Source of the DNA: Candidatus Poribacteria bacterium
GTDB lineage: Bacteria > Poribacteria > WGA-4E > WGA-3G
Assembly (NCBI GenBank): GCA_022827225.1
Contig: JAJDTJ010000044.1
Coordinates: forward strand, 62,001-126,000
Direction: 5' to 3'
DNA: 64,000 nt
Shown piece after piece: positions 1-64,000 of this stretch (its first letter is position 1; each line of letters starts with the position of its first letter). The notes under the pieces are model-generated. The model was not told the origin of the DNA. It did no database searches and saw nothing but the letters and a program-made list of their open reading frames with translations. The position numbers and the translations under genes were made by a program.

Positions 1-2
1 GA

Positions 3-506
3 AACGTTCGATTAAAGAGCAGTAGGGTCCGTAGCCGATATCGGAAGGCACAATTTGATGCATACTTCTCTGATAGCAACGTTCAACACCTCTGTTTTGG
101 ACAGATTCGCGGTGGACGCACCCCGTTTTTCATCGGCAGACCCGCAAATGAGAAAGAGTTAGAAATCCTCTCGCAGCTCGCAGAAACCGAAGTCCGTTAT
201 GCCGAATGGGGACACCGTACCTTATGCCTCATCGCATCCACAAACCTTTCCAAAGCGACGCGCACACACATCAAAAACTATTTAAGTTTGACTCGTGTTA
301 CGGCAGAAGTTCCCACCTACTTTAAAAATCGCCTCGTCGGATTAATCGATACCACTGGTAACACCTACGCCATCGGTATTATTGAGGCTGTAGATTTCCG
401 GAAGCAGGAACTTAGCATCCGCTGCCCGTTTTCAGAAATGGGTGATGCTGCGAAGCAGGCGAGCGCCATCCAATTCGGCGATTATCGTTTAGAACGGCAC
501 AGATAG
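3..506 (+). CDS. Clp1/NOL9-like polynucleotide kinase family, C-terminal part (5' end off window)
   Basis: The frame is open from the left edge to the stop at 504-506, giving 167 residues with no start codon of its own required; a TTG at 288 is an internal codon. The visible part has an Arg-rich stretch followed by F-D-A-Y-F, a mid-region with two strands, and a C-terminal segment G-L-I-D...G-I-I-E followed by a hydrophobic strand and a final L-E-R. This order resembles the C-terminal part of Clp1/GRC3-type P-loop proteins (polynucleotide 5'-hydroxyl kinases), where an R-rich R-x-x-x-F-x-x-Y-F motif follows the kinase core. The Walker motifs would lie upstream of the window, so the family call is an inference from the tail only. 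It lies 30 bp before the ABC exporter gene and may be cotranscribed with it. Confidence 0.55.
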   Translation, partial: NVRLKSSRVRSRYRKAQFDAYFSDSNVQHLCFGQIRGGRTPFFIGRPANEKELEILSQLAETEVRYAEWGHRTLCLIASTNLSKATRTHIKNYLSLTRVTAEVPTYFKNRLVGLIDTTGNTYAIGIIEAVDFRKQELSIRCPFSEMGDAAKQASAIQFGDYRLERHR

Positions 507-536
507 CCGGATTGAACCCAACGGTAACAATTCAAG

Positions 537-2420
537 ATGGACAGAGAACCCTTCACCAAAAACCCAATCTTTACCCGATTCGCCCGGTATCACAGCCCGT
601 ATATAGGTTCCATTCTGTTAGCAGCGGTTTGCGCCTTAGTGGTTGCTGTATGCGAATTAGTGGCCCTTCAAATTTTATTTAACGATACGATTAACGCGCT
701 TGGAATCGTTAGTGGAAGCACATTTGAGGAACCTGTATCTATTCACTACTTTCAACGTGAAAGCAGCATGATTACTTTCGACGGCTTTGAAATATCGTTG
801 ACAAATGCCAGCGACGCTCTTAAAGTCTTTCTATGGTTGCTCGGAGGGATGCTCGTCCTTATTTTTATCAAGGGTATTTTCGTCTATTGCAACGACTATG
901 TAATGGCGCGGGTCGGACATAAACTCGCTTTTCGCTTGCGGAATGCCCTCTATCAGCGACTTGTTACGGCTCCTTTAGGTGTTTTACGTGAAGAACACAC
1001 CGGCGACCTCATGACGCGTATCACAGATGATGTCCGGGTGTGGCAGGCACTCGTCGCCGCGATGGCGAACATTATACGTGCTGTTGTTCTTGTTACCCTC
1101 TTTCTCTCTGTAATGCTCATCACCAGTTTCAAATTCACCGTCTTTGTTCTGCTTATTCTCCCGCTTGTCGCTTATCTGATTACATTTGTCGGAAAACGAA
1201 TTCGTATCGCTAGTACCGAGATTCAGCAACGAAGTACCGATATTTACTCACATCTCAAAGAGACACTTTTCGGAATCAAAATTGTCAAAAGTTTTACATC
1301 TGAACAGGCAGAAATTAACCGCTTCCGAACCATTAATTGGAACCAATACTGTTCGGCAGTACGGCGCGCACGTTTCGCTGCGATCCTCCCGCCAACAATT
1401 GAATGGTTAGGGTTTGTTGGGGTCGCAACGGTTTTTGGGTTGGGTTGCTGGGAGGTTATTACAGGACAACTCGCTACAGCGGATTTTATCAGTTACATTG
1501 CAATGGTAATTTGGATGTTCAAACCGATTAAAACAATTGGCAACGTCAACAGCGCTTTACAACAGTGCCTCGCCTCGGCGGAAAGAATTTTTTATCTCCT
1601 CGATTTCGGAACCGAGACAGAACAACAACGGAACGACTACACTACAGACAGCACCGAATTAAAAAATATCCACGGGACCGTCACCTTTCAGAATGTCTCC
1701 TTCTCTTACGCACAAGGTTCAGAAAATCTACAAGCAGCGTCTAAACTCACCATCAACAACGTCTCTTTTGCGGCGAAACCGGGAGAGGTCATCGCACTCG
1801 TCGGCCCTAGTGGAAGCGGAAAAACGACACTCCTCAACCTGCTACTCCGATTTTATGAAGTCGGCTCCGGAAAAATCTTGATTGACGATGTCCCTATTTC
1901 TGAAGTAAAACTGGCATCACTGCGACAAAGTATCGCACTCGTCCCACAGGATATGTTCCTCTTTGACGGCACAATTCTGGAAAATATCCGGTACGGGTGT
2001 CCCGAGGCTAACGATGACACCATCATCACAGCAGCGAAAAAGGCAAACGCTCACGAGTTTATCACCAAACTGCCGAAAGGCTACGAAACGCCTGTCGGTG
2101 AAGCCGGTATGAAACTCTCCGGCGGCGAGCAGCAACGCCTCTCCATCGCGCGTGCCATCCTAAAAGACGCACCGATTCTTGTGTTAGACGAAGCGACATC
2201 TTCGCTGGATACACAATCCGAGGCACTTATCCAAGAGTCGTTAGCAAACCTCATGGCAGGAAGAACCAGCTTTATTATTGCACACCGACTCTCAACCGTC
2301 GTTCGCGCAGATAAGATTCTTGTTATCAAAGATGGAGAAATTTTGGAAACCGGAACCCACGAAACCTTGTTAGCAAAAGGCGGATTATATCAAAAACTCT
2401 GTAAGATGCAACTGAACTAA
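537..2420 (+). CDS. MsbA-type ABC exporter (fused permease and ATPase)
   Basis: A 627-residue half-transporter, the usual length for MsbA/multidrug ABC exporters that flip lipids or export hydrophobic compounds across the inner membrane as homodimers. An N-terminal six-helix membrane domain (about 1-340) precedes the nucleotide-binding domain. The latter has Walker A GPSGSGKT near residue 423, a Q-loop in L-V-P-Q-D, signature LSGGEQQR near 526, Walker B ILVLDE near 546 and the switch His in IAHRLS near 581, so all catalytic motifs are intact. The loop between the first two helices is longer than in typical MsbA (about 45 residues after N-D-T). The substrate cannot be told from the sequence. 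ATG start; no strong ribosome binding site. Confidence 0.93.
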   Translation: MDREPFTKNPIFTRFARYHSPYIGSILLAAVCALVVAVCELVALQILFNDTINALGIVSGSTFEEPVSIHYFQRESSMITFDGFEISLTNASDALKVFLWLLGGMLVLIFIKGIFVYCNDYVMARVGHKLAFRLRNALYQRLVTAPLGVLREEHTGDLMTRITDDVRVWQALVAAMANIIRAVVLVTLFLSVMLITSFKFTVFVLLILPLVAYLITFVGKRIRIASTEIQQRSTDIYSHLKETLFGIKIVKSFTSEQAEINRFRTINWNQYCSAVRRARFAAILPPTIEWLGFVGVATVFGLGCWEVITGQLATADFISYIAMVIWMFKPIKTIGNVNSALQQCLASAERIFYLLDFGTETEQQRNDYTTDSTELKNIHGTVTFQNVSFSYAQGSENLQAASKLTINNVSFAAKPGEVIALVGPSGSGKTTLLNLLLRFYEVGSGKILIDDVPISEVKLASLRQSIALVPQDMFLFDGTILENIRYGCPEANDDTIITAAKKANAHEFITKLPKGYETPVGEAGMKLSGGEQQRLSIARAILKDAPILVLDEATSSLDTQSEALIQESLANLMAGRTSFIIAHRLSTVVRADKILVIKDGEILETGTHETLLAKGGLYQKLCKMQLN

Positions 2421-2865
2421 CGCACCAATACAGGGCGATTTAGTTTTACAGATTCACTTTATATCTGTGTACAATCTCCTCTGTAGGAGCGAGTGTTTTT
2501 GCTTGGGTGCTTCTTCGCGCTCGCGATCTTGCAAAAAAATGTTAACACTTAAGTTTTTCAATGTAGAAACAAACGCCCTACGGACATTCCGATGCAAATT
2601 TGCCAGAGTCAAAAAAAAAAATGCATTTTAGGTAAACCTCTTGTGTTATGTTAACGTCACATATAATAGAAGAATCCGTAAGTGCTATTGCTATTAAGTA
2701 ACCCAAGTTGCTACTAACAAACATTGAAGGTTCAAGGAGGTTTTTCACACACTCTCCTCACCCCGTAGGGGGTTTTTGCTGGGGCGTTTCTTCACTATGT
2801 CAACAAACAAACAGCAACTTACGTTACAATAACAAGTTGTGCTGAGACGGAGAGGTCCCTTAATT
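2421..2865. other. Intergenic region between convergent genes
   Basis: 445 bp with no convincing coding capacity. It holds a REP-like palindrome split by extra sequence (2483-2530), A-rich tracts, and a short G/C hairpin CCCC-GTA-GGGG followed by five T near 2760-2777 that could act as a weak terminator on the + strand. I see no RNA gene in it. Confidence 0.5.
2483..2530. repeat. REP-like palindrome with internal insertion
   Basis: Begins GTAGGAGCGAG and ends CGCTCGCGATCTT, which are the two arms of the short palindrome seen intact at 24694 and 24730. Here about 22 extra bases separate the arms. This is the same repeat family, either expanded or interrupted. Confidence 0.5.
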
Positions 2866-3441
2866 TTAATTGCGTCCTTTTTTCATGATAGCACCTTCGA
2901 GATCAGTTGCGCGATAGACGGTTTCAGAGAGGTCAACCTCATATAGATACGCGTTTTGTAAATTCGCACCGAGTAAAACAGTGCCTTTCAGTTTGATTTC
3001 ACCGAAAATTGCCTCTTCAAGGTTCGCATTCTCGAAACTGGTGAGCGACCCGAAAGGTCCCGGCACCTCGCACTTTGGGCAACCGAGAGTGGCACGGCGC
3101 AAGTCGGCACGTTTGAAACTCGTACCACAGAGCAGACTACCGCTCAAGAACGCGCCTCGTAAATTGGCTTCCTCAAGGTTCGCGTCCGTCAAATTACTAC
3201 CGACCAGATAGGTCCGATGGAGGGTGGCACCCGAAAGGTTCGCACCGCTAAGATTCGCATCGTTTAAATTCGCATCTGTTAAGTCGGCATTACTTAGATC
3301 AGCACCGCTCAAATCTGTTTCCGATAAATCAATACCCGAGAGCGATTCATTCGATAAATCTAAGTTTGCAAGATTTTCGCCAGAACAAGATTCGCCAGCT
3401 TGCCATCTTTTTAAAATTTCATTGCGTGTGAGTTGAGCCAT
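2866..3441 (-). CDS. Pentapeptide-repeat protein
   Basis: 191 residues, of which about 24-120 and 130-185 are tandem A(D/N)LxX pentapeptides (for example L-S-G-A-D, L-S-N-A-D, L-T-D-A-N), the repeat that folds as a right-handed quadrilateral beta helix. The run is broken around 120-130 by a loop with two cysteines, T-L-G-C-P-K-C. No signal peptide or membrane segment is visible, so it is probably cytoplasmic. Some family members mimic DNA and protect gyrase (Qnr/MfpA), but most have no known role, and the repeat alone does not assign function. ATG start preceded by GGAGGTAG on the minus strand. It is transcribed alone, convergent with the ABC exporter. Confidence 0.9.
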   Translation of the reverse strand: MAQLTRNEILKRWQAGESCSGENLANLDLSNESLSGIDLSETDLSGADLSNADLTDANLNDANLSGANLSGATLHRTYLVGSNLTDANLEEANLRGAFLSGSLLCGTSFKRADLRRATLGCPKCEVPGPFGSLTSFENANLEEAIFGEIKLKGTVLLGANLQNAYLYEVDLSETVYRATDLEGAIMKKGRN

Positions 3442-3641
3442 TAACTACCTCCAGCGGTTATACCGAATTCACGGGATATTTTGGGCTGTGTGACGCTTTA
3501 AACTTGCGAGCCAATAGTAATAAAACATATAAAGTCATTGTATCTAATAGCATACCATATACGCACTAAAAAGTTAAATCTTTTTTCATCTTTTTCAAAT
3601 ACACTTCGGTCTGGAGATCGAACTTACAATGAGGTGAGGAC

Positions 3642-5276
3642 ATGAGAGACTATTACCCGATGTATCCAACAGAATCTGAGCTTTTTGTAGAGGAAGAGGA
3701 GACGGACGAGGTCCCCGCAGAATCTCCGAAGGACGAGACCTTCGCGTACCTACAAAAGATCGCTAAAACACCTTTGCTGGACCCTGAACAGGAGACGGCT
3801 TTGTTTAAAAAATATCAAGCCGGCCTCCAACTGTTCACTTCTTTATTGAATCAATTCCCAGATTGGATATTTGTCTCGCTTGACATACCCGCAAATACGG
3901 CTCCAGACACGAGATACAAATATGAACCGCCGCAATCAGAACACGGGTCAATTGTCCCTAAAATTCGCGCGGAAATCCAAGCCCTCGGTGTGTTGTTGGA
4001 AAAATTAGAGGCAAAAGCAAAATTGTTTGAGCAAGCCCGCTGGAAGATTTTTCAAGGCAACGCGCACCTGATTAAAAAATATGTTAACGAAACCTCGCCC
4101 CCCGAATTAATGCAAGCCGGGAGCCTCGCACTCTTTGATGCTATTGACAACGACAACGCAAAACGTGGCGCGGAATTCCGAGCTTATGCCCGTAAAACAA
4201 TTCGGCGGCGCATCAGCGCTGCTAACGAAAAAATAACGGAACCCGGACAACACGGTAAAACTACATTCCTTGAGATAGCACCGTTCCTTGACTTTGAGCG
4301 TACCACACCGGCACCATTTGACGAAGAACAGGAAACCCTCGCTTTCCAGGAATTCGATGTCATTCGCCGAGAGATTGAAACGCTTTTCGCAGAGTTGCCA
4401 CCAGCAATGTTATCCGATAGGACCGCAACGCAGTCGCCACGCGCACTGCGCTTCGTTCTTGAGGATATACAAAATGAATTCGCGCACATCAAGTGGTTAG
4501 TCGAACAACTCGAAGAAGCTGACCAGATTACACACGGGACGAAATTGAAAATCGTCGAAGCCAATCTACGCCTCGTCGCAAGCATCGCTAAGCAACATCA
4601 TTTCAGCAAAACATCCTTAACTTTCCTCGATTTGATGCAGGAAGGGAGCCTCGGGTTGATGCGGGCTGTCGATAAATTCGACCATACACTCAAATTCCGG
4701 TTCAGCACCTATGCAACATGGTGGATTATGCAATCCATCAAACGCGCACTCGACCAACAGGGACAGATGATCCGAGTACCCTGCTACATCGGCGAAGCAC
4801 GACGCGCCATCAAGCAGGCACAATCCGACCTCACATCCGAACTCGGACGCGAACCGACGACTACCGAAATCGCAAACGCTGTTGAACTTACTGAGAAAAA
4901 GGTCTCCGAAATCTTCAACGCAACAAGGGACCCTGTACCTCTCGACGCACCGATTAACGAAGATTCACCCGACGGTTCGTTTTCCGAACTCATCCCAGAC
5001 CAATCTCAGATTACACCGGAGAACTACCTGCTGGATTACGCAAAAATTGAGATCATCTCTGAGACACTCAACCGGACGCTTAATCCTCGTGAAGCACAAG
5101 TAATCATCCTCCGATATGGGCTCATTGACGGCACCGAATACACTTTAGCCGACATCGGAAACAAACTCAAAATCAGCCGAGAACGCGTGCGACAGATAGA
5201 GGTCGAAGCCATTGAAAAACTTAAGAAAAGCGACGAATCGAAAGACCTACTTCAGGAGTTACTTCAAGAATCTTAA
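3642..5276 (+). CDS. RNA polymerase sigma-70 family factor with an extra region-2-like segment
   Basis: A 544-residue primary/group-2-type sigma factor. Region 1.2 is at about 30-60 (T-F-A-Y-L...P-L-L-D-P-E-Q-E). Full region 2 is at about 303-380, with the core-binding [10 protein letters not shown] and the -10 recognition segment F-S-T-Y-A-T-W-W-I. Region 3 is at about 380-440. Region 4 with its helix-turn-helix is at about 480-530 (S-R-E-R-V-R-Q-I-E). Between regions 1.2 and 2, residues about 130-195 look like a second, degenerate region 2: [13 protein letters not shown] followed by [13 protein letters not shown]. It would direct core polymerase to -10/-35 promoters. ATG preceded by GAGGTGAGG. 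It lies 58 bp upstream of larC. Confidence 0.93.
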
Positions 5277-5334
5277 AAAATAGTGTCAATTCAAAGGGGC
5301 TATATGCCCGTCAATCTAACGGAGTCCAACCACT

Positions 5335-6648
5335 TTGAAGATCGCGTATTTCGACTGCTTTTCTGGTATCAGTGGCGATATGACGCTCGGTGCCTTAGTT
5401 GATACAGGGGTGCCACCAGAGATACTCACAGACGGATTGGCAACCCTCAAACTCGATGCCGAATTTAGCCTGCGCTTTGAAAAGGCAGTCAAACACACTA
5501 TTACCGGCACCCGAGCGGTTGTGGATGTGCATCCGGCGCACACCGATCCCCATCAAGAAAAAGCGCATTCACACGGGCATACGCATTCCGATACACACGA
5601 TCATTCGCCCCATCATCACGAGCACCATCATCACGAGCATGGACCGAGTCGCCACCTCTCCGATATTTTCAAACTGCTCGACGATAGCGATCTGGATACA
5701 GTCGTCCGGGATACCGCGAAACGTGTCTTTGATCGACTCGCTGAGGCGGAGGCGAAGGTACACAATACATCAAAAGACAAAGTTCATCTCCACGAAGTCA
5801 GCGGCATCGATTCTATTGTGGATATCGTCGGTTCAGTCATCGGGCTCGCATATCTCGAAGTAGACGCTGTTTATGCGTCCCCACTCTCTCTCGGTACCGG
5901 TTTTGTCCGCTGCGCACACGGTGTCATGCCTGTTCCCGTCCCGGGAACAATGGAACTCCTACAAGGTGTCCCAATCCACCAAACCGACATCCCGAAGGAA
6001 TTAGTCACACCGACCGGTGCCGCGCTCATTACGACACTATCGCAGGGGTTCGGGGTCATGCCACAGATGCGACTCGATCGTATCGGGTACGGTGCCGGCA
6101 CCCGCGACCTCGAACAACGTCCGAACCTCCTCCGGCTCTGTCTCGGCGAAAAAACATCAGACACCGATTTAAAGACAACGCACCACCACACCGAAACTGA
6201 CAGTGTGGACATTATTGAAACCAACGTAGACGATATGTCGCCGGAGATTACCGGCTACGTTACGACCCAACTCTTTGAACACGGCGCACTCGACGTGTTC
6301 CTCGCACCCGTTTACATGAAAAAGGGCAGACCCGCAACGCAGATCACCGTCCTCTGCCCTACACCCCAGCGCGACAGACTCATCGAACTCCTCCTCACCG
6401 AAACCACAACCTTTGGCGTGAGGCTCTCTTCCGCTGATCGGATCAAACTCCGCCGCGATTTTGTCCAAGTCGAGACGCAGTGGGGCACGATCCAAGCCAA
6501 GCGCGGATACCTCAACGGCACGCTTATCAAGACTGTCCCTGAATACGAGGATTGCAAACGGCTTGCCGAACAAAACAACATCCCGCTTCGACAGGTCTAC
6601 GCCGAAGCACTCCGCAACCTCAGTTCTACTGATACAGTAGATCAATAG
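5335..6648 (+). CDS. larC: LarC, nickel-pincer cofactor (CTP-dependent) nickel insertase
   Basis: 437 residues starting I-A-Y-F-D-C-F-S-G-I-S-G-D-M, the hallmark N-terminus of LarC (formerly DUF111). LarC inserts nickel into the pyridinium-dithiocarboxylate mononucleotide cofactor used by LarA-type racemases. A His-rich metal-binding stretch lies at about 66-105, inside the N-terminal domain, and the C-terminal domain has the E-T-N-V-D-D-M-S-P-E motif near 290. It is one continuous frame, unlike the lactobacillar larC1/larC2 arrangement. The start is TTG with GGAG 10 bases upstream, and the motif begins at the second residue. larB and larE are not in the window, but a LarA-like gene lies at 24838-26091. 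Confidence 0.93.
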   Translation: MKIAYFDCFSGISGDMTLGALVDTGVPPEILTDGLATLKLDAEFSLRFEKAVKHTITGTRAVVDVHPAHTDPHQEKAHSHGHTHSDTHDHSPHHHEHHHHEHGPSRHLSDIFKLLDDSDLDTVVRDTAKRVFDRLAEAEAKVHNTSKDKVHLHEVSGIDSIVDIVGSVIGLAYLEVDAVYASPLSLGTGFVRCAHGVMPVPVPGTMELLQGVPIHQTDIPKELVTPTGAALITTLSQGFGVMPQMRLDRIGYGAGTRDLEQRPNLLRLCLGEKTSDTDLKTTHHHTETDSVDIIETNVDDMSPEITGYVTTQLFEHGALDVFLAPVYMKKGRPATQITVLCPTPQRDRLIELLLTETTTFGVRLSSADRIKLRRDFVQVETQWGTIQAKRGYLNGTLIKTVPEYEDCKRLAEQNNIPLRQVYAEALRNLSSTDTVDQ

Positions 6649-6765
6649 GTTAATACACCCCATTTTCGTTATATCTATCAAAATTCCGAAGAAATCAGGC
6701 ACTTGTGGGTTTATCCTAACAGTACCTGTTTTATTTACACTAAGAACGACACAGGATGGATAAAA

Positions 6766-8358
6766 ATGAACACTTTAAACAACAAAATCAGGCTTAATCT
6801 TGACGGTGACGTGAAAGTGTCTGTCAAAGGTTCCATTGCTCCGATTGAGCACACGCTCTCTAATTTCCATGTAGAGTGGGAGGCATTGGCGAATTTACGC
6901 GTCACTGAACCCGAGAAGCAGCATCCCGCATCTGTTTTCCAATCTTTTCTTCCCACGAAACCGATTTCAGTGGGTGAATGCTGGCAGATCCAGGAATCTG
7001 GCGTGCTGGCGTTGCTCAGGCAATTACACACTGCCCTAAATCTGAATATGGACGTTGATTCGGAGAATTCGGACCGACCATGGGCATGTCTCCGCGCCTA
7101 CAACGATAGATTCGCCGACATCGTGTTTCGGGTTCACGCGGCGTTTAAATTAGAAGATGGCTGGCTTACGCCTTCGCAGTTTGCCGGAAATCTTGTCATC
7201 AATCGACTTGACGGAAAGATTGCTTTCTTTGAAATGTCCGTCCCTGCAGGCACGGTGAATCTCGATATCGGTTGGAAAGAAGACAAAGAGGCATCTTATT
7301 CTATTACAGATGCAGGTTTTTGCTCACAAATGCAACTCCATGCTGGGGCGCGAGATGTTGTGCAAAACATAGATTTTTCAACATCTATCACCCAAGAAGC
7401 AGCAGAACGCACGTTAGCAGGACGTTTCTACAAATCAGAACAAATTAACTGGGTATCCCCATATCAAGCAGTCGAGATGGCAGAAGAACAAGAAAAATTA
7501 ATTCATGCCATCTCAATAGACGGACCCTTAGCTGATGAATCCTGCTGAGGGAGCGGCAAAGGCTTGAGGGCAGGTGTCCTCTCTGATGACCGAGTTATCG
7601 AATTCTTGAATGAAAACTTCATTAACGTTTGGGTGTCCAATGTCGAATTGGAGCGGACACCCCGAAAGCAAGCCTACATGGCACGAAGACGTAAGGATCT
7701 ACCCAAAGCGTTCAACAGAACATATCCTCTCGCAAAAGCCGTCATGGAAGGGTGGAAAGAACATTCACCGGTGGATTGTTTAGTTATTGCCCCAGAATTT
7801 GATGTGATGGGCAAACTTCCGCTTAATGACTTCTTTGATGACTGTTTGCAAACTGGTATCTCAGAAGAGGATGCTTACCTTAAGTTTCTTGAGGATTCTT
7901 TAGATGGCAAACTTCCCGGATTTGCCGATGACACTTCGGACGCGCCCGTAAGCGGTTTGAAGGTTGTGCTTAACCCTGAGCAGACTGAACAAGAAGTACT
8001 GGACATCCTTCGGACACCGAGATACGGCTATCAAGACTATACTGTCGTTGAGATTGATGCTACAGCCTTTGAAGAGGGTGGAATACTCACCATTAATATT
8101 CAGATGGGTACTGCGAAGCCGGGGGGATCGTTTGATCTCTTTGATGACGATACCGAATTGCCGACAAAAGGAATTCCTGATGAGGCACTCACCTCAGCGT
8201 GGGATATTCCCTCCGGACAGATCGGAAGAATCCGACATCGTTTTGATGAAGGCAAACTCTTTAAACTGGGTGCTACCGGTACATGGTTCAATGAGAAAGG
8301 GAGCATCAACGCCTTTCAAGCAACGGTTTCTGTAGAACCAGCACAAAAGAAACTTTGA
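6766..8358 (+). CDS. Thioredoxin-like Cys-Sec selenoprotein, tandem copy 1 (in-frame TGA at 7546-7548)
   Basis: Predicted 530-residue selenoprotein with Sec261 directly after Cys260 (D-E-S-C-U-G-S-G-K). Domains: an unrecognised N-terminal domain (about 1-215, with conserved W-A-C-L-R-A-Y-N-D and G-F-C motifs); a thioredoxin-like domain (about 227-385) with I-N-W, a strand ending at Cys-Sec, a helix, F-L-N-E-N-F-I, then S-P-V-D-C where the cis-Pro strand is expected; and a beta-rich C-terminal domain (about 395-525). Upstream and downstream frames match exactly. The Met at 6766 is chosen over a TTG at 6703 because paralogues begin there and GGATGG precedes it. No signal peptide is seen, so it is probably cytoplasmic. 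It ends TGA-TAA. A stop here would cut the thioredoxin fold in half. Confidence 0.85.
7566..7581 (+). promoter_or_regulatory. Putative bacterial SECIS hairpin, copy 1
   Basis: GAGGGC-AGGT-GTCCTC: a six-pair stem (one G-U pair) with an AGGU apical loop starting 24 nt after the A of the TGA. This distance and the GGU in the loop fit SelB-binding SECIS elements such as that of E. coli fdhF, which lie inside the coding region just after UGA. Confidence 0.72.
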
Positions 8359-8433
8359 TAACCGATAGAAGTGCATCCAATTTTGTGTATAGGTGATAAT
8401 ATCCTATACTGAAAAGGAAGTTCATAACGAAAA

Positions 8434-9999
8434 ATGCAAACTTTCAACAACAAAATCGCACTTAATCTTGACCGTGATGCACAAGTGTCTGTCACAGGTT
8501 TCATCGCCCCGATTGAATACACCCAACGCGACTATCACGTCGATTGGGACGAATTGGCGAACCTAAAGGCTGCTGAACCGGAGAAGCAATATCCTGCTTC
8601 CGTCTTTCAAGCGTTTTTGCCACAGGAACCGGTTTCGGTGGGTGAATGTTGGCAGATTCAAGAAGAAGCTGCATTAACATTGCTGAGGCAACTCAGTCCA
8701 TGTCCACAATTGGAATTAGAAATTGGGGGGGCGGATTCTTACGGTTTGTGGGCATGTCTACGCGCCTACAACGATGCGTTTGCTGAGATGCTGTTCCGTA
8801 TCCATGCGGAATTCGTTTTAGAAAAAGGTTGGTTTGCGCCATCACAGTTTGCCGGATATATGATTATTGATCGGGTCGAAAAGAGAGTTGCCGCCTTCAA
8901 GATGCACGTTCCAGAAGCCACACTGAACTTTGATGTACGCTGGAGGATATTTGGAGATAAGCGCCGCGCCGCGGGCATCGGTTTTTGCCCGCAAATGGAA
9001 CTCTGTACTGGGGCACAAGATGTCTTGCAAGATGCTAAATTCACAGAAGCCATCACCAAAGCGGAAGCATTGCATACACTGATGTTGCGTTTTTACAAGG
9101 CGGCGCAAATTAACTGGGTATCGCTGGAAGAAGCCTTGAAGATGGCACCCGCACAACAGAAACCGGTTCATGCCGTCTCAATAAATGGACCACTCTTGGA
9201 CGAATCCTGCTGAGGGAGTGGCAAAACCCTGAGAGCAGGTGCTCTCTCTGATGATCAAAACATTGAATTCTTGAACGATAATTTCATCAATACTTGGGTG
9301 GGCAATGCTGAATTAGGACGTAGCCCTGGTTTGCGGGAACCGATTGCCAAAAGACGCGAACGTGAAGGTAAGACGTTTGACACAACGCACCCCTTGGCAC
9401 AAGCGATTATCAAGGGATGGAAGACCGGATCAAAAAAAGGGTCGCCGGTGGATTGTTTCGTCATATCACCTGATTTTGAACTGATGGGCAGACTGCTTGT
9501 CAATGAATTCTTCGACGACAATTGGAATAAATTTAAACGCCGAGACGAGGAGAGTTACCTTATATTTCTTAAGGAAGCTTTAGACGGAAAACAGCCCGGG
9601 TTGGGGAATATCATTCTGACCAGCGAGGTGTCTTCTCAAGATGTTTTTGATGTTTTCCGTACACCAATAGTTGGTTACCAAGATTACACCGTAGTTATCA
9701 TTGATACAAGAGCGTTTGAGAACGGCGGCACGCTAACCGTTGATATTGAGACCGGTAGAGCCGATGCGGAAGGGTGCTTCTATTTGGTTGATGGTGACGA
9801 TGACCTCCCTTCAGCAGAAAGAGTGACTAAACACATGGTACTTGCTATGAAGTGGCTCGAACCCGATGAGACAGGACAACTCACGTATCGTTTTGACCGA
9901 GGTCAGTTTTTTAAGTTGGGTGCTACCGGAGTGCACAGTCGGAGTGAGAAAGGCAGCATCAATGCTTTTAAGGCAAAAATTTCTGTAGAGGAGCATTAA
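8434..9999 (+). CDS. Thioredoxin-like Cys-Sec selenoprotein, tandem copy 2 (in-frame TGA at 9211-9213)
   Basis: Predicted 521 residues with Sec260 following Cys259 in the same D-E-S-C-U-G-S-G-K context as the other copies. It has the same three-part plan: N-terminal domain of unknown family, thioredoxin-like domain split by the TGA (I-N-W-V-S-L-E-E-A-L before it, F-L-N-D-N-F-I-N-T-W-V after it, then S-P-V-D-C-F-V-I), and a beta-rich C-terminal domain with G-Y-Q-D-Y-T-V-V and F-K-L-G-A-T-G. The region after the Sec codon shares the Arg/Lys-rich R-E-P-I-A-K-R-R-E-R-E-G segment with copies 3 and 4. The ATG is preceded by AAAAGGAAG at some distance. It begins 75 bp after copy 1 and ends one base before copy 3, so copies 2-4 are likely cotranscribed and coupled. 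Confidence 0.87.
9231..9246 (+). promoter_or_regulatory. Putative bacterial SECIS hairpin, copy 2
   Basis: GAGAGC-AGGT-GCTCTC: a perfect six-pair stem with the same AGGU loop and the same 24-nt distance from the TGA as copy 1. Relative to copy 1 the fourth pair changes from G-C to A-U and the fifth from G-U to G-C, so pairing is preserved by changes on both sides. Confidence 0.77.
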
Positions 10000-10000
10000 A

Positions 10001-12034
10001 ATGAAATCAACATCAAACCAAATCACACTCAACCTTAACGATGACGTAGAAGTGTCCGTTAAAGGCTTCATCGCCCCGATTGAATACACACAATACGACT
10101 TTCATGTAAAATGGGATGCCTTGGCAAATCTGCGCGTTGCTGAACCAGAGAAACAGCATCCCGCCTCAATCTTCTGCGATTTCCTCCCTAAGGAAGCCGT
10201 TTCTATTGGCATCCCTTGGGAGATAAAACACGTTGGGGTTTTGAGATTGCTGGAGCAACTTCATCCGAGTCCATCGCTTAATATGCGTGTGGATGCGCGC
10301 AGTAGCATGAAGGAATCTCAGGGATTGTGGGCATGCCTGCGCGCGTACAATGATGAATACGCTGATATTGTGTTCCGTATCCATACTGAATTTGCTTTAA
10401 AAGGCGGTTGGTTCACGCCTTCTCAGTTCACTGGACACCTCATCATTGACCGAATCAGAGAAAGTGTTGTCTTTTTTGAAATGTACGTTCCTAAAACCAC
10501 TCTGAATTTTGATGTTAACTGGAAAGGTCCAGAGGCGTCTAAGGTCGAGACATGGATTACGGACATCGGCTTTTGTCCGCAAATGGAACTTCGTGCCGGA
10601 ATAGAAGATGTGATGCCAGATATCGAATTCGCAGAATCCATTACACAAAAAGAGGTAGAGCACAAATTGATTCTCTACTTCTATAAATCACAGCGCATTA
10701 ACTGGGTATCGCTTGAAGAAGCGTTGGAAATAGCTCCTGCACAACAGAAACCCATTCACGCGCTTTCAATAGACGGACCGCTCGCGGATGAATCCTGCTG
10801 AGGGAGCGGAAAAAGTCTGAGGGCAGGTGTCCTCTCCGGAGACGAAATTATTGAATTTTTGAACGAAAATTTCATCAATACATGGGTTCCCAATTCAGAA
10901 TTAGGGCGTATTCAGAGTTTGAGGGAACCAATTGCGAAAAGACGTGAACGCGAAGGTAAGACGTTTGACACAAGCAACCCGTTGGTACAAGCGATGATTA
11001 AAGGTGAGAAAACCGGATCCAAAAAAGGTTCACCAGTAGATTGTTTTGTTATATCCCCCGATTTTGAACTGATGGGTAGGCAAATGGTCAATGAACTTCG
11101 GGAAGACTGTGAGCGTAGAGGTCTTTCAAGGCGCGAGTATTATCTCACATTTCTCAAGGAAGCCTTGGAAGGAAAAGAACCTGGATTGGGGAACATTGTT
11201 CTTACCCGTGAGCATCCTTGGCAAGCGGTGTCGGACCTTTTCCGCACACCAAAGGCAGGCCACCAGGATTGGACGGTTGTCACAATTGATACCACCGCAT
11301 TTGAAAAAGGCGGCACGCTAACCATTGACATTGAAATTGGTAGGGAAGAAGGGGAAGCGGCGTTCTATCTGTTTGATGACGATACGGAACTCTCCACAAC
11401 AGAAGGTGCCCCAAAAGATATGCTGACTTGGGTATGGGGTGAACCCGACGACACGCGTCAAATTACACATCGTTTTGACCGGGGGCAACTTTTTAAGTTA
11501 GGTGTCACAGGAGCTTGGGTGAAAGAGGAACCGTGTATTAACGCTTTCCGCACAAAAATTTCTGTGACGGAGAATGAAAAAGAACCTTTAGAAGAGAAAC
11601 GTCCTGAATCGAACGAGGACATCCCGAACGTTCCACTCAGTGCGTTGAATGTTTTACTTGACAGCGGACAGTCCTCGCGGGAGATATTAAACGTTTTTCG
11701 GGCACCTGGAGAAGGTTATCAGGATTACACTGTCGTCAATATTGATGCTACGGCATTTGAAGGCGGTGGAACGTTAATTATTGATGTTCATGTCGGGAGT
11801 GCTGATATTTCCGGCTCGTTTGATCTTTTTGGTGGCGACACCGAACTGCCGACAGAAGGTTATCCCAATGCCGCACTCACCTCCATGTGGGGAGTTAGAC
11901 CTAATCAAGCAGGACAAATCAGACATCTTTTCGCGCGAGGCAAAGTCTTCAAGTTTGGTGCAACAGGCGACTGGTACGGCGAGAAGGGACGGACAAACGC
12001 CTTTCGCGCAAGAATCTCTGTAGAGGCGCATTAA
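10001..12034 (+). CDS. Thioredoxin-like Cys-Sec selenoprotein with duplicated C-terminal domain, tandem copy 3 (in-frame TGA at 10799-10801)
   Basis: Predicted 677 residues, Sec267 after Cys266. It has the same N-terminal and thioredoxin-like domains as its neighbours, but two copies of the beta-rich C-terminal domain in tandem. The first is encoded around 11185-11570 (H-Q-D-W-T-V-V ... F-K-L-G-V-T-G) and the second around 11632-12031 (Y-Q-D-Y-T-V-V ... F-K-F-G-A-T-G), joined by an acidic, Glu/Pro-rich linker. This accounts for the extra 140-150 residues over copies 1, 2 and 4. The second copy most resembles the C-terminal domain of copy 1 (shared G-S-F-D-L-F and S-A-L/G-L-x-V-x-L), so it may have come from unequal exchange within the array. 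The ATG lies one base after the stop of copy 2, with GTAGAGGAG just upstream. Confidence 0.87.
10819..10834 (+). promoter_or_regulatory. Putative bacterial SECIS hairpin, copy 3
   Basis: GAGGGC-AGGT-GTCCTC, identical to copy 1 in stem and loop and again starting its loop 24 nt after the TGA, although the bases between TGA and hairpin differ. Confidence 0.72.
11632..12031 (+). repeat. Duplicated C-terminal beta domain inside selenoprotein copy 3
   Basis: The segment repeats, at protein level, the domain encoded just upstream (about 11185-11570) and at the ends of copies 1, 2 and 4: a Y-Q-D-Y-T-V-V strand, F-E-x-G-G-T-L, F-D-L-F, Q-I-R-H-x-F-x-R-G, F-K-F-G-A-T-G, then N-A-F-R-A-R-I-S-V. Boundaries are approximate. 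Confidence 0.7.
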
Positions 12035-12035
12035 A

Positions 12036-13643
12036 ATGAAATCAATATCAAACAAAATCACGCTTAATCTTAACGATGACGTAGAAGTGTCTGTCAAAGG
12101 TGTCATCGCCCCGTTTGAATACACACAATCCAACTTCCACGAGACATGGGACGAATTGGTGAACATTCGGGCCGCTGAACCTGAAAAACAGTATCCTACA
12201 TCCGTTTTTCAAGCGTTTCTCCCATCGGAACCGGTTTCGGTGGGTGACTGCTGGCAGATTCAAGAAGAAGCCGCGTTAACATTGCTGCGGCAACTCTCTC
12301 CGCATCCACAACTGGAGTTGCATATTAATTCAGGAGATCCGCAACGTGCTATGTGGGCATGCCTCCGGGCTTACAATGCCGAATGCGCCGAGATTCTGTT
12401 CCGTATCCACGGGCAATTCGTCATGAATCGCGGTTGGTTGACACCTTCACAATTTGCTGGACATCTATTTATTGACCGGCTCCAAGAGAAGGTTACCGCC
12501 TTCACGCTGCACGTCCCTCAAACAACACTGAACTTCGATATCGGTTGGACACAAGAGGACGGGAGCACTTATGCCGATATCGGCTATTGTCCGCAGGTGG
12601 AGCTCTCTGCTGGCACGCTACCGCACGATGTCGAATTTGCAAGGTCAATCACGCAAGAAGAAGCCGAACGTGCACTCATATCGTGTTTCTACAAGGTTCA
12701 GGAAATCAACTGGGTATCGTTGGAAGAAGCGTTGGAGATGGCACCCGCGCAGCAGAAACCGATCCATGTCATCTCCGTAGATGGCCCGCTCTTCGACGAA
12801 TCCTGCTGAGGGACTGGCAAATGCCTGAGGGCAGGTGAGCTCTCTGAAGACCGAATCATCGCATTCTTGAACGAAAACTTCATCAATACCTGGGTAACCA
12901 ATGCAGAATTAGGACGGAGCCCCAGTTTACGAGAACCGATCGCGAGGCGACGTGAACGCGAAGGTAAAACGTTTGACACAACGCATCCCTTAGCACAGGC
13001 AATTATGAAAAGTTGGAAAAAAGGTTCACCCGTGGACTGTTTGGTTATCTCGCATGAATTTGAACCGCTCGGTGGCATAGACTACAACGAGTTTCCCGAC
13101 TGTTTAGGCGAGTTTGAGGACGAGGTAGGGGCTTATCTGTTTTTTCTCAAGGCATCTTTGGAACGTGAACGCCCCGGATTGGGCACCCTTATTCTTACGC
13201 CTGAACAACCTTCACAGGAGGTAGTAGATACCTTTCGTACCCCGGAGATAGCGCATCAGGACTACACCGTTGTCTACATTGATGCCACGGCGTTTGAAGA
13301 TGGCGGCACGTTCACTGCCAACATCCAAGTCGGTAGAGACAGCGGAATAGGCATCTTCCATCTACTTGATGGAGATAAAAAACTGCCGACGGAGGAAGTA
13401 CCTGATGGGATTGATCCTGAAACATGGAACAGTCAGAGAAGCGACGAATACAGGAAGGCACTTGACGCACTGACCAGAGTCTGGGGAATATTCCCTGATG
13501 AAACTGGGCAAATTACGTATCAGTTTGATCGTGGTCAACGCTTTAAGTTATGTGCGACTGGGGATCAATGGGGCGGGATCGGCGACATAAACGCTTTTCA
13601 CGCGAAAATTTCTGTGGAAGCAGCAGAAAAGAACGAAAATTAG
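12036..13643 (+). CDS. Thioredoxin-like Cys-Sec selenoprotein, tandem copy 4 (in-frame TGA at 12807-12809)
   Basis: Predicted 535 residues, Sec258 after Cys257, same three-domain plan. It starts one base after the stop of copy 3. The thioredoxin-like half after the Sec codon keeps F-L-N-E-N-F-I-N-T-W-V, the basic R-E-P-I-A-R-R-R-E-R-E-G segment and S-P-V-D-C-L-V-I. The C-terminal domain carries a 20-25 residue insertion (around P-E-T-W-N-S-Q-R-S-D-E) before the Q-I-T-Y-Q-F-D-R-G strand. Its putative SECIS stem is the weakest of the four, but the TGA, the preceding TGC and the downstream protein sequence are conserved, so recoding remains the simplest reading. It ends in TAG, 15 bp before a WD40 fragment gene. 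Confidence 0.83.
12827..12842 (+). promoter_or_regulatory. Putative bacterial SECIS hairpin, copy 4 (imperfect)
   Basis: GAGGGC-AGGT-GAGCTC: the outer three pairs and the loop-closing C-G pair are kept but the fourth and fifth positions mismatch. Loop and 24-nt spacing are as in the other copies. An alternative five-pair stem, GCCTG with CAGGT around loop AGGG, is possible just upstream. Confidence 0.5.
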
Positions 13644-13658
13644 TGTGGAGAATTTCCG

Positions 13659-14015
13659 ATGAAAACAACACTTCTCTTCCTATTGATACTACTGATAATA
13701 TCGAGTGGCATCCCACGAATCGGTGCTGCTGAATACGAAGCAGGCACACAAATCGCGCTTCCAGAAGGTGCTTTAGCCCGCCTCGGTAAAGGCAATGCGA
13801 AAATGGCGACGTTTTCTCCAGATGGCGGTCTCCTTGCTGTAGCGGGATCAATCGGTGTCTGGCTTTACGATGTTCAGAGTTACAAAGAGGTGTCTCTGTT
13901 CACTGGACACACTAAACATGTTGCATGTGTAGCATTCAGTCCTGACGGGAAAATCCTCGCAAGTGGTAGCACCGATGGTACTATTCTTTTATTTTCTTCA
14001 GTTTGGAAAGAGTAA
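13659..14015 (+). CDS. Short secreted WD40-repeat protein, probably truncated
   Basis: 118 residues: a signal peptide (about 1-24, basic start then a Leu/Ile-rich core ending G-A-A), then a segment A-L-P-E-G-A-L-A-R-L-G-K-G, one degenerate and one good WD40 unit (F-S-P-D-G-K-I-L-A-S-G-S-x-D-G-T-I). The N-terminal part closely parallels the 685-residue WD40-dockerin protein at 43741-45798 (W-N-L-P-D-G-A-I-A-R-L-G-K-G). One or two blades cannot close a propeller, so it is likely a truncated paralogue, or it needs partners. Start supported by GGAG upstream. It follows the selenoprotein array by 15 bp and may share its transcript. Confidence 0.7.
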   Translation: MKTTLLFLLILLIISSGIPRIGAAEYEAGTQIALPEGALARLGKGNAKMATFSPDGGLLAVAGSIGVWLYDVQSYKEVSLFTGHTKHVACVAFSPDGKILASGSTDGTILLFSSVWKE

Positions 14016-14042
14016 TATGGAGCGTAGAGGTAAGATACCTCT

Positions 14043-14777
14043 TTACCTGACAGCCGATTGCTGATCGCTGATTGCCGCTCTTCTGACATCTGACAGCCGT
14101 ACAAATTGGTAGCCGTCCTGTTTAAGTGCGGTGATGATTCGGTCTGTCGCTTCGATTGTTCCTGAACGGTTCGCGTTCTTATTCTCCGCTTTTCCGTCGT
14201 GTAAAACGATGATTGAACCCGATTCTGTAGATGAAAGCGTCTTTTTCAGGACCGTTTCAGTGATCTTGTCCGGGTTCTGAGTCGTCCAATCCCAACTCCA
14301 TACATCGCCACTGATGTGCGTCCGATCCAGCTTGGCGAGTACATAAGCGACTGGTAAAAACCGTGTTAGCATCGGTGCTCGAAATACGATATCCTCAACA
14401 ATCCCGTGTTGCCGAATTAAGTCGTCCGTGCGTTCAATCTGGCGTTGGACATAGAAGGGTGGTAGAAAACCGAGCACAGGATGGTTATAGGTGTGATTGC
14501 CAATCTGGTGCCCCTCAGCGATCATCCGATCCACCGTTTCCGGATGCCTTTCAATACGTTTTCCAATGAGAAAGAATGTCGCTTTAACATTGTGCTTCGC
14601 GAGTATGTCAAGTAATTGGTCTGTATAGGGTGGACTCGGTCCGTCATCATAGGTGAGCGCGACGATCCGTTGATCCGTGCTCAGACGAACGATATTCTTT
14701 CCGAAAGGTGGTCTAAAGAAGAACCATAAGAGTACCGATGTTACAAATCCTATTACAAGAGTAATTACCGATTGCAT
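14043..14777 (-). CDS. Polysaccharide deacetylase (NodB domain), membrane-anchored
   Basis: 244 residues with an N-terminal membrane anchor (about 4-22) and a NodB/CE4 domain from about 38. The motif L-T-Y-D-D-G-P-S (catalytic Asp 44, metal Asp 45) and the H-x-x-x-H of N-H-T-Y-N-H are present, as is the late L-H-D-G motif. CE4 enzymes remove N- or O-acetyl groups from peptidoglycan, chitin-like or other polysaccharides outside the membrane. The last ten or so residues run into a low-complexity repeat of the TGATCGCTGATTGC type, suggesting the original 3' end was replaced by intergenic repeat sequence. It is convergent with the WD40 fragment gene. Confidence 0.88.
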   Translation of the reverse strand: MQSVITLVIGFVTSVLLWFFFRPPFGKNIVRLSTDQRIVALTYDDGPSPPYTDQLLDILAKHNVKATFFLIGKRIERHPETVDRMIAEGHQIGNHTYNHPVLGFLPPFYVQRQIERTDDLIRQHGIVEDIVFRAPMLTRFLPVAYVLAKLDRTHISGDVWSWDWTTQNPDKITETVLKKTLSSTESGSIIVLHDGKAENKNANRSGTIEATDRIITALKQDGYQFVRLSDVRRAAISDQQSAVR

Positions 14778-15172
14778 CCTGTTATCCCACGAGACCGATT
14801 TTCATTTTTTCAGGACTTACGCAATTTTGACTGCAGCTTGTTCTGTTAGATGAGATTTCTCGGAAAACACAGCGTTTTGGTGGCACAAACTGGAAAGTTT
14901 GTGCTACAAAAGAGCAGCACGCGTAAGTCCTATTTTTATTAAACCTATCGGGCAATAATCTTCCTCTTTAATAATAACTGAACTTTAACGCTGCGTCCAT
15001 CAAAAGTGCATCCGTACGAGCGTATAAGTGGAAGTTCTCCACAAACCCAATATTTACCTAATTAAACGTGATCCTATCCTTACCGTACCTTAGAAACTTA
15101 GCAAACAAAATACACAAAGATTACAATCGCTCGGTTTAACCGAGAAACATTACGGAATATCCAATATAAAAA
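14778..15172. other. Intergenic region between divergent genes
   Basis: 395 bp. The left third is a copy of the 120-bp inverted-repeat element (14812-14931). The rest is AT-rich and presumably carries the promoter of the permease gene at 15173. No coding sequence recognised. Confidence 0.6.
14812..14931. mobile_element. MITE-like 120-bp element, copy A
   Basis: Bounded by AGGACTTACGC and its exact complement GCGTAAGTCCT. The inside has a hairpin (ACAAACT...AGTTTGT) and the block TGAGATTTCTCGGAAAACA. It is the same length as copy C at 46654-46773 and reads in the opposite orientation. No transposase is encoded. Confidence 0.78.
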
Positions 15173-16438
15173 ATGAGACTACAAGATGCTATTGCTGCAG
15201 GTATCAAGCACCTCGCTCAAAATCGGCTCCGCGCGGGGTTATCCATTCTCGGTATCTTCATCGGGATCGCCAGCGTGTTATGCATGATGGCAATTGGGGA
15301 CGGCGCGAAACTTATGATTGCCCAAGACATTGAGAAACTCGGTGGTGCCAATCAGGTCCGGCTCTGGACGCGGACTTCTATCTGGAGAAACCGACGGTTT
15401 GTTCGGCGCACAACCGAACGATACACCCTTGAGGACGTTCATGCTATTGAGGCGGAATGTCCTAAAGTCCATTTTGTTTTACCGAAAAATGAAGGTTACA
15501 GACCCCTTGTTACCAGCGCAGATGGCAGCCAAGCGCGTCCTAATTTTGAAGGTGTCACGCAAGACTATGCCCGCGGTCTTCACTGGGAAGTTCAAGTGGG
15601 TCGGTTCTTTTCTGAAGACGACCTCAAGGACGCTAAACAGGTTTGCGTTCTCGGTGCTGACACCGCTAAGGATCTTTTTGGAGAAACATCTCCGATTGGA
15701 AAAGAGGTGAAGATTCGATATTATTGGCGGCAACCGCCAGTGAGAGTGCGTGTTATCGGGGTCATGAAAACAAAAGGCAGCAGTATCAATTCCTGGTACT
15801 CTTTAGACGAGACTGTTTGTATACCTTTGACAACCCATCAACAACGGATGTCAGGCACCCGCTACATTGAAGAACTCCTTATCTTTTTTCAAAAAGATGC
15901 AGATGCTTACGATATCCTTGATTCTGTGAAGGATGTCCTGCGTAAAAGACATCGCGGCAAAGATGACTTTATCGGGTATTGGGTACCGAAACGGTCTGCG
16001 CGACGGCTTGAGCGGATTCAAAAAATGATCAAGATCGCGTTGGGCAGCATCGCCGGGTTCGCCTTATTTGTAAGCGGTATCGGCATTATGAATATATGCC
16101 TCGTTTCCGTCGGTGAAAAAACTCGAGAGATAGGCTTACGTAAATCCGTCGGCGCGAAACGGATTCACATCTTCTATCAGTTTTTGACGGAATCAATCTG
16201 TCTCTGTTTCTGTGGCGGTGTACTCGGTATCGCTGGCGGCTGGATCGCAGCGCAAGGCATGGCGCGACTCGCGGTTCGCATCGTGCCAATTGTGCCGGAA
16301 TGGCCCGTTGTGCTCTCTTTGCATTGGGTACTAATCGCGATTGTTTTCTCGCTTTTTATGGGGATCAGTTTCGGGGTCTATCCAGCGATGCAGGCAGCGC
16401 GATTGACACCGATAGACGCACTCCGTACCGAGAATTGA
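15173..16438 (+). CDS. FtsX/MacB-type ABC transporter permease
   Basis: 421 residues with MacB-like architecture: one N-terminal transmembrane helix (L-S-I-L-G-I-F-I-G-I-A-S-V), a large periplasmic MacB_PCD-like domain (about 50-275), then three C-terminal helices of the FtsX domain containing the hallmark T-R-E-I-G-L-R-K-S-V-G-A. Such permeases work with a separate ATPase (MacB/LolD type) in lipoprotein or peptide export or as mechanotransmitters. No ATPase or adaptor gene adjoins it, so its partner must be encoded elsewhere. The ATG has only an AT-rich leader before it. Confidence 0.92.
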   Translation: MRLQDAIAAGIKHLAQNRLRAGLSILGIFIGIASVLCMMAIGDGAKLMIAQDIEKLGGANQVRLWTRTSIWRNRRFVRRTTERYTLEDVHAIEAECPKVHFVLPKNEGYRPLVTSADGSQARPNFEGVTQDYARGLHWEVQVGRFFSEDDLKDAKQVCVLGADTAKDLFGETSPIGKEVKIRYYWRQPPVRVRVIGVMKTKGSSINSWYSLDETVCIPLTTHQQRMSGTRYIEELLIFFQKDADAYDILDSVKDVLRKRHRGKDDFIGYWVPKRSARRLERIQKMIKIALGSIAGFALFVSGIGIMNICLVSVGEKTREIGLRKSVGAKRIHIFYQFLTESICLCFCGGVLGIAGGWIAAQGMARLAVRIVPIVPEWPVVLSLHWVLIAIVFSLFMGISFGVYPAMQAARLTPIDALRTEN

Positions 16439-16483
16439 ACACCAATTCATGACTAGAAAAATAAAATACAAGCGAAAAGCCTC

Positions 16484-16535
16484 GTGACTACCAGATACCG
16501 ACTGCTGATAGCCGATCGCTGACGGAGAACCAATC
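16484..16535. repeat. Short degenerate direct repeats of the CTGATAGCCGATCGCTGA type
   Basis: Tandem-like variants of a 7-9 base unit (ctgatag, ccgatcg, ctgacgg). Similar strings occur at 14045-14075, within the end of the deacetylase gene, and at 26300-26338. They appear to be low-complexity intergenic repeats. Confidence 0.45.
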
Positions 16536-16536
16536 G

Positions 16537-18363
16537 CTATTTGCTAACAGATTGCGATTGACACAAATCACAGGTGCCACACCGATAACTCTCTTCAACG
16601 GTTTCACCGAAATAGTCTCGGATGACCCGCATCCGACAGGTGGATTCTAATGCATAAACAAACACTTGATCCAACTGGCTCTGTTTACGACGGATATAGT
16701 CGCCTATCTCAAGCTGCTCATCTGTCAGTGTCCGCAGCATCTGACTATCTTCAAGCAGTTCAATGAGTAACAGGTCCTCCTGTCCCCAGTACTGGATATA
16801 GCCGCCGCTTTGCAGCTCGGCGAGACATCCGATTATCGTCTTCGGATCCTGTCCAATAGCGTTGCAGAGTTCCAAAATCGTCTTTGTGCCTCTCCGCAAT
16901 TCGAGGAGGAGTTCCCGCTGTGCTGCATCCCGCGGCTCCGTCTGCTCTGACCAGAATCCACGAAATCGGACAGAGAGTTGAGACGGAACGTTATACCACC
17001 GCTTCAAAAAACCGAGTTTTTCGAGGTAACTGAGACCGACATAGATCTTTGTTGGATTGCTGCTGCTCATCCACGCCAACTCGTCATTAGAGATTGTGCG
17101 ATACCTCTCGCTCCCCTTGAAATTCTCAATAACCTTTAAGAGTTTAAGCAGGAATTGCTTATCCGGCGCGCTCTCCTTAATAAACCACTCGTGCAACCCG
17201 CGGTCGTCGTGGCAGAAAAGCAGGACACAACGCGCGTCTTCTTCGTCTCTACCGGCTCTCCCGATCTCTTGGCAGTATTCTTCAAGTGTGCCGGTGAGTG
17301 TCCAGTGAACGATATATCGGATGTCTGCTTTGTCGATTCCCATACCGAAAGCGTTCGTCGCAACAACAATGTCCAACCCGTTCTCACTGCCATCAAAAAA
17401 AGCATCTTGTACACGCGTCCGCTCTTGTGGTTCAAGACCGGCGTGGTAGAAAGCCGCACGGAACCCACGTCTTTGAAGAAAGTCTGCGATCTCCTCGGTT
17501 TCGCGCCGGCGACCAGCATAGATGATCCCATTTTTCAACCGAGGGTGTCCGGATTCAGCGTCCGCAGTTGAAGGGTTCACTCGCTGTTCGTTGAGAAACT
17601 CTTCGAGGCGCAGATACTTTTCTTCCTCATTTTCATTCTGCTGAACGCTGAGTTTCAGGTTGGGACGTTCAATGCCTTCAACGAGGATATGCGGTGTCGG
17701 TATATTTAGTACACTCAGGATGTCTTCTTGGATTTCTGGCGGGGCTGTCGCTGTGAAAAGTGCGATAACATGCGGTTGGAGAACATCAATCGTATCTCTC
17801 AGAGATAAGTAAGCCGGCCGAAAATCGCGTCCCCATTGCGAGATACAGTGCGCTTCATCTATGACGAACAGTGAGATCCGCAACGCATTCAGAATATCTA
17901 AAAAACGCCGACTGCGCAGGCGTTCTGGCGAGACGTAAAGCAGCCGCACTTCGTTGCGTCTCAGACGCGCTAATTCATTTTGATATTCGTCCCACGTCTG
18001 TGTACTGTTGATTAAGGAGACCGCATCGATACCTTGCTGGCGCAAAGCGTCGACCTGGTCCTTCATCAATGAGATTAGCGGCGAGATGACGACCGTTATG
18101 CCATCGAGTATCAATGCTGGCAGTTGGTAACATAACGATTTGCCGTGTCCAGTTGGGAATACAGCGAATGTGTTTTTGCCATCCAATATCGTTTCAACAA
18201 TCTCGCGCTGTCCTTTACGAAAGGAGGTGTAGCCGAAGTGGGTATCGAGCGCTGTCAGGAGGGTATCTGCTGGCACTTCTTGATCCGGTGTCGGTGCTGC
18301 GACATCAACCGACGACTCCAGAATGGCATCTATCTGTTTGAGCAAATCCTGCAAATTTTGCAT
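16537..18363 (-). CDS. recQ: ATP-dependent DNA helicase RecQ
   Basis: 608 residues. Motif 0 is around residues 44-53 (F-G-Y-T-S-F-R-K-G-Q), Walker A is P-T-G-H-G-K-S at 70-76, and a D-E-A-H box lies near 172. There are also T-A-T-A, the Q-E-I-G-R-A-G-R-D motif VI near 335, and an RQC zinc-binding tail with C-x-x-C-x-x-C at the C-terminus (C-G-T-C-D-L-C). RecQ unwinds DNA 3'-5' in recombination and fork repair. The RQC winged helix is present, but the protein ends soon after the zinc cysteines and there is no C-terminal HRDC domain. The zinc ligands lie at the very end rather than before the winged helix, as in a subgroup of shorter RecQ-like proteins. Start ATG. Confidence 0.92.
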   Translation of the reverse strand: MQNLQDLLKQIDAILESSVDVAAPTPDQEVPADTLLTALDTHFGYTSFRKGQREIVETILDGKNTFAVFPTGHGKSLCYQLPALILDGITVVISPLISLMKDQVDALRQQGIDAVSLINSTQTWDEYQNELARLRRNEVRLLYVSPERLRSRRFLDILNALRISLFVIDEAHCISQWGRDFRPAYLSLRDTIDVLQPHVIALFTATAPPEIQEDILSVLNIPTPHILVEGIERPNLKLSVQQNENEEEKYLRLEEFLNEQRVNPSTADAESGHPRLKNGIIYAGRRRETEEIADFLQRRGFRAAFYHAGLEPQERTRVQDAFFDGSENGLDIVVATNAFGMGIDKADIRYIVHWTLTGTLEEYCQEIGRAGRDEEDARCVLLFCHDDRGLHEWFIKESAPDKQFLLKLLKVIENFKGSERYRTISNDELAWMSSSNPTKIYVGLSYLEKLGFLKRWYNVPSQLSVRFRGFWSEQTEPRDAAQRELLLELRRGTKTILELCNAIGQDPKTIIGCLAELQSGGYIQYWGQEDLLLIELLEDSQMLRTLTDEQLEIGDYIRRKQSQLDQVFVYALESTCRMRVIRDYFGETVEESYRCGTCDLCQSQSVSK

Positions 18364-18387
18364 ATTTTTCGCTGTGCGTTTTGCCTG

Positions 18388-19161
18388 CTACGAAAAGAAC
18401 CGAAATCGGAAGATATGAAAAATCGCGGCGACACCGTCCTTCCAACTCACAGTTTTACCTTCGTGATAATCTCTGCCGCGATAGGAGATGGGGACCTCCG
18501 TAATTTTGCACTTCCGTTTGGCGAGTTTCGCCGTAATTTCCGGTTCAAAACCGAACCTGTCCGAGTAGAGCGAAATCTCCTTCAGGATAGATGTCCGGAT
18601 CACCTTATAGCAGGTTTCCATATCGGTGAGTTTCGTGCCGTTGACGACATTTGCAAGCGTTGTAAGAAATTGGTTTGCGAGATAACTCCGCATCAACCCT
18701 TTCTGTTTGCCTTCCATAAACCGAGAGCCGTACACTACATCGGCTTCATCGTCGAGGATCGGCTGCAGCAACTTCGGGTAGTCGTTTGGATCATATTCCA
18801 GATCGGCATCTTGGATAATCGTAATCTCGCCAGTGATGTGTTGGAAACCGGTGCGGAGCGTCGCGCCCTTACCCCTGTTCACATCGTGGTAGAAAACCCT
18901 TACAGCGATGTCATCTGCGTTTTCAGCGTTCTCATTTATGGGTGTATCTGTTGTCGCGAAGTAGCTGCGTATTGCGTCTGGATTTTCTTGGACACCTTCG
19001 ATTTCCTTTAGGATATCGCGGGTGCCATCTGTTGAAAAATCGTCAACCAGGATCAATTCTTTTTTCATACCGATTTCAACATTGATCACTTGTTGTAAAA
19101 GCTCTTTTAGGCTTGCGATCTCGTTGTAAATCGGAATCACAATGGATAGCGTAGCCGCCAT
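18388..19161 (-). CDS. Family 2 glycosyltransferase (dolichyl-phosphate-mannose-synthase-like)
   Basis: 257 residues from the Met at 19161, which has GGGGG nine bases upstream and directly begins the GT2 fold (L-S-I-V-I-P-I-Y-N-E). An in-frame ATG at 19239 would add 26 residues of unlikely sequence. It has the D-D-F-S-T-D-G-T nucleotide site, Q-D-A-D-L-E-Y as the DxD region and R-G-R-D-Y-x-E-G-K near the end. It resembles DPM1-like soluble transferases that move sugar from a nucleotide donor to a polyprenyl phosphate. It lies directly upstream of recQ on the same strand. Confidence 0.9.
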   Translation of the reverse strand: MAATLSIVIPIYNEIASLKELLQQVINVEIGMKKELILVDDFSTDGTRDILKEIEGVQENPDAIRSYFATTDTPINENAENADDIAVRVFYHDVNRGKGATLRTGFQHITGEITIIQDADLEYDPNDYPKLLQPILDDEADVVYGSRFMEGKQKGLMRSYLANQFLTTLANVVNGTKLTDMETCYKVIRTSILKEISLYSDRFGFEPEITAKLAKRKCKITEVPISYRGRDYHEGKTVSWKDGVAAIFHIFRFRFFS

Positions 19162-19357
19162 CTGGATGCCCCCAATATTTTGTTTCCACGGCTTTTGTGT
19201 AGGATACGGCGTAGACGAAGCAAAGTTGAACACCACCATTTTCTTCTACCTAAATGATACCCAATCTTTATATTAAAAGCAAGTTTAAAAACAGAGAACT
19301 TCCTTTTCACCTTCCGATAGGCACACGTTGCAAGCGCGCTACGTCTATAGTCCCAAT

Positions 19358-19975
19358 TTAAGCCCTCTGAATAGAGGTGTCAGTTGTTGCCTTGAAAACT
19401 GAATTCACAGCACCAAATAGAATTGGTAAATTAGCCAAAGTAAAATTTGTTATGTTTCGCATAAAAGTATCACTAACAAGCCGTCCAAATTCCCACAACG
19501 TTCCGTCGGTAACAATACCATATACCGGAAAAGTGGGGTCATTATTTATTTTCTGGGCAGCGACCAACTCAGCCAAACATTGTCCCCAACCTTGCTCAAA
19601 ATCGTTCTTCTTCGCTTCAACCAAGATTATCAAGGGCGTTCCCACAATGAGTTTGCCCAATTCAGATTTTGTAGAAATAAGGTAATCCGGTGTTCCGCTC
19701 AGTGTCTCGTCATAGGCTATCGTTTCCTTGATCCAGAGGGCGTAGTGATCAGCGTACCCTTTATAGACCTCTCTTAAAACCGGAAAGATAACGGCTTCAC
19801 ACCGTGCTGCCTCCGAACCGAAAATATTGATGTGTTGCCTTGTAAATTCCAATTCTTGGAGAAATTGCTCTGAAGGGTGTAAGGGGTCCTCGACGGAGAA
19901 AAAGTCGCTTTCCGAGTATCTGATTCCGAATCTTTCTTGAACTTCAGGAATCGTCTTGAAATCGCTAAATGCCAC
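19358..19975 (-). CDS. PD-(D/E)XK-like protein of unknown role, paralogue 1
   Basis: About 205 residues. The core G-T-P-D-Y-L-I ... I-I-L-V-E-A-K-K-N-D followed by a helix with Q-x-x-A-E-L fits the PD-(D/E)XK nuclease signature (D, then E-x-K). GTG at 19975 is preferred over the GTG three codons earlier because GGGAGG would abut the earlier one, and the paralogue at 21586-22185 begins at this residue (A-F-S-D-F-K-T-I). The two paralogues flank the sulfatase gene. There is no DNA-binding or ATPase domain, so whether it cleaves DNA is unknown; the family is also used for non-catalytic binding. Confidence 0.7.
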   Translation of the reverse strand: MAFSDFKTIPEVQERFGIRYSESDFFSVEDPLHPSEQFLQELEFTRQHINIFGSEAARCEAVIFPVLREVYKGYADHYALWIKETIAYDETLSGTPDYLISTKSELGKLIVGTPLIILVEAKKNDFEQGWGQCLAELVAAQKINNDPTFPVYGIVTDGTLWEFGRLVSDTFMRNITNFTLANLPILFGAVNSVFKATTDTSIQRA

Positions 19976-20041
19976 CAGTTTCACCTCCCATCAGCGAGTA
20001 CGGTTTGCTCCTAAGAGGTTATATTGGATTCGTTGAAAACT

Positions 20042-21556
20042 TTACGCATAGGATAACCGCTTAACCCGTTTCTCTAAAGGCTCCATTTGCTCAAGGATAC
20101 GACTCATCAGAGATACCCTATCCTCGGTATATGCGGCGTTGTTCCACTGATTGACGCGTTCGTTCGGATCCTTCTCCAGGTCGTAGAGCTCACCGTAGGC
20201 GTGTCCACAATACCACGTCAATTTCCGCGTATCCGTCACGATCGTCTTCAATCGCAAACAGTTCGGATCATCTACACACTCCACCAATACAGAATCGCGG
20301 ACAGATGTCGTCTCGCCCCTCAGCATCGGCATCGCGTCTACACCGTCTGTGTCTGCTGGCACCGGTAAACCGACTGCCGACAGAACGGTAGGTACAATAT
20401 CGACATGACTAAACAACGCCTCTGTGCGCTGCCCATCTGGAATCGATGCCGGGTATCTCATCAACGTCGGTACACGGACAAGCTGCTCGTAATGGAAAGG
20501 TCCCTTCATCCAGAGTCCATGATCACCGAGCAATTCACCGTGATCGGTCGTAAAGAGGACCAATGTGTTTTCTGTCAATCCACACGTATCCATACACTCC
20601 AGAATCCGTCCCATCTGCTGATCGATAATCTTCACCATATTATAGTAATACGCCCTACCGAGCCGTGCGTCGTCTACCGAAACTTTGCGGTAGTCGGCGC
20701 CGCCACCCTGCCCAGCGATGGCAAATCTTCCACGGATTTCCGACTTCCCAAGCTGCCCGCATCGCGCTTCCAAGAAATACGGCGGTTTATCGTCTAATTC
20801 GCCCTCAACGAAATCAGGAAGCGGGACTTGTGTCGGATCAACGCGATCCGCAAACTCCGTCGGGACACAGTGCGGGTGATGCGGGTCTTGGAAACCGACT
20901 GCCAATAGGAATGGTTGCCTCGCATCGTGCTTCGACAGGAAATCTATTGTCCGATCCGCTGTCCAGACGCTGTTGTGGTATTTCAGCGGTATCTCCCAAT
21001 CGTAAGCCTCACCGCCGAACCCGCGTTCACTCAGACGCGTCGCTTTGCTATAACCGGTGAACGTCTCCTCGGATACCTCGGAACGCACCCATTCGCCATA
21101 ATGTCCAGCGATGCCGTAAGTCGCATGTCCTAACGCCAATTCGACTGTCTCAAACCCGTAGTAGGGACCTCGGAAATCGGGGTAGCGCGTTGTATCGTTG
21201 CGTGTTTCAACGGATTCTTCCGCAGAGGCACCGAACGGTTGGAAGTGCGCTTTGCCGATATAGTGCGTGCGATACCCAACATCAGCGAGCCGGTGCGATA
21301 GCATCGTTTCATCTTCTGGAACATTCATTCCGACGTTCCACGCCCCGTGGCGACTTACATACCGACCTGAAAAGATTGAGGCACGGGCGGGGGTACATAC
21401 AGGGTTCGTGCAATACGCACGCTCGAAACAGACCCCTTCAGACGCAAACTGGTCGAGATGTGGTGTATCGGTGAACGTCGATCCGTAGCAGCTCAGGCTA
21501 TCCGTACGCTGCTGATCTGTCGTGATAATTAGTATATTCGGACGGTGTGTGTTCAT
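20042..21556 (-). CDS. Type I sulfatase (alkaline-phosphatase fold)
   Basis: 504 residues from the Met at 21556, where the domain begins (N-I-L-I-I-T-T-D-Q-Q-R). Starting at 21592 would overlap the neighbouring gene. The signature C-T-P-A-R-A has Cys54, which is converted to formylglycine, the catalytic residue, by a separate enzyme; no such enzyme is in the window. Metal ligands D-Q after T-T and the later T-D-H-G-E-L motif are present. It hydrolyses sulfate esters, typically of polysaccharides or aryl substrates. There is no clear signal peptide, which favours a cytoplasmic location. Gene order nuclease-like, sulfatase, nuclease-like on one strand suggests insertion of the sulfatase or duplication around it. 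Confidence 0.92.
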   Translation of the reverse strand: MNTHRPNILIITTDQQRTDSLSCYGSTFTDTPHLDQFASEGVCFERAYCTNPVCTPARASIFSGRYVSRHGAWNVGMNVPEDETMLSHRLADVGYRTHYIGKAHFQPFGASAEESVETRNDTTRYPDFRGPYYGFETVELALGHATYGIAGHYGEWVRSEVSEETFTGYSKATRLSERGFGGEAYDWEIPLKYHNSVWTADRTIDFLSKHDARQPFLLAVGFQDPHHPHCVPTEFADRVDPTQVPLPDFVEGELDDKPPYFLEARCGQLGKSEIRGRFAIAGQGGGADYRKVSVDDARLGRAYYYNMVKIIDQQMGRILECMDTCGLTENTLVLFTTDHGELLGDHGLWMKGPFHYEQLVRVPTLMRYPASIPDGQRTEALFSHVDIVPTVLSAVGLPVPADTDGVDAMPMLRGETTSVRDSVLVECVDDPNCLRLKTIVTDTRKLTWYCGHAYGELYDLEKDPNERVNQWNNAAYTEDRVSLMSRILEQMEPLEKRVKRLSYA

Positions 21557-21585
21557 AAATATTTCTGCTCTTGACTTTGACTGTC

Positions 21586-22185
21586 TCAACATTCCTGTAT
21601 TGATTTGAAGACAGAATTCATAGCACCGAATAGGATCGGTAAATTATCTATAGTAAAGCTAGTTCGGTTTTGGATGAAGGTGTCACCAACAAGTTGACCA
21701 AATTCCCACAATTTTCCGTCGGTAACAACACCATACACCGGAAAATCGGAATCATCATTTATTTTTTGTGCTGCAACCAATTCAGCCAGACATTGGCCCC
21801 AACCTTGTTCAAAATCGTTCTTTTTTGCTTCAACTAATATTACCAGAGGTGTACCGACAACAGTCATACCTAATTCAGACCGTGTAGCAATGAGATAGTC
21901 CGGAGTACCGCTCAAAGTCTCATCATAGATGATAGATTTCTTTACCCAAAGTCCATAGCGTTCAGCGTAATCCTTGTAAACCTCTCTTAAGATGGGAAAT
22001 ATAACAACTTCACATCTTGATCCCTCAGATGCGAAAACATCAATATACTGCCTGCTAAACTCAAGTTCTTGTAAGAATTGTTCTGAAGGATTTTTAGCCT
22101 CAACGTGAAAAATGTCATTAGATGCGTATTTAATTCTGAATTTTTCTTGCACTTCAGAAATAGTCTTAAAATCGCTAAATGCCAT
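21586..22185 (-). CDS. PD-(D/E)XK-like protein of unknown role, paralogue 2
   Basis: 199 residues, alignable along its whole length with the gene at 19358-19975: A-F-S-D-F-K-T-I at the start, Q-E-L-E-F in the middle, G-T-P-D-Y-L-I and V-I-L-V-E-A-K-K-N-D as the putative active site, and a G-A-M-N-S-V-F-K tail. The ATG is preceded by GGGGAGG. It lies 29 bp upstream of the sulfatase start and is probably cotranscribed with it. As with its paralogue, only the nuclease-like fold can be proposed. Confidence 0.72.
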   Translation of the reverse strand: MAFSDFKTISEVQEKFRIKYASNDIFHVEAKNPSEQFLQELEFSRQYIDVFASEGSRCEVVIFPILREVYKDYAERYGLWVKKSIIYDETLSGTPDYLIATRSELGMTVVGTPLVILVEAKKNDFEQGWGQCLAELVAAQKINDDSDFPVYGVVTDGKLWEFGQLVGDTFIQNRTSFTIDNLPILFGAMNSVFKSIQEC

Positions 22186-22241
22186 GAGTCCTACCTCCCC
22201 AATTCAAGATCAATTTAAACGCGTTTGAAACGAATTATAGA

Positions 22242-23063
22242 TTAGGGACAAAACGGTTTCAGATAATTGTAACTCTGTTCCGCTGCGTCTTCAGACTTCA
22301 TGATTTCGCGAAACGCTTGATGCACCGTCACATAACCATCGTAACCGATCGCTTCCAGCCCTTCAAATACCAACGGAAAATCAATGCCTCCTTCGTCCTG
22401 TAAGCGGATCGGATCGTGTGGAACTTCACCCTGAATCCATGTTAGAAGCCGTGTCTTCCCCTCCGGTCGACGGATATGGTTCTGAAGGTAGACGTTGAAC
22501 AGATACGGCGAGAACCGCTTAAGCGTCTCAACGCCATAATCCTGCGCACAAAGGTCGAGGTTAGCGGGTTCGTAGATAATCCCGAAATTCTTTCTACCGA
22601 CGCGTTTTAATACCTCAACCGATCCATCTACCGTCTCAAACAGACTCTGTGTATGCGACTGGTGTGCGAGACAGATCCCACGCTCCGCTGCTTCGTCCGA
22701 GGCGCGTTGTGCCCAACGGATGTCCGCCTCAACCTTCATCGCGATGCGGATAAGGTCCGCACCAAGCAGCTCCGTTAAATCGAGATACGGCGTGATGTTA
22801 CGGAGACCGTCCGGACCCTGATCATTGTTAAGTGGTACCGGAAAGTCACCAGTGATCATAGAGACCTTCAGGTTCAGCGAGTCCGCTTGTTTACGCGCTG
22901 CGGTAATCTGCTCTAAAGGCGAGTGGATACCGACTTGGGAAGCACGCATACAGACCGCCTCATAGCCGAGCCCTGCTGCCAATTCAGATAGTTGCTTGAA
23001 AGTATGTGTAGCATCTCTCTTCGATGCTGTTTCTGCGACGCGGACAGAAAGTGAAAGTTTCAT
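22242..23063 (-). CDS. Sugar phosphate isomerase/epimerase-like TIM-barrel protein
   Basis: 273 residues with the xylose-isomerase-like (AP endonuclease 2) barrel. Strands carry C-M-R-A-S-Q, M-I-T-G-D, L-A-H-Q-S-H-T and I-I-Y-E-P-A-N-L, with the His, Glu and Asp ligand positions expected for a divalent metal, and a late Y-D-G-Y-V-T-V-H. The family includes inosose dehydratases, tagatose epimerases and hydroxypyruvate isomerases, and the substrate cannot be assigned. It is in the same orientation as the sulfatase block and could act on carbohydrate products, but nothing proves this. Confidence 0.83.
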   Translation of the reverse strand: MKLSLSVRVAETASKRDATHTFKQLSELAAGLGYEAVCMRASQVGIHSPLEQITAARKQADSLNLKVSMITGDFPVPLNNDQGPDGLRNITPYLDLTELLGADLIRIAMKVEADIRWAQRASDEAAERGICLAHQSHTQSLFETVDGSVEVLKRVGRKNFGIIYEPANLDLCAQDYGVETLKRFSPYLFNVYLQNHIRRPEGKTRLLTWIQGEVPHDPIRLQDEGGIDFPLVFEGLEAIGYDGYVTVHQAFREIMKSEDAAEQSYNYLKPFCP

Positions 23064-23172
23064 TTTTTAAAGCCTTTAGTTTTCAGTTATCAGTTACAAA
23101 AAGTTTTGGGAGACATAAAGCCTTCTTTGGGGTGTTTTTACTTCGGTATTTCTGCAGATTTCTTCAATATGT

Positions 23173-23754
23173 CTATAGAAACTGAATTTTAGCATAGATC
23201 GCTTGCAAGGATAATTCACAATCTATTGAAACAAGAAACAACACGTCATCAAACGAACGAAACGCTGTCAAATTCCAGTCCTGTTCCTGTCGTAGATAGT
23301 GTTCAACGCAAATGCTATCCTGCGAAATAAGTACATATTCACACAAAGAATCAAGTTTCTGATAGGACGCGAATTTCTCACCTCGGTCGTAGGCTGCGGT
23401 TGACGACGAAAGCACCTCTATCAACACAGTTGGGTTGAGAAGCGTATCAAAATGTGAATCCTCAAACTGAGGTTCATCACAGACAACCACAACATCTGGA
23501 TAGGTATATCGTCCTGTTGAACTTACCTTCACACGCATATCGCTTGGATAAACTATGCATGTCCGGTCCCGCAACTGAATATGAAGCTCAGCGAACGTAT
23601 TGCCCATGATAATATTATGTTCATGACTGGCACCGGGCATTGTATATATCTGCCCGTTGCGGTATTCGCTTTTGGTGAGTGCTTTCCGCTCCTTAGCAAG
23701 ATATTCTTCAGGCGTTAGGAAGACTTGTGCCGCAGCAGTTTCCATAGTTTCCAT
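23173..23754 (-). CDS. Uma2 family (DUF820) restriction-endonuclease-like protein
   Basis: 193 residues matching the Uma2 pattern: L-T-P-E-E-Y-L, a Y-R-N-G-Q-I-Y strand, S-H-E-H-N-I-I, Y-P-S-D-M-R-V-K, the Y-P-D-V-V-V-V strand with its Asp, and V-L-I-E-V-L-S-S-S-T with its Glu, then Y-D-R-G-E-K. These residues form a PD-(D/E)XK-type site. The family is common in cyanobacteria and environmental bacteria and its biological role is unclear. ATG with GAGAGAAG upstream. It is a single gene 15 bp upstream of nothing on its own strand other than its 3' neighbour 22242, separated by about 110 bp. Confidence 0.85.
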   Translation of the reverse strand: METMETAAAQVFLTPEEYLAKERKALTKSEYRNGQIYTMPGASHEHNIIMGNTFAELHIQLRDRTCIVYPSDMRVKVSSTGRYTYPDVVVVCDEPQFEDSHFDTLLNPTVLIEVLSSSTAAYDRGEKFASYQKLDSLCEYVLISQDSICVEHYLRQEQDWNLTAFRSFDDVLFLVSIDCELSLQAIYAKIQFL

Positions 23755-23769
23755 AATTTCTTCTCTCTC

Positions 23770-24618
23770 TTAGAGTAAAATATCGGTGATTGAGAGTGCC
23801 ATCAAGACGAGACTAATCATACCGTTCAACGTGAAGAAGGCGAGGTTGACACGGGAGAGGTCCGTCGGTTTAACAATCGCGTGTTCGTAGATAAAGATTA
23901 GCACAACAATCCCGACACCGATATAATAAAAAAGTCCCAATTCGACGAGAAGCGGGATACCGAGGAGGAGCAACACAGCGATGACATGCAAGGCGGACGA
24001 GAGCCACAATGCCCATCGGATACCGAGTTTCGCTGGAATAGAGTGTAACCCGTGCTTCCTATCGAAGTTGACATCTTGGCAGGCATAGATGATATCGAAC
24101 CCGGCTGTCCAGAGCAGCACAACGAGGCAGAGAACAATCGGCGGCAATGCGAAGTTACCCTGAATCGCTATCCACGCACCGACAGGTGAGATGGAGAGCG
24201 AAAAACCGAGCCAGAAGTGTGAGAGTGCAGTAAAGCGTTTGGTATAGGAGTACCCCATCACCACGGCAAGCGCAACAGGCGACAGCGCGAAGGCAAGCCG
24301 GTTCAACCGCCACGCTGCGAAGACCAGCAGCCCAGCGGAGACGATAGTGAAACCCCAGACCGCGCCCTTTGTGATTAAGCCCGCCGGGAGCGCACGCATG
24401 GCAGTGCGCGGGTTTCTACTGTCAATCTCGGCATCAGCAAGCCTGTTGAAAGCCATGGCACAACTACGCGCCCCGACCATCGCAACGAGAATCCAACCGA
24501 GCTTCGGCAACGACGGAAACCCGTCCGCAGCGATGAACGCACTCATGACCGCAAACGGAAGCGCGAAGACGGTATGTTCAAATTTGATCATCTCTAAGAT
24601 AATTCTGAGTTTCCGCAT
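23770..24618 (-). CDS. UbiA family prenyltransferase (MqnP/UbiA-like)
   Basis: 282 residues with eight or nine membrane helices. The first Asp-rich motif is N-R-L-A-D-A-E-I-D near 60 and the second is D-V-N-F-D-R-K-H-G near 185. The start E-M-I-K-F-E-H-T-V-F-A-L-P-F-A is typical of the 4-hydroxybenzoate polyprenyltransferase branch that includes MqnP of the futalosine menaquinone pathway. It joins a polyprenyl chain to an aromatic acid in the membrane. No other quinone genes are nearby, so ubiquinone versus menaquinone cannot be decided. Only 15 bp separate its stop from the Uma2 start on the same strand. Confidence 0.9.
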   Translation of the reverse strand: MRKLRIILEMIKFEHTVFALPFAVMSAFIAADGFPSLPKLGWILVAMVGARSCAMAFNRLADAEIDSRNPRTAMRALPAGLITKGAVWGFTIVSAGLLVFAAWRLNRLAFALSPVALAVVMGYSYTKRFTALSHFWLGFSLSISPVGAWIAIQGNFALPPIVLCLVVLLWTAGFDIIYACQDVNFDRKHGLHSIPAKLGIRWALWLSSALHVIAVLLLLGIPLLVELGLFYYIGVGIVVLIFIYEHAIVKPTDLSRVNLAFFTLNGMISLVLMALSITDILL

Positions 24619-24693
24619 CTTTTATCCGCAAACCCCTTACACTGTCGGTAGGAGCGATCCGCCTTTCCCATATCCGCTAACATCTGCTCTTAG

Positions 24694-24754
24694 GTAGGAG
24701 CGAGCTGCGCTCGCGATCTTCTTACACGATAGGAGCGAGCTGCGCTCGCGATCT
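24694..24754. repeat. Two tandem REP-like palindromes
   Basis: TAGGAGCGAGCTGCGCTCGCGATCT occurs twice (about 24694-24718 and 24730-24754). Each can fold as GCGAGC-TGC-GCTCGC. A partial third copy, GTAGGAGCGATC, is at about 24650. Related to the interrupted form at 2483. Confidence 0.65.
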
Positions 24755-24837
24755 CCCATCAAAACCTATCAACCAAAAATCGCTCTTCTGATTGTTGACG
24801 TTGACCCCTGATTGCTAATTGCTAACGGGCTGACCGC

Positions 24838-26091
24838 TCAAAACGGTAACAGATTACCTGCAGCACCAAACGCAAACGGTTTCGCTTCGTCTATGACCTC
24901 TAACCTCGAATGCAGTCTCGCATCTTCAAGCAGCACTTCGGAGATGTTAAGTTCCGTCAATCTCAATGTACTCTCAATGCGAATAACCCGTGCATCTTCC
25001 GGTTCTGTGAGACCGATGGTGTCGAGTGCTATTTCGATCGCTTCACGGTCAGTATCGTAATAGAACGGAATTTTCGATTTCTGCGGTCCCAGAGCAGTGA
25101 TACCATTCATGTAGGTCGCGTGCCGATCAATCTTATCTACGAGGCGTGTCGTTGTAAAGTCTGCAAGTCCGATACCGGTGGCGTTGCCGTCGCTCTCTTC
25201 AGTGAGATCTCGGACGAATATACGGAGAATCGCCGGTTTCGCGGGTTCCGGTTCAAAATTCTGCATCATCCGACCGATGACGTTCGTATCCATACCGGTA
25301 CCGCTGATATTTTTGCCTGTCCAATCCACGATGAGCAGATCGAGTTCATCGAACGGGAGCCGTCCCATCAGCGATTTCGCCTCAACGAGCAGTTCACGTT
25401 CCGTCTGAAGGAGTTGTGCAGCAGGCATTGCGACCGCTTTCGCTGTCTCCTCGTGTGCATTCTCAAGCAGCCCCAACCCGAAAGCGATCTTGCCGGTATC
25501 AAGAATAAAGCCACCGACTGCCGTGATAACGTGTTCAAAACCGTACTGGAAGAAAGCGCGGTGATACAGGTTTGCACCCTGCTGTTTACCGAGTCCAATC
25601 ACCAGCATCTTCATCAAGCCGCTCTCAATGGAGCCGTTGAAATCTGTGTGCGCTTTAATGCGATTTAACGGAACAACGTGATCCGCTTCAGCAGCATACC
25701 AATCCATAAAGATCGGCAAACCGTCCGCCGTTTTTCCGAGTTCCACGACCTCCATAGTCGCTTTCACGGGTGCACCGACGGTCTCCTCAGTGATACCGTA
25801 ATGTTCCAGCACGCTCCGTTGTCCTTCGGGGGTTGCACCACCGTGGCTCCCCATCGCTGGAACCACAAACGGGTGTGCGCCGAGTGCTTTGAGGTAATCA
25901 ATTGTCGCCTTGACTGCAGTAGCGACATTCGCGACACCGCGACTGCCAGCAGTGATAGCGACAGTCTCGCCGGGTCTAACAATAGCGGCAGCGTTGATAC
26001 GCTCTAATTCCGCGTGAATCGCTGCGGGGAGATCATTAAGAACGGGTGCCTCAAACCGCTGCCGAATCCGTGCCATATTTGGAAGTGCCAT
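24838..26091 (-). CDS. LarA-like nickel-pincer racemase family protein (DUF2088)
   Basis: 417 residues. It has P-A-M-G-S-H-G-G-A-T-P-E-G-Q near 90-103, a conserved N-R-I-K-A-H-T-D-F segment, E-S-G-L-M-K-M-L-V-I-G-L-G-K-Q-Q-G-A and a basic/acidic C-terminal domain. These match the lactate-racemase-like superfamily, in which His and Lys residues bind the nickel-pincer nucleotide and shuttle protons at a chiral carbon. It diverges from LarA itself at the N-terminus (T-A-G-S-R-G), so the substrate is probably another 2-hydroxyacid or sugar acid. larC, needed for the cofactor, lies 18 kb away in this window. Ends in TGA. ATG at 26091. Confidence 0.82.
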   Translation of the reverse strand: MALPNMARIRQRFEAPVLNDLPAAIHAELERINAAAIVRPGETVAITAGSRGVANVATAVKATIDYLKALGAHPFVVPAMGSHGGATPEGQRSVLEHYGITEETVGAPVKATMEVVELGKTADGLPIFMDWYAAEADHVVPLNRIKAHTDFNGSIESGLMKMLVIGLGKQQGANLYHRAFFQYGFEHVITAVGGFILDTGKIAFGLGLLENAHEETAKAVAMPAAQLLQTERELLVEAKSLMGRLPFDELDLLIVDWTGKNISGTGMDTNVIGRMMQNFEPEPAKPAILRIFVRDLTEESDGNATGIGLADFTTTRLVDKIDRHATYMNGITALGPQKSKIPFYYDTDREAIEIALDTIGLTEPEDARVIRIESTLRLTELNISEVLLEDARLHSRLEVIDEAKPFAFGAAGNLLPF

Positions 26092-26437
26092 GCGTCTCCA
26101 TCCTTTATATTAAATAGAACTTGCGCACGTTTCTCTTTTGTACCATAGGCTGTTGGTCTCCTGTGCGCTGAGAACGTCTCCGTTTTTTGAAAGTTTATCC
26201 GCTAATGGAGCGTCATATCCTCAAAATTGCGTAAGTCCTCTTAAACTTTACGGCAATTCTATCAGATATAGGATAAGAGTGCAAGGGAAATATGAGGTAG
26301 CCGTCGGCTATCAGCCATCAGTCGTCAGTCGTCAGCGGAATGGTTCTTAGGTGTCGGGGTCAGGATTAGCAGATTTTCACGATCGCTTAGGCGAGATCCA
26401 AAATTCTTATGCAAACTCACGTTACCAAAAATAAAAG
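26092..26437. other. Intergenic region with diverged repeats
   Basis: 346 bp: a diverged MITE-like copy (26116-26239), then low-complexity strings of the CAGCCATCAGTCGTCAG type (26300-26338). No gene seen. Confidence 0.5.
26116..26239. mobile_element. MITE-like element, diverged copy B
   Basis: Left end AGAACTTGCGCA followed by CTCTTTTGTACCA as in copies C to E; right end TCAAAATTGCGTAAGTCCT intact. The interior is strongly diverged. 124 bp, close to the 120 bp of the intact copies. Confidence 0.55.
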
Positions 26438-27784
26438 CTATTCAAGAAGTGATGTTGCAATTTCCGTTAGATCTAAGACCCTTTGGAAGACGGCTCCCTC
26501 AATTTTAGTGACAACCCCCAAACCGTTATATGAAATCGTGGCACCATTTGGAGACATATACACGGTATATGTATCGGGACTCATATAATCTACAATATCA
26601 AATTCTTTTTCTTTAGACTTCGGCACTGGAATTCCCGGGCGTAAGATTGTTTTTTTCGCTTCAAAAACGAAATTGTGAGTTTTGTTTAATATATCACCAA
26701 ACGCATCAAAAAACTCAACAGGATCCGTATACGAAATAAAAAACATTGTTAGCGTGTCACCGACCTTCAGAAGCGTTTTCTCTGGAGGCCATTTCCTGGC
26801 AATAACGCGGCGACTGTTATCCGAATCAAGTGCTATCATAATGCCATAAGGTGCCAAAACGAAATCCTGAATATAATGCGGTTTTCCAAATATCATCGGA
26901 TTAGGAATAGGATAACTTTCAGGAATAGGATAACTTATCTTGTCTCTATACTTTTCTATCCATGCCTTTGATGCTGCAGCACTCAGCACTTCACACCCTA
27001 ACAACTTTTTTCTGGCTATAAAATAATTCCATTCATGATCTATTATTGAAACATCTATATCGTTACGTGGCGGTATATCTTCTTGAGCAGTTTCACGCCA
27101 AGGCGACAGGTTATGATGTCTTTTAAAGACAGTACCATCGATTTTTGTGATAATGAAACCGACACCGAATTGATTTCTATGATCGGTCTGATCGCTTATT
27201 TTAAATGAAATAGTAGCGCCATTTGGAGACATGTAAGTGGTACATTTAAAATCATAAAGATCAACAACTTCATAAACAGAGGGTTCAATACGAACCTTTG
27301 TTTCTGCTACTTCTTCTAAATACGGCTGGACAATTGTTTCTTTCGCTTCAAAAACGTAAGTTTCAATTTCGGTTTTCCAGTCAACTGGGCTACGTTCCTT
27401 AGTCGTGCCATCAAACGTTTTTCTACTGAAAATAAAAGGTGGAAACGGCAATAGTATATCACCGACTTTCAAGAGTGTTTTTTCTTCAGGCCATTCCGTG
27501 GCAATAACGCGGTATCTATTATTTGTATCGACTGCTATCATAATACCATAAGGTGCAAAACCGAAATCCTGCAAGTGATGTGGTTTGCCAAACTTAATTT
27601 TGTTAGGAAGACTTATCTCATCACTATTTTCTTTAATCCACGTTTCCGATGCTTCAATACTTAAAACTTCATACCCTAACGATTTTGATTTATCTCTGAA
27701 ATTACCCCAATGATCTTCATTTGTCTCACATCCAAATAGAATGAAAATTAGAGTAAAAATTAGAGTTATGTAGTAAACTCTCAT
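26438..27784 (-). CDS. Lipoprotein with an internal tandem duplication, unknown function
   Basis: 448 residues with a lipobox signal peptide (I-L-F-G-C, Cys at about 19), so it is probably anchored to a membrane. The rest is two repeats of about 200 residues. Each has G-K-P-H-(H/Y)-(L/I)-Q-D-F followed by A-P-Y-G-I-M-I-A, then R-V-I-A, a W-P-x-E-K-T-L-L-K-V-G-D strand, and later Y-M-S-P-x-x-x-T and M-S-P-N-G-A-T-I-S. The L-K-V-G-D-x-L pattern is reminiscent of PDZ-like domains but I cannot confirm that. No enzyme motif recognised. Transcribed alone. ATG with AAGGAGTCTTAC upstream. Confidence 0.75.
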   Translation of the reverse strand: MRVYYITLIFTLIFILFGCETNEDHWGNFRDKSKSLGYEVLSIEASETWIKENSDEISLPNKIKFGKPHHLQDFGFAPYGIMIAVDTNNRYRVIATEWPEEKTLLKVGDILLPFPPFIFSRKTFDGTTKERSPVDWKTEIETYVFEAKETIVQPYLEEVAETKVRIEPSVYEVVDLYDFKCTTYMSPNGATISFKISDQTDHRNQFGVGFIITKIDGTVFKRHHNLSPWRETAQEDIPPRNDIDVSIIDHEWNYFIARKKLLGCEVLSAAASKAWIEKYRDKISYPIPESYPIPNPMIFGKPHYIQDFVLAPYGIMIALDSDNSRRVIARKWPPEKTLLKVGDTLTMFFISYTDPVEFFDAFGDILNKTHNFVFEAKKTILRPGIPVPKSKEKEFDIVDYMSPDTYTVYMSPNGATISYNGLGVVTKIEGAVFQRVLDLTEIATSLLE

Positions 27785-27925
27785 AGTAAGACTCCTTTTT
27801 GCTTGATTTGGTTTGTACTGCCTACGGTTTTTTAGACCACTCCCTAAAGGAAGATTGTGCTATAATAACAATCTCATTCCTTATTTTAACTTTGCGAAAT
27901 TGTGGTCTAAATAAGCGTATGCACT

Positions 27926-28084
27926 TCAATCCTTGAACTTCGGCGCGTCGCTCGCGCCACGGATCGTATTCGCAGCATCTAATAGCCAAGTTTCGAGGGT
28001 GGATATATCCAAGTGTTCATCGTCTGCGGATGGAAAAGGGAGTGTCGTTTGGGTCGGTTCTGTTGCTGTTTTCTTTTTTGGCAA
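27926..28084 (-). pseudogene. hsdM: N-terminal remnant of a type I restriction-modification methylase subunit (HsdM)
   Basis: A 52-residue minus-strand frame with a TTG start and AAAGGA upstream. It begins P-K-K-K-T and contains L-E-T-W-L-L-D-A-A-N-T-I-R-G-A-S-D-A-P-K then F-K-D before a TGA. In intact HsdM N-terminal domains this block (L-E-x-W-L-W-D-A-A-x-x-I-R-G-x-x-D-A-x-x-x-K-D-Y) continues into I-L-P-L-I-F-L-K-R; here unrelated sequence follows. No methylase catalytic motifs, hsdS or hsdR are nearby, so it is a decayed end of a former restriction system or a fragment carried in. Confidence 0.7.
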
Positions 28085-28117
28085 GGGTTCGTTTCCTTTG
28101 AGGAAATAGTTTTCAGG

Positions 28118-28140
28118 AGGCGCGGTTTGGCACCGCGCCT
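28118..28140 (-). terminator. Terminator-like hairpin after the LamG gene
   Basis: AGGCGCGGT-TTGGC-ACCGCGCCT: a perfect nine-pair stem just 3' of the gene ending at 28154. The downstream side on the minus strand is only weakly T-rich, so it may be a Rho-independent terminator or an RNA-stabilising hairpin. Confidence 0.45.
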
Positions 28141-28153
28141 ATCGGTTCTCGGA

Positions 28154-28903
28154 TTAGCGTTTCAGGGCTGCCCATTGGGTTGCCAGTTTACCTTTCGGTT
28201 CAACCGGTAGGAACGCCTCAACGCCTTCCATGATCTGAGTGATTTCGTCTGCGTCCAAGGCACGGGTGAAGACTGCATAATCGTCCATCAAACCGGCGAA
28301 AGTCTCACCGCCTGAACCACCGATACGATAAGTGACGTTCGCACCACCCGTTTCTTGGAAATCGGTCTCAGCGACCATCTCACCATCGGCATAGATTCTG
28401 AATTTGTCGCCATCACCTGTAACCGCTACGTGCATCCACTTATCCGCTTCAACGATACCCGGATCGGTCTGACACAGGATTGTCCAGCCACCGACACGTC
28501 CGCGCCAAGAGATGAGTCCTTCGTCTTTGTTAATGAATAAGGTGTTGTGGCCAGAAGCACCCGGTAGACTCCGCCAGATATGCTCCCAGGTCGTACCGTC
28601 GAAGTTCGGATTAACCCAAGCAGAAATTGTGAACGGGTCCGATTTGAAAATGTCACCGTGAAGCGAATCGGAGACTTGCATCTCAACATAAGCAGCCGGA
28701 TCAAGTTCAATCGCGTCTCCAAATTTGCCCGCAACCCACTTGGAGCCGCCTGTGATTTCGCCGTGGTTATCGTTACCGGATATGTCCTCGGGGTTACCCT
28801 CAAACGGGTAGTATGCCACCATATCTGGATCTTCACCGGTAATCCCTAAAGTGGCACTGATCAACAAAAAGGTGAATAACAAGAATAACGTAAAGACTTT
28901 CAT
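28154..28903 (-). CDS. Secreted LamG/concanavalin-like domain protein with a C-terminal KLATxW tag
   Basis: 249 residues: signal peptide (about 1-20), then one LamG-like (Laminin_G_3) lectin fold from V-A-Y-Y-P-F-E-G-N to the R-A-L-D-A-D-E-I sequence that ends this domain family. It contains I-S-A-W-V-N-P and G-L-M-D-D-Y-A-V-F. Such domains bind carbohydrate or act as adhesion modules outside the cell. The last 16 residues, V-E-P-K-G-K-L-A-T-Q-W-A-A-L-K-R, match the ends of three other secreted proteins in the window (35809, 36521 and 38696). ATG preceded by AGGAGTAG. Confidence 0.87.
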   Translation of the reverse strand: MKVFTLFLLFTFLLISATLGITGEDPDMVAYYPFEGNPEDISGNDNHGEITGGSKWVAGKFGDAIELDPAAYVEMQVSDSLHGDIFKSDPFTISAWVNPNFDGTTWEHIWRSLPGASGHNTLFINKDEGLISWRGRVGGWTILCQTDPGIVEADKWMHVAVTGDGDKFRIYADGEMVAETDFQETGGANVTYRIGGSGGETFAGLMDDYAVFTRALDADEITQIMEGVEAFLPVEPKGKLATQWAALKR

Positions 28904-29059
28904 CGGAACTACTCCTTATTAAGCGTTTCGTTAGACGTTGAAAAGTTTTGTCTACACCTAATCACATATTAACACATCCGGTAAAAAAAATCAATTTTTG
29001 GCGGAAATTCAGCAACTCAGATTACAACGCCTCTTACAAGCCGTTGGACCAACTCGCGT

Positions 29060-30259
29060 TTACGAAGCGCGGCTACCGATCTCTGTATAGCGTTGATGGA
29101 GTTTCTCACCGATGCTTCGCCAATCGTAATCCTTTTCGACGCGGGCGCGTCCGTTTTCGCCGATCCTACGGCGGAGTGCCGGGTCCGTCAGCAATCGAGC
29201 GACCGCCTCCGCAAAGGGTTCCGGTGCGTCAGCAATGAAAATTTCCTCGCCGTCGTTGAGGTCTAAACCCTCCGCACCAACTGATGTAGAGACAATCGCT
29301 TTTCCCATCGCCAACGCTTCGAGGATTTTCAGGCGCGTGCCGCTCCCGATACGCAACGGCACGACGAAAACCGTCGCCTCGGCGAAGTACGGTTTAATCT
29401 CCGGTACACGTCCGGTGACAATAACGCCATCTCTCGCCGCTAACTTTTGCACGCGTGCCGACGGATTCCCACCGACAATCGAGAATTGCACATCCGACAC
29501 CTTGCTTTGGATACCGGGTAAGATGTCATCTGCGAAGAAGGCGACCGCGTCTTCATTCGGATACCAGTCCATACTCCCGATATAGATAAGGTGTGCTGGT
29601 GCTTCGGTGGTAAAATCGGGTTGGAAATGCGTCACATCGACACCGTTCGGGATGATGGCAATAGCGTCTGCTGCACAGTGCCCCTGAAAAACAGCAGCAT
29701 CAATATCGGACGTACACGTAACGGCATCGAACTTCGGACTTAGCACCCGTTCATAGCGTTGAAAAGCGAGTTGCTGCGTCCAATATGCGAATTTGTAGAA
29801 CGGGTTAGCCGTCTCACTACAGAGCCGCCGCCAGATTTCGGAATCGACATTCTGTTGTGAAAGCACCCCCGGCAGATCGGTCTCCGTGTAGAACTGCGCC
29901 GTGTGGAACATCTCATAGTGGACGAGATCGTAATTTTCGGTCGCTATCAACTCCCTGAATTTCTGACGATAGGCGGGTAGATCGTAACGCGCGACAGTGA
30001 TAGGCTGCCGTTTGAGAAATGCCTTGAGAAGCGTACCGAGAGAGACGCGTGGGAGTGTCGGGGCATTCGGGACGAGATGAACCTGAACGCCTAACTGTTG
30101 GAGCTCTGCAACACCCTCTTCATCTGTGGGTTGCGTCTCCAGTGCAAGGAGTGTTATATCGCTTTTCTTCGCAATCTGTTTGAGGAGGTTAAAGACCCGA
30201 ATGCGTCCGCCGTCGGTGAGTGGAAACGGCACGGTAGGAGACAAGAAAAGTATCTTCAT
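29060..30259 (-). CDS. Family 4 glycosyltransferase
   Basis: 399 residues from the Met at 30259, which directly begins K-I-L-F-L-S-P-T. An ATG five codons earlier would overlap the stop of the upstream gene. GT-B fold: N-terminal domain with G-G-R-I-R-V-F-N and a C-terminal domain with I-P-N-G-V-D, I-G-S-M-D-W-Y-P-N and the donor-binding E-A-L-A-M-G-K-A-I-V-S-T. It resembles the PEP-CTERM/exosortase-locus sugar transferase group (Stp1-like). It probably adds sugars to a surface polysaccharide from a nucleotide-sugar donor. Tightly coupled to the S66 peptidase gene upstream. Confidence 0.9.
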   Translation of the reverse strand: MKILFLSPTVPFPLTDGGRIRVFNLLKQIAKKSDITLLALETQPTDEEGVAELQQLGVQVHLVPNAPTLPRVSLGTLLKAFLKRQPITVARYDLPAYRQKFRELIATENYDLVHYEMFHTAQFYTETDLPGVLSQQNVDSEIWRRLCSETANPFYKFAYWTQQLAFQRYERVLSPKFDAVTCTSDIDAAVFQGHCAADAIAIIPNGVDVTHFQPDFTTEAPAHLIYIGSMDWYPNEDAVAFFADDILPGIQSKVSDVQFSIVGGNPSARVQKLAARDGVIVTGRVPEIKPYFAEATVFVVPLRIGSGTRLKILEALAMGKAIVSTSVGAEGLDLNDGEEIFIADAPEPFAEAVARLLTDPALRRRIGENGRARVEKDYDWRSIGEKLHQRYTEIGSRAS

Positions 30260-30263
30260 TTTT

Positions 30264-31316
30264 TTATGACCCATCTATTACCGCTGCTTCGTCAATGCTG
30301 ATTTCCTGCTTAGTGGAATCAATACGAATTTTCATACCGATTGGAATGACGAACATCGGATCGGTGTGCCCGAAGTCCATATGGGTAACAATCGGTATAT
30401 CGTTTACCCCGTGTTCCTCGCGGACAGTTCTACAGAGTGCATCGTCGTATTCGCTAAAAGTCTTCGGGTCAACACCACCACCGGGTCGTCCGAGTAGGAT
30501 ACCGTTAAGTCCTTCAAGGATACCCATCGCTGCGATGCATCTCACAAATTCTGTTAGAAACGAAGGGGGTGGTGCGTCTTCGGAAGTTTCCAAGAAGAGA
30601 ACGGCACCTTGAAGATCCGCAGCGGAAAAATAGTCGGTGCCGCGAAGCCAGTCCAGGACTTCAGCGCAGCCCCCGAATAGCTGTCCCTCGACGACCCCTT
30701 CGTCCTGATGAAATCTCCATCCGGTGCAAGGGCTCAGTTTTCGACGGGTTGATTGGTTTCCCAAGTTCTCCCACGGTAGATGTTCAACCGTCCATCCCGA
30801 TTGATTCTGCGGAATAACACCGATCGGTTCGGCAGAAAAGAGGGTGCGTCGGACGGAATCCACCATATATGGAAACATCCCACAGTTTTCAGCGAATCCT
30901 GCCATAAACGAGGGACCATAAAATGAGACGATACCAGCTTTAAAACAGGCGGCGTGCGATATGCTTGTGTCGGAGTAACCCATAAAGACCTTAGGGTTAT
31001 TCCGAATCACATCTAAATCGAGATACCGTAGCGTGCGGATGGAATCTTCGCCCCCGATTGTTGAGATGATACCGTCAATCGTTTCATCGGCAAAAGCTGC
31101 CATTAAATCGTCGGCACGCGCCTCCGGATTCTTAGCAAGCCAATCCGCATCGCACAAAGCATGCGCGGTTTCGATAACGGTTACATCGAATTCTTTTTCA
31201 AATTGCTGTTTACCTATCTCATAGCGGTGGGGCAGGGTCCCGGGGCCGCCCCAAGAGAGCGAAATCGCCGCGATACGGCTACCGGGACGCAGTATCTTCG
31301 GTTTGATCTTGATCAT
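30264..31316 (-). CDS. S66 family peptidase (LD-carboxypeptidase/MccF-like)
   Basis: 350 residues. The nucleophile Ser is in F-M-G-Y-S-D-T-S, Glu of the triad is in V-L-F-L-E-T-S-E-D, and His is in F-G-H-T-D-P-M near the C-terminus, all as expected for S66 serine carboxypeptidases. Family members trim the tetrapeptide of recycled peptidoglycan (LdcA) or cleave microcin C and other acyl-adenylates (MccF). The insertion loop and S-D-T-S context look more MccF-like, but the substrate is not certain. No signal peptide. ATG with GGGAAA upstream. It overlaps the 3' end of the upstream gene by 38 bp. Confidence 0.88.
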   Translation of the reverse strand: MIKIKPKILRPGSRIAAISLSWGGPGTLPHRYEIGKQQFEKEFDVTVIETAHALCDADWLAKNPEARADDLMAAFADETIDGIISTIGGEDSIRTLRYLDLDVIRNNPKVFMGYSDTSISHAACFKAGIVSFYGPSFMAGFAENCGMFPYMVDSVRRTLFSAEPIGVIPQNQSGWTVEHLPWENLGNQSTRRKLSPCTGWRFHQDEGVVEGQLFGGCAEVLDWLRGTDYFSAADLQGAVLFLETSEDAPPPSFLTEFVRCIAAMGILEGLNGILLGRPGGGVDPKTFSEYDDALCRTVREEHGVNDIPIVTHMDFGHTDPMFVIPIGMKIRIDSTKQEISIDEAAVIDGS

Positions 31317-32382
31317 CGAATTTCCCGATCTTTTCTTTTACTTTCGCGATAAGTCCAAGCAGCCGTTCTTTAGCTTGCTGGCGTGAACTCAGTGTCGGTG
31401 GTAACGGTTCAAAAATCGTCCCGCGATTCTTTTGTACCCAGCCTTTTATGTTTTCATCGGCTTGGATGCGAAGCCACGTACTGTCTAAACCGAGGTAGAC
31501 CTTCAACCGTCCGTTCTCGTTTCGGATGTTATATTCCATTGACCCATCTTTTATCTCCCAACCGACACCGTCTTCACCGGCTGATAGTTGTGCCCGTCGC
31601 GACAGCGGTATCTTCAACGCTTCAAATTCTCGCCTGAGTTCCTGAGAGAATTTGCCTTCAGCGAGAGCGTCCCGCGATGCTAAACCGACTTGAAACAGAA
31701 ACGTCAGAATTTCAGGTTTCGATTGCTGATAGACGTTGAGTTTTTCAGTGCTGTTTTCAATACGATACGTCTGCCGACGTTCTCTATCTGTGATGAGCCA
31801 CCGCCTGTTTGCCTGTACAGTAGAAATTTCTAAATCTGCGGAGAGCGGAAGGTTGTTTTTGTCAAAAGCGTCCTTTAGGTCGGGTAAATAGACATCAATC
31901 TGAGGACCTGTCTTGACGACGGTGTACCCAGCACCCGGCGCATTTTTGAGCAGCCACTCCTCGCCAGTTAACAAGACTTTGAGGGTAGGCGTGCTAGGAC
32001 CGAAGCGAATATCTTCTGTCATATTAGCGAACATCTTCTGCCAATGGATCTCTGTTTCCAACGCTTTGTCAAGCTTCTCACCTTTGAGTTTCGCGCGATG
32101 CGTCAATGCCGCGCTAAACAGATGCTCACGTTCCAATCTGCCGCTATTCAGGTTGCTAATATATTGCTGATCCAAGCTGAAGCGGTATACATCTGTAGTA
32201 TAGCCGAGTGGTTTGGAATTGACCGTCGGTCTCCCACGGACTGCCGTCCGAGTGTGAATTTGCAGTTTCGCGGTGTTCTTCTGTTCAACCGGTGGTGCCT
32301 GAAGGATATAGACGGCAATACCGAACCCGATTGCGAGGATAAAGATGATACCGAATGTCAGGCTTTTCAAAAATGCTTTCAT
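31279..32382 (-). CDS. Membrane-anchored protein of unknown function
   Basis: 367 residues with a single N-terminal membrane segment (about 8-28, F-G-I-I-F-I-L-A-I-G-F-G-I-A-V-Y-I-L) and a large exported mixed alpha/beta part. The tail is Lys/Glu/Gln-rich and charged. I do not recognise a family. Two strand-rich segments with Y-R-I-E-N-S-T-E-K-L-N-V-Y and Y-N-I-R-N-E-N-G-R-L-K-V-Y look like a repeated beta motif (Y-x-I-x-N-x-x-x-x-L-x-V-Y), suggesting two related domains. Upstream of and overlapping the S66 peptidase gene, so likely in one transcript with it. Confidence 0.7.
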   Translation of the reverse strand: MKAFLKSLTFGIIFILAIGFGIAVYILQAPPVEQKNTAKLQIHTRTAVRGRPTVNSKPLGYTTDVYRFSLDQQYISNLNSGRLEREHLFSAALTHRAKLKGEKLDKALETEIHWQKMFANMTEDIRFGPSTPTLKVLLTGEEWLLKNAPGAGYTVVKTGPQIDVYLPDLKDAFDKNNLPLSADLEISTVQANRRWLITDRERRQTYRIENSTEKLNVYQQSKPEILTFLFQVGLASRDALAEGKFSQELRREFEALKIPLSRRAQLSAGEDGVGWEIKDGSMEYNIRNENGRLKVYLGLDSTWLRIQADENIKGWVQKNRGTIFEPLPPTLSSRQQAKERLLGLIAKVKEKIGKFDDQDQTEDTASR

Positions 32383-32417
32383 GTTTGCTCCTATTGCCGC
32401 CGTGCGTCTTATTTTTT

Positions 32418-32494
32418 AGGACTTACGCGAAATTCGGAGACCAACCCATACACTATTGACGAAGCTTGGCACTCCACCGATTCGGGTAAGCCCT
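32418..32494. repeat. Short element with TIR-like ends
   Basis: Begins AGGACTTACGCGAAATTCGG and ends with the imperfect complement CACCGATTCGGGTAAGCCCT. The ends resemble those of the 120-bp element but the 77-bp body differs. Confidence 0.45.
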
Positions 32495-32499
32495 ATCGT

Positions 32500-34134
32500 T
32501 TATTCAATGTTTAATCCCTTAAAGCGAGCGGCTCTGCTTACCAAGTGCCTGAATTCATCGACTTGTTCATTGTGGATACGCGGCGCGATATCTCTAAGGC
32601 TTTGCGATACGGTTGCCAAATTTCCATCTTCTGCCCAAAAACTCTCGCGGAGAATTTCTGCGAATTCCGCTACAATCGCCGCGAGTTGAAATTCAGCGGA
32701 TGCCGCTTGGAATGTCCGCTTCAACTGTGTTGTGAAAATTTCCTCGGTAATTTCGGACGAACGATGCGTATCCGGATCCTTGTAACGTATAGAGACAGTC
32801 GCCAAATGTCCTCTTGCACCTTCAGCGAGTTTAATTTCATAAAGTGCTGTGACGCTGTGACCTGCACCGATTTCTCCGCCATCCGCGCTATCATCCCGAA
32901 ATTCCTCATGGTCAAGCTGCCGGTTTTCATAGCCGAGCAGTCGAAAACGACTGACGACTTGCGGGTTAAATTCAACTTGGACCTTTGCGTCTTTAGCGAT
33001 AAGTTGTAGCGTACCTGTTAAGTTTTCAACAAACACCCGCTTTGCTTCATCAAGGGTATCCACATAAGCGTAACTACCGTTGCCGTTATCAGCGAGTTGC
33101 TCCAGAAGGACATCGTTGAAATTCTTGATGCCGACCCCGATGGTTGTTAGCGTGATCCCCTCGGCAACATGCCCGCGAACTTTTCTGAGTATGACATCAG
33201 GGTCGGTTGCGTCAACATTGGCAACACCGTCGGAACAGAGAATCACACGGTTGATGCCGCCAATCTTTAGATTGCGCAAGGCGAGGCTGTACCCGAGGCG
33301 GAGTCCTTCGTCAACATTGGTCGCCTGCTCCGGTACAAGCGAATGAATCGCCGCAAGGATCCCCTCACGTCCCTCAATACCGGTATGCGGAAGGACGATC
33401 CGCGCCCGGTTACTATAAGCGACAATAGCCACCTTATCCCTCGGACGGAGCTCTTCAACCAAAAGCGTTAAGGCACCTTTGACCAATTCCAATCGGTTTT
33501 CGATAGCCATGGAACCGGAGACATCAATGACGAAAGTCAACATCGCGTCCTTTCGGTTTTCGTCAGAAACCACGCGACCTTGTATACCGATTCGGAGCAA
33601 CTGGAGTTGTTCGGCACCTTGGGCAAATTCGTCACCTTCGGCAAACCGGCGTCGTTTGCCAGCTCGCTGCTCTTGGAATCGTTCGCCCCCACCAAATCGC
33701 GATGGTGCACCCTCAACGTGCACAGCAAATGCTTCACCCCATGGGGGTGCGTAATTGTAATCAAAAGCATTAACAAATTCCTCTACGCGAACGGCTTCCG
33801 GGGGCGGAAGGTTTCCATCCCGCAGATAGTTTCGCGTGATGGAATAGGAGGCGGTATCAACATCCATACCAAATGTCGAAAGGTGATCATCTCTTGTACT
33901 AATAAATTGATTCGTGCCGTAATCCTTAAAGACGGCACCGTTAGCGGCGACACCACTTGAAGGCGGCAATCCAAAAGATGTGCCTCCCTGCGTAGCATAC
34001 CCATCCTCTGCATATATATATCCGGTTTCTTCAGCCTCATCAGAACCGCCGCAACCTGTGTAGATAAAAAGCATCAGCCCGCACATCGCAAGCACAACGC
34101 TTAACCGGTATACTGTTTTAAATTCAGTTTTCAT
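32500..34134 (-). CDS. Lipoprotein with von Willebrand factor A domain (YfbK-like)
   Basis: 544 residues. The signal peptide has a lipobox, I-Y-T-G-C, near residue 28. A vWF N-terminal extension contains D-V-D-T-A-S-Y-S-I-T-R-N-Y-L. The vWA domain has the MIDAS motif D-V-S-G-S-M near 205, T-T-I-G-V-G and L-C-S-D-G, and the C-terminal DUF3520-like region ends F-A-E-I-L-R-E-S-F-W-A. This order matches the bacterial YfbK family of metal-dependent adhesion or scaffold lipoproteins. The exact role is unknown. It is followed on the same strand by the 77-bp repeat and the 31279 gene, about 117 bp away. Confidence 0.9.
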   Translation of the reverse strand: MKTEFKTVYRLSVVLAMCGLMLFIYTGCGGSDEAEETGYIYAEDGYATQGGTSFGLPPSSGVAANGAVFKDYGTNQFISTRDDHLSTFGMDVDTASYSITRNYLRDGNLPPPEAVRVEEFVNAFDYNYAPPWGEAFAVHVEGAPSRFGGGERFQEQRAGKRRRFAEGDEFAQGAEQLQLLRIGIQGRVVSDENRKDAMLTFVIDVSGSMAIENRLELVKGALTLLVEELRPRDKVAIVAYSNRARIVLPHTGIEGREGILAAIHSLVPEQATNVDEGLRLGYSLALRNLKIGGINRVILCSDGVANVDATDPDVILRKVRGHVAEGITLTTIGVGIKNFNDVLLEQLADNGNGSYAYVDTLDEAKRVFVENLTGTLQLIAKDAKVQVEFNPQVVSRFRLLGYENRQLDHEEFRDDSADGGEIGAGHSVTALYEIKLAEGARGHLATVSIRYKDPDTHRSSEITEEIFTTQLKRTFQAASAEFQLAAIVAEFAEILRESFWAEDGNLATVSQSLRDIAPRIHNEQVDEFRHLVSRAARFKGLNIE

Positions 34135-34468
34135 CAGAAATACCCCTTTTGATTTCCGCTGCTGAACCTGTCTGAACTATATCCGCACCACTTCGTTGTG
34201 TATAATGCCTAACGAGTCTTGGCGGAAAATTGTTGACATTAAGTTGGTAGCAGTCCACAATTACAGTAAAATTGGGAACGAATTATGTTGAACGCGTGAT
34301 AGATTGCCTTACTATGAAGGCGATGCTTAATGAATTATGCTCTGGTTTTGGACGTGCGACGCATCGCACGACCATAAACGCGGTGTGTCATACATCTGTT
34401 ATTGAATTCTTAGATACTTAAACGTCATTAATTCTTCAAAAATTACATTTTCCGCGGCTTGGGGAACT
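34135..34468. other. Intergenic region between divergent genes
   Basis: 334 bp between the vWA lipoprotein and the aminotransferase, which are transcribed away from each other, so both promoters should lie here. A seven-pair hairpin, CGTGCGA-CGCA-TCGCACG, is at about 34354-34371. No reading frame of interest. Confidence 0.45.
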
Positions 34469-35773
34469 ATGCAAGACTTAAATCCATTAGCAGCCGATTT
34501 AAACGAACAGATTCGCTCGGCTTCACCAGCCGTTGGTGGACTCCTTTCCGAGTTAGGAAAACGCATCTACTTACCGAAAGGCATCTTAAGCCAAACAACG
34601 GAAGCAAACGCGCAGGCACATCAATTCAACGCGACGCGCGCGATCGCCTTGGACTTTTCAGCCGGTACAACTGATATAATGCACCTGCCGGTTTCTCAAA
34701 AACTGGTGCCGGAACTCACACCAGAACGCGTCTACGGGTACGCACCCGTGCTCGGTCAACAGGCGTTACGAGAGGCATGGAAAACGCATATTTTGCGAGA
34801 AAACCCGTTGCTCAGTCAGAAAACGTTCAGCCTCCCAATTGTGACCAGCGGCATGACACACGGGTTTAGCTTGCTCGCTGAACTCTTTGTGGACAGCGGA
34901 GACCTGCTTATTCTTCCAGATCAGATGTGGGGCAATTACAGGCTTATCTTCCAGACCAAAGCGGGGGCGGATATCCAAACCTACCCTTTCTTTAACGCCG
35001 CAAGCGGTTTTAACGTACACGGTTTTCGCCAAACACTCACCGAGGCTACCGACGAAAAATTAATCGTCCTCCTCAACTTTCCGCACAATCCGACCGGCTA
35101 CGCAGTTACGGACACAGAAGCACAACAGATTGTCGACGCAATCGTGGCGCGGGCAGAAACGGGATGCCGTATCCTTGTTATGATTGACGATGCTTATGCC
35201 GGTCTGTGGTATGACGAGACCGTCATGCACGAATCGCTTTTCGGTTCACTCGCTGGATGCCACCCGAATGTCGTACCTGTGAAAATAGACGGTGCCACTA
35301 AGGAGGAATACGCATGGGGGTTACGCGTGGCGTTTGTCACCTTCGGACTCGACGCAACGGCGATGCAACCGCTGGAACAGAAGTTAAGCGGACTCATCCG
35401 AGCAAACACTTCTGGAACATCGCAGGTCTCGCAAACACTTATTCGGACGGCGATGCAGGCACAAGGTTACGCGGAACAGAAACAGCACAACTATGAGACG
35501 CTCAAAGCGCGCGCCTTGAAGGTGAATACGATCGCGTCTGATGAACAATATACAAGGTATTGGGACGTGTACCCGAGCCACGCTGGCTATTTCGTGTGCT
35601 TGCACCTGAAGTCTGGAAATGCTGAAACCGTTCGGCAACGGTTGCTCGCGGAGCACGGCATCGGTATCATCGCGCTCGGTGAGACAGCCTTACGGGTCGC
35701 GTATTCCTGTCTGGATGAATCGGGTATTGAGGCGGTCTTTGCAGAAATAGCGAGGGTTATTGAAAAAGGATAG
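34469..35773 (+). CDS. Class I/II PLP-dependent aminotransferase
   Basis: 434 residues, fold type I. It has Y-G-Y-A-P-V-L-G near 90, V-T-S-G-M-T-H, N-F-P-H-N-P-T-G near 205 (the conserved N-P-T-G that contacts PLP), M-I-D-D-A-Y, and the Schiff-base Lys in D-G-A-T-K-E-E near 280. C-terminal domain with the carboxylate-binding Arg region L-R-V-A-Y-S. Transfers an amino group between an amino acid and a 2-oxo acid; the substrate is not obvious. The S-x-H-x-K context of typical aspartate or aromatic aminotransferases is replaced by D-G-A-T-K, a variant shared by a group of uncharacterised enzymes. Transcribed alone, followed by a shared hairpin terminator. Confidence 0.9.
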   Translation: MQDLNPLAADLNEQIRSASPAVGGLLSELGKRIYLPKGILSQTTEANAQAHQFNATRAIALDFSAGTTDIMHLPVSQKLVPELTPERVYGYAPVLGQQALREAWKTHILRENPLLSQKTFSLPIVTSGMTHGFSLLAELFVDSGDLLILPDQMWGNYRLIFQTKAGADIQTYPFFNAASGFNVHGFRQTLTEATDEKLIVLLNFPHNPTGYAVTDTEAQQIVDAIVARAETGCRILVMIDDAYAGLWYDETVMHESLFGSLAGCHPNVVPVKIDGATKEEYAWGLRVAFVTFGLDATAMQPLEQKLSGLIRANTSGTSQVSQTLIRTAMQAQGYAEQKQHNYETLKARALKVNTIASDEQYTRYWDVYPSHAGYFVCLHLKSGNAETVRQRLLAEHGIGIIALGETALRVAYSCLDESGIEAVFAEIARVIEKG

Positions 35774-35800
35774 GGAACGGCATAGGAACCGTTCCCTATC
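35769..35800. terminator. Hairpin terminator between convergent genes
   Basis: GATAGGGAACGG-CATAGGAA-CCGTTCCCTATC: a perfect 12-pair stem overlapping the stop codon of the aminotransferase gene. On the minus strand it is followed by CCTTTTTCA, so it terminates the gene ending at 35809 and may block read-through in both directions. Confidence 0.75.
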
Positions 35801-35808
35801 GGTATTGC

Positions 35809-36420
35809 TTATCGTTCTGCCTTTAAGGCACCCCATGTCGTAGTGGCTTTCCCACCCGGTTCTACCGGAGTCGTTGGCAAGGTACCGACGGTTTTACGGA
35901 AATAGACATCGTCTTCCACGTCATTCGGACCCGCCCAGACCCAGTACGCCGTTGAGTCGGGATTATTCAGCGTTTGGCGCATGGTGTCCGCGCCGAAGCC
36001 CCAGATGCCGCTGCCAAATTGATCGAGTTGTGTGGCGTTATCCCAGCTGCTGTCGTCAAAATCGGGTTGTTCCCAACCGTCATCCCGTTCGGCGAGTGGG
36101 GCACCGGCATCCGCCTTCCAAGTCTCATCGGAAGGGATATAGGTACCGTCGTCAAGGATGACATCAAACAGTGCACCGCCGCGTCCAGAATCACCAGGTT
36201 CTGCATCGTGGACGTAGACAGCGATGACAGCATAACCGTCCGGCATGTCAAATTCAGTGACAGTGGCCTGTTGCCAGTTATTGCCTTCAGCGACCTGTTC
36301 GCCGTTGATGAAACCTACCCAAGAATTGTCACCGTTAATACGGAGCGTCGCCGCCCAAGTACCTGAGGCGATTAAGGCAAAAACTAAAACCAAAATTGTT
36401 GAAGTAAAAAGTTTTTTCAC
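35809..36420 (-). CDS. Secreted galactose-binding-like protein with C-terminal KxTTxW tag, paralogue 1
   Basis: 203 residues: signal peptide (about 1-23), then a jelly-roll-like domain with L-R-I-N-G-D-N-S-W, the F-I-N-G strand, A-V-I-A-V-Y-V-H-D-A-E-P-G-D-S-G-R-G-G, and D-F-D-D-S-S-W, the pattern of galactose-binding-like carbohydrate modules. W-G-F-G-A-D-T-M-R-Q-x-L-N, followed by D-V-E-D-D-V-Y-F-R, is shared with the paralogue just upstream (36521). It ends V-E-P-G-G-K-A-T-T-T-W-G-A-L-K-A-E-R, a version of the C-terminal tag also in 28154, 36521 and 38696. Role inferred: extracellular or surface glycan binding. ATG with AAGGAGAACG upstream. Confidence 0.8.
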   Translation of the reverse strand: MKKLFTSTILVLVFALIASGTWAATLRINGDNSWVGFINGEQVAEGNNWQQATVTEFDMPDGYAVIAVYVHDAEPGDSGRGGALFDVILDDGTYIPSDETWKADAGAPLAERDDGWEQPDFDDSSWDNATQLDQFGSGIWGFGADTMRQTLNNPDSTAYWVWAGPNDVEDDVYFRKTVGTLPTTPVEPGGKATTTWGALKAER

Positions 36421-36520
36421 GTCGTTCTCCTTATTTGTTGTGTCCGATAGAGTCGGTTAGACTGATTCTAACCGAACCCTAAGGTTTTATTTATGGTCAA
36501 GTGTCCCTCGATTAACAGGG

Positions 36521-37156
36521 TTACTTAGCCTCGTTTTTGATACGTGCCCACGTGGTCGCGAGTTTATCTTGCGGTTCGACGGGAAGCGTGCCGATGGTAT
36601 ATCGGAAATAGATATCGTCTTCGACATCGTTGGGACCGCACCACACCCAGTTTGCTTCACAATCCGGTTTATTGAGGACTTGGCGCATCGTGTCCGCACC
36701 GAAACCCCAGATACCTGCCCCGAATTTTTCGTAGATTTCGAGTTCGTCTTCCCAGTCGCTGTCGTCGAAATCAATTTCTTCCCATCCATCTTTCCGATCA
36801 GCAATAGGTTTACCGGTATCACATCGCCAACCGTCTTCACCCGTGCCGATATAATCAGGCTTAGCGTCGAGAATAATATCAGCGAGGAATCCGCCACGTC
36901 CGGCATTACCGGGTTCCGCGTCGTGGACGTAAACAGCGATCTGTGCGAAACCGTTTTTCAATGTAAACTCACTGACGGTCGGAACTTGCCAGTTTCCACT
37001 TTGTGCAACCTCCTTACCGTCAATAAAGGCAGTCCAGGTATTATCACCGCTGACCCGCAATGTGCCTTTTTTCGGAACAGCATCCGTCATTTGCGTTAGT
37101 AGTATACTGCTTAGAAAGAGCGTGACTGCTAAGCAGAGCATCAATCGGTTTTTCAT
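36521..37156 (-). CDS. Secreted galactose-binding-like protein with C-terminal KLATTW tag, paralogue 2
   Basis: 211 residues from the Met at 37156, chosen because GGAGG lies six bases upstream and the signal peptide follows directly; an ATG four codons earlier overlaps that site. After a signal peptide (about 1-26) comes the same domain as in the neighbouring gene (L-R-V-S-G-D-N-T-W, F-I-D-G-K-E-V, V-H-D-A-E-P-G-N-A-G-R-G-G, D-F-D-D-S-D-W, W-G-F-G-A-D-T-M-R-Q). The end is V-E-P-Q-D-K-L-A-T-T-W-A-R-I-K-N-E-A-K. Two tandem paralogues with about half identical residues suggest a recent duplication. Confidence 0.8.
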   Translation of the reverse strand: MKNRLMLCLAVTLFLSSILLTQMTDAVPKKGTLRVSGDNTWTAFIDGKEVAQSGNWQVPTVSEFTLKNGFAQIAVYVHDAEPGNAGRGGFLADIILDAKPDYIGTGEDGWRCDTGKPIADRKDGWEEIDFDDSDWEDELEIYEKFGAGIWGFGADTMRQVLNKPDCEANWVWCGPNDVEDDIYFRYTIGTLPVEPQDKLATTWARIKNEAK

Positions 37157-37235
37157 AGAAACCTCCATTTTTTATCGTAACGCCTACAATTAAGTAGGCA
37201 CTTTTCTTTATCTTTCTTTCTCGTTTAGCGACCCA

Positions 37236-38138
37236 TTAAAAATTTGATTCGAGTGCTAATTTTCCAGCGAGGTCCGAAACAAACTGATAAGCAACACGTC
37301 CAGACCGTCCACTTGAGGATGCCTCCCATTCCAACGCTGCACGGTGCAAGGTCTCTGTCGGAACAGAGAGTCCCCGTTTTAACGCATAGTGCGAGACAAT
37401 CTGCAGATAAGTATCTTGCGAAATCCGTTGGAAAGCGAGCCGTAGACCGAAACGGTCACTCAACGACACCTTTTCCTCCGTCGCTTCACGCGGATATAAT
37501 TCATCTTCATCGTTCTGCGGGTACCGGTTCTCTCGGACCTGTCGAGGCATCAAATGCCGCCTGTTTGAGGTAGCATAGATGAGAACGTTGTCCGGACAAG
37601 CTGAAATCCCGCCTTCCAGCATCGCTTTCAATTCTCGGTATTCCGGTTCATCTTCGTTGAATGCAAGATCATCACAGAAAAGGATGTAGCGTTCCGGACG
37701 TTCCCACAACACTTCGGCAACCTCTTGTAGATGTACAAGTCCCTCTTTCGCAATGCCGATCAACCGAAGTCCTTTGTCAGCATACCGCTCCAACATCGCT
37801 TTGACGAGCGAGGATTTCCCCGTACCGCGGTCCCCCCATAGCAAGACATGGTTCGCCGGCAGCCCTTGCAGGAACTGACGTGTGTTCCGGTCTAACGCTG
37901 CACATTGCGAGTTTATACCGATGAGATCCGTACTATCCACGAGATGCGGGTGTTTAACAGGCACGAGATACCCCGTCCCGTTCTGCGCGCGCCACTGAAA
38001 AGCGATGTGGTCGTCAAGGCACTCGCCTTGTGTGTATCCCGCGCGAGTATCCAGACGATTTAGTAGACTATCGGCTTTTTCAAGCAGCTCCGTGAAAAGT
38101 GGCAAGATGCTTTCTATCTCTCGGTTTTTTTTCGACAT
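37236..38138 (-). CDS. DUF815 family AAA-type ATPase
   Basis: 300 residues matching the DUF815 family throughout: L-L-W-G-D-R-G-T-G-K-S-S (Walker A, 102-110), R-L-I-G-I-A-K-E-G-L, F-C-D-D-L-A-F as Walker B, L-K-A-M-L-E-G-G, the Y-A-T-S-N-R-R-H-L sensor region and S-L-S-D-R-F-G-L. The family is widespread and poorly characterised, and its molecular role is not known to me. It follows two small membrane-protein genes with a 3-bp gap, so the three probably form one operon. Confidence 0.92.
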   Translation of the reverse strand: MSKKNREIESILPLFTELLEKADSLLNRLDTRAGYTQGECLDDHIAFQWRAQNGTGYLVPVKHPHLVDSTDLIGINSQCAALDRNTRQFLQGLPANHVLLWGDRGTGKSSLVKAMLERYADKGLRLIGIAKEGLVHLQEVAEVLWERPERYILFCDDLAFNEDEPEYRELKAMLEGGISACPDNVLIYATSNRRHLMPRQVRENRYPQNDEDELYPREATEEKVSLSDRFGLRLAFQRISQDTYLQIVSHYALKRGLSVPTETLHRAALEWEASSSGRSGRVAYQFVSDLAGKLALESNF

Positions 38139-38141
38139 AGA

Positions 38142-38390
38142 TTAATTCGATTCGTTCCGGTTTTCTGTAGTGGATTCGAGTATACTGTTGTTTATCTGAT
38201 TTTCAGAAGGACCGAGAACCCGTTTCAGCCATGCTTCAAGTTCAGAGTCTCTGGCAATTTCCTTGAGCCCCCATTTGATACCCCACTTGAGGCCCCAGGC
38301 AATAGCCATTGCAAGGAGACTTGTTAAAACGAAGGCTCCCAATACGTACGCAAGCGCTCCAAGTGCAAATGTGATTAATATATCACTCAT
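38142..38390 (-). CDS. Small membrane protein, unknown
   Basis: 82 residues: one or two hydrophobic helices (about 5-40, rich in A/L/V/G), then G-L-K-W-G-I-K-W-G-L-K, the segment D-S-E-L-E-A-W-L-K-R-V-L, and a polar Asn/Ser-rich tail. It shares the plan membrane helix, W-G-x-x-W, D-x-E-x-x-x-W-L-K with the 65-residue neighbour at 38383, so they are likely paralogues. It overlaps that gene by eight bases and precedes the DUF815 ATPase by 3 bp. Confidence 0.65.
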   Translation of the reverse strand: MSDILITFALGALAYVLGAFVLTSLLAMAIAWGLKWGIKWGLKEIARDSELEAWLKRVLGPSENQINNSILESTTENRNESN

Positions 38391-38580
38391 TTGTGGTGTC
38401 CTTTATAACCCCTTTCAACCATTTCTCAAATTCGGGATCGCTGTAAATAATTTTTAGCAGCCACCTGCCACCCCATCTGAAACCCAACGCAATGCCGATT
38501 CCAAGCATAACTGCCCCGAGCATAGCCGCTAACGGATATATCAATATCAGGATTATGAACTCTAAAAAACCAATTCCCAT
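38383..38580 (-). CDS. Small membrane protein, unknown, paralogue of its neighbour
   Basis: 65 residues with two hydrophobic stretches (about 5-40), then F-R-W-G-G-R-W-L-L-K and D-P-E-F-E-K-W-L-K-G-V, matching the layout of the gene at 38142. Start codon ATG with GGAGGAAC upstream. First gene of a probable three-gene operon ending with the DUF815 ATPase. Confidence 0.65.
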   Translation of the reverse strand: MGIGFLEFIILILIYPLAAMLGAVMLGIGIALGFRWGGRWLLKIIYSDPEFEKWLKGVIKDTTNE

Positions 38581-38623
38581 TATAGTTCCTCCGTTCCGTG
38601 ATTGTGAGATTTTCAGTAATCAT

Positions 38624-38692
38624 AGGACTTACGCATCCAGTCTTCCATCCTTCCAGTCTTCCATCCTTCCAGCCTTCCAGCCTTCCAGCCAT
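38624..38692. repeat. AGGACTTACGCA end followed by CTTCCA-type minisatellite
   Basis: One end of the MITE-like repeat (AGGACTTACGCA at 38624) runs directly into six or seven imperfect 8-base units (TCTTCCAT/CCTTCCAG). No matching opposite end is seen; it appears truncated or replaced by the simple repeat. Confidence 0.55.
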
Positions 38693-38695
38693 CAC

Positions 38696-39496
38696 CTATG
38701 GCACAGATGTCTTCAGTTGTCCCCACGTTAGCGTTAACTTGCCCACTGCATCAACAGCAAGTGGCTCGCCAAAGATCAAGGTGCCAAGATTCGCGGAATC
38801 GTCTGGGTTCAACCCGTGCCAATCCATGAACACCAGATCCGCTCTCTTCTCAGGATTAGCCGTGCCTTCTTCATATCCGGGCGTAAACCCGATTTCGGTA
38901 CCCTCCTCGATTTTCGGGTCTGTGAGCCATTCAAACGGCATCGCCACTTCGTAAACCATGCCACCTTTGCCCAATTCAGGTGTCGGCACGATCGCAATAT
39001 CGGACCTTGGCAGATTGGGGTCTTTGACGCCACTAAAATCAGTGACAAGGGCTTTCTTATTGATGTACGCGAAATTGGGTTTGCTTACGGGCACTCCGAC
39101 TCCTACTTTTTCCCAATCAATATACAAAAAGATCGTGTCGCCTAACCAAGGTTCTCCTGCGTTTGCCGCTGGGGCAAAAATATCGTCGCGCACCGCCGCT
39201 GCGAAATAGAAGGTCTCCGCATCATACATCGTTGACCAAGTCATCGTGAGGTCGTCTTTTCCCTCCCACGAACCTTTCCCGCGAAGCAGCTCCCGCTCCG
39301 AGTCAAACGCGACCCAAACTGCATACTTCCAATCGTCAAGCTTCCCATCAATCTTTGGTGCATTCGGGATAAATCCCGCGATGGATTCTCCGTATTCCAA
39401 TCCAAACGCATCGCTGTTATCCTCCGGTAGGAAGTCTGCATTTACTGTAAAAACGAGCACGAATCCGAAAAGAACAGATAAAATTGTCGTTTTCAT
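38696..39496 (-). CDS. Secreted CBM9-like domain protein with C-terminal KLTxTW tag
   Basis: 266 residues from the Met at 39496 (AAAGGAG upstream; the signal peptide follows at once, whereas the longer frame adds 17 polar residues). After the signal peptide (about 1-20), I-P-N-A-P-K-I-D-G-K-L-D-D-W opens a CBM9/DOMON-like sugar-binding domain. Later come F-Y-F-A-A-A-V-R-D-D, I-F-L-Y-I-D-W and Y-E-V-A-M-P-F-E-W-L with G-F-T-P-G-Y, typical of that fold. The end V-D-A-V-G-K-L-T-L-T-W-G-Q-L-K matches the tag of three other secreted proteins here. Likely extracellular carbohydrate binding. Confidence 0.83.
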   Translation of the reverse strand: MKTTILSVLFGFVLVFTVNADFLPEDNSDAFGLEYGESIAGFIPNAPKIDGKLDDWKYAVWVAFDSERELLRGKGSWEGKDDLTMTWSTMYDAETFYFAAAVRDDIFAPAANAGEPWLGDTIFLYIDWEKVGVGVPVSKPNFAYINKKALVTDFSGVKDPNLPRSDIAIVPTPELGKGGMVYEVAMPFEWLTDPKIEEGTEIGFTPGYEEGTANPEKRADLVFMDWHGLNPDDSANLGTLIFGEPLAVDAVGKLTLTWGQLKTSVP

Positions 39497-39591
39497 GATT
39501 GATTCAACTCCTTTGCTATGTGTCGGGTGCAGTTTCAGTTGTGTCAAAAAATAAAAAGATAGAGATACAAACGGACATTTTACCTTTAGAC

Positions 39592-41232
39592 TTAAACTTT
39601 CTCAGAAACCCGTTCTGCGAGTCGGGCAAGGGCAGGCGACATGTCTAATTTGTCAATTTCTGCTTCAATCAGGACAAAATGTTGCGTCTCGGTAAGTGCT
39701 GTCTTCATGGCAGCATCAAATTCGCCCTCGGTCTGGACAGAAAATGCCCTTCCTGCCCCGAAGAGTTCTGGCAGAAGTGTATAGTTCCAATTCTCTATAT
39801 TGTTAAAGGGGCCTTCAACGAGCGGACGAATGGTCCCATACCCCTTGTTGTTTAAAATCAGAATGATCGGATTGAGTCCGTAGCGAATGGTTGTTGACAA
39901 CTCGGTGCCGGTCATTTGGAATGCTCCATCTCCGACGATCACAATCGGCCGGGCATCGGGTTTGCTGAGTTGGGCACCAACAGCAGCAGGAATTGCAAAC
40001 CCCATTGAGGTATAGTATGCTTGAGAAATAAATTCTGTGTGTTCCGGCAGACTTAAATCTGCGGCACCCCAAAGGCAGACTCCCACATCCGGGATAACCG
40101 TCAGGTCATCACGCAGATATTGATTGAGGTGTTGGAACAAACGCTGCACAGTTAACGCTTGATCAGGGACCATCAGAAAAGGGTCTGCTACTTCGAGTAC
40201 CCATTCCAAGTTGACTTCGGGGCGTTTGGCGAGTTCTGGAGAACACAAACCCTCCATAAAATCCTCGAAAGTAACATCTTCATAAGTGGAATAACCGACT
40301 GTGATTTTATCCGAGATAGCATAGACACTACGGTTTCGCGCCAGGTTTGCCGTGTAGATCCCAAGGTTGACATCCGTCATGAAGGCACCCAGCATAATAA
40401 TACAATCGGAAGTTTCAACAAGCGTTGTGATTTCCGATCTGCCCATTGCGCCGCCGTAAATACCCAAGTAGAGCGGGTGCGCTTCCGGCATCACTGATTT
40501 GCCCAATAGGGTTGTCACTACGGGGATCTGTTTTCCTTCTGCAAGCCGAAGTAATTTGTCTCGAAATCCGAATCTATGCAGTTCAGCCCCCGCTAAAATG
40601 ACTGGATTTTCGGATTGATTGATGAATGTAATGGCATTCGCTAAAGCAGCCTCCAACGTTTCGGGGTCACTGTGACACCCACCCGTTGACGGGCGTTGGT
40701 GGATGGCACCTTCTACACTTAACATATCGCGTGGGAGTTCAATGTAGCCCGGACGCTTATGCCAATAAACTGCATCTAACACTCTGTCTATCTCATTAAA
40801 GGCGGTAAAAGGTTCACCAAGGAGTGCTGAGGCAACCGTTATCTCATCATAGATACGCTGCTGTGTGTAAAAATCTTTACCCTTATGGTGCAAAAGTGCA
40901 CCCTCAGTACGCTCCTTCATGCCAGGGCTACCGCTAATGACAACGAGTGGTGATTTTTCAGCGTAGGCAGCAGTGACAGCGTTAATCATAGATAAACCAC
41001 CGACACCATACGTCACACACGCGGCTCCCATGCCATTTGTGCGCGCATATGCATCTGCAGCAAATCCTGCTGTCTCTTCTCGCGTTGTGCCGATGTGTTG
41101 AATCGGACTCTGTTCAATCAGATCAAAGAACTGGACTACGTAATCGCCAGGGATGCCGAAGATGTGGCCAATATTGTAACTTTCTAATTTTTTTAGAAGG
41201 TACTCCCCAATAGTAGGTTGTCTATTTGGCAT
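39592..41232 (-). CDS. Thiamine-diphosphate-dependent 2-oxoacid decarboxylase (pyruvate/indolepyruvate decarboxylase type)
   Basis: 546 residues, the length of PDC/IPDC enzymes. N-terminal domain with F-G-I-P-G-D-Y and the cofactor Glu in T-R-E-E-T-A-G-F-A-A-D-A-Y-A-R near 52, the active-site double His in L-L-H-H-K-G-K-D-F near 115, and the ThDP/Mg motif G-D-G followed after about 25 residues by N-N near 432-460. It removes CO2 from a 2-oxo acid to give an aldehyde. Last gene of an overlapping cluster with a HAD hydrolase and a PhyH oxygenase, which suggests a small catabolic or biosynthetic pathway, but the substrate is unknown. Confidence 0.88.
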   Translation of the reverse strand: MPNRQPTIGEYLLKKLESYNIGHIFGIPGDYVVQFFDLIEQSPIQHIGTTREETAGFAADAYARTNGMGAACVTYGVGGLSMINAVTAAYAEKSPLVVISGSPGMKERTEGALLHHKGKDFYTQQRIYDEITVASALLGEPFTAFNEIDRVLDAVYWHKRPGYIELPRDMLSVEGAIHQRPSTGGCHSDPETLEAALANAITFINQSENPVILAGAELHRFGFRDKLLRLAEGKQIPVVTTLLGKSVMPEAHPLYLGIYGGAMGRSEITTLVETSDCIIMLGAFMTDVNLGIYTANLARNRSVYAISDKITVGYSTYEDVTFEDFMEGLCSPELAKRPEVNLEWVLEVADPFLMVPDQALTVQRLFQHLNQYLRDDLTVIPDVGVCLWGAADLSLPEHTEFISQAYYTSMGFAIPAAVGAQLSKPDARPIVIVGDGAFQMTGTELSTTIRYGLNPIILILNNKGYGTIRPLVEGPFNNIENWNYTLLPELFGAGRAFSVQTEGEFDAAMKTALTETQHFVLIEAEIDKLDMSPALARLAERVSEKV

Positions 41233-41986
41233 CGGAACTCCTCGCTTGGGAACCTGTCAAAAACTCTAAATTCAATAATCCAGAAATATCTCCAAGAATC
41301 GCATAAACATCGTAATCTTCAAAAGTTGCTCGCGGCGTAACACCCGATAGCACAGCGATAAAGTCGGTATCGGCACGTTGCGCAGTTTTGGCATCCGTTA
41401 CGCTATCGCCAACATAGAAGCAATCTTGACGGACACAATTCAATCTCTCTACTGCCATCAGCAAACTCTTCGGATTCGGTTTATGTACTGATACATCTTC
41501 GGCACCGATGATAACATCAAACGCATCTAATAGACGCTCGCGTTTGAGGACGGTTTCAATACGGTAGCGATATTTCAACGAAAAAATACCGAGTCGGATA
41601 TCGAGGTTTCGCAATGTCTCAACTGTCTCAGGAACAATATCAAAGAGCTGCGTGTTGTCCGCCATTATTTCATCCGCGCGTTCAACGAACAGTCGTGTAA
41701 ATTCATCCGTATATCGTGTGTATTCCTTTCCACCTAACATTACCAATGCATCGGGTAATGATAGACCGATTGTTTGCCGAATCACCGCATCATCAGCAGG
41801 TGGCAAACCGAGCCTACCGAGCGCGAAGTTGAAACACGCAATTACGCCGCTCGAAGAATCGGCGAGCGTATAGTCAAAGTCGAAAATGATGGCTTGAACG
41901 GTTGATTTTGCTCGACTCAAAACTTCAATTCGGGGATCCCCGACCTCCGCTGCTGTCTCTCGATATTTTCTGCTATGCTGCGTCAA
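41222..41986 (-). CDS. HAD-superfamily phosphatase (phosphoglycolate-phosphatase-like)
   Basis: 254 residues. Motif I is F-D-F-D-Y-T-L-A-D near 36 with the nucleophile Asp, motif II is G-I-F-S-L-K, motif III Lys lies in V-H-K-P-N-P, and motif IV is Y-V-G-D-S-V-T-D. A helical cap (C1 type) lies between motifs I and II. It dephosphorylates small metabolites. The start precedes motif I by 30 residues; a later Val could also serve. It overlaps the decarboxylase start by 11 bases and the PhyH stop by 14. Confidence 0.88.
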   Translation of the reverse strand: MTQHSRKYRETAAEVGDPRIEVLSRAKSTVQAIIFDFDYTLADSSSGVIACFNFALGRLGLPPADDAVIRQTIGLSLPDALVMLGGKEYTRYTDEFTRLFVERADEIMADNTQLFDIVPETVETLRNLDIRLGIFSLKYRYRIETVLKRERLLDAFDVIIGAEDVSVHKPNPKSLLMAVERLNCVRQDCFYVGDSVTDAKTAQRADTDFIAVLSGVTPRATFEDYDVYAILGDISGLLNLEFLTGSQARSSDAK

Positions 41987-42758
41987 ACAGCGGTGGGAAA
42001 TGGCGATACGGGTCGCCAGGTTCGCGGAACAGAATTTTTTGACGTTCCGAGAGTTCTATCGCCTCCGGTAGTGCCACGCGTCGCGAAGTCCACGCAATGT
42101 GTGAGACGCAATACTTATAGAGCAGTGATCTCCGTTGATGTTTGCCGTTCCACGCCGCTGTGCCGTGTGTCAACGCCTCCGTAAAGAGGATCGCTGAACC
42201 GGCAGGTGCGTTCGGGATGATAACACACGGTGCGTCTTCAGGTGCTCCAGCTATCTGTTGTGGCAGTTTATAATTGCTTTTGTGGCTGCCCGGAATGCAG
42301 CAAAATCCACCGTGTCCTGGGCCGGTATCGGCGAGGTTCCAGGTCACAACGACGAATCCGTTGTGGATTTCGTTGTCTCGGAATGAATAATATTCCCCGG
42401 GTTGAGCTTTTGCTGTTGGCGAAGTCGCACCGTAATCGGCGTGCAACCCACCTCTCGGCATGCCCTCCTCCATATACATGCCGTAAATCCGGTCAAGACG
42501 GAAGCAGTCCCCTAACCGGAACCGGAGGATCGGCATAATCTTCGGATGGTCGAGTAAATCACAAAACGGTTTGCCCCACTGCAGGAAACCGGAACCCCCC
42601 GGCGCACTCCCAAATCTTTGGACTTTACCCGGTGTCGGGAGTTGTTGATCGTCAATGCATCGATTGAGTGCCGCGAGCTCGTCTGGACTCAAGACATTTT
42701 CAATAACGAGGTAGCCTTGTACGTCAAAGAGGTACTGTTGCAACTGTAGATCGCTCAT
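41973..42758 (-). CDS. Phytanoyl-CoA dioxygenase family (PhyH) oxygenase
   Basis: 261 residues from the Met at 42758, ten bases after AGGAG. The longer frame to 42803 lacks such a site. Fe(II)/2-oxoglutarate oxygenase fold: G-Y-L-V-I-E-N-V-L near the start, metal motif H-A-D in G-L-H-A-D-Y-G, distal His in E-A-L-T-H-G, with an Arg/Lys behind it for 2-oxoglutarate. The family hydroxylates a wide range of substrates. First gene of a PhyH, HAD and decarboxylase cluster with overlapping ends. Confidence 0.9.
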   Translation of the reverse strand: MSDLQLQQYLFDVQGYLVIENVLSPDELAALNRCIDDQQLPTPGKVQRFGSAPGGSGFLQWGKPFCDLLDHPKIMPILRFRLGDCFRLDRIYGMYMEEGMPRGGLHADYGATSPTAKAQPGEYYSFRDNEIHNGFVVVTWNLADTGPGHGGFCCIPGSHKSNYKLPQQIAGAPEDAPCVIIPNAPAGSAILFTEALTHGTAAWNGKHQRRSLLYKYCVSHIAWTSRRVALPEAIELSERQKILFREPGDPYRHFPPLFDAA

Positions 42759-43587
42759 AACGTTTGCTCTCCTATTGTCTACAAGTTCAAATTTAACGGT
42801 CAAATGATTTCAATAGGCGTTGACAGTCAGTTTAGCACATCGGTCAGACTTTGTCAAACATATTGTGCATAGAACTTACGCATACTGCTCTTTTGTAGCA
42901 AGTGGTTGTTGGTTATTAGTTGTTGGTTGTTGGAGGAATAGTTGTTAGTTATTGGAGGGATGGTTATAAGTTATTGGTACGCTTCGCTTTTAAGTTATAA
43001 GTTATAAGTTATAAGTTATAAGTTAAGAAAAAACCTCTTAACCTACCACTTATAACCTACCACTTATAACCCTTATAAGAGGGTGTCTTGTGGGGGTAAC
43101 AGGAAATCCCCCCGCCACAAGGTCTTAACTTATAACTTATAACCAATAACCAAAAACCAAAAACCAAAAACCAAAAGGCGTACTCGCCGCACCATTAACT
43201 ATTAACCAATCACCATTAACCATTAACCAACTACAGTTTGTGCTAACAGAAACGCTGGGTTGTCAGAAAAAGTTCATCTAACAAAACCGCCCACAGTCAA
43301 AATTGCGTCCGTCCTGATGTATTTGTGTCGTACGGGTGTCCTATACTGTGCAGTGTGAAGGCAAAATTGCCCATTTTCGTGCAGACTATCTGTTTTGAAA
43401 CCCAGAAAGATGGTATAATTGGTATTATGGATGTTGGCATATAATTTGCTAATGCTAAGCTAATAGATTGTGTAAAGATCACTCCGCTAAAGCATGGGTG
43501 CAGGGAATTTACCTGTTTTTTACCAGCACCGTGTCAGGTCTAAGTAGCGAGTGGTACGAATCTGGTTTCCAACAGAAGTAGCACATT
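42759..43587. other. Repeat-rich intergenic region
   Basis: About 830 bp. Most is an expanded MITE-like element (42871-43315) with simple repeats inside. 43316-43587 is AT-rich and holds nothing I recognise except the lead into a WD40 remnant. Confidence 0.55.
42871..43315. mobile_element. MITE-like element, expanded copy D (445 bp)
   Basis: Outer ends AGAACTTACGCA and GCAAAATTGCGTCCGTCCT-type are those of the 120-bp element. About 325 bp are inserted where the left arm of the central hairpin should be. The insert has tandem TTATAAG units near 42990-43025, AACCAAAA units near 43141-43178, and an imperfect large inverted repeat. The same arrangement, shorter, occurs at 59832. Confidence 0.7.
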
Positions 43588-43725
43588 GTGAGAAGTCCGC
43601 CACATAGAGGCGGCGTTAGATCTCTCGCATATTCAGCCGATGGGACGACACTTGTGAGTGGGGGTTTAGATGGGACAGTGCTGGTCTGGAAAATGCCATC
43701 CGCACCCGCACCTCCCAAAGATTGA
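43588..43725 (+). pseudogene. WD40-repeat gene remnant (C-terminal blade)
   Basis: A 45-residue open stretch ending in TGA, bounded upstream by an in-frame TAG at 43579. It reads one WD40 blade: G-G-V-R-S-L-A-Y-S-A-D-G-T-T-L-V-S-G-G-L then D-G-T-V-L-V-W-K, followed by a Pro/Ala-rich end. It has no start codon context and lies just 15 bp before the intact WD40 gene, suggesting a deleted tandem paralogue. Confidence 0.65.
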
Positions 43726-43740
43726 CACTCGGACACTATC

Positions 43741-45798
43741 ATGAAGAAGATAGCCATTTTTATTTTCACACTGCTGCTGATTTCTATGTTGTCTTTGCCT
43801 ACCAGCTTTGCACAGGACTTTTCGCAATGGAACTTGCCCGATGGCGCAATAGCGCGACTCGGTAAAGGCAGCATAATTGATGTCGCATATTCACCGGAGG
43901 GTACACATTTCGCTGTGGCGAGTACTCTCGGAATTTGGCTTTACGAGGCACATACCTATAAAGCGGCTGCCTTATTGACCGGGTATACGTCGGTGTCGGA
44001 GATCTCCGCAGTTGTGTTTTCACCGGATGGAAAAACACTCGCAAGTGCAAGTTGGGATGGACCGGTTCGGTTATGGGATGTCTACACAGGACAACTCCGC
44101 CTTACGCTAACAGGTTATGAAAATAACATTAACGCGCTTGTCTTCTCACCGAATGGCAAAACACTTGCTATTGCGCATGCCAAAGAAATCCTGTTGTGGG
44201 ATACCGAAACCGGTCAACAACTTAACCCTCTCAGAGGACACACCGACTCGGTGAAAACTATCGCATTCATGCCAAATGGAAGAAGATTAGTGAGTGTGAG
44301 TTCAGATAGAACGATTCGAGTGTGGGATGTGTTGACGGGGCAACATAAGTCTATTCGTGGTGTGAAACTGAATAGCTATTGGGATGCTGTGTTTTCACCA
44401 GATGCGAAAACGCTTGCTGTCGCACACGCGAACAGTCAACGAATTGAATTGTGGGAGACAGACACAGGTCAATTCCTACAGACCATCAGAACTACGCAAC
44501 CGGTGGACACCATGGCATTTTCACCCGACGGACGAACACTTGCCTGTAGCAGCGGCACTTGGCAGGATCACTTAATTGAATTGTGGAACGTACAAACGGG
44601 CGAACTGCTCACAACTTTTACGGAGCATACATACTTTGTCGCCGCGTTAGCGTTCTCGCCGGATGGAAAAACGCTGATCAGTGGGAGTTGGAATGACACG
44701 ATCAAGGTGTGGAGCGTAGAAACAAGCGAGAGTCGTGTTACACTCCGAGGATACCTGGGTTGGGTTGGTGTCGTTGCGTTTTCACCGGATGGGCACACCC
44801 TCGCGAGCGGCAGTTCACCGCACAGAATTCAATTGTGGGATATGGATTCCCAACAATACAAAACCACACTTGAAGCTTATGCATTTGAAGTTTGGGGGCT
44901 TATATTCTCGCCGGATGGGCAGCTGCTTGTCAGTGGCAGTTCAGAAGAGGTGTTGATATGGGGTGCACACACCGGAGAACTCCACGCAAGGTATCAGAAT
45001 TGGTATGGAGCTATCGCGTTTTCACCGGACGGAGAGACACTCGCCAGTGGAAGATTTGATCGTACCATCAAGTTGTGGAATGTGAACACGATCCAAGACT
45101 GGCAGGCTGTCCAAAGCACTGCTGTCTTTGATGCACATCGCAGCGGCTATGATAGTTTAGCGTATTCTCCAGATGGGAAAATACTCGCCAGTGCAAGTAG
45201 AGAAGGTCCTGCGTATAGAAAAGGGACTATTTTGTTTTGGGATGTCTCTACTGCACAACTAAAAACAACTATCAATGCACATGAGGAACCCATTACCACC
45301 TTAGCATTTTCGCCAGATGGCAAAACACTCGCCAGTGGGAGTTGGGATGACACCATTCGATTATGGGATACAGAAACTAATATGCCCAGACAAATCCTTA
45401 GTGGACATACAGAGGGTGTAACTTCCGTTGCGTTTTCGTTGGACGGAGAAATACTTGCCAGCGCGGGAGGCGGCGGAACCGTCCGATTGTGGAACGCACA
45501 CACAGGTCAAAACCACACTATTTTCAACGGGCATAACGAGTATGAGGTGAATTCCGTTGCGTTTTCGCCAGATGGAAAAACGCTCGCCAGTGGTGGTGGA
45601 GATGGCACAGTTCTTTTGTGGCAAATTCAGTCTGAAGTGCCTGAAGATGTCAACGGTGATGGGAGGGTCAATATTGACGATTTAAAGTTTGTTGCTGCTC
45701 GTCTTGGACATGTCGGAGAAGGAGATGCAGCGGATGTTAACGATGATGGTGTTGTCAATATTCTTGACCTTGTTGCGATTGCAGGCGCAGTAGAGTGA
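43741..45798 (+). CDS. Secreted WD40 beta-propeller protein with C-terminal dockerin
   Basis: 685 residues: signal peptide (about 1-25), then about thirteen or fourteen WD40 units with the motif A-F-S-P-D-G-K-T-L-A-S-G-S-W-D and (I/V)-(R/K)-L-W-(D/N) at regular 40-residue spacing, enough for two propellers. At about 632-685 lies a type I dockerin with two calcium loops: D-V-N-G-D-G-R-V-N-I-D-D-L and D-V-N-D-D-G-V-V-N-I-L-D-L. Dockerins bind cohesins in cellulosome-like assemblies; no cohesin gene is in the window. The N-terminal L-P-D-G-A-I-A-R-L-G-K-G matches the short protein at 13659. TGA stop. Confidence 0.9.
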   Translation: MKKIAIFIFTLLLISMLSLPTSFAQDFSQWNLPDGAIARLGKGSIIDVAYSPEGTHFAVASTLGIWLYEAHTYKAAALLTGYTSVSEISAVVFSPDGKTLASASWDGPVRLWDVYTGQLRLTLTGYENNINALVFSPNGKTLAIAHAKEILLWDTETGQQLNPLRGHTDSVKTIAFMPNGRRLVSVSSDRTIRVWDVLTGQHKSIRGVKLNSYWDAVFSPDAKTLAVAHANSQRIELWETDTGQFLQTIRTTQPVDTMAFSPDGRTLACSSGTWQDHLIELWNVQTGELLTTFTEHTYFVAALAFSPDGKTLISGSWNDTIKVWSVETSESRVTLRGYLGWVGVVAFSPDGHTLASGSSPHRIQLWDMDSQQYKTTLEAYAFEVWGLIFSPDGQLLVSGSSEEVLIWGAHTGELHARYQNWYGAIAFSPDGETLASGRFDRTIKLWNVNTIQDWQAVQSTAVFDAHRSGYDSLAYSPDGKILASASREGPAYRKGTILFWDVSTAQLKTTINAHEEPITTLAFSPDGKTLASGSWDDTIRLWDTETNMPRQILSGHTEGVTSVAFSLDGEILASAGGGGTVRLWNAHTGQNHTIFNGHNEYEVNSVAFSPDGKTLASGGGDGTVLLWQIQSEVPEDVNGDGRVNIDDLKFVAARLGHVGEGDAADVNDDGVVNILDLVAIAGAVE

Positions 45799-45801
45799 AA
45801 T

Positions 45802-45838
45802 AAAAAAAAAGAGAGGCGCGCTCGGAAAGCACGCCTCT
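45802..45838 (-). terminator. Rho-independent terminator, minus strand
   Basis: Stem AGAGGCG/CGCCTCT (45812-45818 with 45832-45838) plus three inner pairs. Nine A on the + strand (45802-45810) give a U tract on the minus strand. It terminates the gene ending at 45864. Confidence 0.8.
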
Positions 45839-45863
45839 GAGAGGAAAAGTAAACAGCGAACTC

Positions 45864-46631
45864 CTATTCGTTGATGTAATCTGATCGTAGTTCAAATGTA
45901 TGCAGCACCCAGCTGTCGGCTTGGTTGTCAAGTTCAGCCTCAATCGCTTTTATCTCTTCCAGTTCCTCATAAGTATCAACATCCTCTTGGCTCGCAAACT
46001 CCAATACAACAAGCCGGTGTGGAGATTCACCATTATAGTTGTCGTAAGATGCTATCGCTTTCAGTTGCGATGGTTCGATAAGCATTGAAGAAACCGACGC
46101 GACCCACTCCAGATACGCTGCTTTCCCACCAAGCGGATAGTCAACAAAAATAATACCTCTAATTGGCCAATTTTCTGCTTCGGTTTTCGCGTAGTCAGAA
46201 CGCTCAATAAACGTGTGTGCGCTCACTTGCGTTGCGTGATTCGGAAGGTCTTCAAAAACGGCAGCGATCTCCGGACGATTCATATAGGTCATTGCATCAA
46301 CAAAACTGTCAAACACAAACTCAACAAACCGATGTGGTGTCGTCTCCTCAACATTGTCGTAAGATCTTATTCGATTCACCTCTGCCGGGGCTTGCAGTAT
46401 CGGTGCAACGGACGCAATCCATTCAAGGTACACATCCTTTGCTCCCTCTGGGTAATCAACTAACCAGACTAAACTCACTGGAATCTTTTCCACCTCAGTC
46501 ATAGTCTCATTCATGGTAGCATCAGCTGACGACATGGTATCTGTAACTATATCTTGTGCTCTTTCGCAACCCGCGAGTGCAACGAGCGCGATGAGAATTA
46601 TCATAAATAGATTTGCTAATCTCAAAATCAT
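45864..46631 (-). CDS. Lipoprotein with two tandem dimeric alpha/beta-barrel-like domains
   Basis: 255 residues with a lipobox (A-L-A-G-C, Cys about 21), then two repeats of about 95 residues. Repeat 1 has V-W-L-V-D-Y-P-E-G-A-K-D-V-Y-L-E-W-I-A-S-V and repeat 2 has I-I-F-V-D-Y-P-L-G-G-K-A-A-Y-L-E-W-V-A-S-V. Each ends with H-R-(F/L)-V-x-x-(V/L)-F and a helix, then H-T-F-(I/E)-x-R-S-D-Y. Such two-domain layouts occur in ABM/EthD-like ferredoxin folds, but catalytic residues are not evident. Function unknown. It is followed by its own terminator. Confidence 0.75.
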   Translation of the reverse strand: MILRLANLFMIILIALVALAGCERAQDIVTDTMSSADATMNETMTEVEKIPVSLVWLVDYPEGAKDVYLEWIASVAPILQAPAEVNRIRSYDNVEETTPHRFVEFVFDSFVDAMTYMNRPEIAAVFEDLPNHATQVSAHTFIERSDYAKTEAENWPIRGIIFVDYPLGGKAAYLEWVASVSSMLIEPSQLKAIASYDNYNGESPHRLVVLEFASQEDVDTYEELEEIKAIEAELDNQADSWVLHTFELRSDYINE

Positions 46632-46653
46632 TTTCGTCTCCTTTAAAAATAAT

Positions 46654-46773
46654 AGGACTTACGCATGATGCTTTTTTGTACCACAAACTTCCCAGTTTGT
46701 GACACAAGAACGCTATGTTTACCGAGAAATCTCATCTAACAGAACAGGCTGCAGTCAAAATTGCGTAAATCCT
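46654..46773. mobile_element. MITE-like 120-bp element, copy C
   Basis: Ends AGGACTTACGCA and TGCGTAAATCCT. Interior ACAAACT-TCCC-AGTTTGT hairpin and CCGAGAAATCTCATCTAACAG block identical in order to copy A (inverted). 120 bp. Confidence 0.78.
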
Positions 46774-46846
46774 GAATAAATGAATGAAGCGTAGGCATTT
46801 TCAATCCTCGCATATTATTAGATATAACTCTTTTTTTTCATCCTAG

Positions 46847-47389
46847 TTACGACTCCCAGATCGGTTCTGGAGCCTGTGCACGGTAGTTTACCGTCCGAGC
46901 GAGAACGAACAGAAGATCCGAAAGCCTGTTCAAACTCCGGATTATTTCTGGATTAATTTCCGTTTCGTTTGTAAGTTGAACGACCCGGCGTTCGCTTCGG
47001 CGGCAGACGACGCGCGCAATATGTAAAATAGCACCGGCAGCGCAGCCACCCGGAAGAATAAAGTTCGTCAGTGGCGGAAGTTCCTCTGAAAGTGTGTCTA
47101 TCGCGGTTTCCATCACTGTTGTGAAATCCGCCGGTATGCGGAATTCAGCGGCTTTCGTGTGTGTCGCAGGCGTTGCCAAATCCGCTCCGACCGCGAAGAG
47201 GTGATTTTGGATTCGCGCCATCAAATCACAGAGGTCCGTATCGTCAATAAGCACCTGTGCGTAACCGATGTAAGCGTTCAGTTCATCGACAGTCCCGATC
47301 GCTTCAATCCGCTGCGCATCTTTTCCGATCCTCGTCCCACCGTATAGCGCAGTTTCCCCAGCATCACCAAATTTAGTGTAGATTTTCAT
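46847..47389 (-). CDS. pduO: PduO-type ATP:cob(I)alamin adenosyltransferase
   Basis: 180 residues. It starts Y-T-K-F-G-D-A-G-E-T-A-L-Y-G-G and includes V-D-E-L-N-A-Y-I-G, F-I-L-P-G-G-C-A-A-G-A-I-L-H-I-A-R, C-R-R-S-E-R-R and L-N-R-L-S-D-L-L-F-V-L-A-R, the conserved ATP and cobalamin sites of the PduO/MMAB group. It transfers adenosyl from ATP to reduced cobalamin to make coenzyme B12. Divergent from the fuconate dehydratase gene with only 44 bp between start codons, so promoters must overlap there. No B12 riboswitch could be seen. Confidence 0.92.
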   Translation of the reverse strand: MKIYTKFGDAGETALYGGTRIGKDAQRIEAIGTVDELNAYIGYAQVLIDDTDLCDLMARIQNHLFAVGADLATPATHTKAAEFRIPADFTTVMETAIDTLSEELPPLTNFILPGGCAAGAILHIARVVCRRSERRVVQLTNETEINPEIIRSLNRLSDLLFVLARTVNYRAQAPEPIWES

Positions 47390-47433
47390 ATCAATCTATT
47401 ATATACTTTCTCGAAAAAGGAGTCAAGCAAAGC

Positions 47434-48807
47434 ATGAAAATTTCAGGACAATCTATAGCAAGTTTGGGAAACCTACAAGCTACGCCAAAAATTAAAAAAA
47501 TTGACGTTATGGATCTGCGAGTCCCTACATCGGATACGCTACTCGGTTCGGATCCGTTCCATAAGAAACCCAACTATTCCGCAGTGCTAACAACGATAGA
47601 AACAGATACTGGGCATCTCGGTATTTCAGTTGCCTTCACTGCTGGTGCCGGAAACGATTGGATCGCCTACGGTGTTGAAGACCTCGCACAACTTGTGGTT
47701 GGGATGGAGATGGCTACTTTCGTTGAGGATCCGGGCGGATTCCACAAACTGCTCGTAGACCATCACCAGTTACGCTGGCTTGCAGACGGCGTGAATCGGA
47801 TGGCAATCGGGAGCATTGTCAATGCAATGTGGGATGTTTGGGCAAAACTGGTGGATAAACCGCTCTGGAAACTTCTTGCCGATTTGCCACCAGAGAAGAT
47901 TGTACAGTGTATTGATTGGCGATACCTACGCGATGCACTGACACCTGACGAAGCAGCCGAGATACTTAGCAAACATTGGGATAGCCGAGAAACCCGTGAA
48001 CAGAAACTCCGTCAACAGGGACCGAAAGCGTATTCCACCGCAGGGTGGCTCGGTTTGACAGATGAACAGATTATTGAGACGGTGAACCAAGTGAAAGCGG
48101 CAGGACTCGACTGCTTCAAGATGAAGGTCGGACAGGATCTCGACTTTGATAAGAAACGGCTCGCTTTCATACGCGAGGCGATCGGGCCAGATGCGCTTTT
48201 GATGTTAGACGCAAATCAAGTCTGGGGTGTCGATGAAGCCATCGCCTATATGGAAGAATTAGCAGCGTTCAAACCGACGTGGATTGAAGAGCCGACAGCG
48301 CGCGATGATGTCCTCGGCTTTGTAAAAATATCGCGTGCCTTGGAGAAGTACGGTATCGGTGTTGCCACGGGGGAACAAGTGCCATCCCCAGTTATTTTCA
48401 AGCAGTTGATTACAAGCGGCGCAATTCAATATTGCCAAATAGACGCGACACGGCTCGGCGGTGTTAACGATGTACTCGGAGTCATCCTAATGGCAGCGAA
48501 ATATGATATACCCATCTGTCCGCACGGCGGCGGCATCGGATTATGTAACATGATTCAACACTACGCAATATGGGATCAAATCTGTGTCGCTGCACACTCC
48601 GATACCCAGGTGGTTGAATACCTCAACTTCCTACAAGAAGAGGTTTTCCTACACCCGATCCAAGTTCGTGACGGTGCCTATGTTACACCGACGGTACCGG
48701 GTTGGGGACTTGAGATGTACCCAGACTTCGTCGAAAAGCATATCTATCCGACAGGTTCCGTCTGGCAAGGCAGAGAGGCATCTGGTAGTATAACGTTCTT
48801 GGCTTAA
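47434..48807 (+). CDS. L-fuconate dehydratase (enolase superfamily)
   Basis: 457 residues. Enolase-superfamily capping domain to about 170, then the barrel: S-T-A-G-W-L-G, F-K-M-K-V-G (the K-x-K general base), L-M-L-D-A-N-Q-V-W (metal Asp), W-I-E-E-P-T (metal Glu), A-T-G-E-Q (metal Glu) and C-P-H-G-G-G (general His). The S-T-A-G-W-L-G and D-A-N-Q-x-W contexts are typical of FucD/ENOSF1, which converts L-fuconate to 2-keto-3-deoxy-L-fuconate. Substrate assignment is by motif and not proven. ATG 9 bases after AAGGAG. A candidate downstream enzyme, an HpcH-type aldolase, lies at 49257. Confidence 0.87.
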   Translation: MKISGQSIASLGNLQATPKIKKIDVMDLRVPTSDTLLGSDPFHKKPNYSAVLTTIETDTGHLGISVAFTAGAGNDWIAYGVEDLAQLVVGMEMATFVEDPGGFHKLLVDHHQLRWLADGVNRMAIGSIVNAMWDVWAKLVDKPLWKLLADLPPEKIVQCIDWRYLRDALTPDEAAEILSKHWDSRETREQKLRQQGPKAYSTAGWLGLTDEQIIETVNQVKAAGLDCFKMKVGQDLDFDKKRLAFIREAIGPDALLMLDANQVWGVDEAIAYMEELAAFKPTWIEEPTARDDVLGFVKISRALEKYGIGVATGEQVPSPVIFKQLITSGAIQYCQIDATRLGGVNDVLGVILMAAKYDIPICPHGGGIGLCNMIQHYAIWDQICVAAHSDTQVVEYLNFLQEEVFLHPIQVRDGAYVTPTVPGWGLEMYPDFVEKHIYPTGSVWQGREASGSITFLA

Positions 48808-48894
48808 TTATCTAAACAATTCGACCCATAGGTTCGCTTGACAAGCGTTCTGTCATTCTGAAACCACGCCTATGAAATTATCGAAGGAACTTTA

Positions 48895-49221
48895 TTAACT
48901 TTCATTTTGCGAATTGGTCTGATCCGCCTGATCTTGTTGACGATTCAATCGCGTTTTAATATCTGTTAATGTATCGTTAATGGAGAATAGGATTATCAAT
49001 ACCTCACAAGAGATACGTAGGGTAATTGGGCCAAAAATCAGAAAAGTAACCCCCCAAAAGATCAGCTGCACACCGAGGTAGGAAAGGGGACCAGAGGGAC
49101 CGAAAATTCCACTCAAGATAAAAAATATACCAACAATAATACACAAAAAGACTCCAATTCCAAATAGTATTGGGATAATAATCGGCGTAATCATTTTCTT
49201 GAAATTCCAAAAGTCTTTCAT
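48895..49221 (-). CDS. Small membrane protein, DUF4282-like
   Basis: 108 residues with two long membrane helices (about 12-40 and 45-75) and an ending R-I-S-C-E-V-L-I-I-L-F-S-I-N-D-T-L-T-D-I-K, which matches the R-x-x-x-E-x-x-x-x-x-F-x-I-x-(E/D)-x-L-x-x-I pattern of DUF4282 family proteins. Charged, Gln-rich tail. Function unknown. ATG with AGGAGATTC upstream. Confidence 0.7.
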   Translation of the reverse strand: MKDFWNFKKMITPIIIPILFGIGVFLCIIVGIFFILSGIFGPSGPLSYLGVQLIFWGVTFLIFGPITLRISCEVLIILFSINDTLTDIKTRLNRQQDQADQTNSQNES

Positions 49222-49256
49222 GTGAATCTCCTCTGTTTAATTCGTCAAGCGCTCAG

Positions 49257-50012
49257 TCAGTTCTTCGCACCTTCTGCACGTTCTTTAAATGCCGCTGCAC
49301 CGGACGTAATCCATCCGCCGACCCCTGTCATTAAGAACCGCACACCTGCCTTGACATATTTTTCAACCATGGCATCGAGCGTCAAAGTACCGGCAACGCG
49401 TCCCGCTGCTTGGATACGTGCGAGCGCAGCATCAATTGTGCTCTGAACATCTGGGTGCGCCAAGTTCCCGATATGCCCCATAGAAGTCGCTAAATCTGAC
49501 GGTGCCACGAAAAACACGTCGATATGATCGACGGTAAGAATCTCATCGAGATTGTTGATAGCGATAATATCTTCGATGAGCACGATGACAAGGGTCTGTG
49601 AATTCGCCACGTCAAAATAGTTGTCCACACCGTAGCCTTGACGGCTGGTATACATGCCACGGTGGCCAATCGGTGCGAACTTTGTGCCATCCACGACATT
49701 TTGCGCCTCCGCTTTCGTGTTGACATGCGGAACAGCGATCCCCATCGAACCACAATCAATTGTGCGGTAGATAAGTGCCTGATCGTTGCGGTTAACGCGT
49801 GTAATAGAAGTCATACCCCAAAGGTCGCATGCCCGTGTCAGATCACCGATTCTCGATGCATCGACAGCCCCGTGTTCGCCTTCCAACCATACCCCGTCGA
49901 ATCCGTTAGGACCGAAGATATCTATATCATCGGCATTCGTCAACCCTGATATAACGTACGCGAGATCGCCAGCTGCCAATTTCTCTTTAACTCGGTTTGG
50001 TCTTATTTCCAT
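49257..50012 (-). CDS. HpcH/HpaI family class II aldolase
   Basis: 251 residues, the usual length. It has L-E-G-E-H-G-A near 43-49, T-R-V-N-R-N-D, a G-x-x-V-P-H-V-N segment, the metal Glu in L-I-E-D and the Asp in F-V-A-P-S-D-L-A. Homologues cleave 2-keto-3-deoxy sugar acids (KDR aldolase) or 4-hydroxy-2-oxo diacids to pyruvate and an aldehyde. Given L-fuconate dehydratase 450 bp away on the other strand, cleavage of 2-keto-3-deoxy-L-fuconate is an attractive inference. ATG with AGGAG upstream. Confidence 0.87.
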   Translation of the reverse strand: MEIRPNRVKEKLAAGDLAYVISGLTNADDIDIFGPNGFDGVWLEGEHGAVDASRIGDLTRACDLWGMTSITRVNRNDQALIYRTIDCGSMGIAVPHVNTKAEAQNVVDGTKFAPIGHRGMYTSRQGYGVDNYFDVANSQTLVIVLIEDIIAINNLDEILTVDHIDVFFVAPSDLATSMGHIGNLAHPDVQSTIDAALARIQAAGRVAGTLTLDAMVEKYVKAGVRFLMTGVGGWITSGAAAFKERAEGAKN

Positions 50013-50071
50013 AGAATTCTCCTATTAGATTATTTAGATGTAAGCATATCAGGAACTTTGAAAATTGTCTA

Positions 50072-50109
50072 TAAAAAAGTGAAGTGCGTACTTGGAAAGC
50101 ACGCACTTC
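50072..50109 (-). terminator. Rho-independent terminator, minus strand
   Basis: Eight-pair stem GAAGTGCG/CGCACTTC (50081-50088 with 50102-50109) with a T tract on the minus strand from ATAAAAAAG. It follows the gene ending at 50186. The loop region GGAAAGCA repeats that of the terminator at 45802. Confidence 0.75.
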
Positions 50110-50185
50110 GCATACAGATTCACCGTAGTATTTGTCCGACTATGAATCCGCATGTCAATACAATTTCAAAAATAGGCACCATTGC

Positions 50186-50614
50186 CTATTCACTGGCACG
50201 TAGCAGATGGATACCCATCGCGATATTCAACGCTGGGAATATCGCATCAAAGAGGATCCATACTAAACTGCGGGTGTCCATACTAACAGCAGTGAAGTCC
50301 GATCCGATACCCAGGATGCCGAACCAGTTCCAGAAGAAAATTATGGCTGTGAAAATGAACCCGTAGAATAGCGTGTTCGCCGCGATGAATTCTTGGACGC
50401 TTGAATCCTCGCCGACGCTACGCATACGCATGTAACCGAATATCAACGCCAGAATTATCGAAATAGCAGAGAGCCAGTTGATGATGTCCCACGCGGAACT
50501 GTACGGACTCTCATCAGTGGAAGTATGGTAAACCGGCTCTATGATTGTTTGGATAGCGACTATCGCCGCAACGACGATAAGCACAACCCCTATAAGTCGT
50601 TTGAGACCTTGCAT
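50186..50614 (-). CDS. Four-helix membrane protein, unknown
   Basis: 142 residues with about four hydrophobic helices (6-25, 45-62, 80-102, 112-135). Between the first two is a short exported loop with S-T-D-E-S-P-Y-S-S-A-W. No family motif recognised. Transcribed alone with its own terminator. ATG preceded by AAGGAG. Confidence 0.7.
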   Translation of the reverse strand: MQGLKRLIGVVLIVVAAIVAIQTIIEPVYHTSTDESPYSSAWDIINWLSAISIILALIFGYMRMRSVGEDSSVQEFIAANTLFYGFIFTAIIFFWNWFGILGIGSDFTAVSMDTRSLVWILFDAIFPALNIAMGIHLLRASE

Positions 50615-50865
50615 GAAATTTCTCCTTTTCCCATATCGGGTCCAGTTAAATCCTATCCGAAAACGAAATTTCAGACAGGATTACTAATGGATGAAGTTTG
50701 AGGTTTTTAACCCCTCGTTAACGAAACAAGAAATTACCTTCACTTCTCAAAACGGAAAAATTTGCTACATTCTCCCGCAGTATATATTTTTCAACATAAA
50801 AAGTCAAGTTTTTTGACAAAAAAGTATAGTCCGGTTCCTAAAGCTCAGATCAGGCAATTATCCTG

Positions 50866-51774
50866 TTAAGAGAAAATAAATGCTCTAATTTTTGCAGCGT
50901 ATGCCTCAAAATCGCGTGCAGCGAGAGATTTGAGGTTGTCTGCCTGCGTAAGGGTATCTATCTCCCAACGATCGATTTCTGGATTGACACGTAAATAATT
51001 GCCCTTTAGCAACAGTTTCGTTGCATGTGCGGATGCTTGGGCTTGCAATGTCATCACATAGGAGGTTAATTTCGCCCCGCCCCATCCGGTGAAAAATCCC
51101 CAACCCCGTCTCTGCTGATACATGTTCACCGAATGTCCTGTACCGATAGAGAGCATTCGAATCTCTTGTGGGGCTTTTCTAAACACTGAGAGCGCCTCTG
51201 TGGCGGCAATTGCGGAAGGATTGTTTGCCCATAAGCAGCCATCTGCTAACAAGAGGTTGTCAATAGACTTTGGGGCAAAAAATGTGGGGGCAGCACAAGA
51301 GGCGAGGATAGCATCTCGTAAACAGACCCCTTCATTTGTAGGAGTGATCTCCGAATCGCGACTTCCATAATTGGACCTAAAAATGTGAACTTCACTTTTA
51401 GTGATCTCCGAACTCGTTATCATCAAAGGTGTCTCTATGTTGCCGAGAGGCGTTGCCGGAATATGCTTGGCGATGACTCGGGCGAGTTGTTCGCTTGGAT
51501 ATTTACTCAGGAACAACGGAATGCGATACCATCTTCTTCGGAAGATGTGTGGTGTCTCCGTTTCAAAGAGTTCAACGATATCTTGCATCGGGATGTCGGA
51601 GACAGCAGCACCGGCGATAATCGCACCTGTGCTTGTTCCAACGATGAGATCGAAACAGGTTTTGATCCGGGTCTCAAAGGCATGTTCAATTTTGGCGAGA
51701 AGTTGCGCGGTGTACATGCCGCGGGTGCCACCACCATCTAACGCGAGGATATGAAAGGTGTCCGTGTTATCCAT
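50866..51774 (-). CDS. Patatin-like phospholipase
   Basis: 302 residues. Oxyanion-hole motif G-G-G-T-R-G (14-19), nucleophile elbow G-T-S-T-G with Ser48, and catalytic dyad Asp in A-D-G-C-L-W-A-N-N-P near 178, all intact. The fold ends with an S-I-G-T-G segment. Patatins deacylate membrane lipids. The D-G-G-G-T-R-G-M-Y-T and L-L-A-D-G-C-L-W-A-N-N-P patterns resemble the CapV/FabD-like group, which includes CBASS effectors, but no nucleotide cyclase is nearby. It is three bases downstream of a PD-(D/E)XK-like gene and so probably cotranscribed with it. Confidence 0.9.
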   Translation of the reverse strand: MDNTDTFHILALDGGGTRGMYTAQLLAKIEHAFETRIKTCFDLIVGTSTGAIIAGAAVSDIPMQDIVELFETETPHIFRRRWYRIPLFLSKYPSEQLARVIAKHIPATPLGNIETPLMITSSEITKSEVHIFRSNYGSRDSEITPTNEGVCLRDAILASCAAPTFFAPKSIDNLLLADGCLWANNPSAIAATEALSVFRKAPQEIRMLSIGTGHSVNMYQQRRGWGFFTGWGGAKLTSYVMTLQAQASAHATKLLLKGNYLRVNPEIDRWEIDTLTQADNLKSLAARDFEAYAAKIRAFIFS

Positions 51775-51777
51775 GGG

Positions 51778-52254
51778 TTATTTGTCTGTCAGTTGTTCGT
51801 ACGTATCTGTAACGACGGTGAATTTCGGGGCGTAAGGCGAATCTGCAATTTGGAAGACCTCAATCTCTATACCGAAAAACTGGAGAGCAGCAGATGTATT
51901 TCTGTTCAACCAATTGAGAACATCGCGGTGTTCAGGACAGAACTTTTCTGCAATCCAGATGATGGTGGCGGCATCCAGGCCCGCTGCATAAGTAAGGACT
52001 TTGCATAAGTGAAGATGATTGGATTTTTCAAGTTGATTTTCGATAATCACGCGTGAGTTGTCCACCCGGTTACAACATACAATGTCGGCTCTAAAGTCTC
52101 CGACACGTTTTTCGGTCGTTTCAATTTCCAAATCCATATCCAGAGCTTCCGCAAGGAAAACAAGGTTCTCTTCCAGCCAAGGTGTGAAATTCCGTGCTTC
52201 GTGGGGCCAAATATCGCGCAACTGAACGCGACGAAAACGATTGAATTCAGGCAT
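51778..52254 (-). CDS. PD-(D/E)XK-like small protein (DUF4268-associated type)
   Basis: 158 residues. It has L-R-D-I-W-P-H-E-A-R-N-F-T-P-W-L, then V-G-D-F-R-A-D-I-V-C (Asp) and V-I-I-E-N-Q-L-E-K-S-N-H (Glu, Gln) followed by helical Y-A-A-G-L-D-A. This matches the N-terminal nuclease-like half of DUF4268/restriction-endonuclease-like proteins, with E-x-Q in place of E-x-K. No further domain follows, so it is the short form. It lies between the patatin (3 bp gap) and the TPR gene (8-base overlap); function unknown. Confidence 0.65.
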   Translation of the reverse strand: MPEFNRFRRVQLRDIWPHEARNFTPWLEENLVFLAEALDMDLEIETTEKRVGDFRADIVCCNRVDNSRVIIENQLEKSNHLHLCKVLTYAAGLDAATIIWIAEKFCPEHRDVLNWLNRNTSAALQFFGIEIEVFQIADSPYAPKFTVVTDTYEQLTDK

Positions 52255-53158
52255 CAGCGCGCTTTTCCCCCTCTAATTCTTCGTTAAGTTCTTGAATCTC
52301 CGCCAAAAGCCTTGCTTCAAGCTTCCTCTCACCAGTCTCGCGTGCAAGTGTGAGGGCTGTCTCAAAATCCGCGAGTGCTTTCTTTTTCTCTCTGAGGCTG
52401 CGTTCTATCACGCCCCGTTCGACGTACGCTTCAGCGTATTCTGGCATTCGGCGAATCGTTTCGTCATAGTCAGCAATAGCAGCCTTATATTGACACAGGA
52501 ATCCCTTCGCCATCGCTCGATTCCAATATGGGACAGCACTCTCAGGATAGAATCGAATGGTGTGGTCAAAGTCTTCAATAGCACTTTCATGCTCCCTAAG
52601 CATCAACTTGGTAAGCCCTCGGTTATGGTAGGCTTCCACCAAATCCGGGTTCAACCGCAAAGCCTCATCGTGATCGGCGATGGCAGCTTCATGATTGCCT
52701 AATTTTGTCCGCACGAAGCCACGGTTCGTATATGCCTCGGCATCCCCAGGGTTGAGACGGATCGCCTCATCATAGTCGGCAATCGCCGCTGTATACTGTC
52801 CCAGAGCATCGTTGATATTCCCTCGTTGGGTGTAAGCTTCCGCATAACCAGACTTAAGACGAATCGCATTGTCGTAGGCAGTCAACGCTTCCTCTTTTTT
52901 CTTCTGCTCCGATAAGAGCATGCCGATAGAGAGCCACGCGCGAGCGGCGACTCCGTTATCAACCTCCTCTACGAGATTCACGAGTGAGCGCCATTTTTCA
53001 AGCGCTGCCGCGATTTTCCCTTCTTCTTCCAACAAATGCGCATCGGCAATCGCCTTATCTATCAGCGAAAATGTGGGTGGCGTTTGATATGCTTGCATCG
53101 TTTCCTCAACTTTCACTGTGCTATCTTCAACAATCGGCTTTCTTGATTTTTTACCCAT
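52247..53158 (-). CDS. TPR-repeat protein
   Basis: 303 residues from the Met at 53158, with GGAGG nine bases upstream; the longer frame to 53245 adds 29 unlikely residues. N-terminal basic/coiled region (about 1-60), then six or seven tetratricopeptide repeats of the type A-Y-x-x-R-G-x-x-x-x-x-L-G-x-x-x-x-A-I-x-D-Y-D-E-A-I-R-L-N-P. TPRs are protein-binding scaffolds. It leads a three-gene run, TPR, nuclease-like, patatin, with overlapping or adjacent ends. Confidence 0.87.
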   Translation of the reverse strand: MGKKSRKPIVEDSTVKVEETMQAYQTPPTFSLIDKAIADAHLLEEEGKIAAALEKWRSLVNLVEEVDNGVAARAWLSIGMLLSEQKKKEEALTAYDNAIRLKSGYAEAYTQRGNINDALGQYTAAIADYDEAIRLNPGDAEAYTNRGFVRTKLGNHEAAIADHDEALRLNPDLVEAYHNRGLTKLMLREHESAIEDFDHTIRFYPESAVPYWNRAMAKGFLCQYKAAIADYDETIRRMPEYAEAYVERGVIERSLREKKKALADFETALTLARETGERKLEARLLAEIQELNEELEGEKRADA

Positions 53159-53290
53159 CGGTTTGTTCCTCCGCCTCTGCCTTAGTAACAAAATACCACA
53201 TCTCTTTGCCGAAATCAACCGAATTTTATATTGACACAAACCCACAATTTCTGTAAAATGCTATTCAAAACAGCCTAACGAGGAGAAATC

Positions 53291-54013
53291 ATGAACCGTA
53301 GAAATTTTTTAATTCAAGGCAGTACCGCAGTCGCAGGACTGCTGCTCGCCAGCACTCCGCTGCGTCTTTATGCAGACCATCACGAGCAAGCGCATAGCCA
53401 TGGCCATATGCTGCCAAAACTCAGCTACCCGCACGATGCACTTGAACCACACATTGACAAACGTACAATGGAGATCCATCACGGAAGACATCACCAAGGC
53501 TACGTCAATAAACTTAACGCCGCAATAGCGAATCATCACGACTTGGAGCACCTGTCAATTGAGGCGCTGCTTCGGAACATTGACAAAGTGCCGATGGACA
53601 TCCGTCAAGCCGTTATCAACAGCGGCGGTGGACACGCCAATCATACGCTCTTCTGGAGCATTATGATTCCCGGTGGTAGCGAACCGACAGGTAAAGTCGC
53701 AGAGGCTATCCAATCCACGTTTGGATCACTCGATGCTGGCAGTGAGATGTTCGCCAATAAAGCAAAAACGCATTTCGGATCCGGATGGGCATGGCTCGTC
53801 GTCGATGAAAACAAGAAGTTGCAGATCTATTCAACATCGAATCAAGACAGTCCTTTGATGGAAGGACACACGCCTATCCTCGGTCTTGATGTCTGGGAAC
53901 ACGCCTATTATCTGAACTACCAGAATCGACGCGCCGATTACGTTGACGCTTGGGGTGAGATTGTCAACTGGGAACAGGTTAACGCTAACTATGTTGCGGC
54001 GACGAAGGCTTAA
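53291..54013 (+). CDS. Tat-exported Fe/Mn superoxide dismutase
   Basis: 240 residues. A Tat signal ([10 protein letters not shown] then a hydrophobic core) precedes a His-rich spacer and a full Fe/Mn SOD: [13 protein letters not shown], metal His in [12 protein letters not shown] near 117 with its His in N-H-T-L-F-W, and [10 protein letters not shown]. Dismutates superoxide outside the cytoplasmic membrane. It lies 34 bp before another Tat-exported enzyme. ATG with AACGAGGAG upstream. Confidence 0.92.
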
Positions 54014-54047
54014 AATCGCGCCTACCAAAAAACAGTGAGGAGGCATC

Positions 54048-55178
54048 ATGGAACGCAGAGATTTTTTGCGGCGAAGCGGTCTAACGCTCACGGGGTTGCT
54101 ACTCAGCCCTTGGGCAGTCTACGCTTTCCCAAGCCGTGAGGGTGAAGTGCTGATCCCGTTCACCGATCAACCACCACCTTCAGAGCGGGTTTTGTTGGAT
54201 TGGAGCAAATTGGATACCTTTATCACACCGAACGATGAATTCTTCAACGTTTCACACTACGGCAAGCCTGAAGTCGATCTCGCGGCGTGGAAATTAGAAA
54301 TAAGCGGCTTGGTTGATAATCCGATGATGCTCACGATTGACGATATTAAAGCCCGCCCTCGACAGGAGGTAACCTTCACCTTGGAATGCTCCGGCAACCA
54401 TGGATTCCCAACGTTTACAGGCGCAATCGGCAACGCGAAATGGGCAGGCACACCCCTCGCACCGATCCTCAAAGAGGCGGGTATTCAAGAAGATGGCATT
54501 GAGGTTATCTTCTTCGGACACGATGTCGGCGAAGAGGAGCGGCGAAAAGTCAAGATGCGTCAAAACTTCGCACGGAGCATGTCCGTTGAGGACGCTTTGG
54601 AAGATACTGTACTTCTTTGTTATGAGATGAACGGTCAACCGCTGCCACACGCCAACGGAGCCCCGCTCCGCTTGATTGCCCCCGGTTGGTACGGTATCGC
54701 CTGTGTCAAATGGCTCAAACGCATTGAGGTCCGCGACACACGGTTTATGGGACGATTCATGGGACGCGATTACGTCACCATGCGTGAAGAGAAACGTCCC
54801 GATGGCGAATCGATCTGGATGGAGACCTCGGTCGGCAGAACAAAGTTGAAATCGTTAGCAGCGAAGGTGACGCGCATCGGCGATAAGTACCGTGTCTACG
54901 GTGCCGCCTGGGGCGCGCCTATCAAAACCGTTGAAGTTAGCATTGATGGCGGCGCGTGGAAAACAGCCACGATTGAGCCCGAAGAAGACGCGGAATTCGC
55001 TTGGAAAATTTGGCATCTCGACTGGAACAACCCCACGAAAGGCGAACACACCGTTGTCTCCAGAGCGATTGACACAAAGGGCAACATCCAACCCGCAGCC
55101 GATTCCGACTACATCACCGGAAAGCACACCTATTGGGAAAGCAACGGACAGATCGTCCGCAAGATTCACATTGCGTAG
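54048..55178 (+). CDS. Tat-exported molybdopterin oxidoreductase of the sulfite oxidase family
   Basis: 376 residues. Tat signal M-E-R-R-D-F-L-R-R-S; Moco domain from about 50 with N-V-S-H-Y-G and the Mo-ligating Cys114 in T-L-E-C-S-G-N; then the Mo-co dimerisation domain (Ig-like, about 260-370) with V-S-I-D-G-G-A-W and W-x-x-x-W-D. Family members oxidise sulfite or reduce other oxyanions or sulfoxides. Without a heme domain or partner cytochrome gene the electron acceptor is unknown. 34 bp after the SOD and 10 bp before the PhyH gene, so the three may be cotranscribed. ATG with GAGGAGG upstream. Confidence 0.9.
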   Translation: MERRDFLRRSGLTLTGLLLSPWAVYAFPSREGEVLIPFTDQPPPSERVLLDWSKLDTFITPNDEFFNVSHYGKPEVDLAAWKLEISGLVDNPMMLTIDDIKARPRQEVTFTLECSGNHGFPTFTGAIGNAKWAGTPLAPILKEAGIQEDGIEVIFFGHDVGEEERRKVKMRQNFARSMSVEDALEDTVLLCYEMNGQPLPHANGAPLRLIAPGWYGIACVKWLKRIEVRDTRFMGRFMGRDYVTMREEKRPDGESIWMETSVGRTKLKSLAAKVTRIGDKYRVYGAAWGAPIKTVEVSIDGGAWKTATIEPEEDAEFAWKIWHLDWNNPTKGEHTVVSRAIDTKGNIQPAADSDYITGKHTYWESNGQIVRKIHIA

Positions 55179-55188
55179 GAGACTTGAT

Positions 55189-55971
55189 TTGATCAATATA
55201 ACCGATGCACAGAGACAGCAATTCCAAGAGGAAGGCTATCTTATTTTAGAAAATGTTATCTCGGAGCCGCTGCTGGAACTCCTTCGCGGGGAGTGCGGGA
55301 CCTTTATCAATCAGATGGACGCTGAGATGGAACGGCAAGACACGGATGTACTCGGTCTCAACCATCGCGGTAAACGATATTTCGTCTCAAACTGCTTCAG
55401 GAAACAACCGAAGCTCCGCGAATTTCTGTTCAGCGACCTCATGGCGGATGTCTGCCGTGCCACCTTAGGCGAGACAGCATATCTCTTCTGGGAACAGTAC
55501 GTCGTCAAGGGCGCAGAAGAAGGGATGAAGTTCAGCTGGCACCAGGATTCCGGCTACGTTGGTTACCCCGATCATAAGCCGTATCTGACCTGTTGGTGTG
55601 CTCTCGATGATATGTCCGAGGAGAACGGCACGGTCTATGTGATGCCGTTCTCGCGCATCGGTATCCGTTCATGGGTGAAACACATTCGCGATGACGAAAG
55701 TAACGACCTGGTCGGCTATTTCGGACCGGAGAAGGGTGTACCGGCTGTCGTGCCAGCGGGGAGTATTGTCGCGTTCACGAGTGTCAACTTCCACTGTAGC
55801 GGAACGAACTACACGAGCAACCTGCGGCGTGCGTATCTTGCACAATATTCAGCAGAACCGCTGCTTTCGCACGACGGGAGCCGCCTCTGGGGCAATGCCG
55901 AACCGTTATTGAAAGATGGAAAATCTGCCGTCGGAGAACCACCACCAGAGATTACGTCGCGGTTTGATTAG
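55189..55971 (+). CDS. Phytanoyl-CoA dioxygenase family (PhyH) oxygenase, TTG start
   Basis: 260 residues starting at TTG 55189 (the codon after TAGGAGACTTGATT, with AGGAG at proper spacing); a longer frame from 54892 overlaps the upstream gene and is spurious. Fe/2-oxoglutarate fold: G-Y-L-I-L-E-N-V-I, metal motif W-H-Q-D, distal His in V-N-F-H-C-S-G-T-N, and Arg in L-R-R-A-Y. Different substrate pocket from the PhyH at 41973 (low similarity beyond motifs). Follows the Tat molybdoenzyme by ten bases. Confidence 0.88.
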   Translation: MINITDAQRQQFQEEGYLILENVISEPLLELLRGECGTFINQMDAEMERQDTDVLGLNHRGKRYFVSNCFRKQPKLREFLFSDLMADVCRATLGETAYLFWEQYVVKGAEEGMKFSWHQDSGYVGYPDHKPYLTCWCALDDMSEENGTVYVMPFSRIGIRSWVKHIRDDESNDLVGYFGPEKGVPAVVPAGSIVAFTSVNFHCSGTNYTSNLRRAYLAQYSAEPLLSHDGSRLWGNAEPLLKDGKSAVGEPPPEITSRFD

Positions 55972-56019
55972 GGTAGATTGTGCGGCGGATCTCCCCGCTG
56001 CTCCTATTTATATTGTTTT

Positions 56020-57873
56020 CTATTTCGTATTATCAAGTTCTTGAAGAGATCGCTCAATCTCGGTTTTTAGTTCTTGTTTATTAGTTACCTCTGCTAATAC
56101 CAAGGCTTTCTGGAAATCTGTTTCTGCTTCCTGAGTTCCACCTAAGAGGGCATTTACTTCGCCTCGTGTATGATAGGCTTCAGCCAAAACAGGATTTAAC
56201 CGAATGGCTTTGTCACAGTCGGTGAGAGCGGACTCAGGCTGACCTAACTTAATTTTTGCAAACCCTCGATTAGCATAGGGCCAGTCATTATCTGGGTCTA
56301 ACCGAATAGATTCGTTGCAGTCTGCAAGAGCGGATTCATATTGACCAAGTTTGTTTTTCAAATGACCCCGGTTGTTATAAGCTACGGCGTTATCTGGTTC
56401 GATCCTGATAGTTTGATTGCAATCATCAATCGCCGATTCATATTTTCCTATTCCACATTTAGCATAGCCTCGCAATAAATAAGCTTCAGCGAAATTTGGG
56501 TAAAGGCGAATTCCGTTATCAAAATCAATAATAGCAGAACCATGTTGATTGAGGATGCATTTTACCATACCTCGCAATAAATAGGTTTCAATAGAATCTG
56601 GATTGAGACGAATGCCTTCATCAAAATCAGCAATCGCATTCTCATATTGTTTTAGGCTATACTTGGCATAACCTTGGTCGAAGTAGGCTAAAGCATCATC
56701 TGGTTCAAGTTGGAAACCTTTATCAAAATCAGCAATTGCAGTTTCATATTGTTCCAACTTAATCTTAGCACGTCCGCGCATGAAGTAGGCTTGGGCGTAA
56801 TCTGATTTGAGTTGAAGAGTCTTGTCGAAGTCAACAACCGCATCTTTATATTTTTCTATTTTGTATTTTGCATAACCACGCAAGAAATGAATTTTGGCAT
56901 CAGGTTCGAGTTGAAGAGTCACATCAAAGTCAGCAACTGCAGACTCATAACGATTCAGCACTATTTTGGCACAACCTCGCGAAGCGTAAACTACATATAC
57001 GAGCGAATTGTCTAGGTTTAGTCGTAGAGTCTCGTCAAAGTCAGCAACCGCAGACTCACAGCGATTCAGCGCGGTCCTTGCAACACCTCGCAATAAGTAA
57101 GCTTCGGCAAAATCGGGGATAAGGCGTACAGTCTCATCTAAATCAACAATTTCAGACTCATATTGACCTAACGATCCTTTCGCTCTCCCACGGTTGTAGT
57201 AAGCATTTGCGTGCTCTGGATTCAGGTATATCGCTTGATCGTAAGCCAAAATTGCCACCTCCTTCTTACCTCCGTCCGAAAGAAGGTTACCGATGGAAAA
57301 AAAAGCCTCCGCGGCAAGTGCGTTTGTAAGATTATCCTTTGGCCCCTTATCTTTCCTACGCTTTGAATTTACACCCGCCGTTAGTTCGGGGAATAGGTCT
57401 GTCAATTTTGGAAAGTGTTCGTCCTCATACTGTGAGGTGAGGCCACCGATGAAATCCATCAATGGTGCTAAAGGATGTTTTTCATCATCACCGACCACAT
57501 AGATTAACTCTTTTAGCACCTCATCAAGTCGTTCATAGTCGGCTTTGGTCAGTGCTGCGAAACTATTATTGGCATTCCGAGTCACTGTATCGGTTAATGC
57601 TTCAAACACCCCCACAAGCCATTGGTAGTCGCTTTCTGGGTATGGACCAGATTCAACCTGTTGTTGTACCGATGCTTGTATGGGTTCAGAAGACGGAATT
57701 GGAACTTCAGGAGTGATTTCCCACATTAGTGTTTGTAGCCGATTGGAACTGAATTCAGCACTCGCCAACTTTTGGAGGAATCTGCTAATGTCTATTTTTT
57801 TAAATAAAACATTAAATCCCAAAGAAACTGGTGTTGGTGATACATTCTGTGTAGGAGGTTTTTCAGTTAACAT
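56020..57873 (-). CDS. TPR-repeat protein coupled to a HigB-like toxin gene
   Basis: 617 residues. N-terminal ~210 residues are not TPR (L-F-K-K-I-D-I-S-R-F-L-Q-K-L-A-S-A-E-F-S then a helical region). From about 210, eleven or twelve TPR units of the A-Y-x-x-R-G-x-A-K-x-x-L-x-Q-Y-E-x-A-I-x-D-x-D-x-x-I-R-L-x-P type follow. Soluble; no signal peptide. ATG lies three bases after the HigB-like stop, so the two are likely translationally coupled. Its function could be to bind and control the toxin, but it has no antitoxin family motif, and TPR proteins serve many roles. Confidence 0.85.
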   Translation of the reverse strand: MLTEKPPTQNVSPTPVSLGFNVLFKKIDISRFLQKLASAEFSSNRLQTLMWEITPEVPIPSSEPIQASVQQQVESGPYPESDYQWLVGVFEALTDTVTRNANNSFAALTKADYERLDEVLKELIYVVGDDEKHPLAPLMDFIGGLTSQYEDEHFPKLTDLFPELTAGVNSKRRKDKGPKDNLTNALAAEAFFSIGNLLSDGGKKEVAILAYDQAIYLNPEHANAYYNRGRAKGSLGQYESEIVDLDETVRLIPDFAEAYLLRGVARTALNRCESAVADFDETLRLNLDNSLVYVVYASRGCAKIVLNRYESAVADFDVTLQLEPDAKIHFLRGYAKYKIEKYKDAVVDFDKTLQLKSDYAQAYFMRGRAKIKLEQYETAIADFDKGFQLEPDDALAYFDQGYAKYSLKQYENAIADFDEGIRLNPDSIETYLLRGMVKCILNQHGSAIIDFDNGIRLYPNFAEAYLLRGYAKCGIGKYESAIDDCNQTIRIEPDNAVAYNNRGHLKNKLGQYESALADCNESIRLDPDNDWPYANRGFAKIKLGQPESALTDCDKAIRLNPVLAEAYHTRGEVNALLGGTQEAETDFQKALVLAEVTNKQELKTEIERSLQELDNTK

Positions 57874-57876
57874 AGT

Positions 57877-58206
57877 TCACTTTCTCCAATTTCCTGTATC
57901 GTACTCATTATGCGTTAGCACTTGATCAATAAACACAACCTGTTTCGCGTATTGCACGACCGCGATAAGACGAGCATCGTTGCCACTAATGTTGAAAATG
58001 TTGAAAACCGTCAATGTTACCGATTCGCGATTAAACCTTCTGGGTCGAACCTTCACTGGAGAGACACGTCCGAATGTCTCACGCAACTCAATAATTGACT
58101 TGAAACTTCCTTCTCTCATCAGTTGCACCCAATGGTTGAGGGAGGCACGAGCATTCGGATGTCGCTCTGCAAATTTTGCCAATTCATTTGCCCTAACAAT
58201 TCGCAT
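57877..58206 (-). CDS. higB: HigB-like toxin (RelE superfamily mRNA interferase)
   Basis: 109 residues from the Met at 58206, the position where HigB proteins begin (M-R-I-V then E-L-A-K-F-A-E-R-H-P-N-A-R-A-S-L). Later D-A-R-L-I-A-V-V-Q-Y and V-F-I-D-Q-V-L-T-H-N-E-Y-D give the family's Y-x-x-x-x-V-x-I-x-x-V-x-T-H-x-E-Y end. A basic insert of about 12 residues (V-K-V-R-P-R-R-F-N-R) lies before the C-terminal strands. HigB cleaves mRNA on the ribosome. No XRE-type HigA antitoxin follows; a TPR gene does, three bases downstream. A longer frame to 58344 is judged unlikely. Confidence 0.75.
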   Translation of the reverse strand: MRIVRANELAKFAERHPNARASLNHWVQLMREGSFKSIIELRETFGRVSPVKVRPRRFNRESVTLTVFNIFNISGNDARLIAVVQYAKQVVFIDQVLTHNEYDTGNWRK

Positions 58207-58383
58207 AAAAGAATCATGTAGTGTGTTTGTTGTATTAACGGGTATATCTGTTCTTGAGATACCAACAGAGGATCCGCGAACACCGTGAAGATAATCTGCC
58301 CTCAAAACCGCTAATATTACACTACATGAAGATCTATATGGCAAGGATATTGCATTGATAGAAACAGCACACTCAAGTTATTC

Positions 58384-59676
58384 CTATTCGTCTTGGAAGA
58401 CTTGACCGTTAACGTTCCCAACCGGATGACGACTAAACCCTGTCAAATAACCCCCGATCTGATCTTGGATATCCCGCGCAGGTGTAGCAGAACCGACGTA
58501 ATGACTAATCAGAATACCGAACGCAACAACCTCACCATCTGCCGTAGTTGTATACCCAGCAAGCGCAGAGACACCGCTTAGCGTCCCCGTCTTTGCACGC
58601 AACACGTTTTCAGCGGACACACCTTGCATCCGATTCATCAAGGTGCCGTCAACGCCAGCAATCGGGAGCGATGCCAAATACTCCGGCATCAACTCAAAAT
58701 TTTGATACATGTAGACGAGCAGCTGCGTGAGTAATTCAGCGTTGATGAGATTGTACCGAGAGAGTCCAGAACCGTCAACGAACCGATGCCCCGGCGGTTC
58801 ACCCGTGATTTCTTCTAAGAATTCGTTGACAGCATCTCTCCCTTTCTGCCACGTTCCGGGTTCACCCATCACCTCGGCACCTATAGCTTTGAAAAGCAGT
58901 TCAGCAATCCAATTATCGCTCGGTTTGTTCATTGATTTGATGATATTGGCGAGTGGCGGCGATAAGTGTTTGGCAACCGTACGCGCATCTAATGGGACCG
59001 TTCCAGGAACGACATCACCTATCACCTCAATACCTTTTTCCATGAGTTCGTTTTTCAGTAGATAGCCGCACGCGAGAGCTCTGCTCCGTGTACCCGGTTC
59101 GGGTTCTATTTGTCTGATGCTTAAAGCACTGATCCGAAGCGGTCGATCGTCCCACATCCATCCAGGACCTTCCCGAACAGTGTCAAGATATGTCGCATCA
59201 ACAACGATATCGCCTTGTATGGATTCTACACCGGCTTCAAGCAACATATCGACAAGTTTCACTATATCTTGAGGTTGAAGCACCGGGTCAGCTCTACCTT
59301 TGAAATAAATGTCCCCTATCACTTGTGTATCCGCATCCGAATCAACATAGAGGGTCGTTTCAAACCGGTAATCTGCCCCCAGTCTTGCCAAGGCGGTTGC
59401 TGCTGTAAAAAGTTTCGTCGTGGAGGCGGGATGGTGTAATTTGAACGGATTCTTTTCATAAATCACCTCTCCTGTTTCTACAGCAACAACCTTTATGCCA
59501 ATGTTGGCAGTTGTAAACAAGGTTTCCCGTAAGACAGTATCAATATCGGTATGTAATTTTTCGAGCGGGTCTACAGGAGTTGCTGGCGGCTGCGTCTCAA
59601 CCGGTTTCGCTGTGAATATTCCGCAACTTGAGAACAACAAAGCACTGCAGACAAGCAAAATGGTATAGGTTTTCAT
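58384..59676 (-). CDS. dacB: D-alanyl-D-alanine carboxypeptidase/endopeptidase (PBP4, DacB), lipoprotein
   Basis: 430 residues from the ATG at 59676; a TTG four codons earlier is also in frame. Lipobox L-F-S-S-C at Cys18, then the three penicillin-binding motifs: S-x-x-K (S85-T-T-K88), S-x-N (S-D-N-W) and K-T-G in A-K-T-G-T-L-S. A domain insertion between the first two motifs is as in class C PBPs. It trims or cuts peptidoglycan cross-links in the periplasm. Lipid anchoring fits a role at the cell-envelope surface. Confidence 0.92.
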   Translation of the reverse strand: MKTYTILLVCSALLFSSCGIFTAKPVETQPPATPVDPLEKLHTDIDTVLRETLFTTANIGIKVVAVETGEVIYEKNPFKLHHPASTTKLFTAATALARLGADYRFETTLYVDSDADTQVIGDIYFKGRADPVLQPQDIVKLVDMLLEAGVESIQGDIVVDATYLDTVREGPGWMWDDRPLRISALSIRQIEPEPGTRSRALACGYLLKNELMEKGIEVIGDVVPGTVPLDARTVAKHLSPPLANIIKSMNKPSDNWIAELLFKAIGAEVMGEPGTWQKGRDAVNEFLEEITGEPPGHRFVDGSGLSRYNLINAELLTQLLVYMYQNFELMPEYLASLPIAGVDGTLMNRMQGVSAENVLRAKTGTLSGVSALAGYTTTADGEVVAFGILISHYVGSATPARDIQDQIGGYLTGFSRHPVGNVNGQVFQDE

Positions 59677-60318
59677 TGTAAAATCCAAAAATATGTAAAT
59701 ACTCCGTTGTAGGTACCGTTTGCCAGTAACAGGTGGGTTCCCTATCTCAAACCGTGCCTACCGAAATCCAAGATGATAAACTTTATTATAAATCATAACA
59801 CAATTGCCTGGATTGTAAAAGAAAAACGTATAGGACTTACGCATGATGCTCTTTTGTAGCAAGTGGTTGTTGGAGGGATGGTTATTAGTTATTGGTACGC
59901 TACGCTTTTGGTTGTTAGTTAAGAGCGAATTTTCTCTGAAAACCCTCTTAACTTATAACCAAAAACCAAAAGACGTACTCGCCGCACCATTAACCAATCA
60001 CCATTAACCAGCTACAGTTTGTGACACCAGAACGCTCGGTTTTCCGAGAAATCTCATCTAACAGAACAGGAAACTCCAGTCAAAATTGCGTCCGTCCTGA
60101 CGTATATGCTTCAACAGGCATTTATAGTGAAACGTAAAATAAATAGCCCCGCCGAAAACCACAAATGCCTTGACTTTTGCCCCTAAATGTGGTAAAATTT
60201 TAGTAATAATTAAATGGGAATTACTAAAAGGAGACACCGATTTTTTTGGCATTGTAGGGTGAAGTTTATAAGCCTATATTTAAAAACGCAAGCCAAAACT
60301 TGCAGTGAAAAAAATAAC
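59677..60318. other. Intergenic region between divergent genes, with MITE-like element
   Basis: 642 bp. Holds the expanded element copy E (59832-60098) and an AT-rich region 60100-60318 that should carry the citramalate synthase promoter. No RNA gene or riboswitch recognised. Confidence 0.5.
59832..60098. mobile_element. MITE-like element, expanded copy E (267 bp)
   Basis: Ends AGGACTTACGCA and GCGTCCGTCCT. Between them are the standard left (CTCTTTTGTAGCA) and right (CAGTTTGTGACACCAGAACGC onward) parts of the 120-bp element, with about 147 bp inserted where the left arm of the central hairpin should be. The insert is related to that in copy D (shared TGGTACGCTACGCTTTTGG-like and AACCAAAA strings). 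Confidence 0.72.
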
Positions 60319-61899
60319 ATGGTTGAATTTTACGACACGACACTCAGGGATGGCAGTCAAGCAGAAGGTGTTGCGTTTTCTGTTGAAGATAAACTCATCA
60401 TCATAGAGGCACTCGATAAGTTAGGCATCCGCTATATTGAGGGTGGGTACCCCGGTTCCAATCCAAAAGACATAGAATTTTTCAAGCGAGCAAAAGGGAT
60501 GGCACTCGAAACGGCAACGATCGTACCGTTCGGTAGCACGAGATACCCGACTTATACGGTTGATGCCGATCCGAATCTGACGGCTTTGCTGGATACTGGT
60601 GCACGAACTGTCACGATCTTTGGGAAAAGTTGGCGGCTTCATGCGACCGATGTCCTGCGCGTGACAGCAGAAGAGAACTTGGAATTAATTGAGAGCTCCG
60701 TCCGCTATCTTGTTGAGAACGGTCGTGAGGTTATTTACGATGCTGAGCACTTTTTTGACGGCTACGCCGATGATGCTGCGTATGCAGTAGAAACATTGCA
60801 AGCCGCTGCCGCAGGGGGCGCAAGCTGCCTTGTCCTCTGTGATACCAACGGCGGCAGATTACCGTTAGAGATCCAGGAAGGCGTTAAGGCTGTCCGCTCC
60901 GAATGTGCCTTGCCTGTCGGTATCCACACACACAACGATGCAGGGATGGGCGCGGCAAACTCTGTCCTGGCTGTGCAAGCCGGGGCAACCCACGTACAAG
61001 GCACATTCAACGGCTACGGTGAACGGTGTGGTAACGCAAATCTCGCCGCTATTATTCCGACAATCCAACTCAAACTTGGAATACGATGCCTCAGCGATAC
61101 GCAGCTGCAGTCCCTCACAAGTGTATCACGCCTTATCAGTGAACTAGCGAATCTCCCGCACGATGAACGTCAACCCTATGTCGGACGCTCCGCTTTTGCA
61201 CATAAAGGCGGTCTACATACCGACGCAATCCGTAAGAATCGGCTCACCTACGAACACATCGTGCCGGAAACAGTCGGAAATACGCAACGGATTCTCGTCT
61301 CTGATCAAGCCGGACGCGGCACCATCATGAAGAAAATCGAGAAGGAATATCCAAACTACGACAAGAACTCGCCCCAGGTGTTAGAACTCTTCAAACGTCT
61401 CAAGGAAGCCGAGCAAGAAGGCTACCAATACGAAGCCGCTGAAGCATCCTTTGAACTTTTGACACATAAGGTGTTCAACGGGTATGAACCCTTTTTTGAC
61501 CCTGTCGGTTTTCGTGTGATTATAGAGCAATTCACCGATTTCGCCATGCGTTCCGAAGCAACCGTAAAGGTCACAACGCCAGACGGTCTAACAGCACACA
61601 CCGCTGCCGATGGAGACGGACCCGTCAACGCTCTCGATACTGCACTCCGAAAGGCACTTGAGCAGTTCTATCCCGCTTTGCAGACCGTTCGACTCATAGA
61701 TTACAAAGTCCGTGTGTTGGACACCAAAGCCGGTACAGGTTCAAAAGTTAGGGTGCTTATTGAAGCGAGTGATGGCGAGCGAAGCTGGAGAACCGTAGGT
61801 GTCTCAGAAAATATCATCTCCGCGAGTTGCGAAGCACTCATAGATAGCTTTGAATACAAACTCTATATCGATAAGAGTTCACCCGATAAGCCGAAATAA
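60319..61899 (+). CDS. cimA: (R)-citramalate synthase CimA
   Basis: 526 residues from the ATG at 60319, which directly begins the catalytic motif F-Y-D-T-T-L-R-D-G-S-Q; the longer frame to 60214 is not convincing. D-x-D-x-L-R-D-G, D-T-N-G-G metal region, I-H-T-H-N-D-A-G-M-G, and N-G-Y-G-E-R-C-G-N-A-N match the HMGL-like/LeuA superfamily with the Q-A-E-G-V-A-F-S signature that marks CimA-type (TIGR00977) enzymes. C-terminal LeuA-type allosteric domain is present from about 390. It condenses pyruvate and acetyl-CoA for threonine-independent isoleucine synthesis. Confidence 0.93.
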   Translation: MVEFYDTTLRDGSQAEGVAFSVEDKLIIIEALDKLGIRYIEGGYPGSNPKDIEFFKRAKGMALETATIVPFGSTRYPTYTVDADPNLTALLDTGARTVTIFGKSWRLHATDVLRVTAEENLELIESSVRYLVENGREVIYDAEHFFDGYADDAAYAVETLQAAAAGGASCLVLCDTNGGRLPLEIQEGVKAVRSECALPVGIHTHNDAGMGAANSVLAVQAGATHVQGTFNGYGERCGNANLAAIIPTIQLKLGIRCLSDTQLQSLTSVSRLISELANLPHDERQPYVGRSAFAHKGGLHTDAIRKNRLTYEHIVPETVGNTQRILVSDQAGRGTIMKKIEKEYPNYDKNSPQVLELFKRLKEAEQEGYQYEAAEASFELLTHKVFNGYEPFFDPVGFRVIIEQFTDFAMRSEATVKVTTPDGLTAHTAADGDGPVNALDTALRKALEQFYPALQTVRLIDYKVRVLDTKAGTGSKVRVLIEASDGERSWRTVGVSENIISASCEALIDSFEYKLYIDKSSPDKPK

Positions 61900-61935
61900 A
61901 TTCTATCAATAGGTTTCTACGCCGTTGGAGCAGCC

Positions 61936-62556
61936 ATGACACATTTAGACACAATTGAGAAAGCAGCACAGAAACTCATCGCGCTCTGCCAGAAAGAGAA
62001 ACAGACGAAAACCGACAAGGCAAAGATGCTTGAGATACAGGCAGAGATTTTGGAAGGCATTGAGAACCTTGCTGAATGCGAACTCTGCGGCGCTATCAGC
62101 GAAATGATTGTAACGATGACTTTGGCTGATGTTACGGCGAAGTTGTGTAAAACGTGTGGTGTTAAATCGCTGGAAGTAGGAAAAATTCAGTCTTCTAAAC
62201 AGCGGACATCTCGAAAACGGACACCTCGCACGAACACACCGAAAACTTCATCGGCGAAACCGAAGCCTAAAACCGAAAACACGCGTTCCAAGCGCAAAGA
62301 AACCGTTGAAGAACCAGAGACCCCCGCTATGCTACATACCCGCGTTGAATCCGAAACCGGGATCAAGAAAACCGATGTCAAGCGTCTTCATAAAATTATT
62401 CAAGACATCGCTGCACCGATGAATCCAGAACATACACTGACGTATGTGCAACGCGAAGCAGAAATTGCGAAAATAAAAGTGGAGGCGGATGCTCTAAAAA
62501 AGGCGGTCACACTCCTGAACGACAACAGCGGCTCCCAAACAGCATCCACAGTTTAG
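61936..62556 (+). CDS. Zinc-ribbon-like basic protein, unknown
   Basis: 206 residues. Helical start (about 1-45); C-E-L-C (48-51) and C-K-T-C (71-74) form a plausible four-Cys zinc site; a long Lys/Thr/Ser/Pro-rich linker (about 85-125) is low complexity and strongly basic; then a helical end containing T-G-I-K-K-T-D-V-K-R-L-H-K. A nucleic-acid-binding role is possible from the composition but not shown. Follows cimA by 36 bp. Confidence 0.65.
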   Translation: MTHLDTIEKAAQKLIALCQKEKQTKTDKAKMLEIQAEILEGIENLAECELCGAISEMIVTMTLADVTAKLCKTCGVKSLEVGKIQSSKQRTSRKRTPRTNTPKTSSAKPKPKTENTRSKRKETVEEPETPAMLHTRVESETGIKKTDVKRLHKIIQDIAAPMNPEHTLTYVQREAEIAKIKVEADALKKAVTLLNDNSGSQTASTV

Positions 62557-63524
62557 TCTGTTCGGATGTTTTTTGCCCATTCCCGATTCGTCTGATACCA
62601 CTCCACAAGTGCCGTTATACCTTCTCGAAAGGTGACCTGGGGTTGCCACCCTAAGAGCTTTTCCGCTTTTCGGATATCTGCCCACGTGGCGCGCACGTCT
62701 GCCGGATGAAATGGCTGATGTGAAAGTTCCGCTCTCTTGCCAACGAGCGCCTCTATCAACTCAATCGTATCAATCAGCACAATAGGACTGTCTGAACCGA
62801 GATTGATGACCTCATATTTGAGCGATTTAAGCCCCGCAATTACACCGCGAGCGATGTCTTCAAGATATGTATAGTCTCGCGAGGACTGTTTACCGTCACC
62901 GTAGACAATGACAGGTTTCCCTTCACTAATCCACTGCACAAAACGAAACGCGCTCATATCCGGTCTACCGGCGGGTCCATAGACCGTGAAGAAACGGAAG
63001 ATCGTCACGTCGATGCCGTAGAGGTGGTGGTAACTATGGCAGAGCGATTCAGCACCCTTTTTTGACGCTGCATAAGGGGATAACGGACCGTCTGTGTTCG
63101 CTTCTTCGCTGAAAGGGAGCGCGTTGTTCGCACCGTAAAGACTTGATGTTGAAGCCAACACGAATTTTGGAACTCCAAACTCGCGGCACAATTCTAATAA
63201 GTTCAGCGTTCCTGTTACATTTGTATCAACATAGACCCACGGGTTTTCAACAGACTGCCGCACACCGGCGCGCGCGGCGAGATTAATCACTGCGTCATAA
63301 GAGGTGCTAAATAGTTTCTGTAACTCCGTTCGATCGCAGATGTCAGCGCGGTGAAATTGGAAATTCGGGGTGCCTTCCAGCTGCTGAAGCCTCCACTGCT
63401 TGACCTGTGTATCGTAGGCAGCGTTTAAGTTGTCAATCCCAACAACGGTATGCCCCATCTCCAACAGGAATTCCGTCACTTTCCATCCGATAAACCCAGC
63501 GCAGCCGGTGACGAAGTATTTCAT
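62553..63524 (-). CDS. NAD-dependent nucleotide-sugar epimerase (UDP-glucuronate 4-epimerase-like)
   Basis: 323 residues, extended short-chain dehydrogenase. Rossmann G-x-x-G-x-x-G at G7-G10-G13, D-N-L-N near 36, catalytic S-S-L-Y-G and Y-A-A-S-K with R-F-F-T-V-Y-G-P, and late W-A-D-I-R-K. F-F-T-V-Y-G-P-A-G-R-P-D-M fits UDP-glucuronate 4-epimerases/UDP-galacturonate-forming enzymes. It makes activated sugars for envelope polysaccharides. Convergent with the zinc-ribbon gene, overlapping its stop codon by four bases. Confidence 0.9.
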   Translation of the reverse strand: MKYFVTGCAGFIGWKVTEFLLEMGHTVVGIDNLNAAYDTQVKQWRLQQLEGTPNFQFHRADICDRTELQKLFSTSYDAVINLAARAGVRQSVENPWVYVDTNVTGTLNLLELCREFGVPKFVLASTSSLYGANNALPFSEEANTDGPLSPYAASKKGAESLCHSYHHLYGIDVTIFRFFTVYGPAGRPDMSAFRFVQWISEGKPVIVYGDGKQSSRDYTYLEDIARGVIAGLKSLKYEVINLGSDSPIVLIDTIELIEALVGKRAELSHQPFHPADVRATWADIRKAEKLLGWQPQVTFREGITALVEWYQTNREWAKNIRTD

Positions 63525-63551
63525 GGTTAATATTTTTATCCTTTCGGCAAA

Positions 63552-63965
63552 CTAAAACTCACAACTCGCTTTAAACGCTCTAAAACGCTCTTCAAACATT
63601 GAGAGCGCCATTTTTGACAGTTCATACCGCGTTTGGGCATCTGTCTCTAATTTTAGCAATTCGGCTTCGTGCTGTGAGGTTAACGCGTCAATCTCCTCAA
63701 CTGCTGTTTTCAACACCTCAACGGTATCAAACGTGTCGATTTCTCTGGTACATGCTGTCAATAATTCGTGATAAAGCGTTACGCCACTATCAAATTTTTT
63801 GAAATCTTTCCGAATTCGATTCAATACACTACGGTAATCCTCCGGCACCATCGGACTCTCCGTCTCAGCTAACGTTTTGAGCGTGGCCTCCAACTGTGTC
63901 AATTCAAGCTGCTTTTCCGACCAGAGAATTTTCTTTGCCACACCATCCACACTATCGTTGTTCAT
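63552..63965 (-). CDS. Predicted coiled-coil protein, unknown
   Basis: 137 residues, almost all helical with heptad-like spacing (L-E-A-T-L-K-T-L-A-E and V-E-E-I-D-A-L-T-S-Q-H-E-A-E-L-L-K-L-E). No membrane segment, motif or family recognised. Lies 27 bp upstream of the epimerase gene on the same strand and may be cotranscribed. The remaining 35 bp of the window show no gene. Confidence 0.6.
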   Translation of the reverse strand: MNNDSVDGVAKKILWSEKQLELTQLEATLKTLAETESPMVPEDYRSVLNRIRKDFKKFDSGVTLYHELLTACTREIDTFDTVEVLKTAVEEIDALTSQHEAELLKLETDAQTRYELSKMALSMFEERFRAFKASCEF

Positions 63966-64000
63966 AACAGGGGCATGCTTCTGTAGGTTATCGTGGAGTT

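What the first reader, a model, noticed from the sequence alone, without database searches (positions are those of the whole stretch)
6766..13643. Four tandem paralogous selenoprotein genes with a Cys-Sec pair in a thioredoxin-like fold
Seen directly: four adjacent two-part units, each ending its first part with Asp-Glu-Ser-Cys then TGA, and each continuing in exactly the same frame with Gly-Ser-Gly-Lys-x-Leu-Arg and a conserved 120-residue stretch. The intervening bases contain no stop in that frame in any copy. Placing Sec at the TGA restores a complete thioredoxin-like domain: I-N-W and helix, strand, Cys-Sec, helix, F-L-N-x-N-F-I, cis-Pro-like S-P-V-D-C, as in the Thioredoxin_7/DUF255 pattern. 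TGA functions as an ordinary stop elsewhere in the window. I know of no described selenoprotein family with this N-terminal domain plus Cys-Sec thioredoxin plus beta-domain plan, nor of a four-gene tandem array. Role (peroxide, disulfide or metalloid handling) is unknown.
Basis: partly seen in the sequence, partly recalled or inferred. Interest (0 to 1): 0.95.

Follow-up and report, generated by a model that had tools for sequence, protein, structure and literature searches.

The report
Bacterial relatives of selenoprotein N
In a bacterium that is likely a sponge-associated Poribacterium, four neighbouring genes are relatives of selenoprotein N, the protein mutated in a human muscle disease, and each carries a UGA codon that is likely read as selenocysteine, which would give researchers a simple bacterial version of a protein whose chemistry is still unclear.

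Summary
In detail: four tandem genes, each with one in-frame TGA after Asp-Glu-Ser-Cys. The genome has selA, selB, selC (anticodon UCA) and a TGA-bearing selD. Each TGA is followed by a hairpin that fits the published bacterial SECIS model, as do all 151 distinct downstream sequences tested; 175 of 176 distinct related copies have TGA there. Both sides of the TGA are under purifying selection. The bacterial proteins lack SELENON's EF-hand, the window's four also its membrane anchor, and they add beta-sandwich domains. The family has matches in 64 of 84 genomes of the phylum, up to 18 per genome, and no SELENON-like entry stands in a 2026 catalogue of 119 prokaryotic selenoprotein families. I file it as a bacterial, EF-hand-less branch homologous to SELENON, predicted to be a selenol-disulfide oxidoreductase. 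Selenium content, substrate and direction of gene transfer are untested.

The parts
6766..8358 (+). Unit 1: SELENON-like selenoprotein gene (N-domain, Cys-Sec thioredoxin domain, one beta-domain); no signal peptide by reading; ends in an ordinary TGA stop
7546..7548 (+). In-frame TGA (predicted Sec) of unit 1
7566..7581 (+). Predicted bSECIS hairpin of unit 1, GAGGGC-AGGU-GUCCUC
8434..9999 (+). Unit 2: SELENON-like selenoprotein gene
9211..9213 (+). In-frame TGA (predicted Sec) of unit 2
9231..9246 (+). Predicted bSECIS hairpin of unit 2, GAGAGC-AGGU-GCUCUC; one stem pair differs from units 1 and 3 on both sides (G-C to A-U)
10001..12034 (+). Unit 3: SELENON-like selenoprotein gene with two beta-domains
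10799..10801 (+). In-frame TGA (predicted Sec) of unit 3
10819..10834 (+). Predicted bSECIS hairpin of unit 3, GAGGGC-AGGU-GUCCUC
12036..13643 (+). Unit 4: SELENON-like selenoprotein gene; model: N-domain about 1-215, thioredoxin fold 219-378 (Cys257, predicted Sec258), beta-sandwich about 382-530
12807..12809 (+). In-frame TGA (predicted Sec258) of unit 4
12827..12844 (+). Predicted bSECIS hairpin of unit 4, read here as GAGGGC-AGGUGA-GCUCUC; the script chose an equally long stem with loop AGGG instead
   Evidence: and direct reading

Best explanation
The four genes are bacterial homologues of the redox core of animal selenoprotein N (SELENON), and their in-frame TGA is likely read as selenocysteine by the cell's own SelA/SelB/SelC/SelD machinery, giving predicted selenol-disulfide oxidoreductases. 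Shown: homology to SELENON across the N-terminal domain and the thioredoxin-like domain, with the TGA at the place of SELENON's Sec as judged by the flanking residues; genes for the complete Sec machinery; a conserved hairpin after each TGA; purifying selection on both sides. Inferred: SelB recognises that hairpin; Cys and Sec, as direct neighbours just before a helix of the thioredoxin domain, form a selenenylsulfide and cycle between this and the reduced pair, recharged by a thioredoxin-type partner. Paralogues fused to an AhpC/TSA-type redoxin domain point to such a partner. The N-terminal beta-domain and the C-terminal beta-sandwich would select the substrate. Copies without a signal peptide (the window's four) would act in the cytoplasm; paralogues with signal-peptide-like or lipobox-like starts would act outside the inner membrane.
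Against: No experiment: Sec insertion, activity and partner are untested. Minority copies have Gly (14), Trp (2), Thr (1) or Ser (1) in place of Sec and only one Cys copy was seen. In one fixed register the stem is not perfect in every representative: 11 of 35 miss the col 24-33 pair and 8 of 35 the col 26-31 pair, largely because a subgroup with loop GGGU pairs two bases further on. Single-sequence folds of the four units are not clearly better than shuffles (z -1.62 to 0.14). Five of 64 family-positive genomes lack selB over the cut-off, all at most 83% complete, and 16 of 20 family-negative genomes have it, so selB presence alone does not discriminate. The SELENON database records that I inspected are mis-modelled at the Sec codon, so alignment of TGA with Sec462 rests on the flanking residues and on published SCUG/Sec462. 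Human position 453 (Trp) is Trp in only 9 of 41 bacterial rows, and position 466 (Arg) is Lys in 170 of 175 copies. EF-hand and membrane anchor are absent, so SELENON's calcium role cannot be transferred.
Confidence: 0.9

Rival explanations
1. TGA is a true stop and the halves are separate genes started downstream.
For: Standard gene calling splits the genes; 118 of the 120 listed hits end in DESC, i.e. at the TGA.
Against: In units 2-4, 12 of the 19 codons between TGA and the first ATG/GTG/TTG keep their residue in all four units; 16 sense homologues join the halves in one frame; SELENON is the joined protein.
Confidence: 0.03
2. TGA is read as another residue (Gly, Trp or Cys) by a changed code or a suppressor tRNA.
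For: Sense homologues carry Gly, Trp, Thr, Ser or Cys there.
Against: TGA also ends ordinary genes in the window; complete Sec machinery; SECIS-like hairpin.
Confidence: 0.02
3. The proteins are selenol peroxidases that detoxify peroxides, rather than reductases of protein disulfides.
For: A paralogue is fused to an AhpC/TSA-type redoxin domain (L027 by Pfam; L044 and L047 by reading); SELENON is described as a redox regulator that counters oxidative damage (PMC12839072, passages).
Against: The nearest solved folds listed are DsbH, AGR2/AGR3 and ERp19, though that list does not exclude others.
Confidence: 0.3
4. Poribacteria took SELENON from their sponge hosts.
For: Poribacteria are described as sponge symbionts (title in the reference list of PMC5649159); where the 120 listed records carry a name, it is that of a vertebrate.
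Against: Two bacterial clades differ from one another about as much as from vertebrates (33-35% identity against 30%); a bacterial-type SECIS inside the coding frame; no EF-hand; SELENON also reported in algae (PMC7539508, passages). The tree is unrooted and its animals are all vertebrates, so it cannot decide.
Confidence: 0.2

Closest known systems
Selenoprotein N (SELENON/SEPN1) of animals, also reported in algae
   Same: N-terminal domain with FRIHxxF, QFxG and Asn-x-Asp motifs; SCUG-type Cys-Sec pair; Arg seven residues after the Sec-site Cys in 41 of 41 bacterial and 7 of 8 vertebrate rows; about 30% identity over 317 profile columns
   Different: No EF-hand; no membrane anchor in the window's four; bacterial SECIS inside the coding region; often one or two C-terminal beta-domains; many paralogues per genome
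DsbH, AGR2/AGR3 and ERp19 (TXNDC12) thioredoxin-fold proteins
   Different: CxxC or CxxS motifs (recalled), not adjacent Cys-Sec; no SELENON N-domain (recalled)
Catalogued prokaryotic selenoproteins with CU motifs (SaoC, SaoL, MbdU, HgcA, KCU-star; PMC13188914 Table 1)
   Same: Adjacent Cys-Sec
   Different: Different families by their listed names and domain ids; no SELENON-like entry among the 119 listed; no significant NCBIfam match for 10 members (best E 0.09)

Membership tests
Selenoprotein (bacterial) | Sec machinery in the genome | tested here: met
   selA, selB, selC, selD:
Selenoprotein (bacterial) | SECIS hairpin after the UGA fitting the bSECIS model | tested here: met
   151 of 151 distinct sequences; covariation:
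Selenoprotein (bacterial) | Selenium in the protein | not testable with these tools
   needs 75Se labelling or mass spectrometry
SELENON | Sequence homology over N-domain and thioredoxin domain | tested here: met
SELENON | Cys-Sec (SCUG) active site | tested here: met
   SCUG in 98 of the 175 TGA copies and in all four window units; the rest ACUG 35, SCUA 36, GCUG 4, ACUA 2 (Sec inferred)
SELENON | EF-hand calcium-binding domain | tested here: not met
   alignment begins at SELENON profile column 158 of 554, after the EF-hand loop read; no EF-hand among Pfam hits at E <= 5 for four proteins, with HMMER's filters on
SELENON | N-terminal membrane anchor | tested here: not met
   the window's four units start directly with the N-domain and have no hydrophobic start (by reading only); some paralogues have hydrophobic starts
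SELENON | SERCA/calcium regulation | not testable with these tools
   functional assay needed
DsbH/AGR-type thioredoxin fold | Thioredoxin fold | tested here: met

The most novel reading that the evidence does not exclude
SELENON did not begin as a calcium sensor: its Cys-Sec thioredoxin plus N-terminal beta-domain is a bacterial enzyme module, expanded to many copies in Poribacteria, and eukaryotes received it from bacteria and later added the EF-hand and membrane anchor.
Probability: 0.4. Interest if true: 0.92.

Novelty: new variant of a known kind. Interest (0 to 1): 0.82.

Why it matters
[quoted passage not shown] A soluble bacterial version without EF-hand or membrane anchor would allow the chemistry of the SCUG centre and of the N-terminal domain to be tested and solved structurally. 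Two sites of reported human variants, position 291 (p.Arg291Gln, PMC8967691) and position 315 (the codon of c.943G>A, PMC12839072), are identical in 41 of 41 bacterial and 8 of 8 vertebrate rows; another, Arg466, is mostly Lys in the bacteria. It also adds a large, multi-copy family to the prokaryotic selenoproteome and bears on where an animal selenoprotein came from.

Full report
Observation. Searches confirm four adjacent units on the + strand (6766-13643), each with one in-frame TGA directly after DESC and each continuing as G(S/T)GKxLRAG. The gaps between units are 75, 1 and 1 bases, and units 3 and 4 follow GAGGAG/GAGGCG ribosome-site-like letters (by reading), so the array is probably one operon (inference). 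Unit 3 has two C-terminal beta-domains.

Sec rather than stop. The genome (5.62 Mb, 89.4% complete) has selA, selB with selC directly behind it and selD, itself with a TGA at GUASK. All four TGAs are followed by a hairpin whose spacing, loop and stem fit the bSECIS model printed in PMC13188914 section 5. Among 151 distinct downstream 48-mers from related loci, 151 fit with a stem of 6 bp or more; 342 of 3000 random window 48-mers and 116 of 1014 plus-strand TGAs of the window do. The stem covaries and pairs better than after shuffling synonymous codons within columns: 188 of 210 cells against a mean of 182.0, sd 1.3, 0 of 2000 as high. A subgroup with loop GGGU pairs in a register shifted by two bases, which lowers the fixed-register count (89.5% of cells paired; 79.5% when slid by +2). 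Folds of the four single units were unremarkable against shuffles. dN/dS is low before and after the TGA. TGA still ends other genes.

What stands at the TGA in relatives. In distinct copies from fetched loci, 175 of 176 have TGA and one TCA; 14 further hits did not cover the site. These loci were fetched with a profile and patterns built from TGA copies, so they are biased towards them. The 150 listed matches of the phylum search each contain one TGA; more were not listed. In the protein database, 16 of the 120 listed hits are joined sense proteins (one, P0057, incomplete at its start): 13 Gly, 2 Trp, 1 Thr; in P0041 (Gly) and P0048 (Trp) the neighbouring Cys is lost too. P0121 has Gly, and P0122, fused to an ECF sigma factor, has Cys. 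I read the Gly, Trp, Thr and Ser copies as secondary losses of the redox centre (inference).

What it is. No Pfam, NCBIfam or PDB sequence family fits the SELENON-like part. The motif reminded me of SELENON. Against coelacanth and lamprey SELENON the bacterial proteins align at 29-30% identity over 298-370 columns; profile against profile gives probability 100, E 4.7e-53, 317 columns. A profile of nine vertebrate SELENONs, run on this genome, returns 20 matches at E 1.5e-25 to 2.1e-10, all in loci of this family; the ten thioredoxin-part matches each contain one TGA. The animal records I inspected skip or misread the Sec codon, so a small gap lies at that point; that TGA and Sec462 coincide rests on the flanks and on the published SCUG motif and Sec462. 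In 41 bacterial and 8 vertebrate rows, 42 columns share one residue in at least 90% and 85% of rows, among them R291, H293, G315 and C461 in human numbering; position 453 is Trp in only 9 of 41 bacterial rows.

Distribution and paralogues. 64 of 84 genomes of the phylum have a match, up to 18 each; none was found in the families outside f1, f2 and f3. selB passes its cut-off in 59 of these 64 and in 16 of the 20 others. This genome has ten TGA-bearing copies: the four here, three on C72 and one each on C36, C81 and C107. Paralogues include forms with signal-peptide-like or lipobox-like starts, a form fused to an AhpC/TSA-type redoxin domain with a sub-threshold TPR-like linker, and forms with zero, one or two beta-domains. 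The tree separates vertebrates (SH-aLRT 100) from two bacterial clades (99 each); it is rooted at the midpoint for drawing only. That the host is a Poribacterium is inferred from the titles of the 80 nearest loci.

Mechanism. I commit to a selenol-disulfide oxidoreductase that works like the SCUG centre of SELENON. The Sec step is strongly supported by sequence; the chemistry is inferred from motif, fold and redoxin fusion (about 0.6); partner and substrate are unknown.

Membership. Homology and Cys-Sec centre of SELENON are met; EF-hand (and, in the window's four, the membrane anchor) are tested and not met. I therefore call it a bacterial branch homologous to the SELENON core, not SELENON itself.

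Noticed in passing
L027 (G000:C36), L044, L047: SELENON-like selenoprotein fused to an AhpC/TSA-type redoxin domain (Pfam for L027, reading for the other two) in which the place of the first Cys of CxxC is His or Asn (W-H/N-S-F-C). L041, L043, L045, L046, L048 and L050 have C-terminal parts of similar length, not scanned.
   Followed up: partly
P0122 (protein database): ECF sigma factor fused to a SELENON-like domain with Cys-Cys in place of Cys-Sec.
   Followed up: partly
L029 (G000:C107): A SELENON-like copy with a second in-frame TGA in the N-domain (QFTG-TGA-LL) whose downstream 48 nt fold weakly (-5.1 kcal/mol); probably a nonsense mutation.
   Followed up: partly
L031 (G000:C72): A lone beta-domain of this family at the end of what reads like an ECF sigma-factor protein; its Pfam scan failed on a coordinate error and was not repeated.
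   Followed up: no
L142 (G000:C84): SelD is itself a predicted selenoprotein (GUASK).
   Followed up: partly
window 5335-6648 and 3642-5276: Upstream neighbours are a nickel insertion protein (Pfam Ni_insertion) and a sigma-70 factor.
   Followed up: partly
window 13659-14015: Short WD40 protein with a signal-peptide-like start directly after unit 4, only 118 aa, perhaps a truncated copy.
   Followed up: partly
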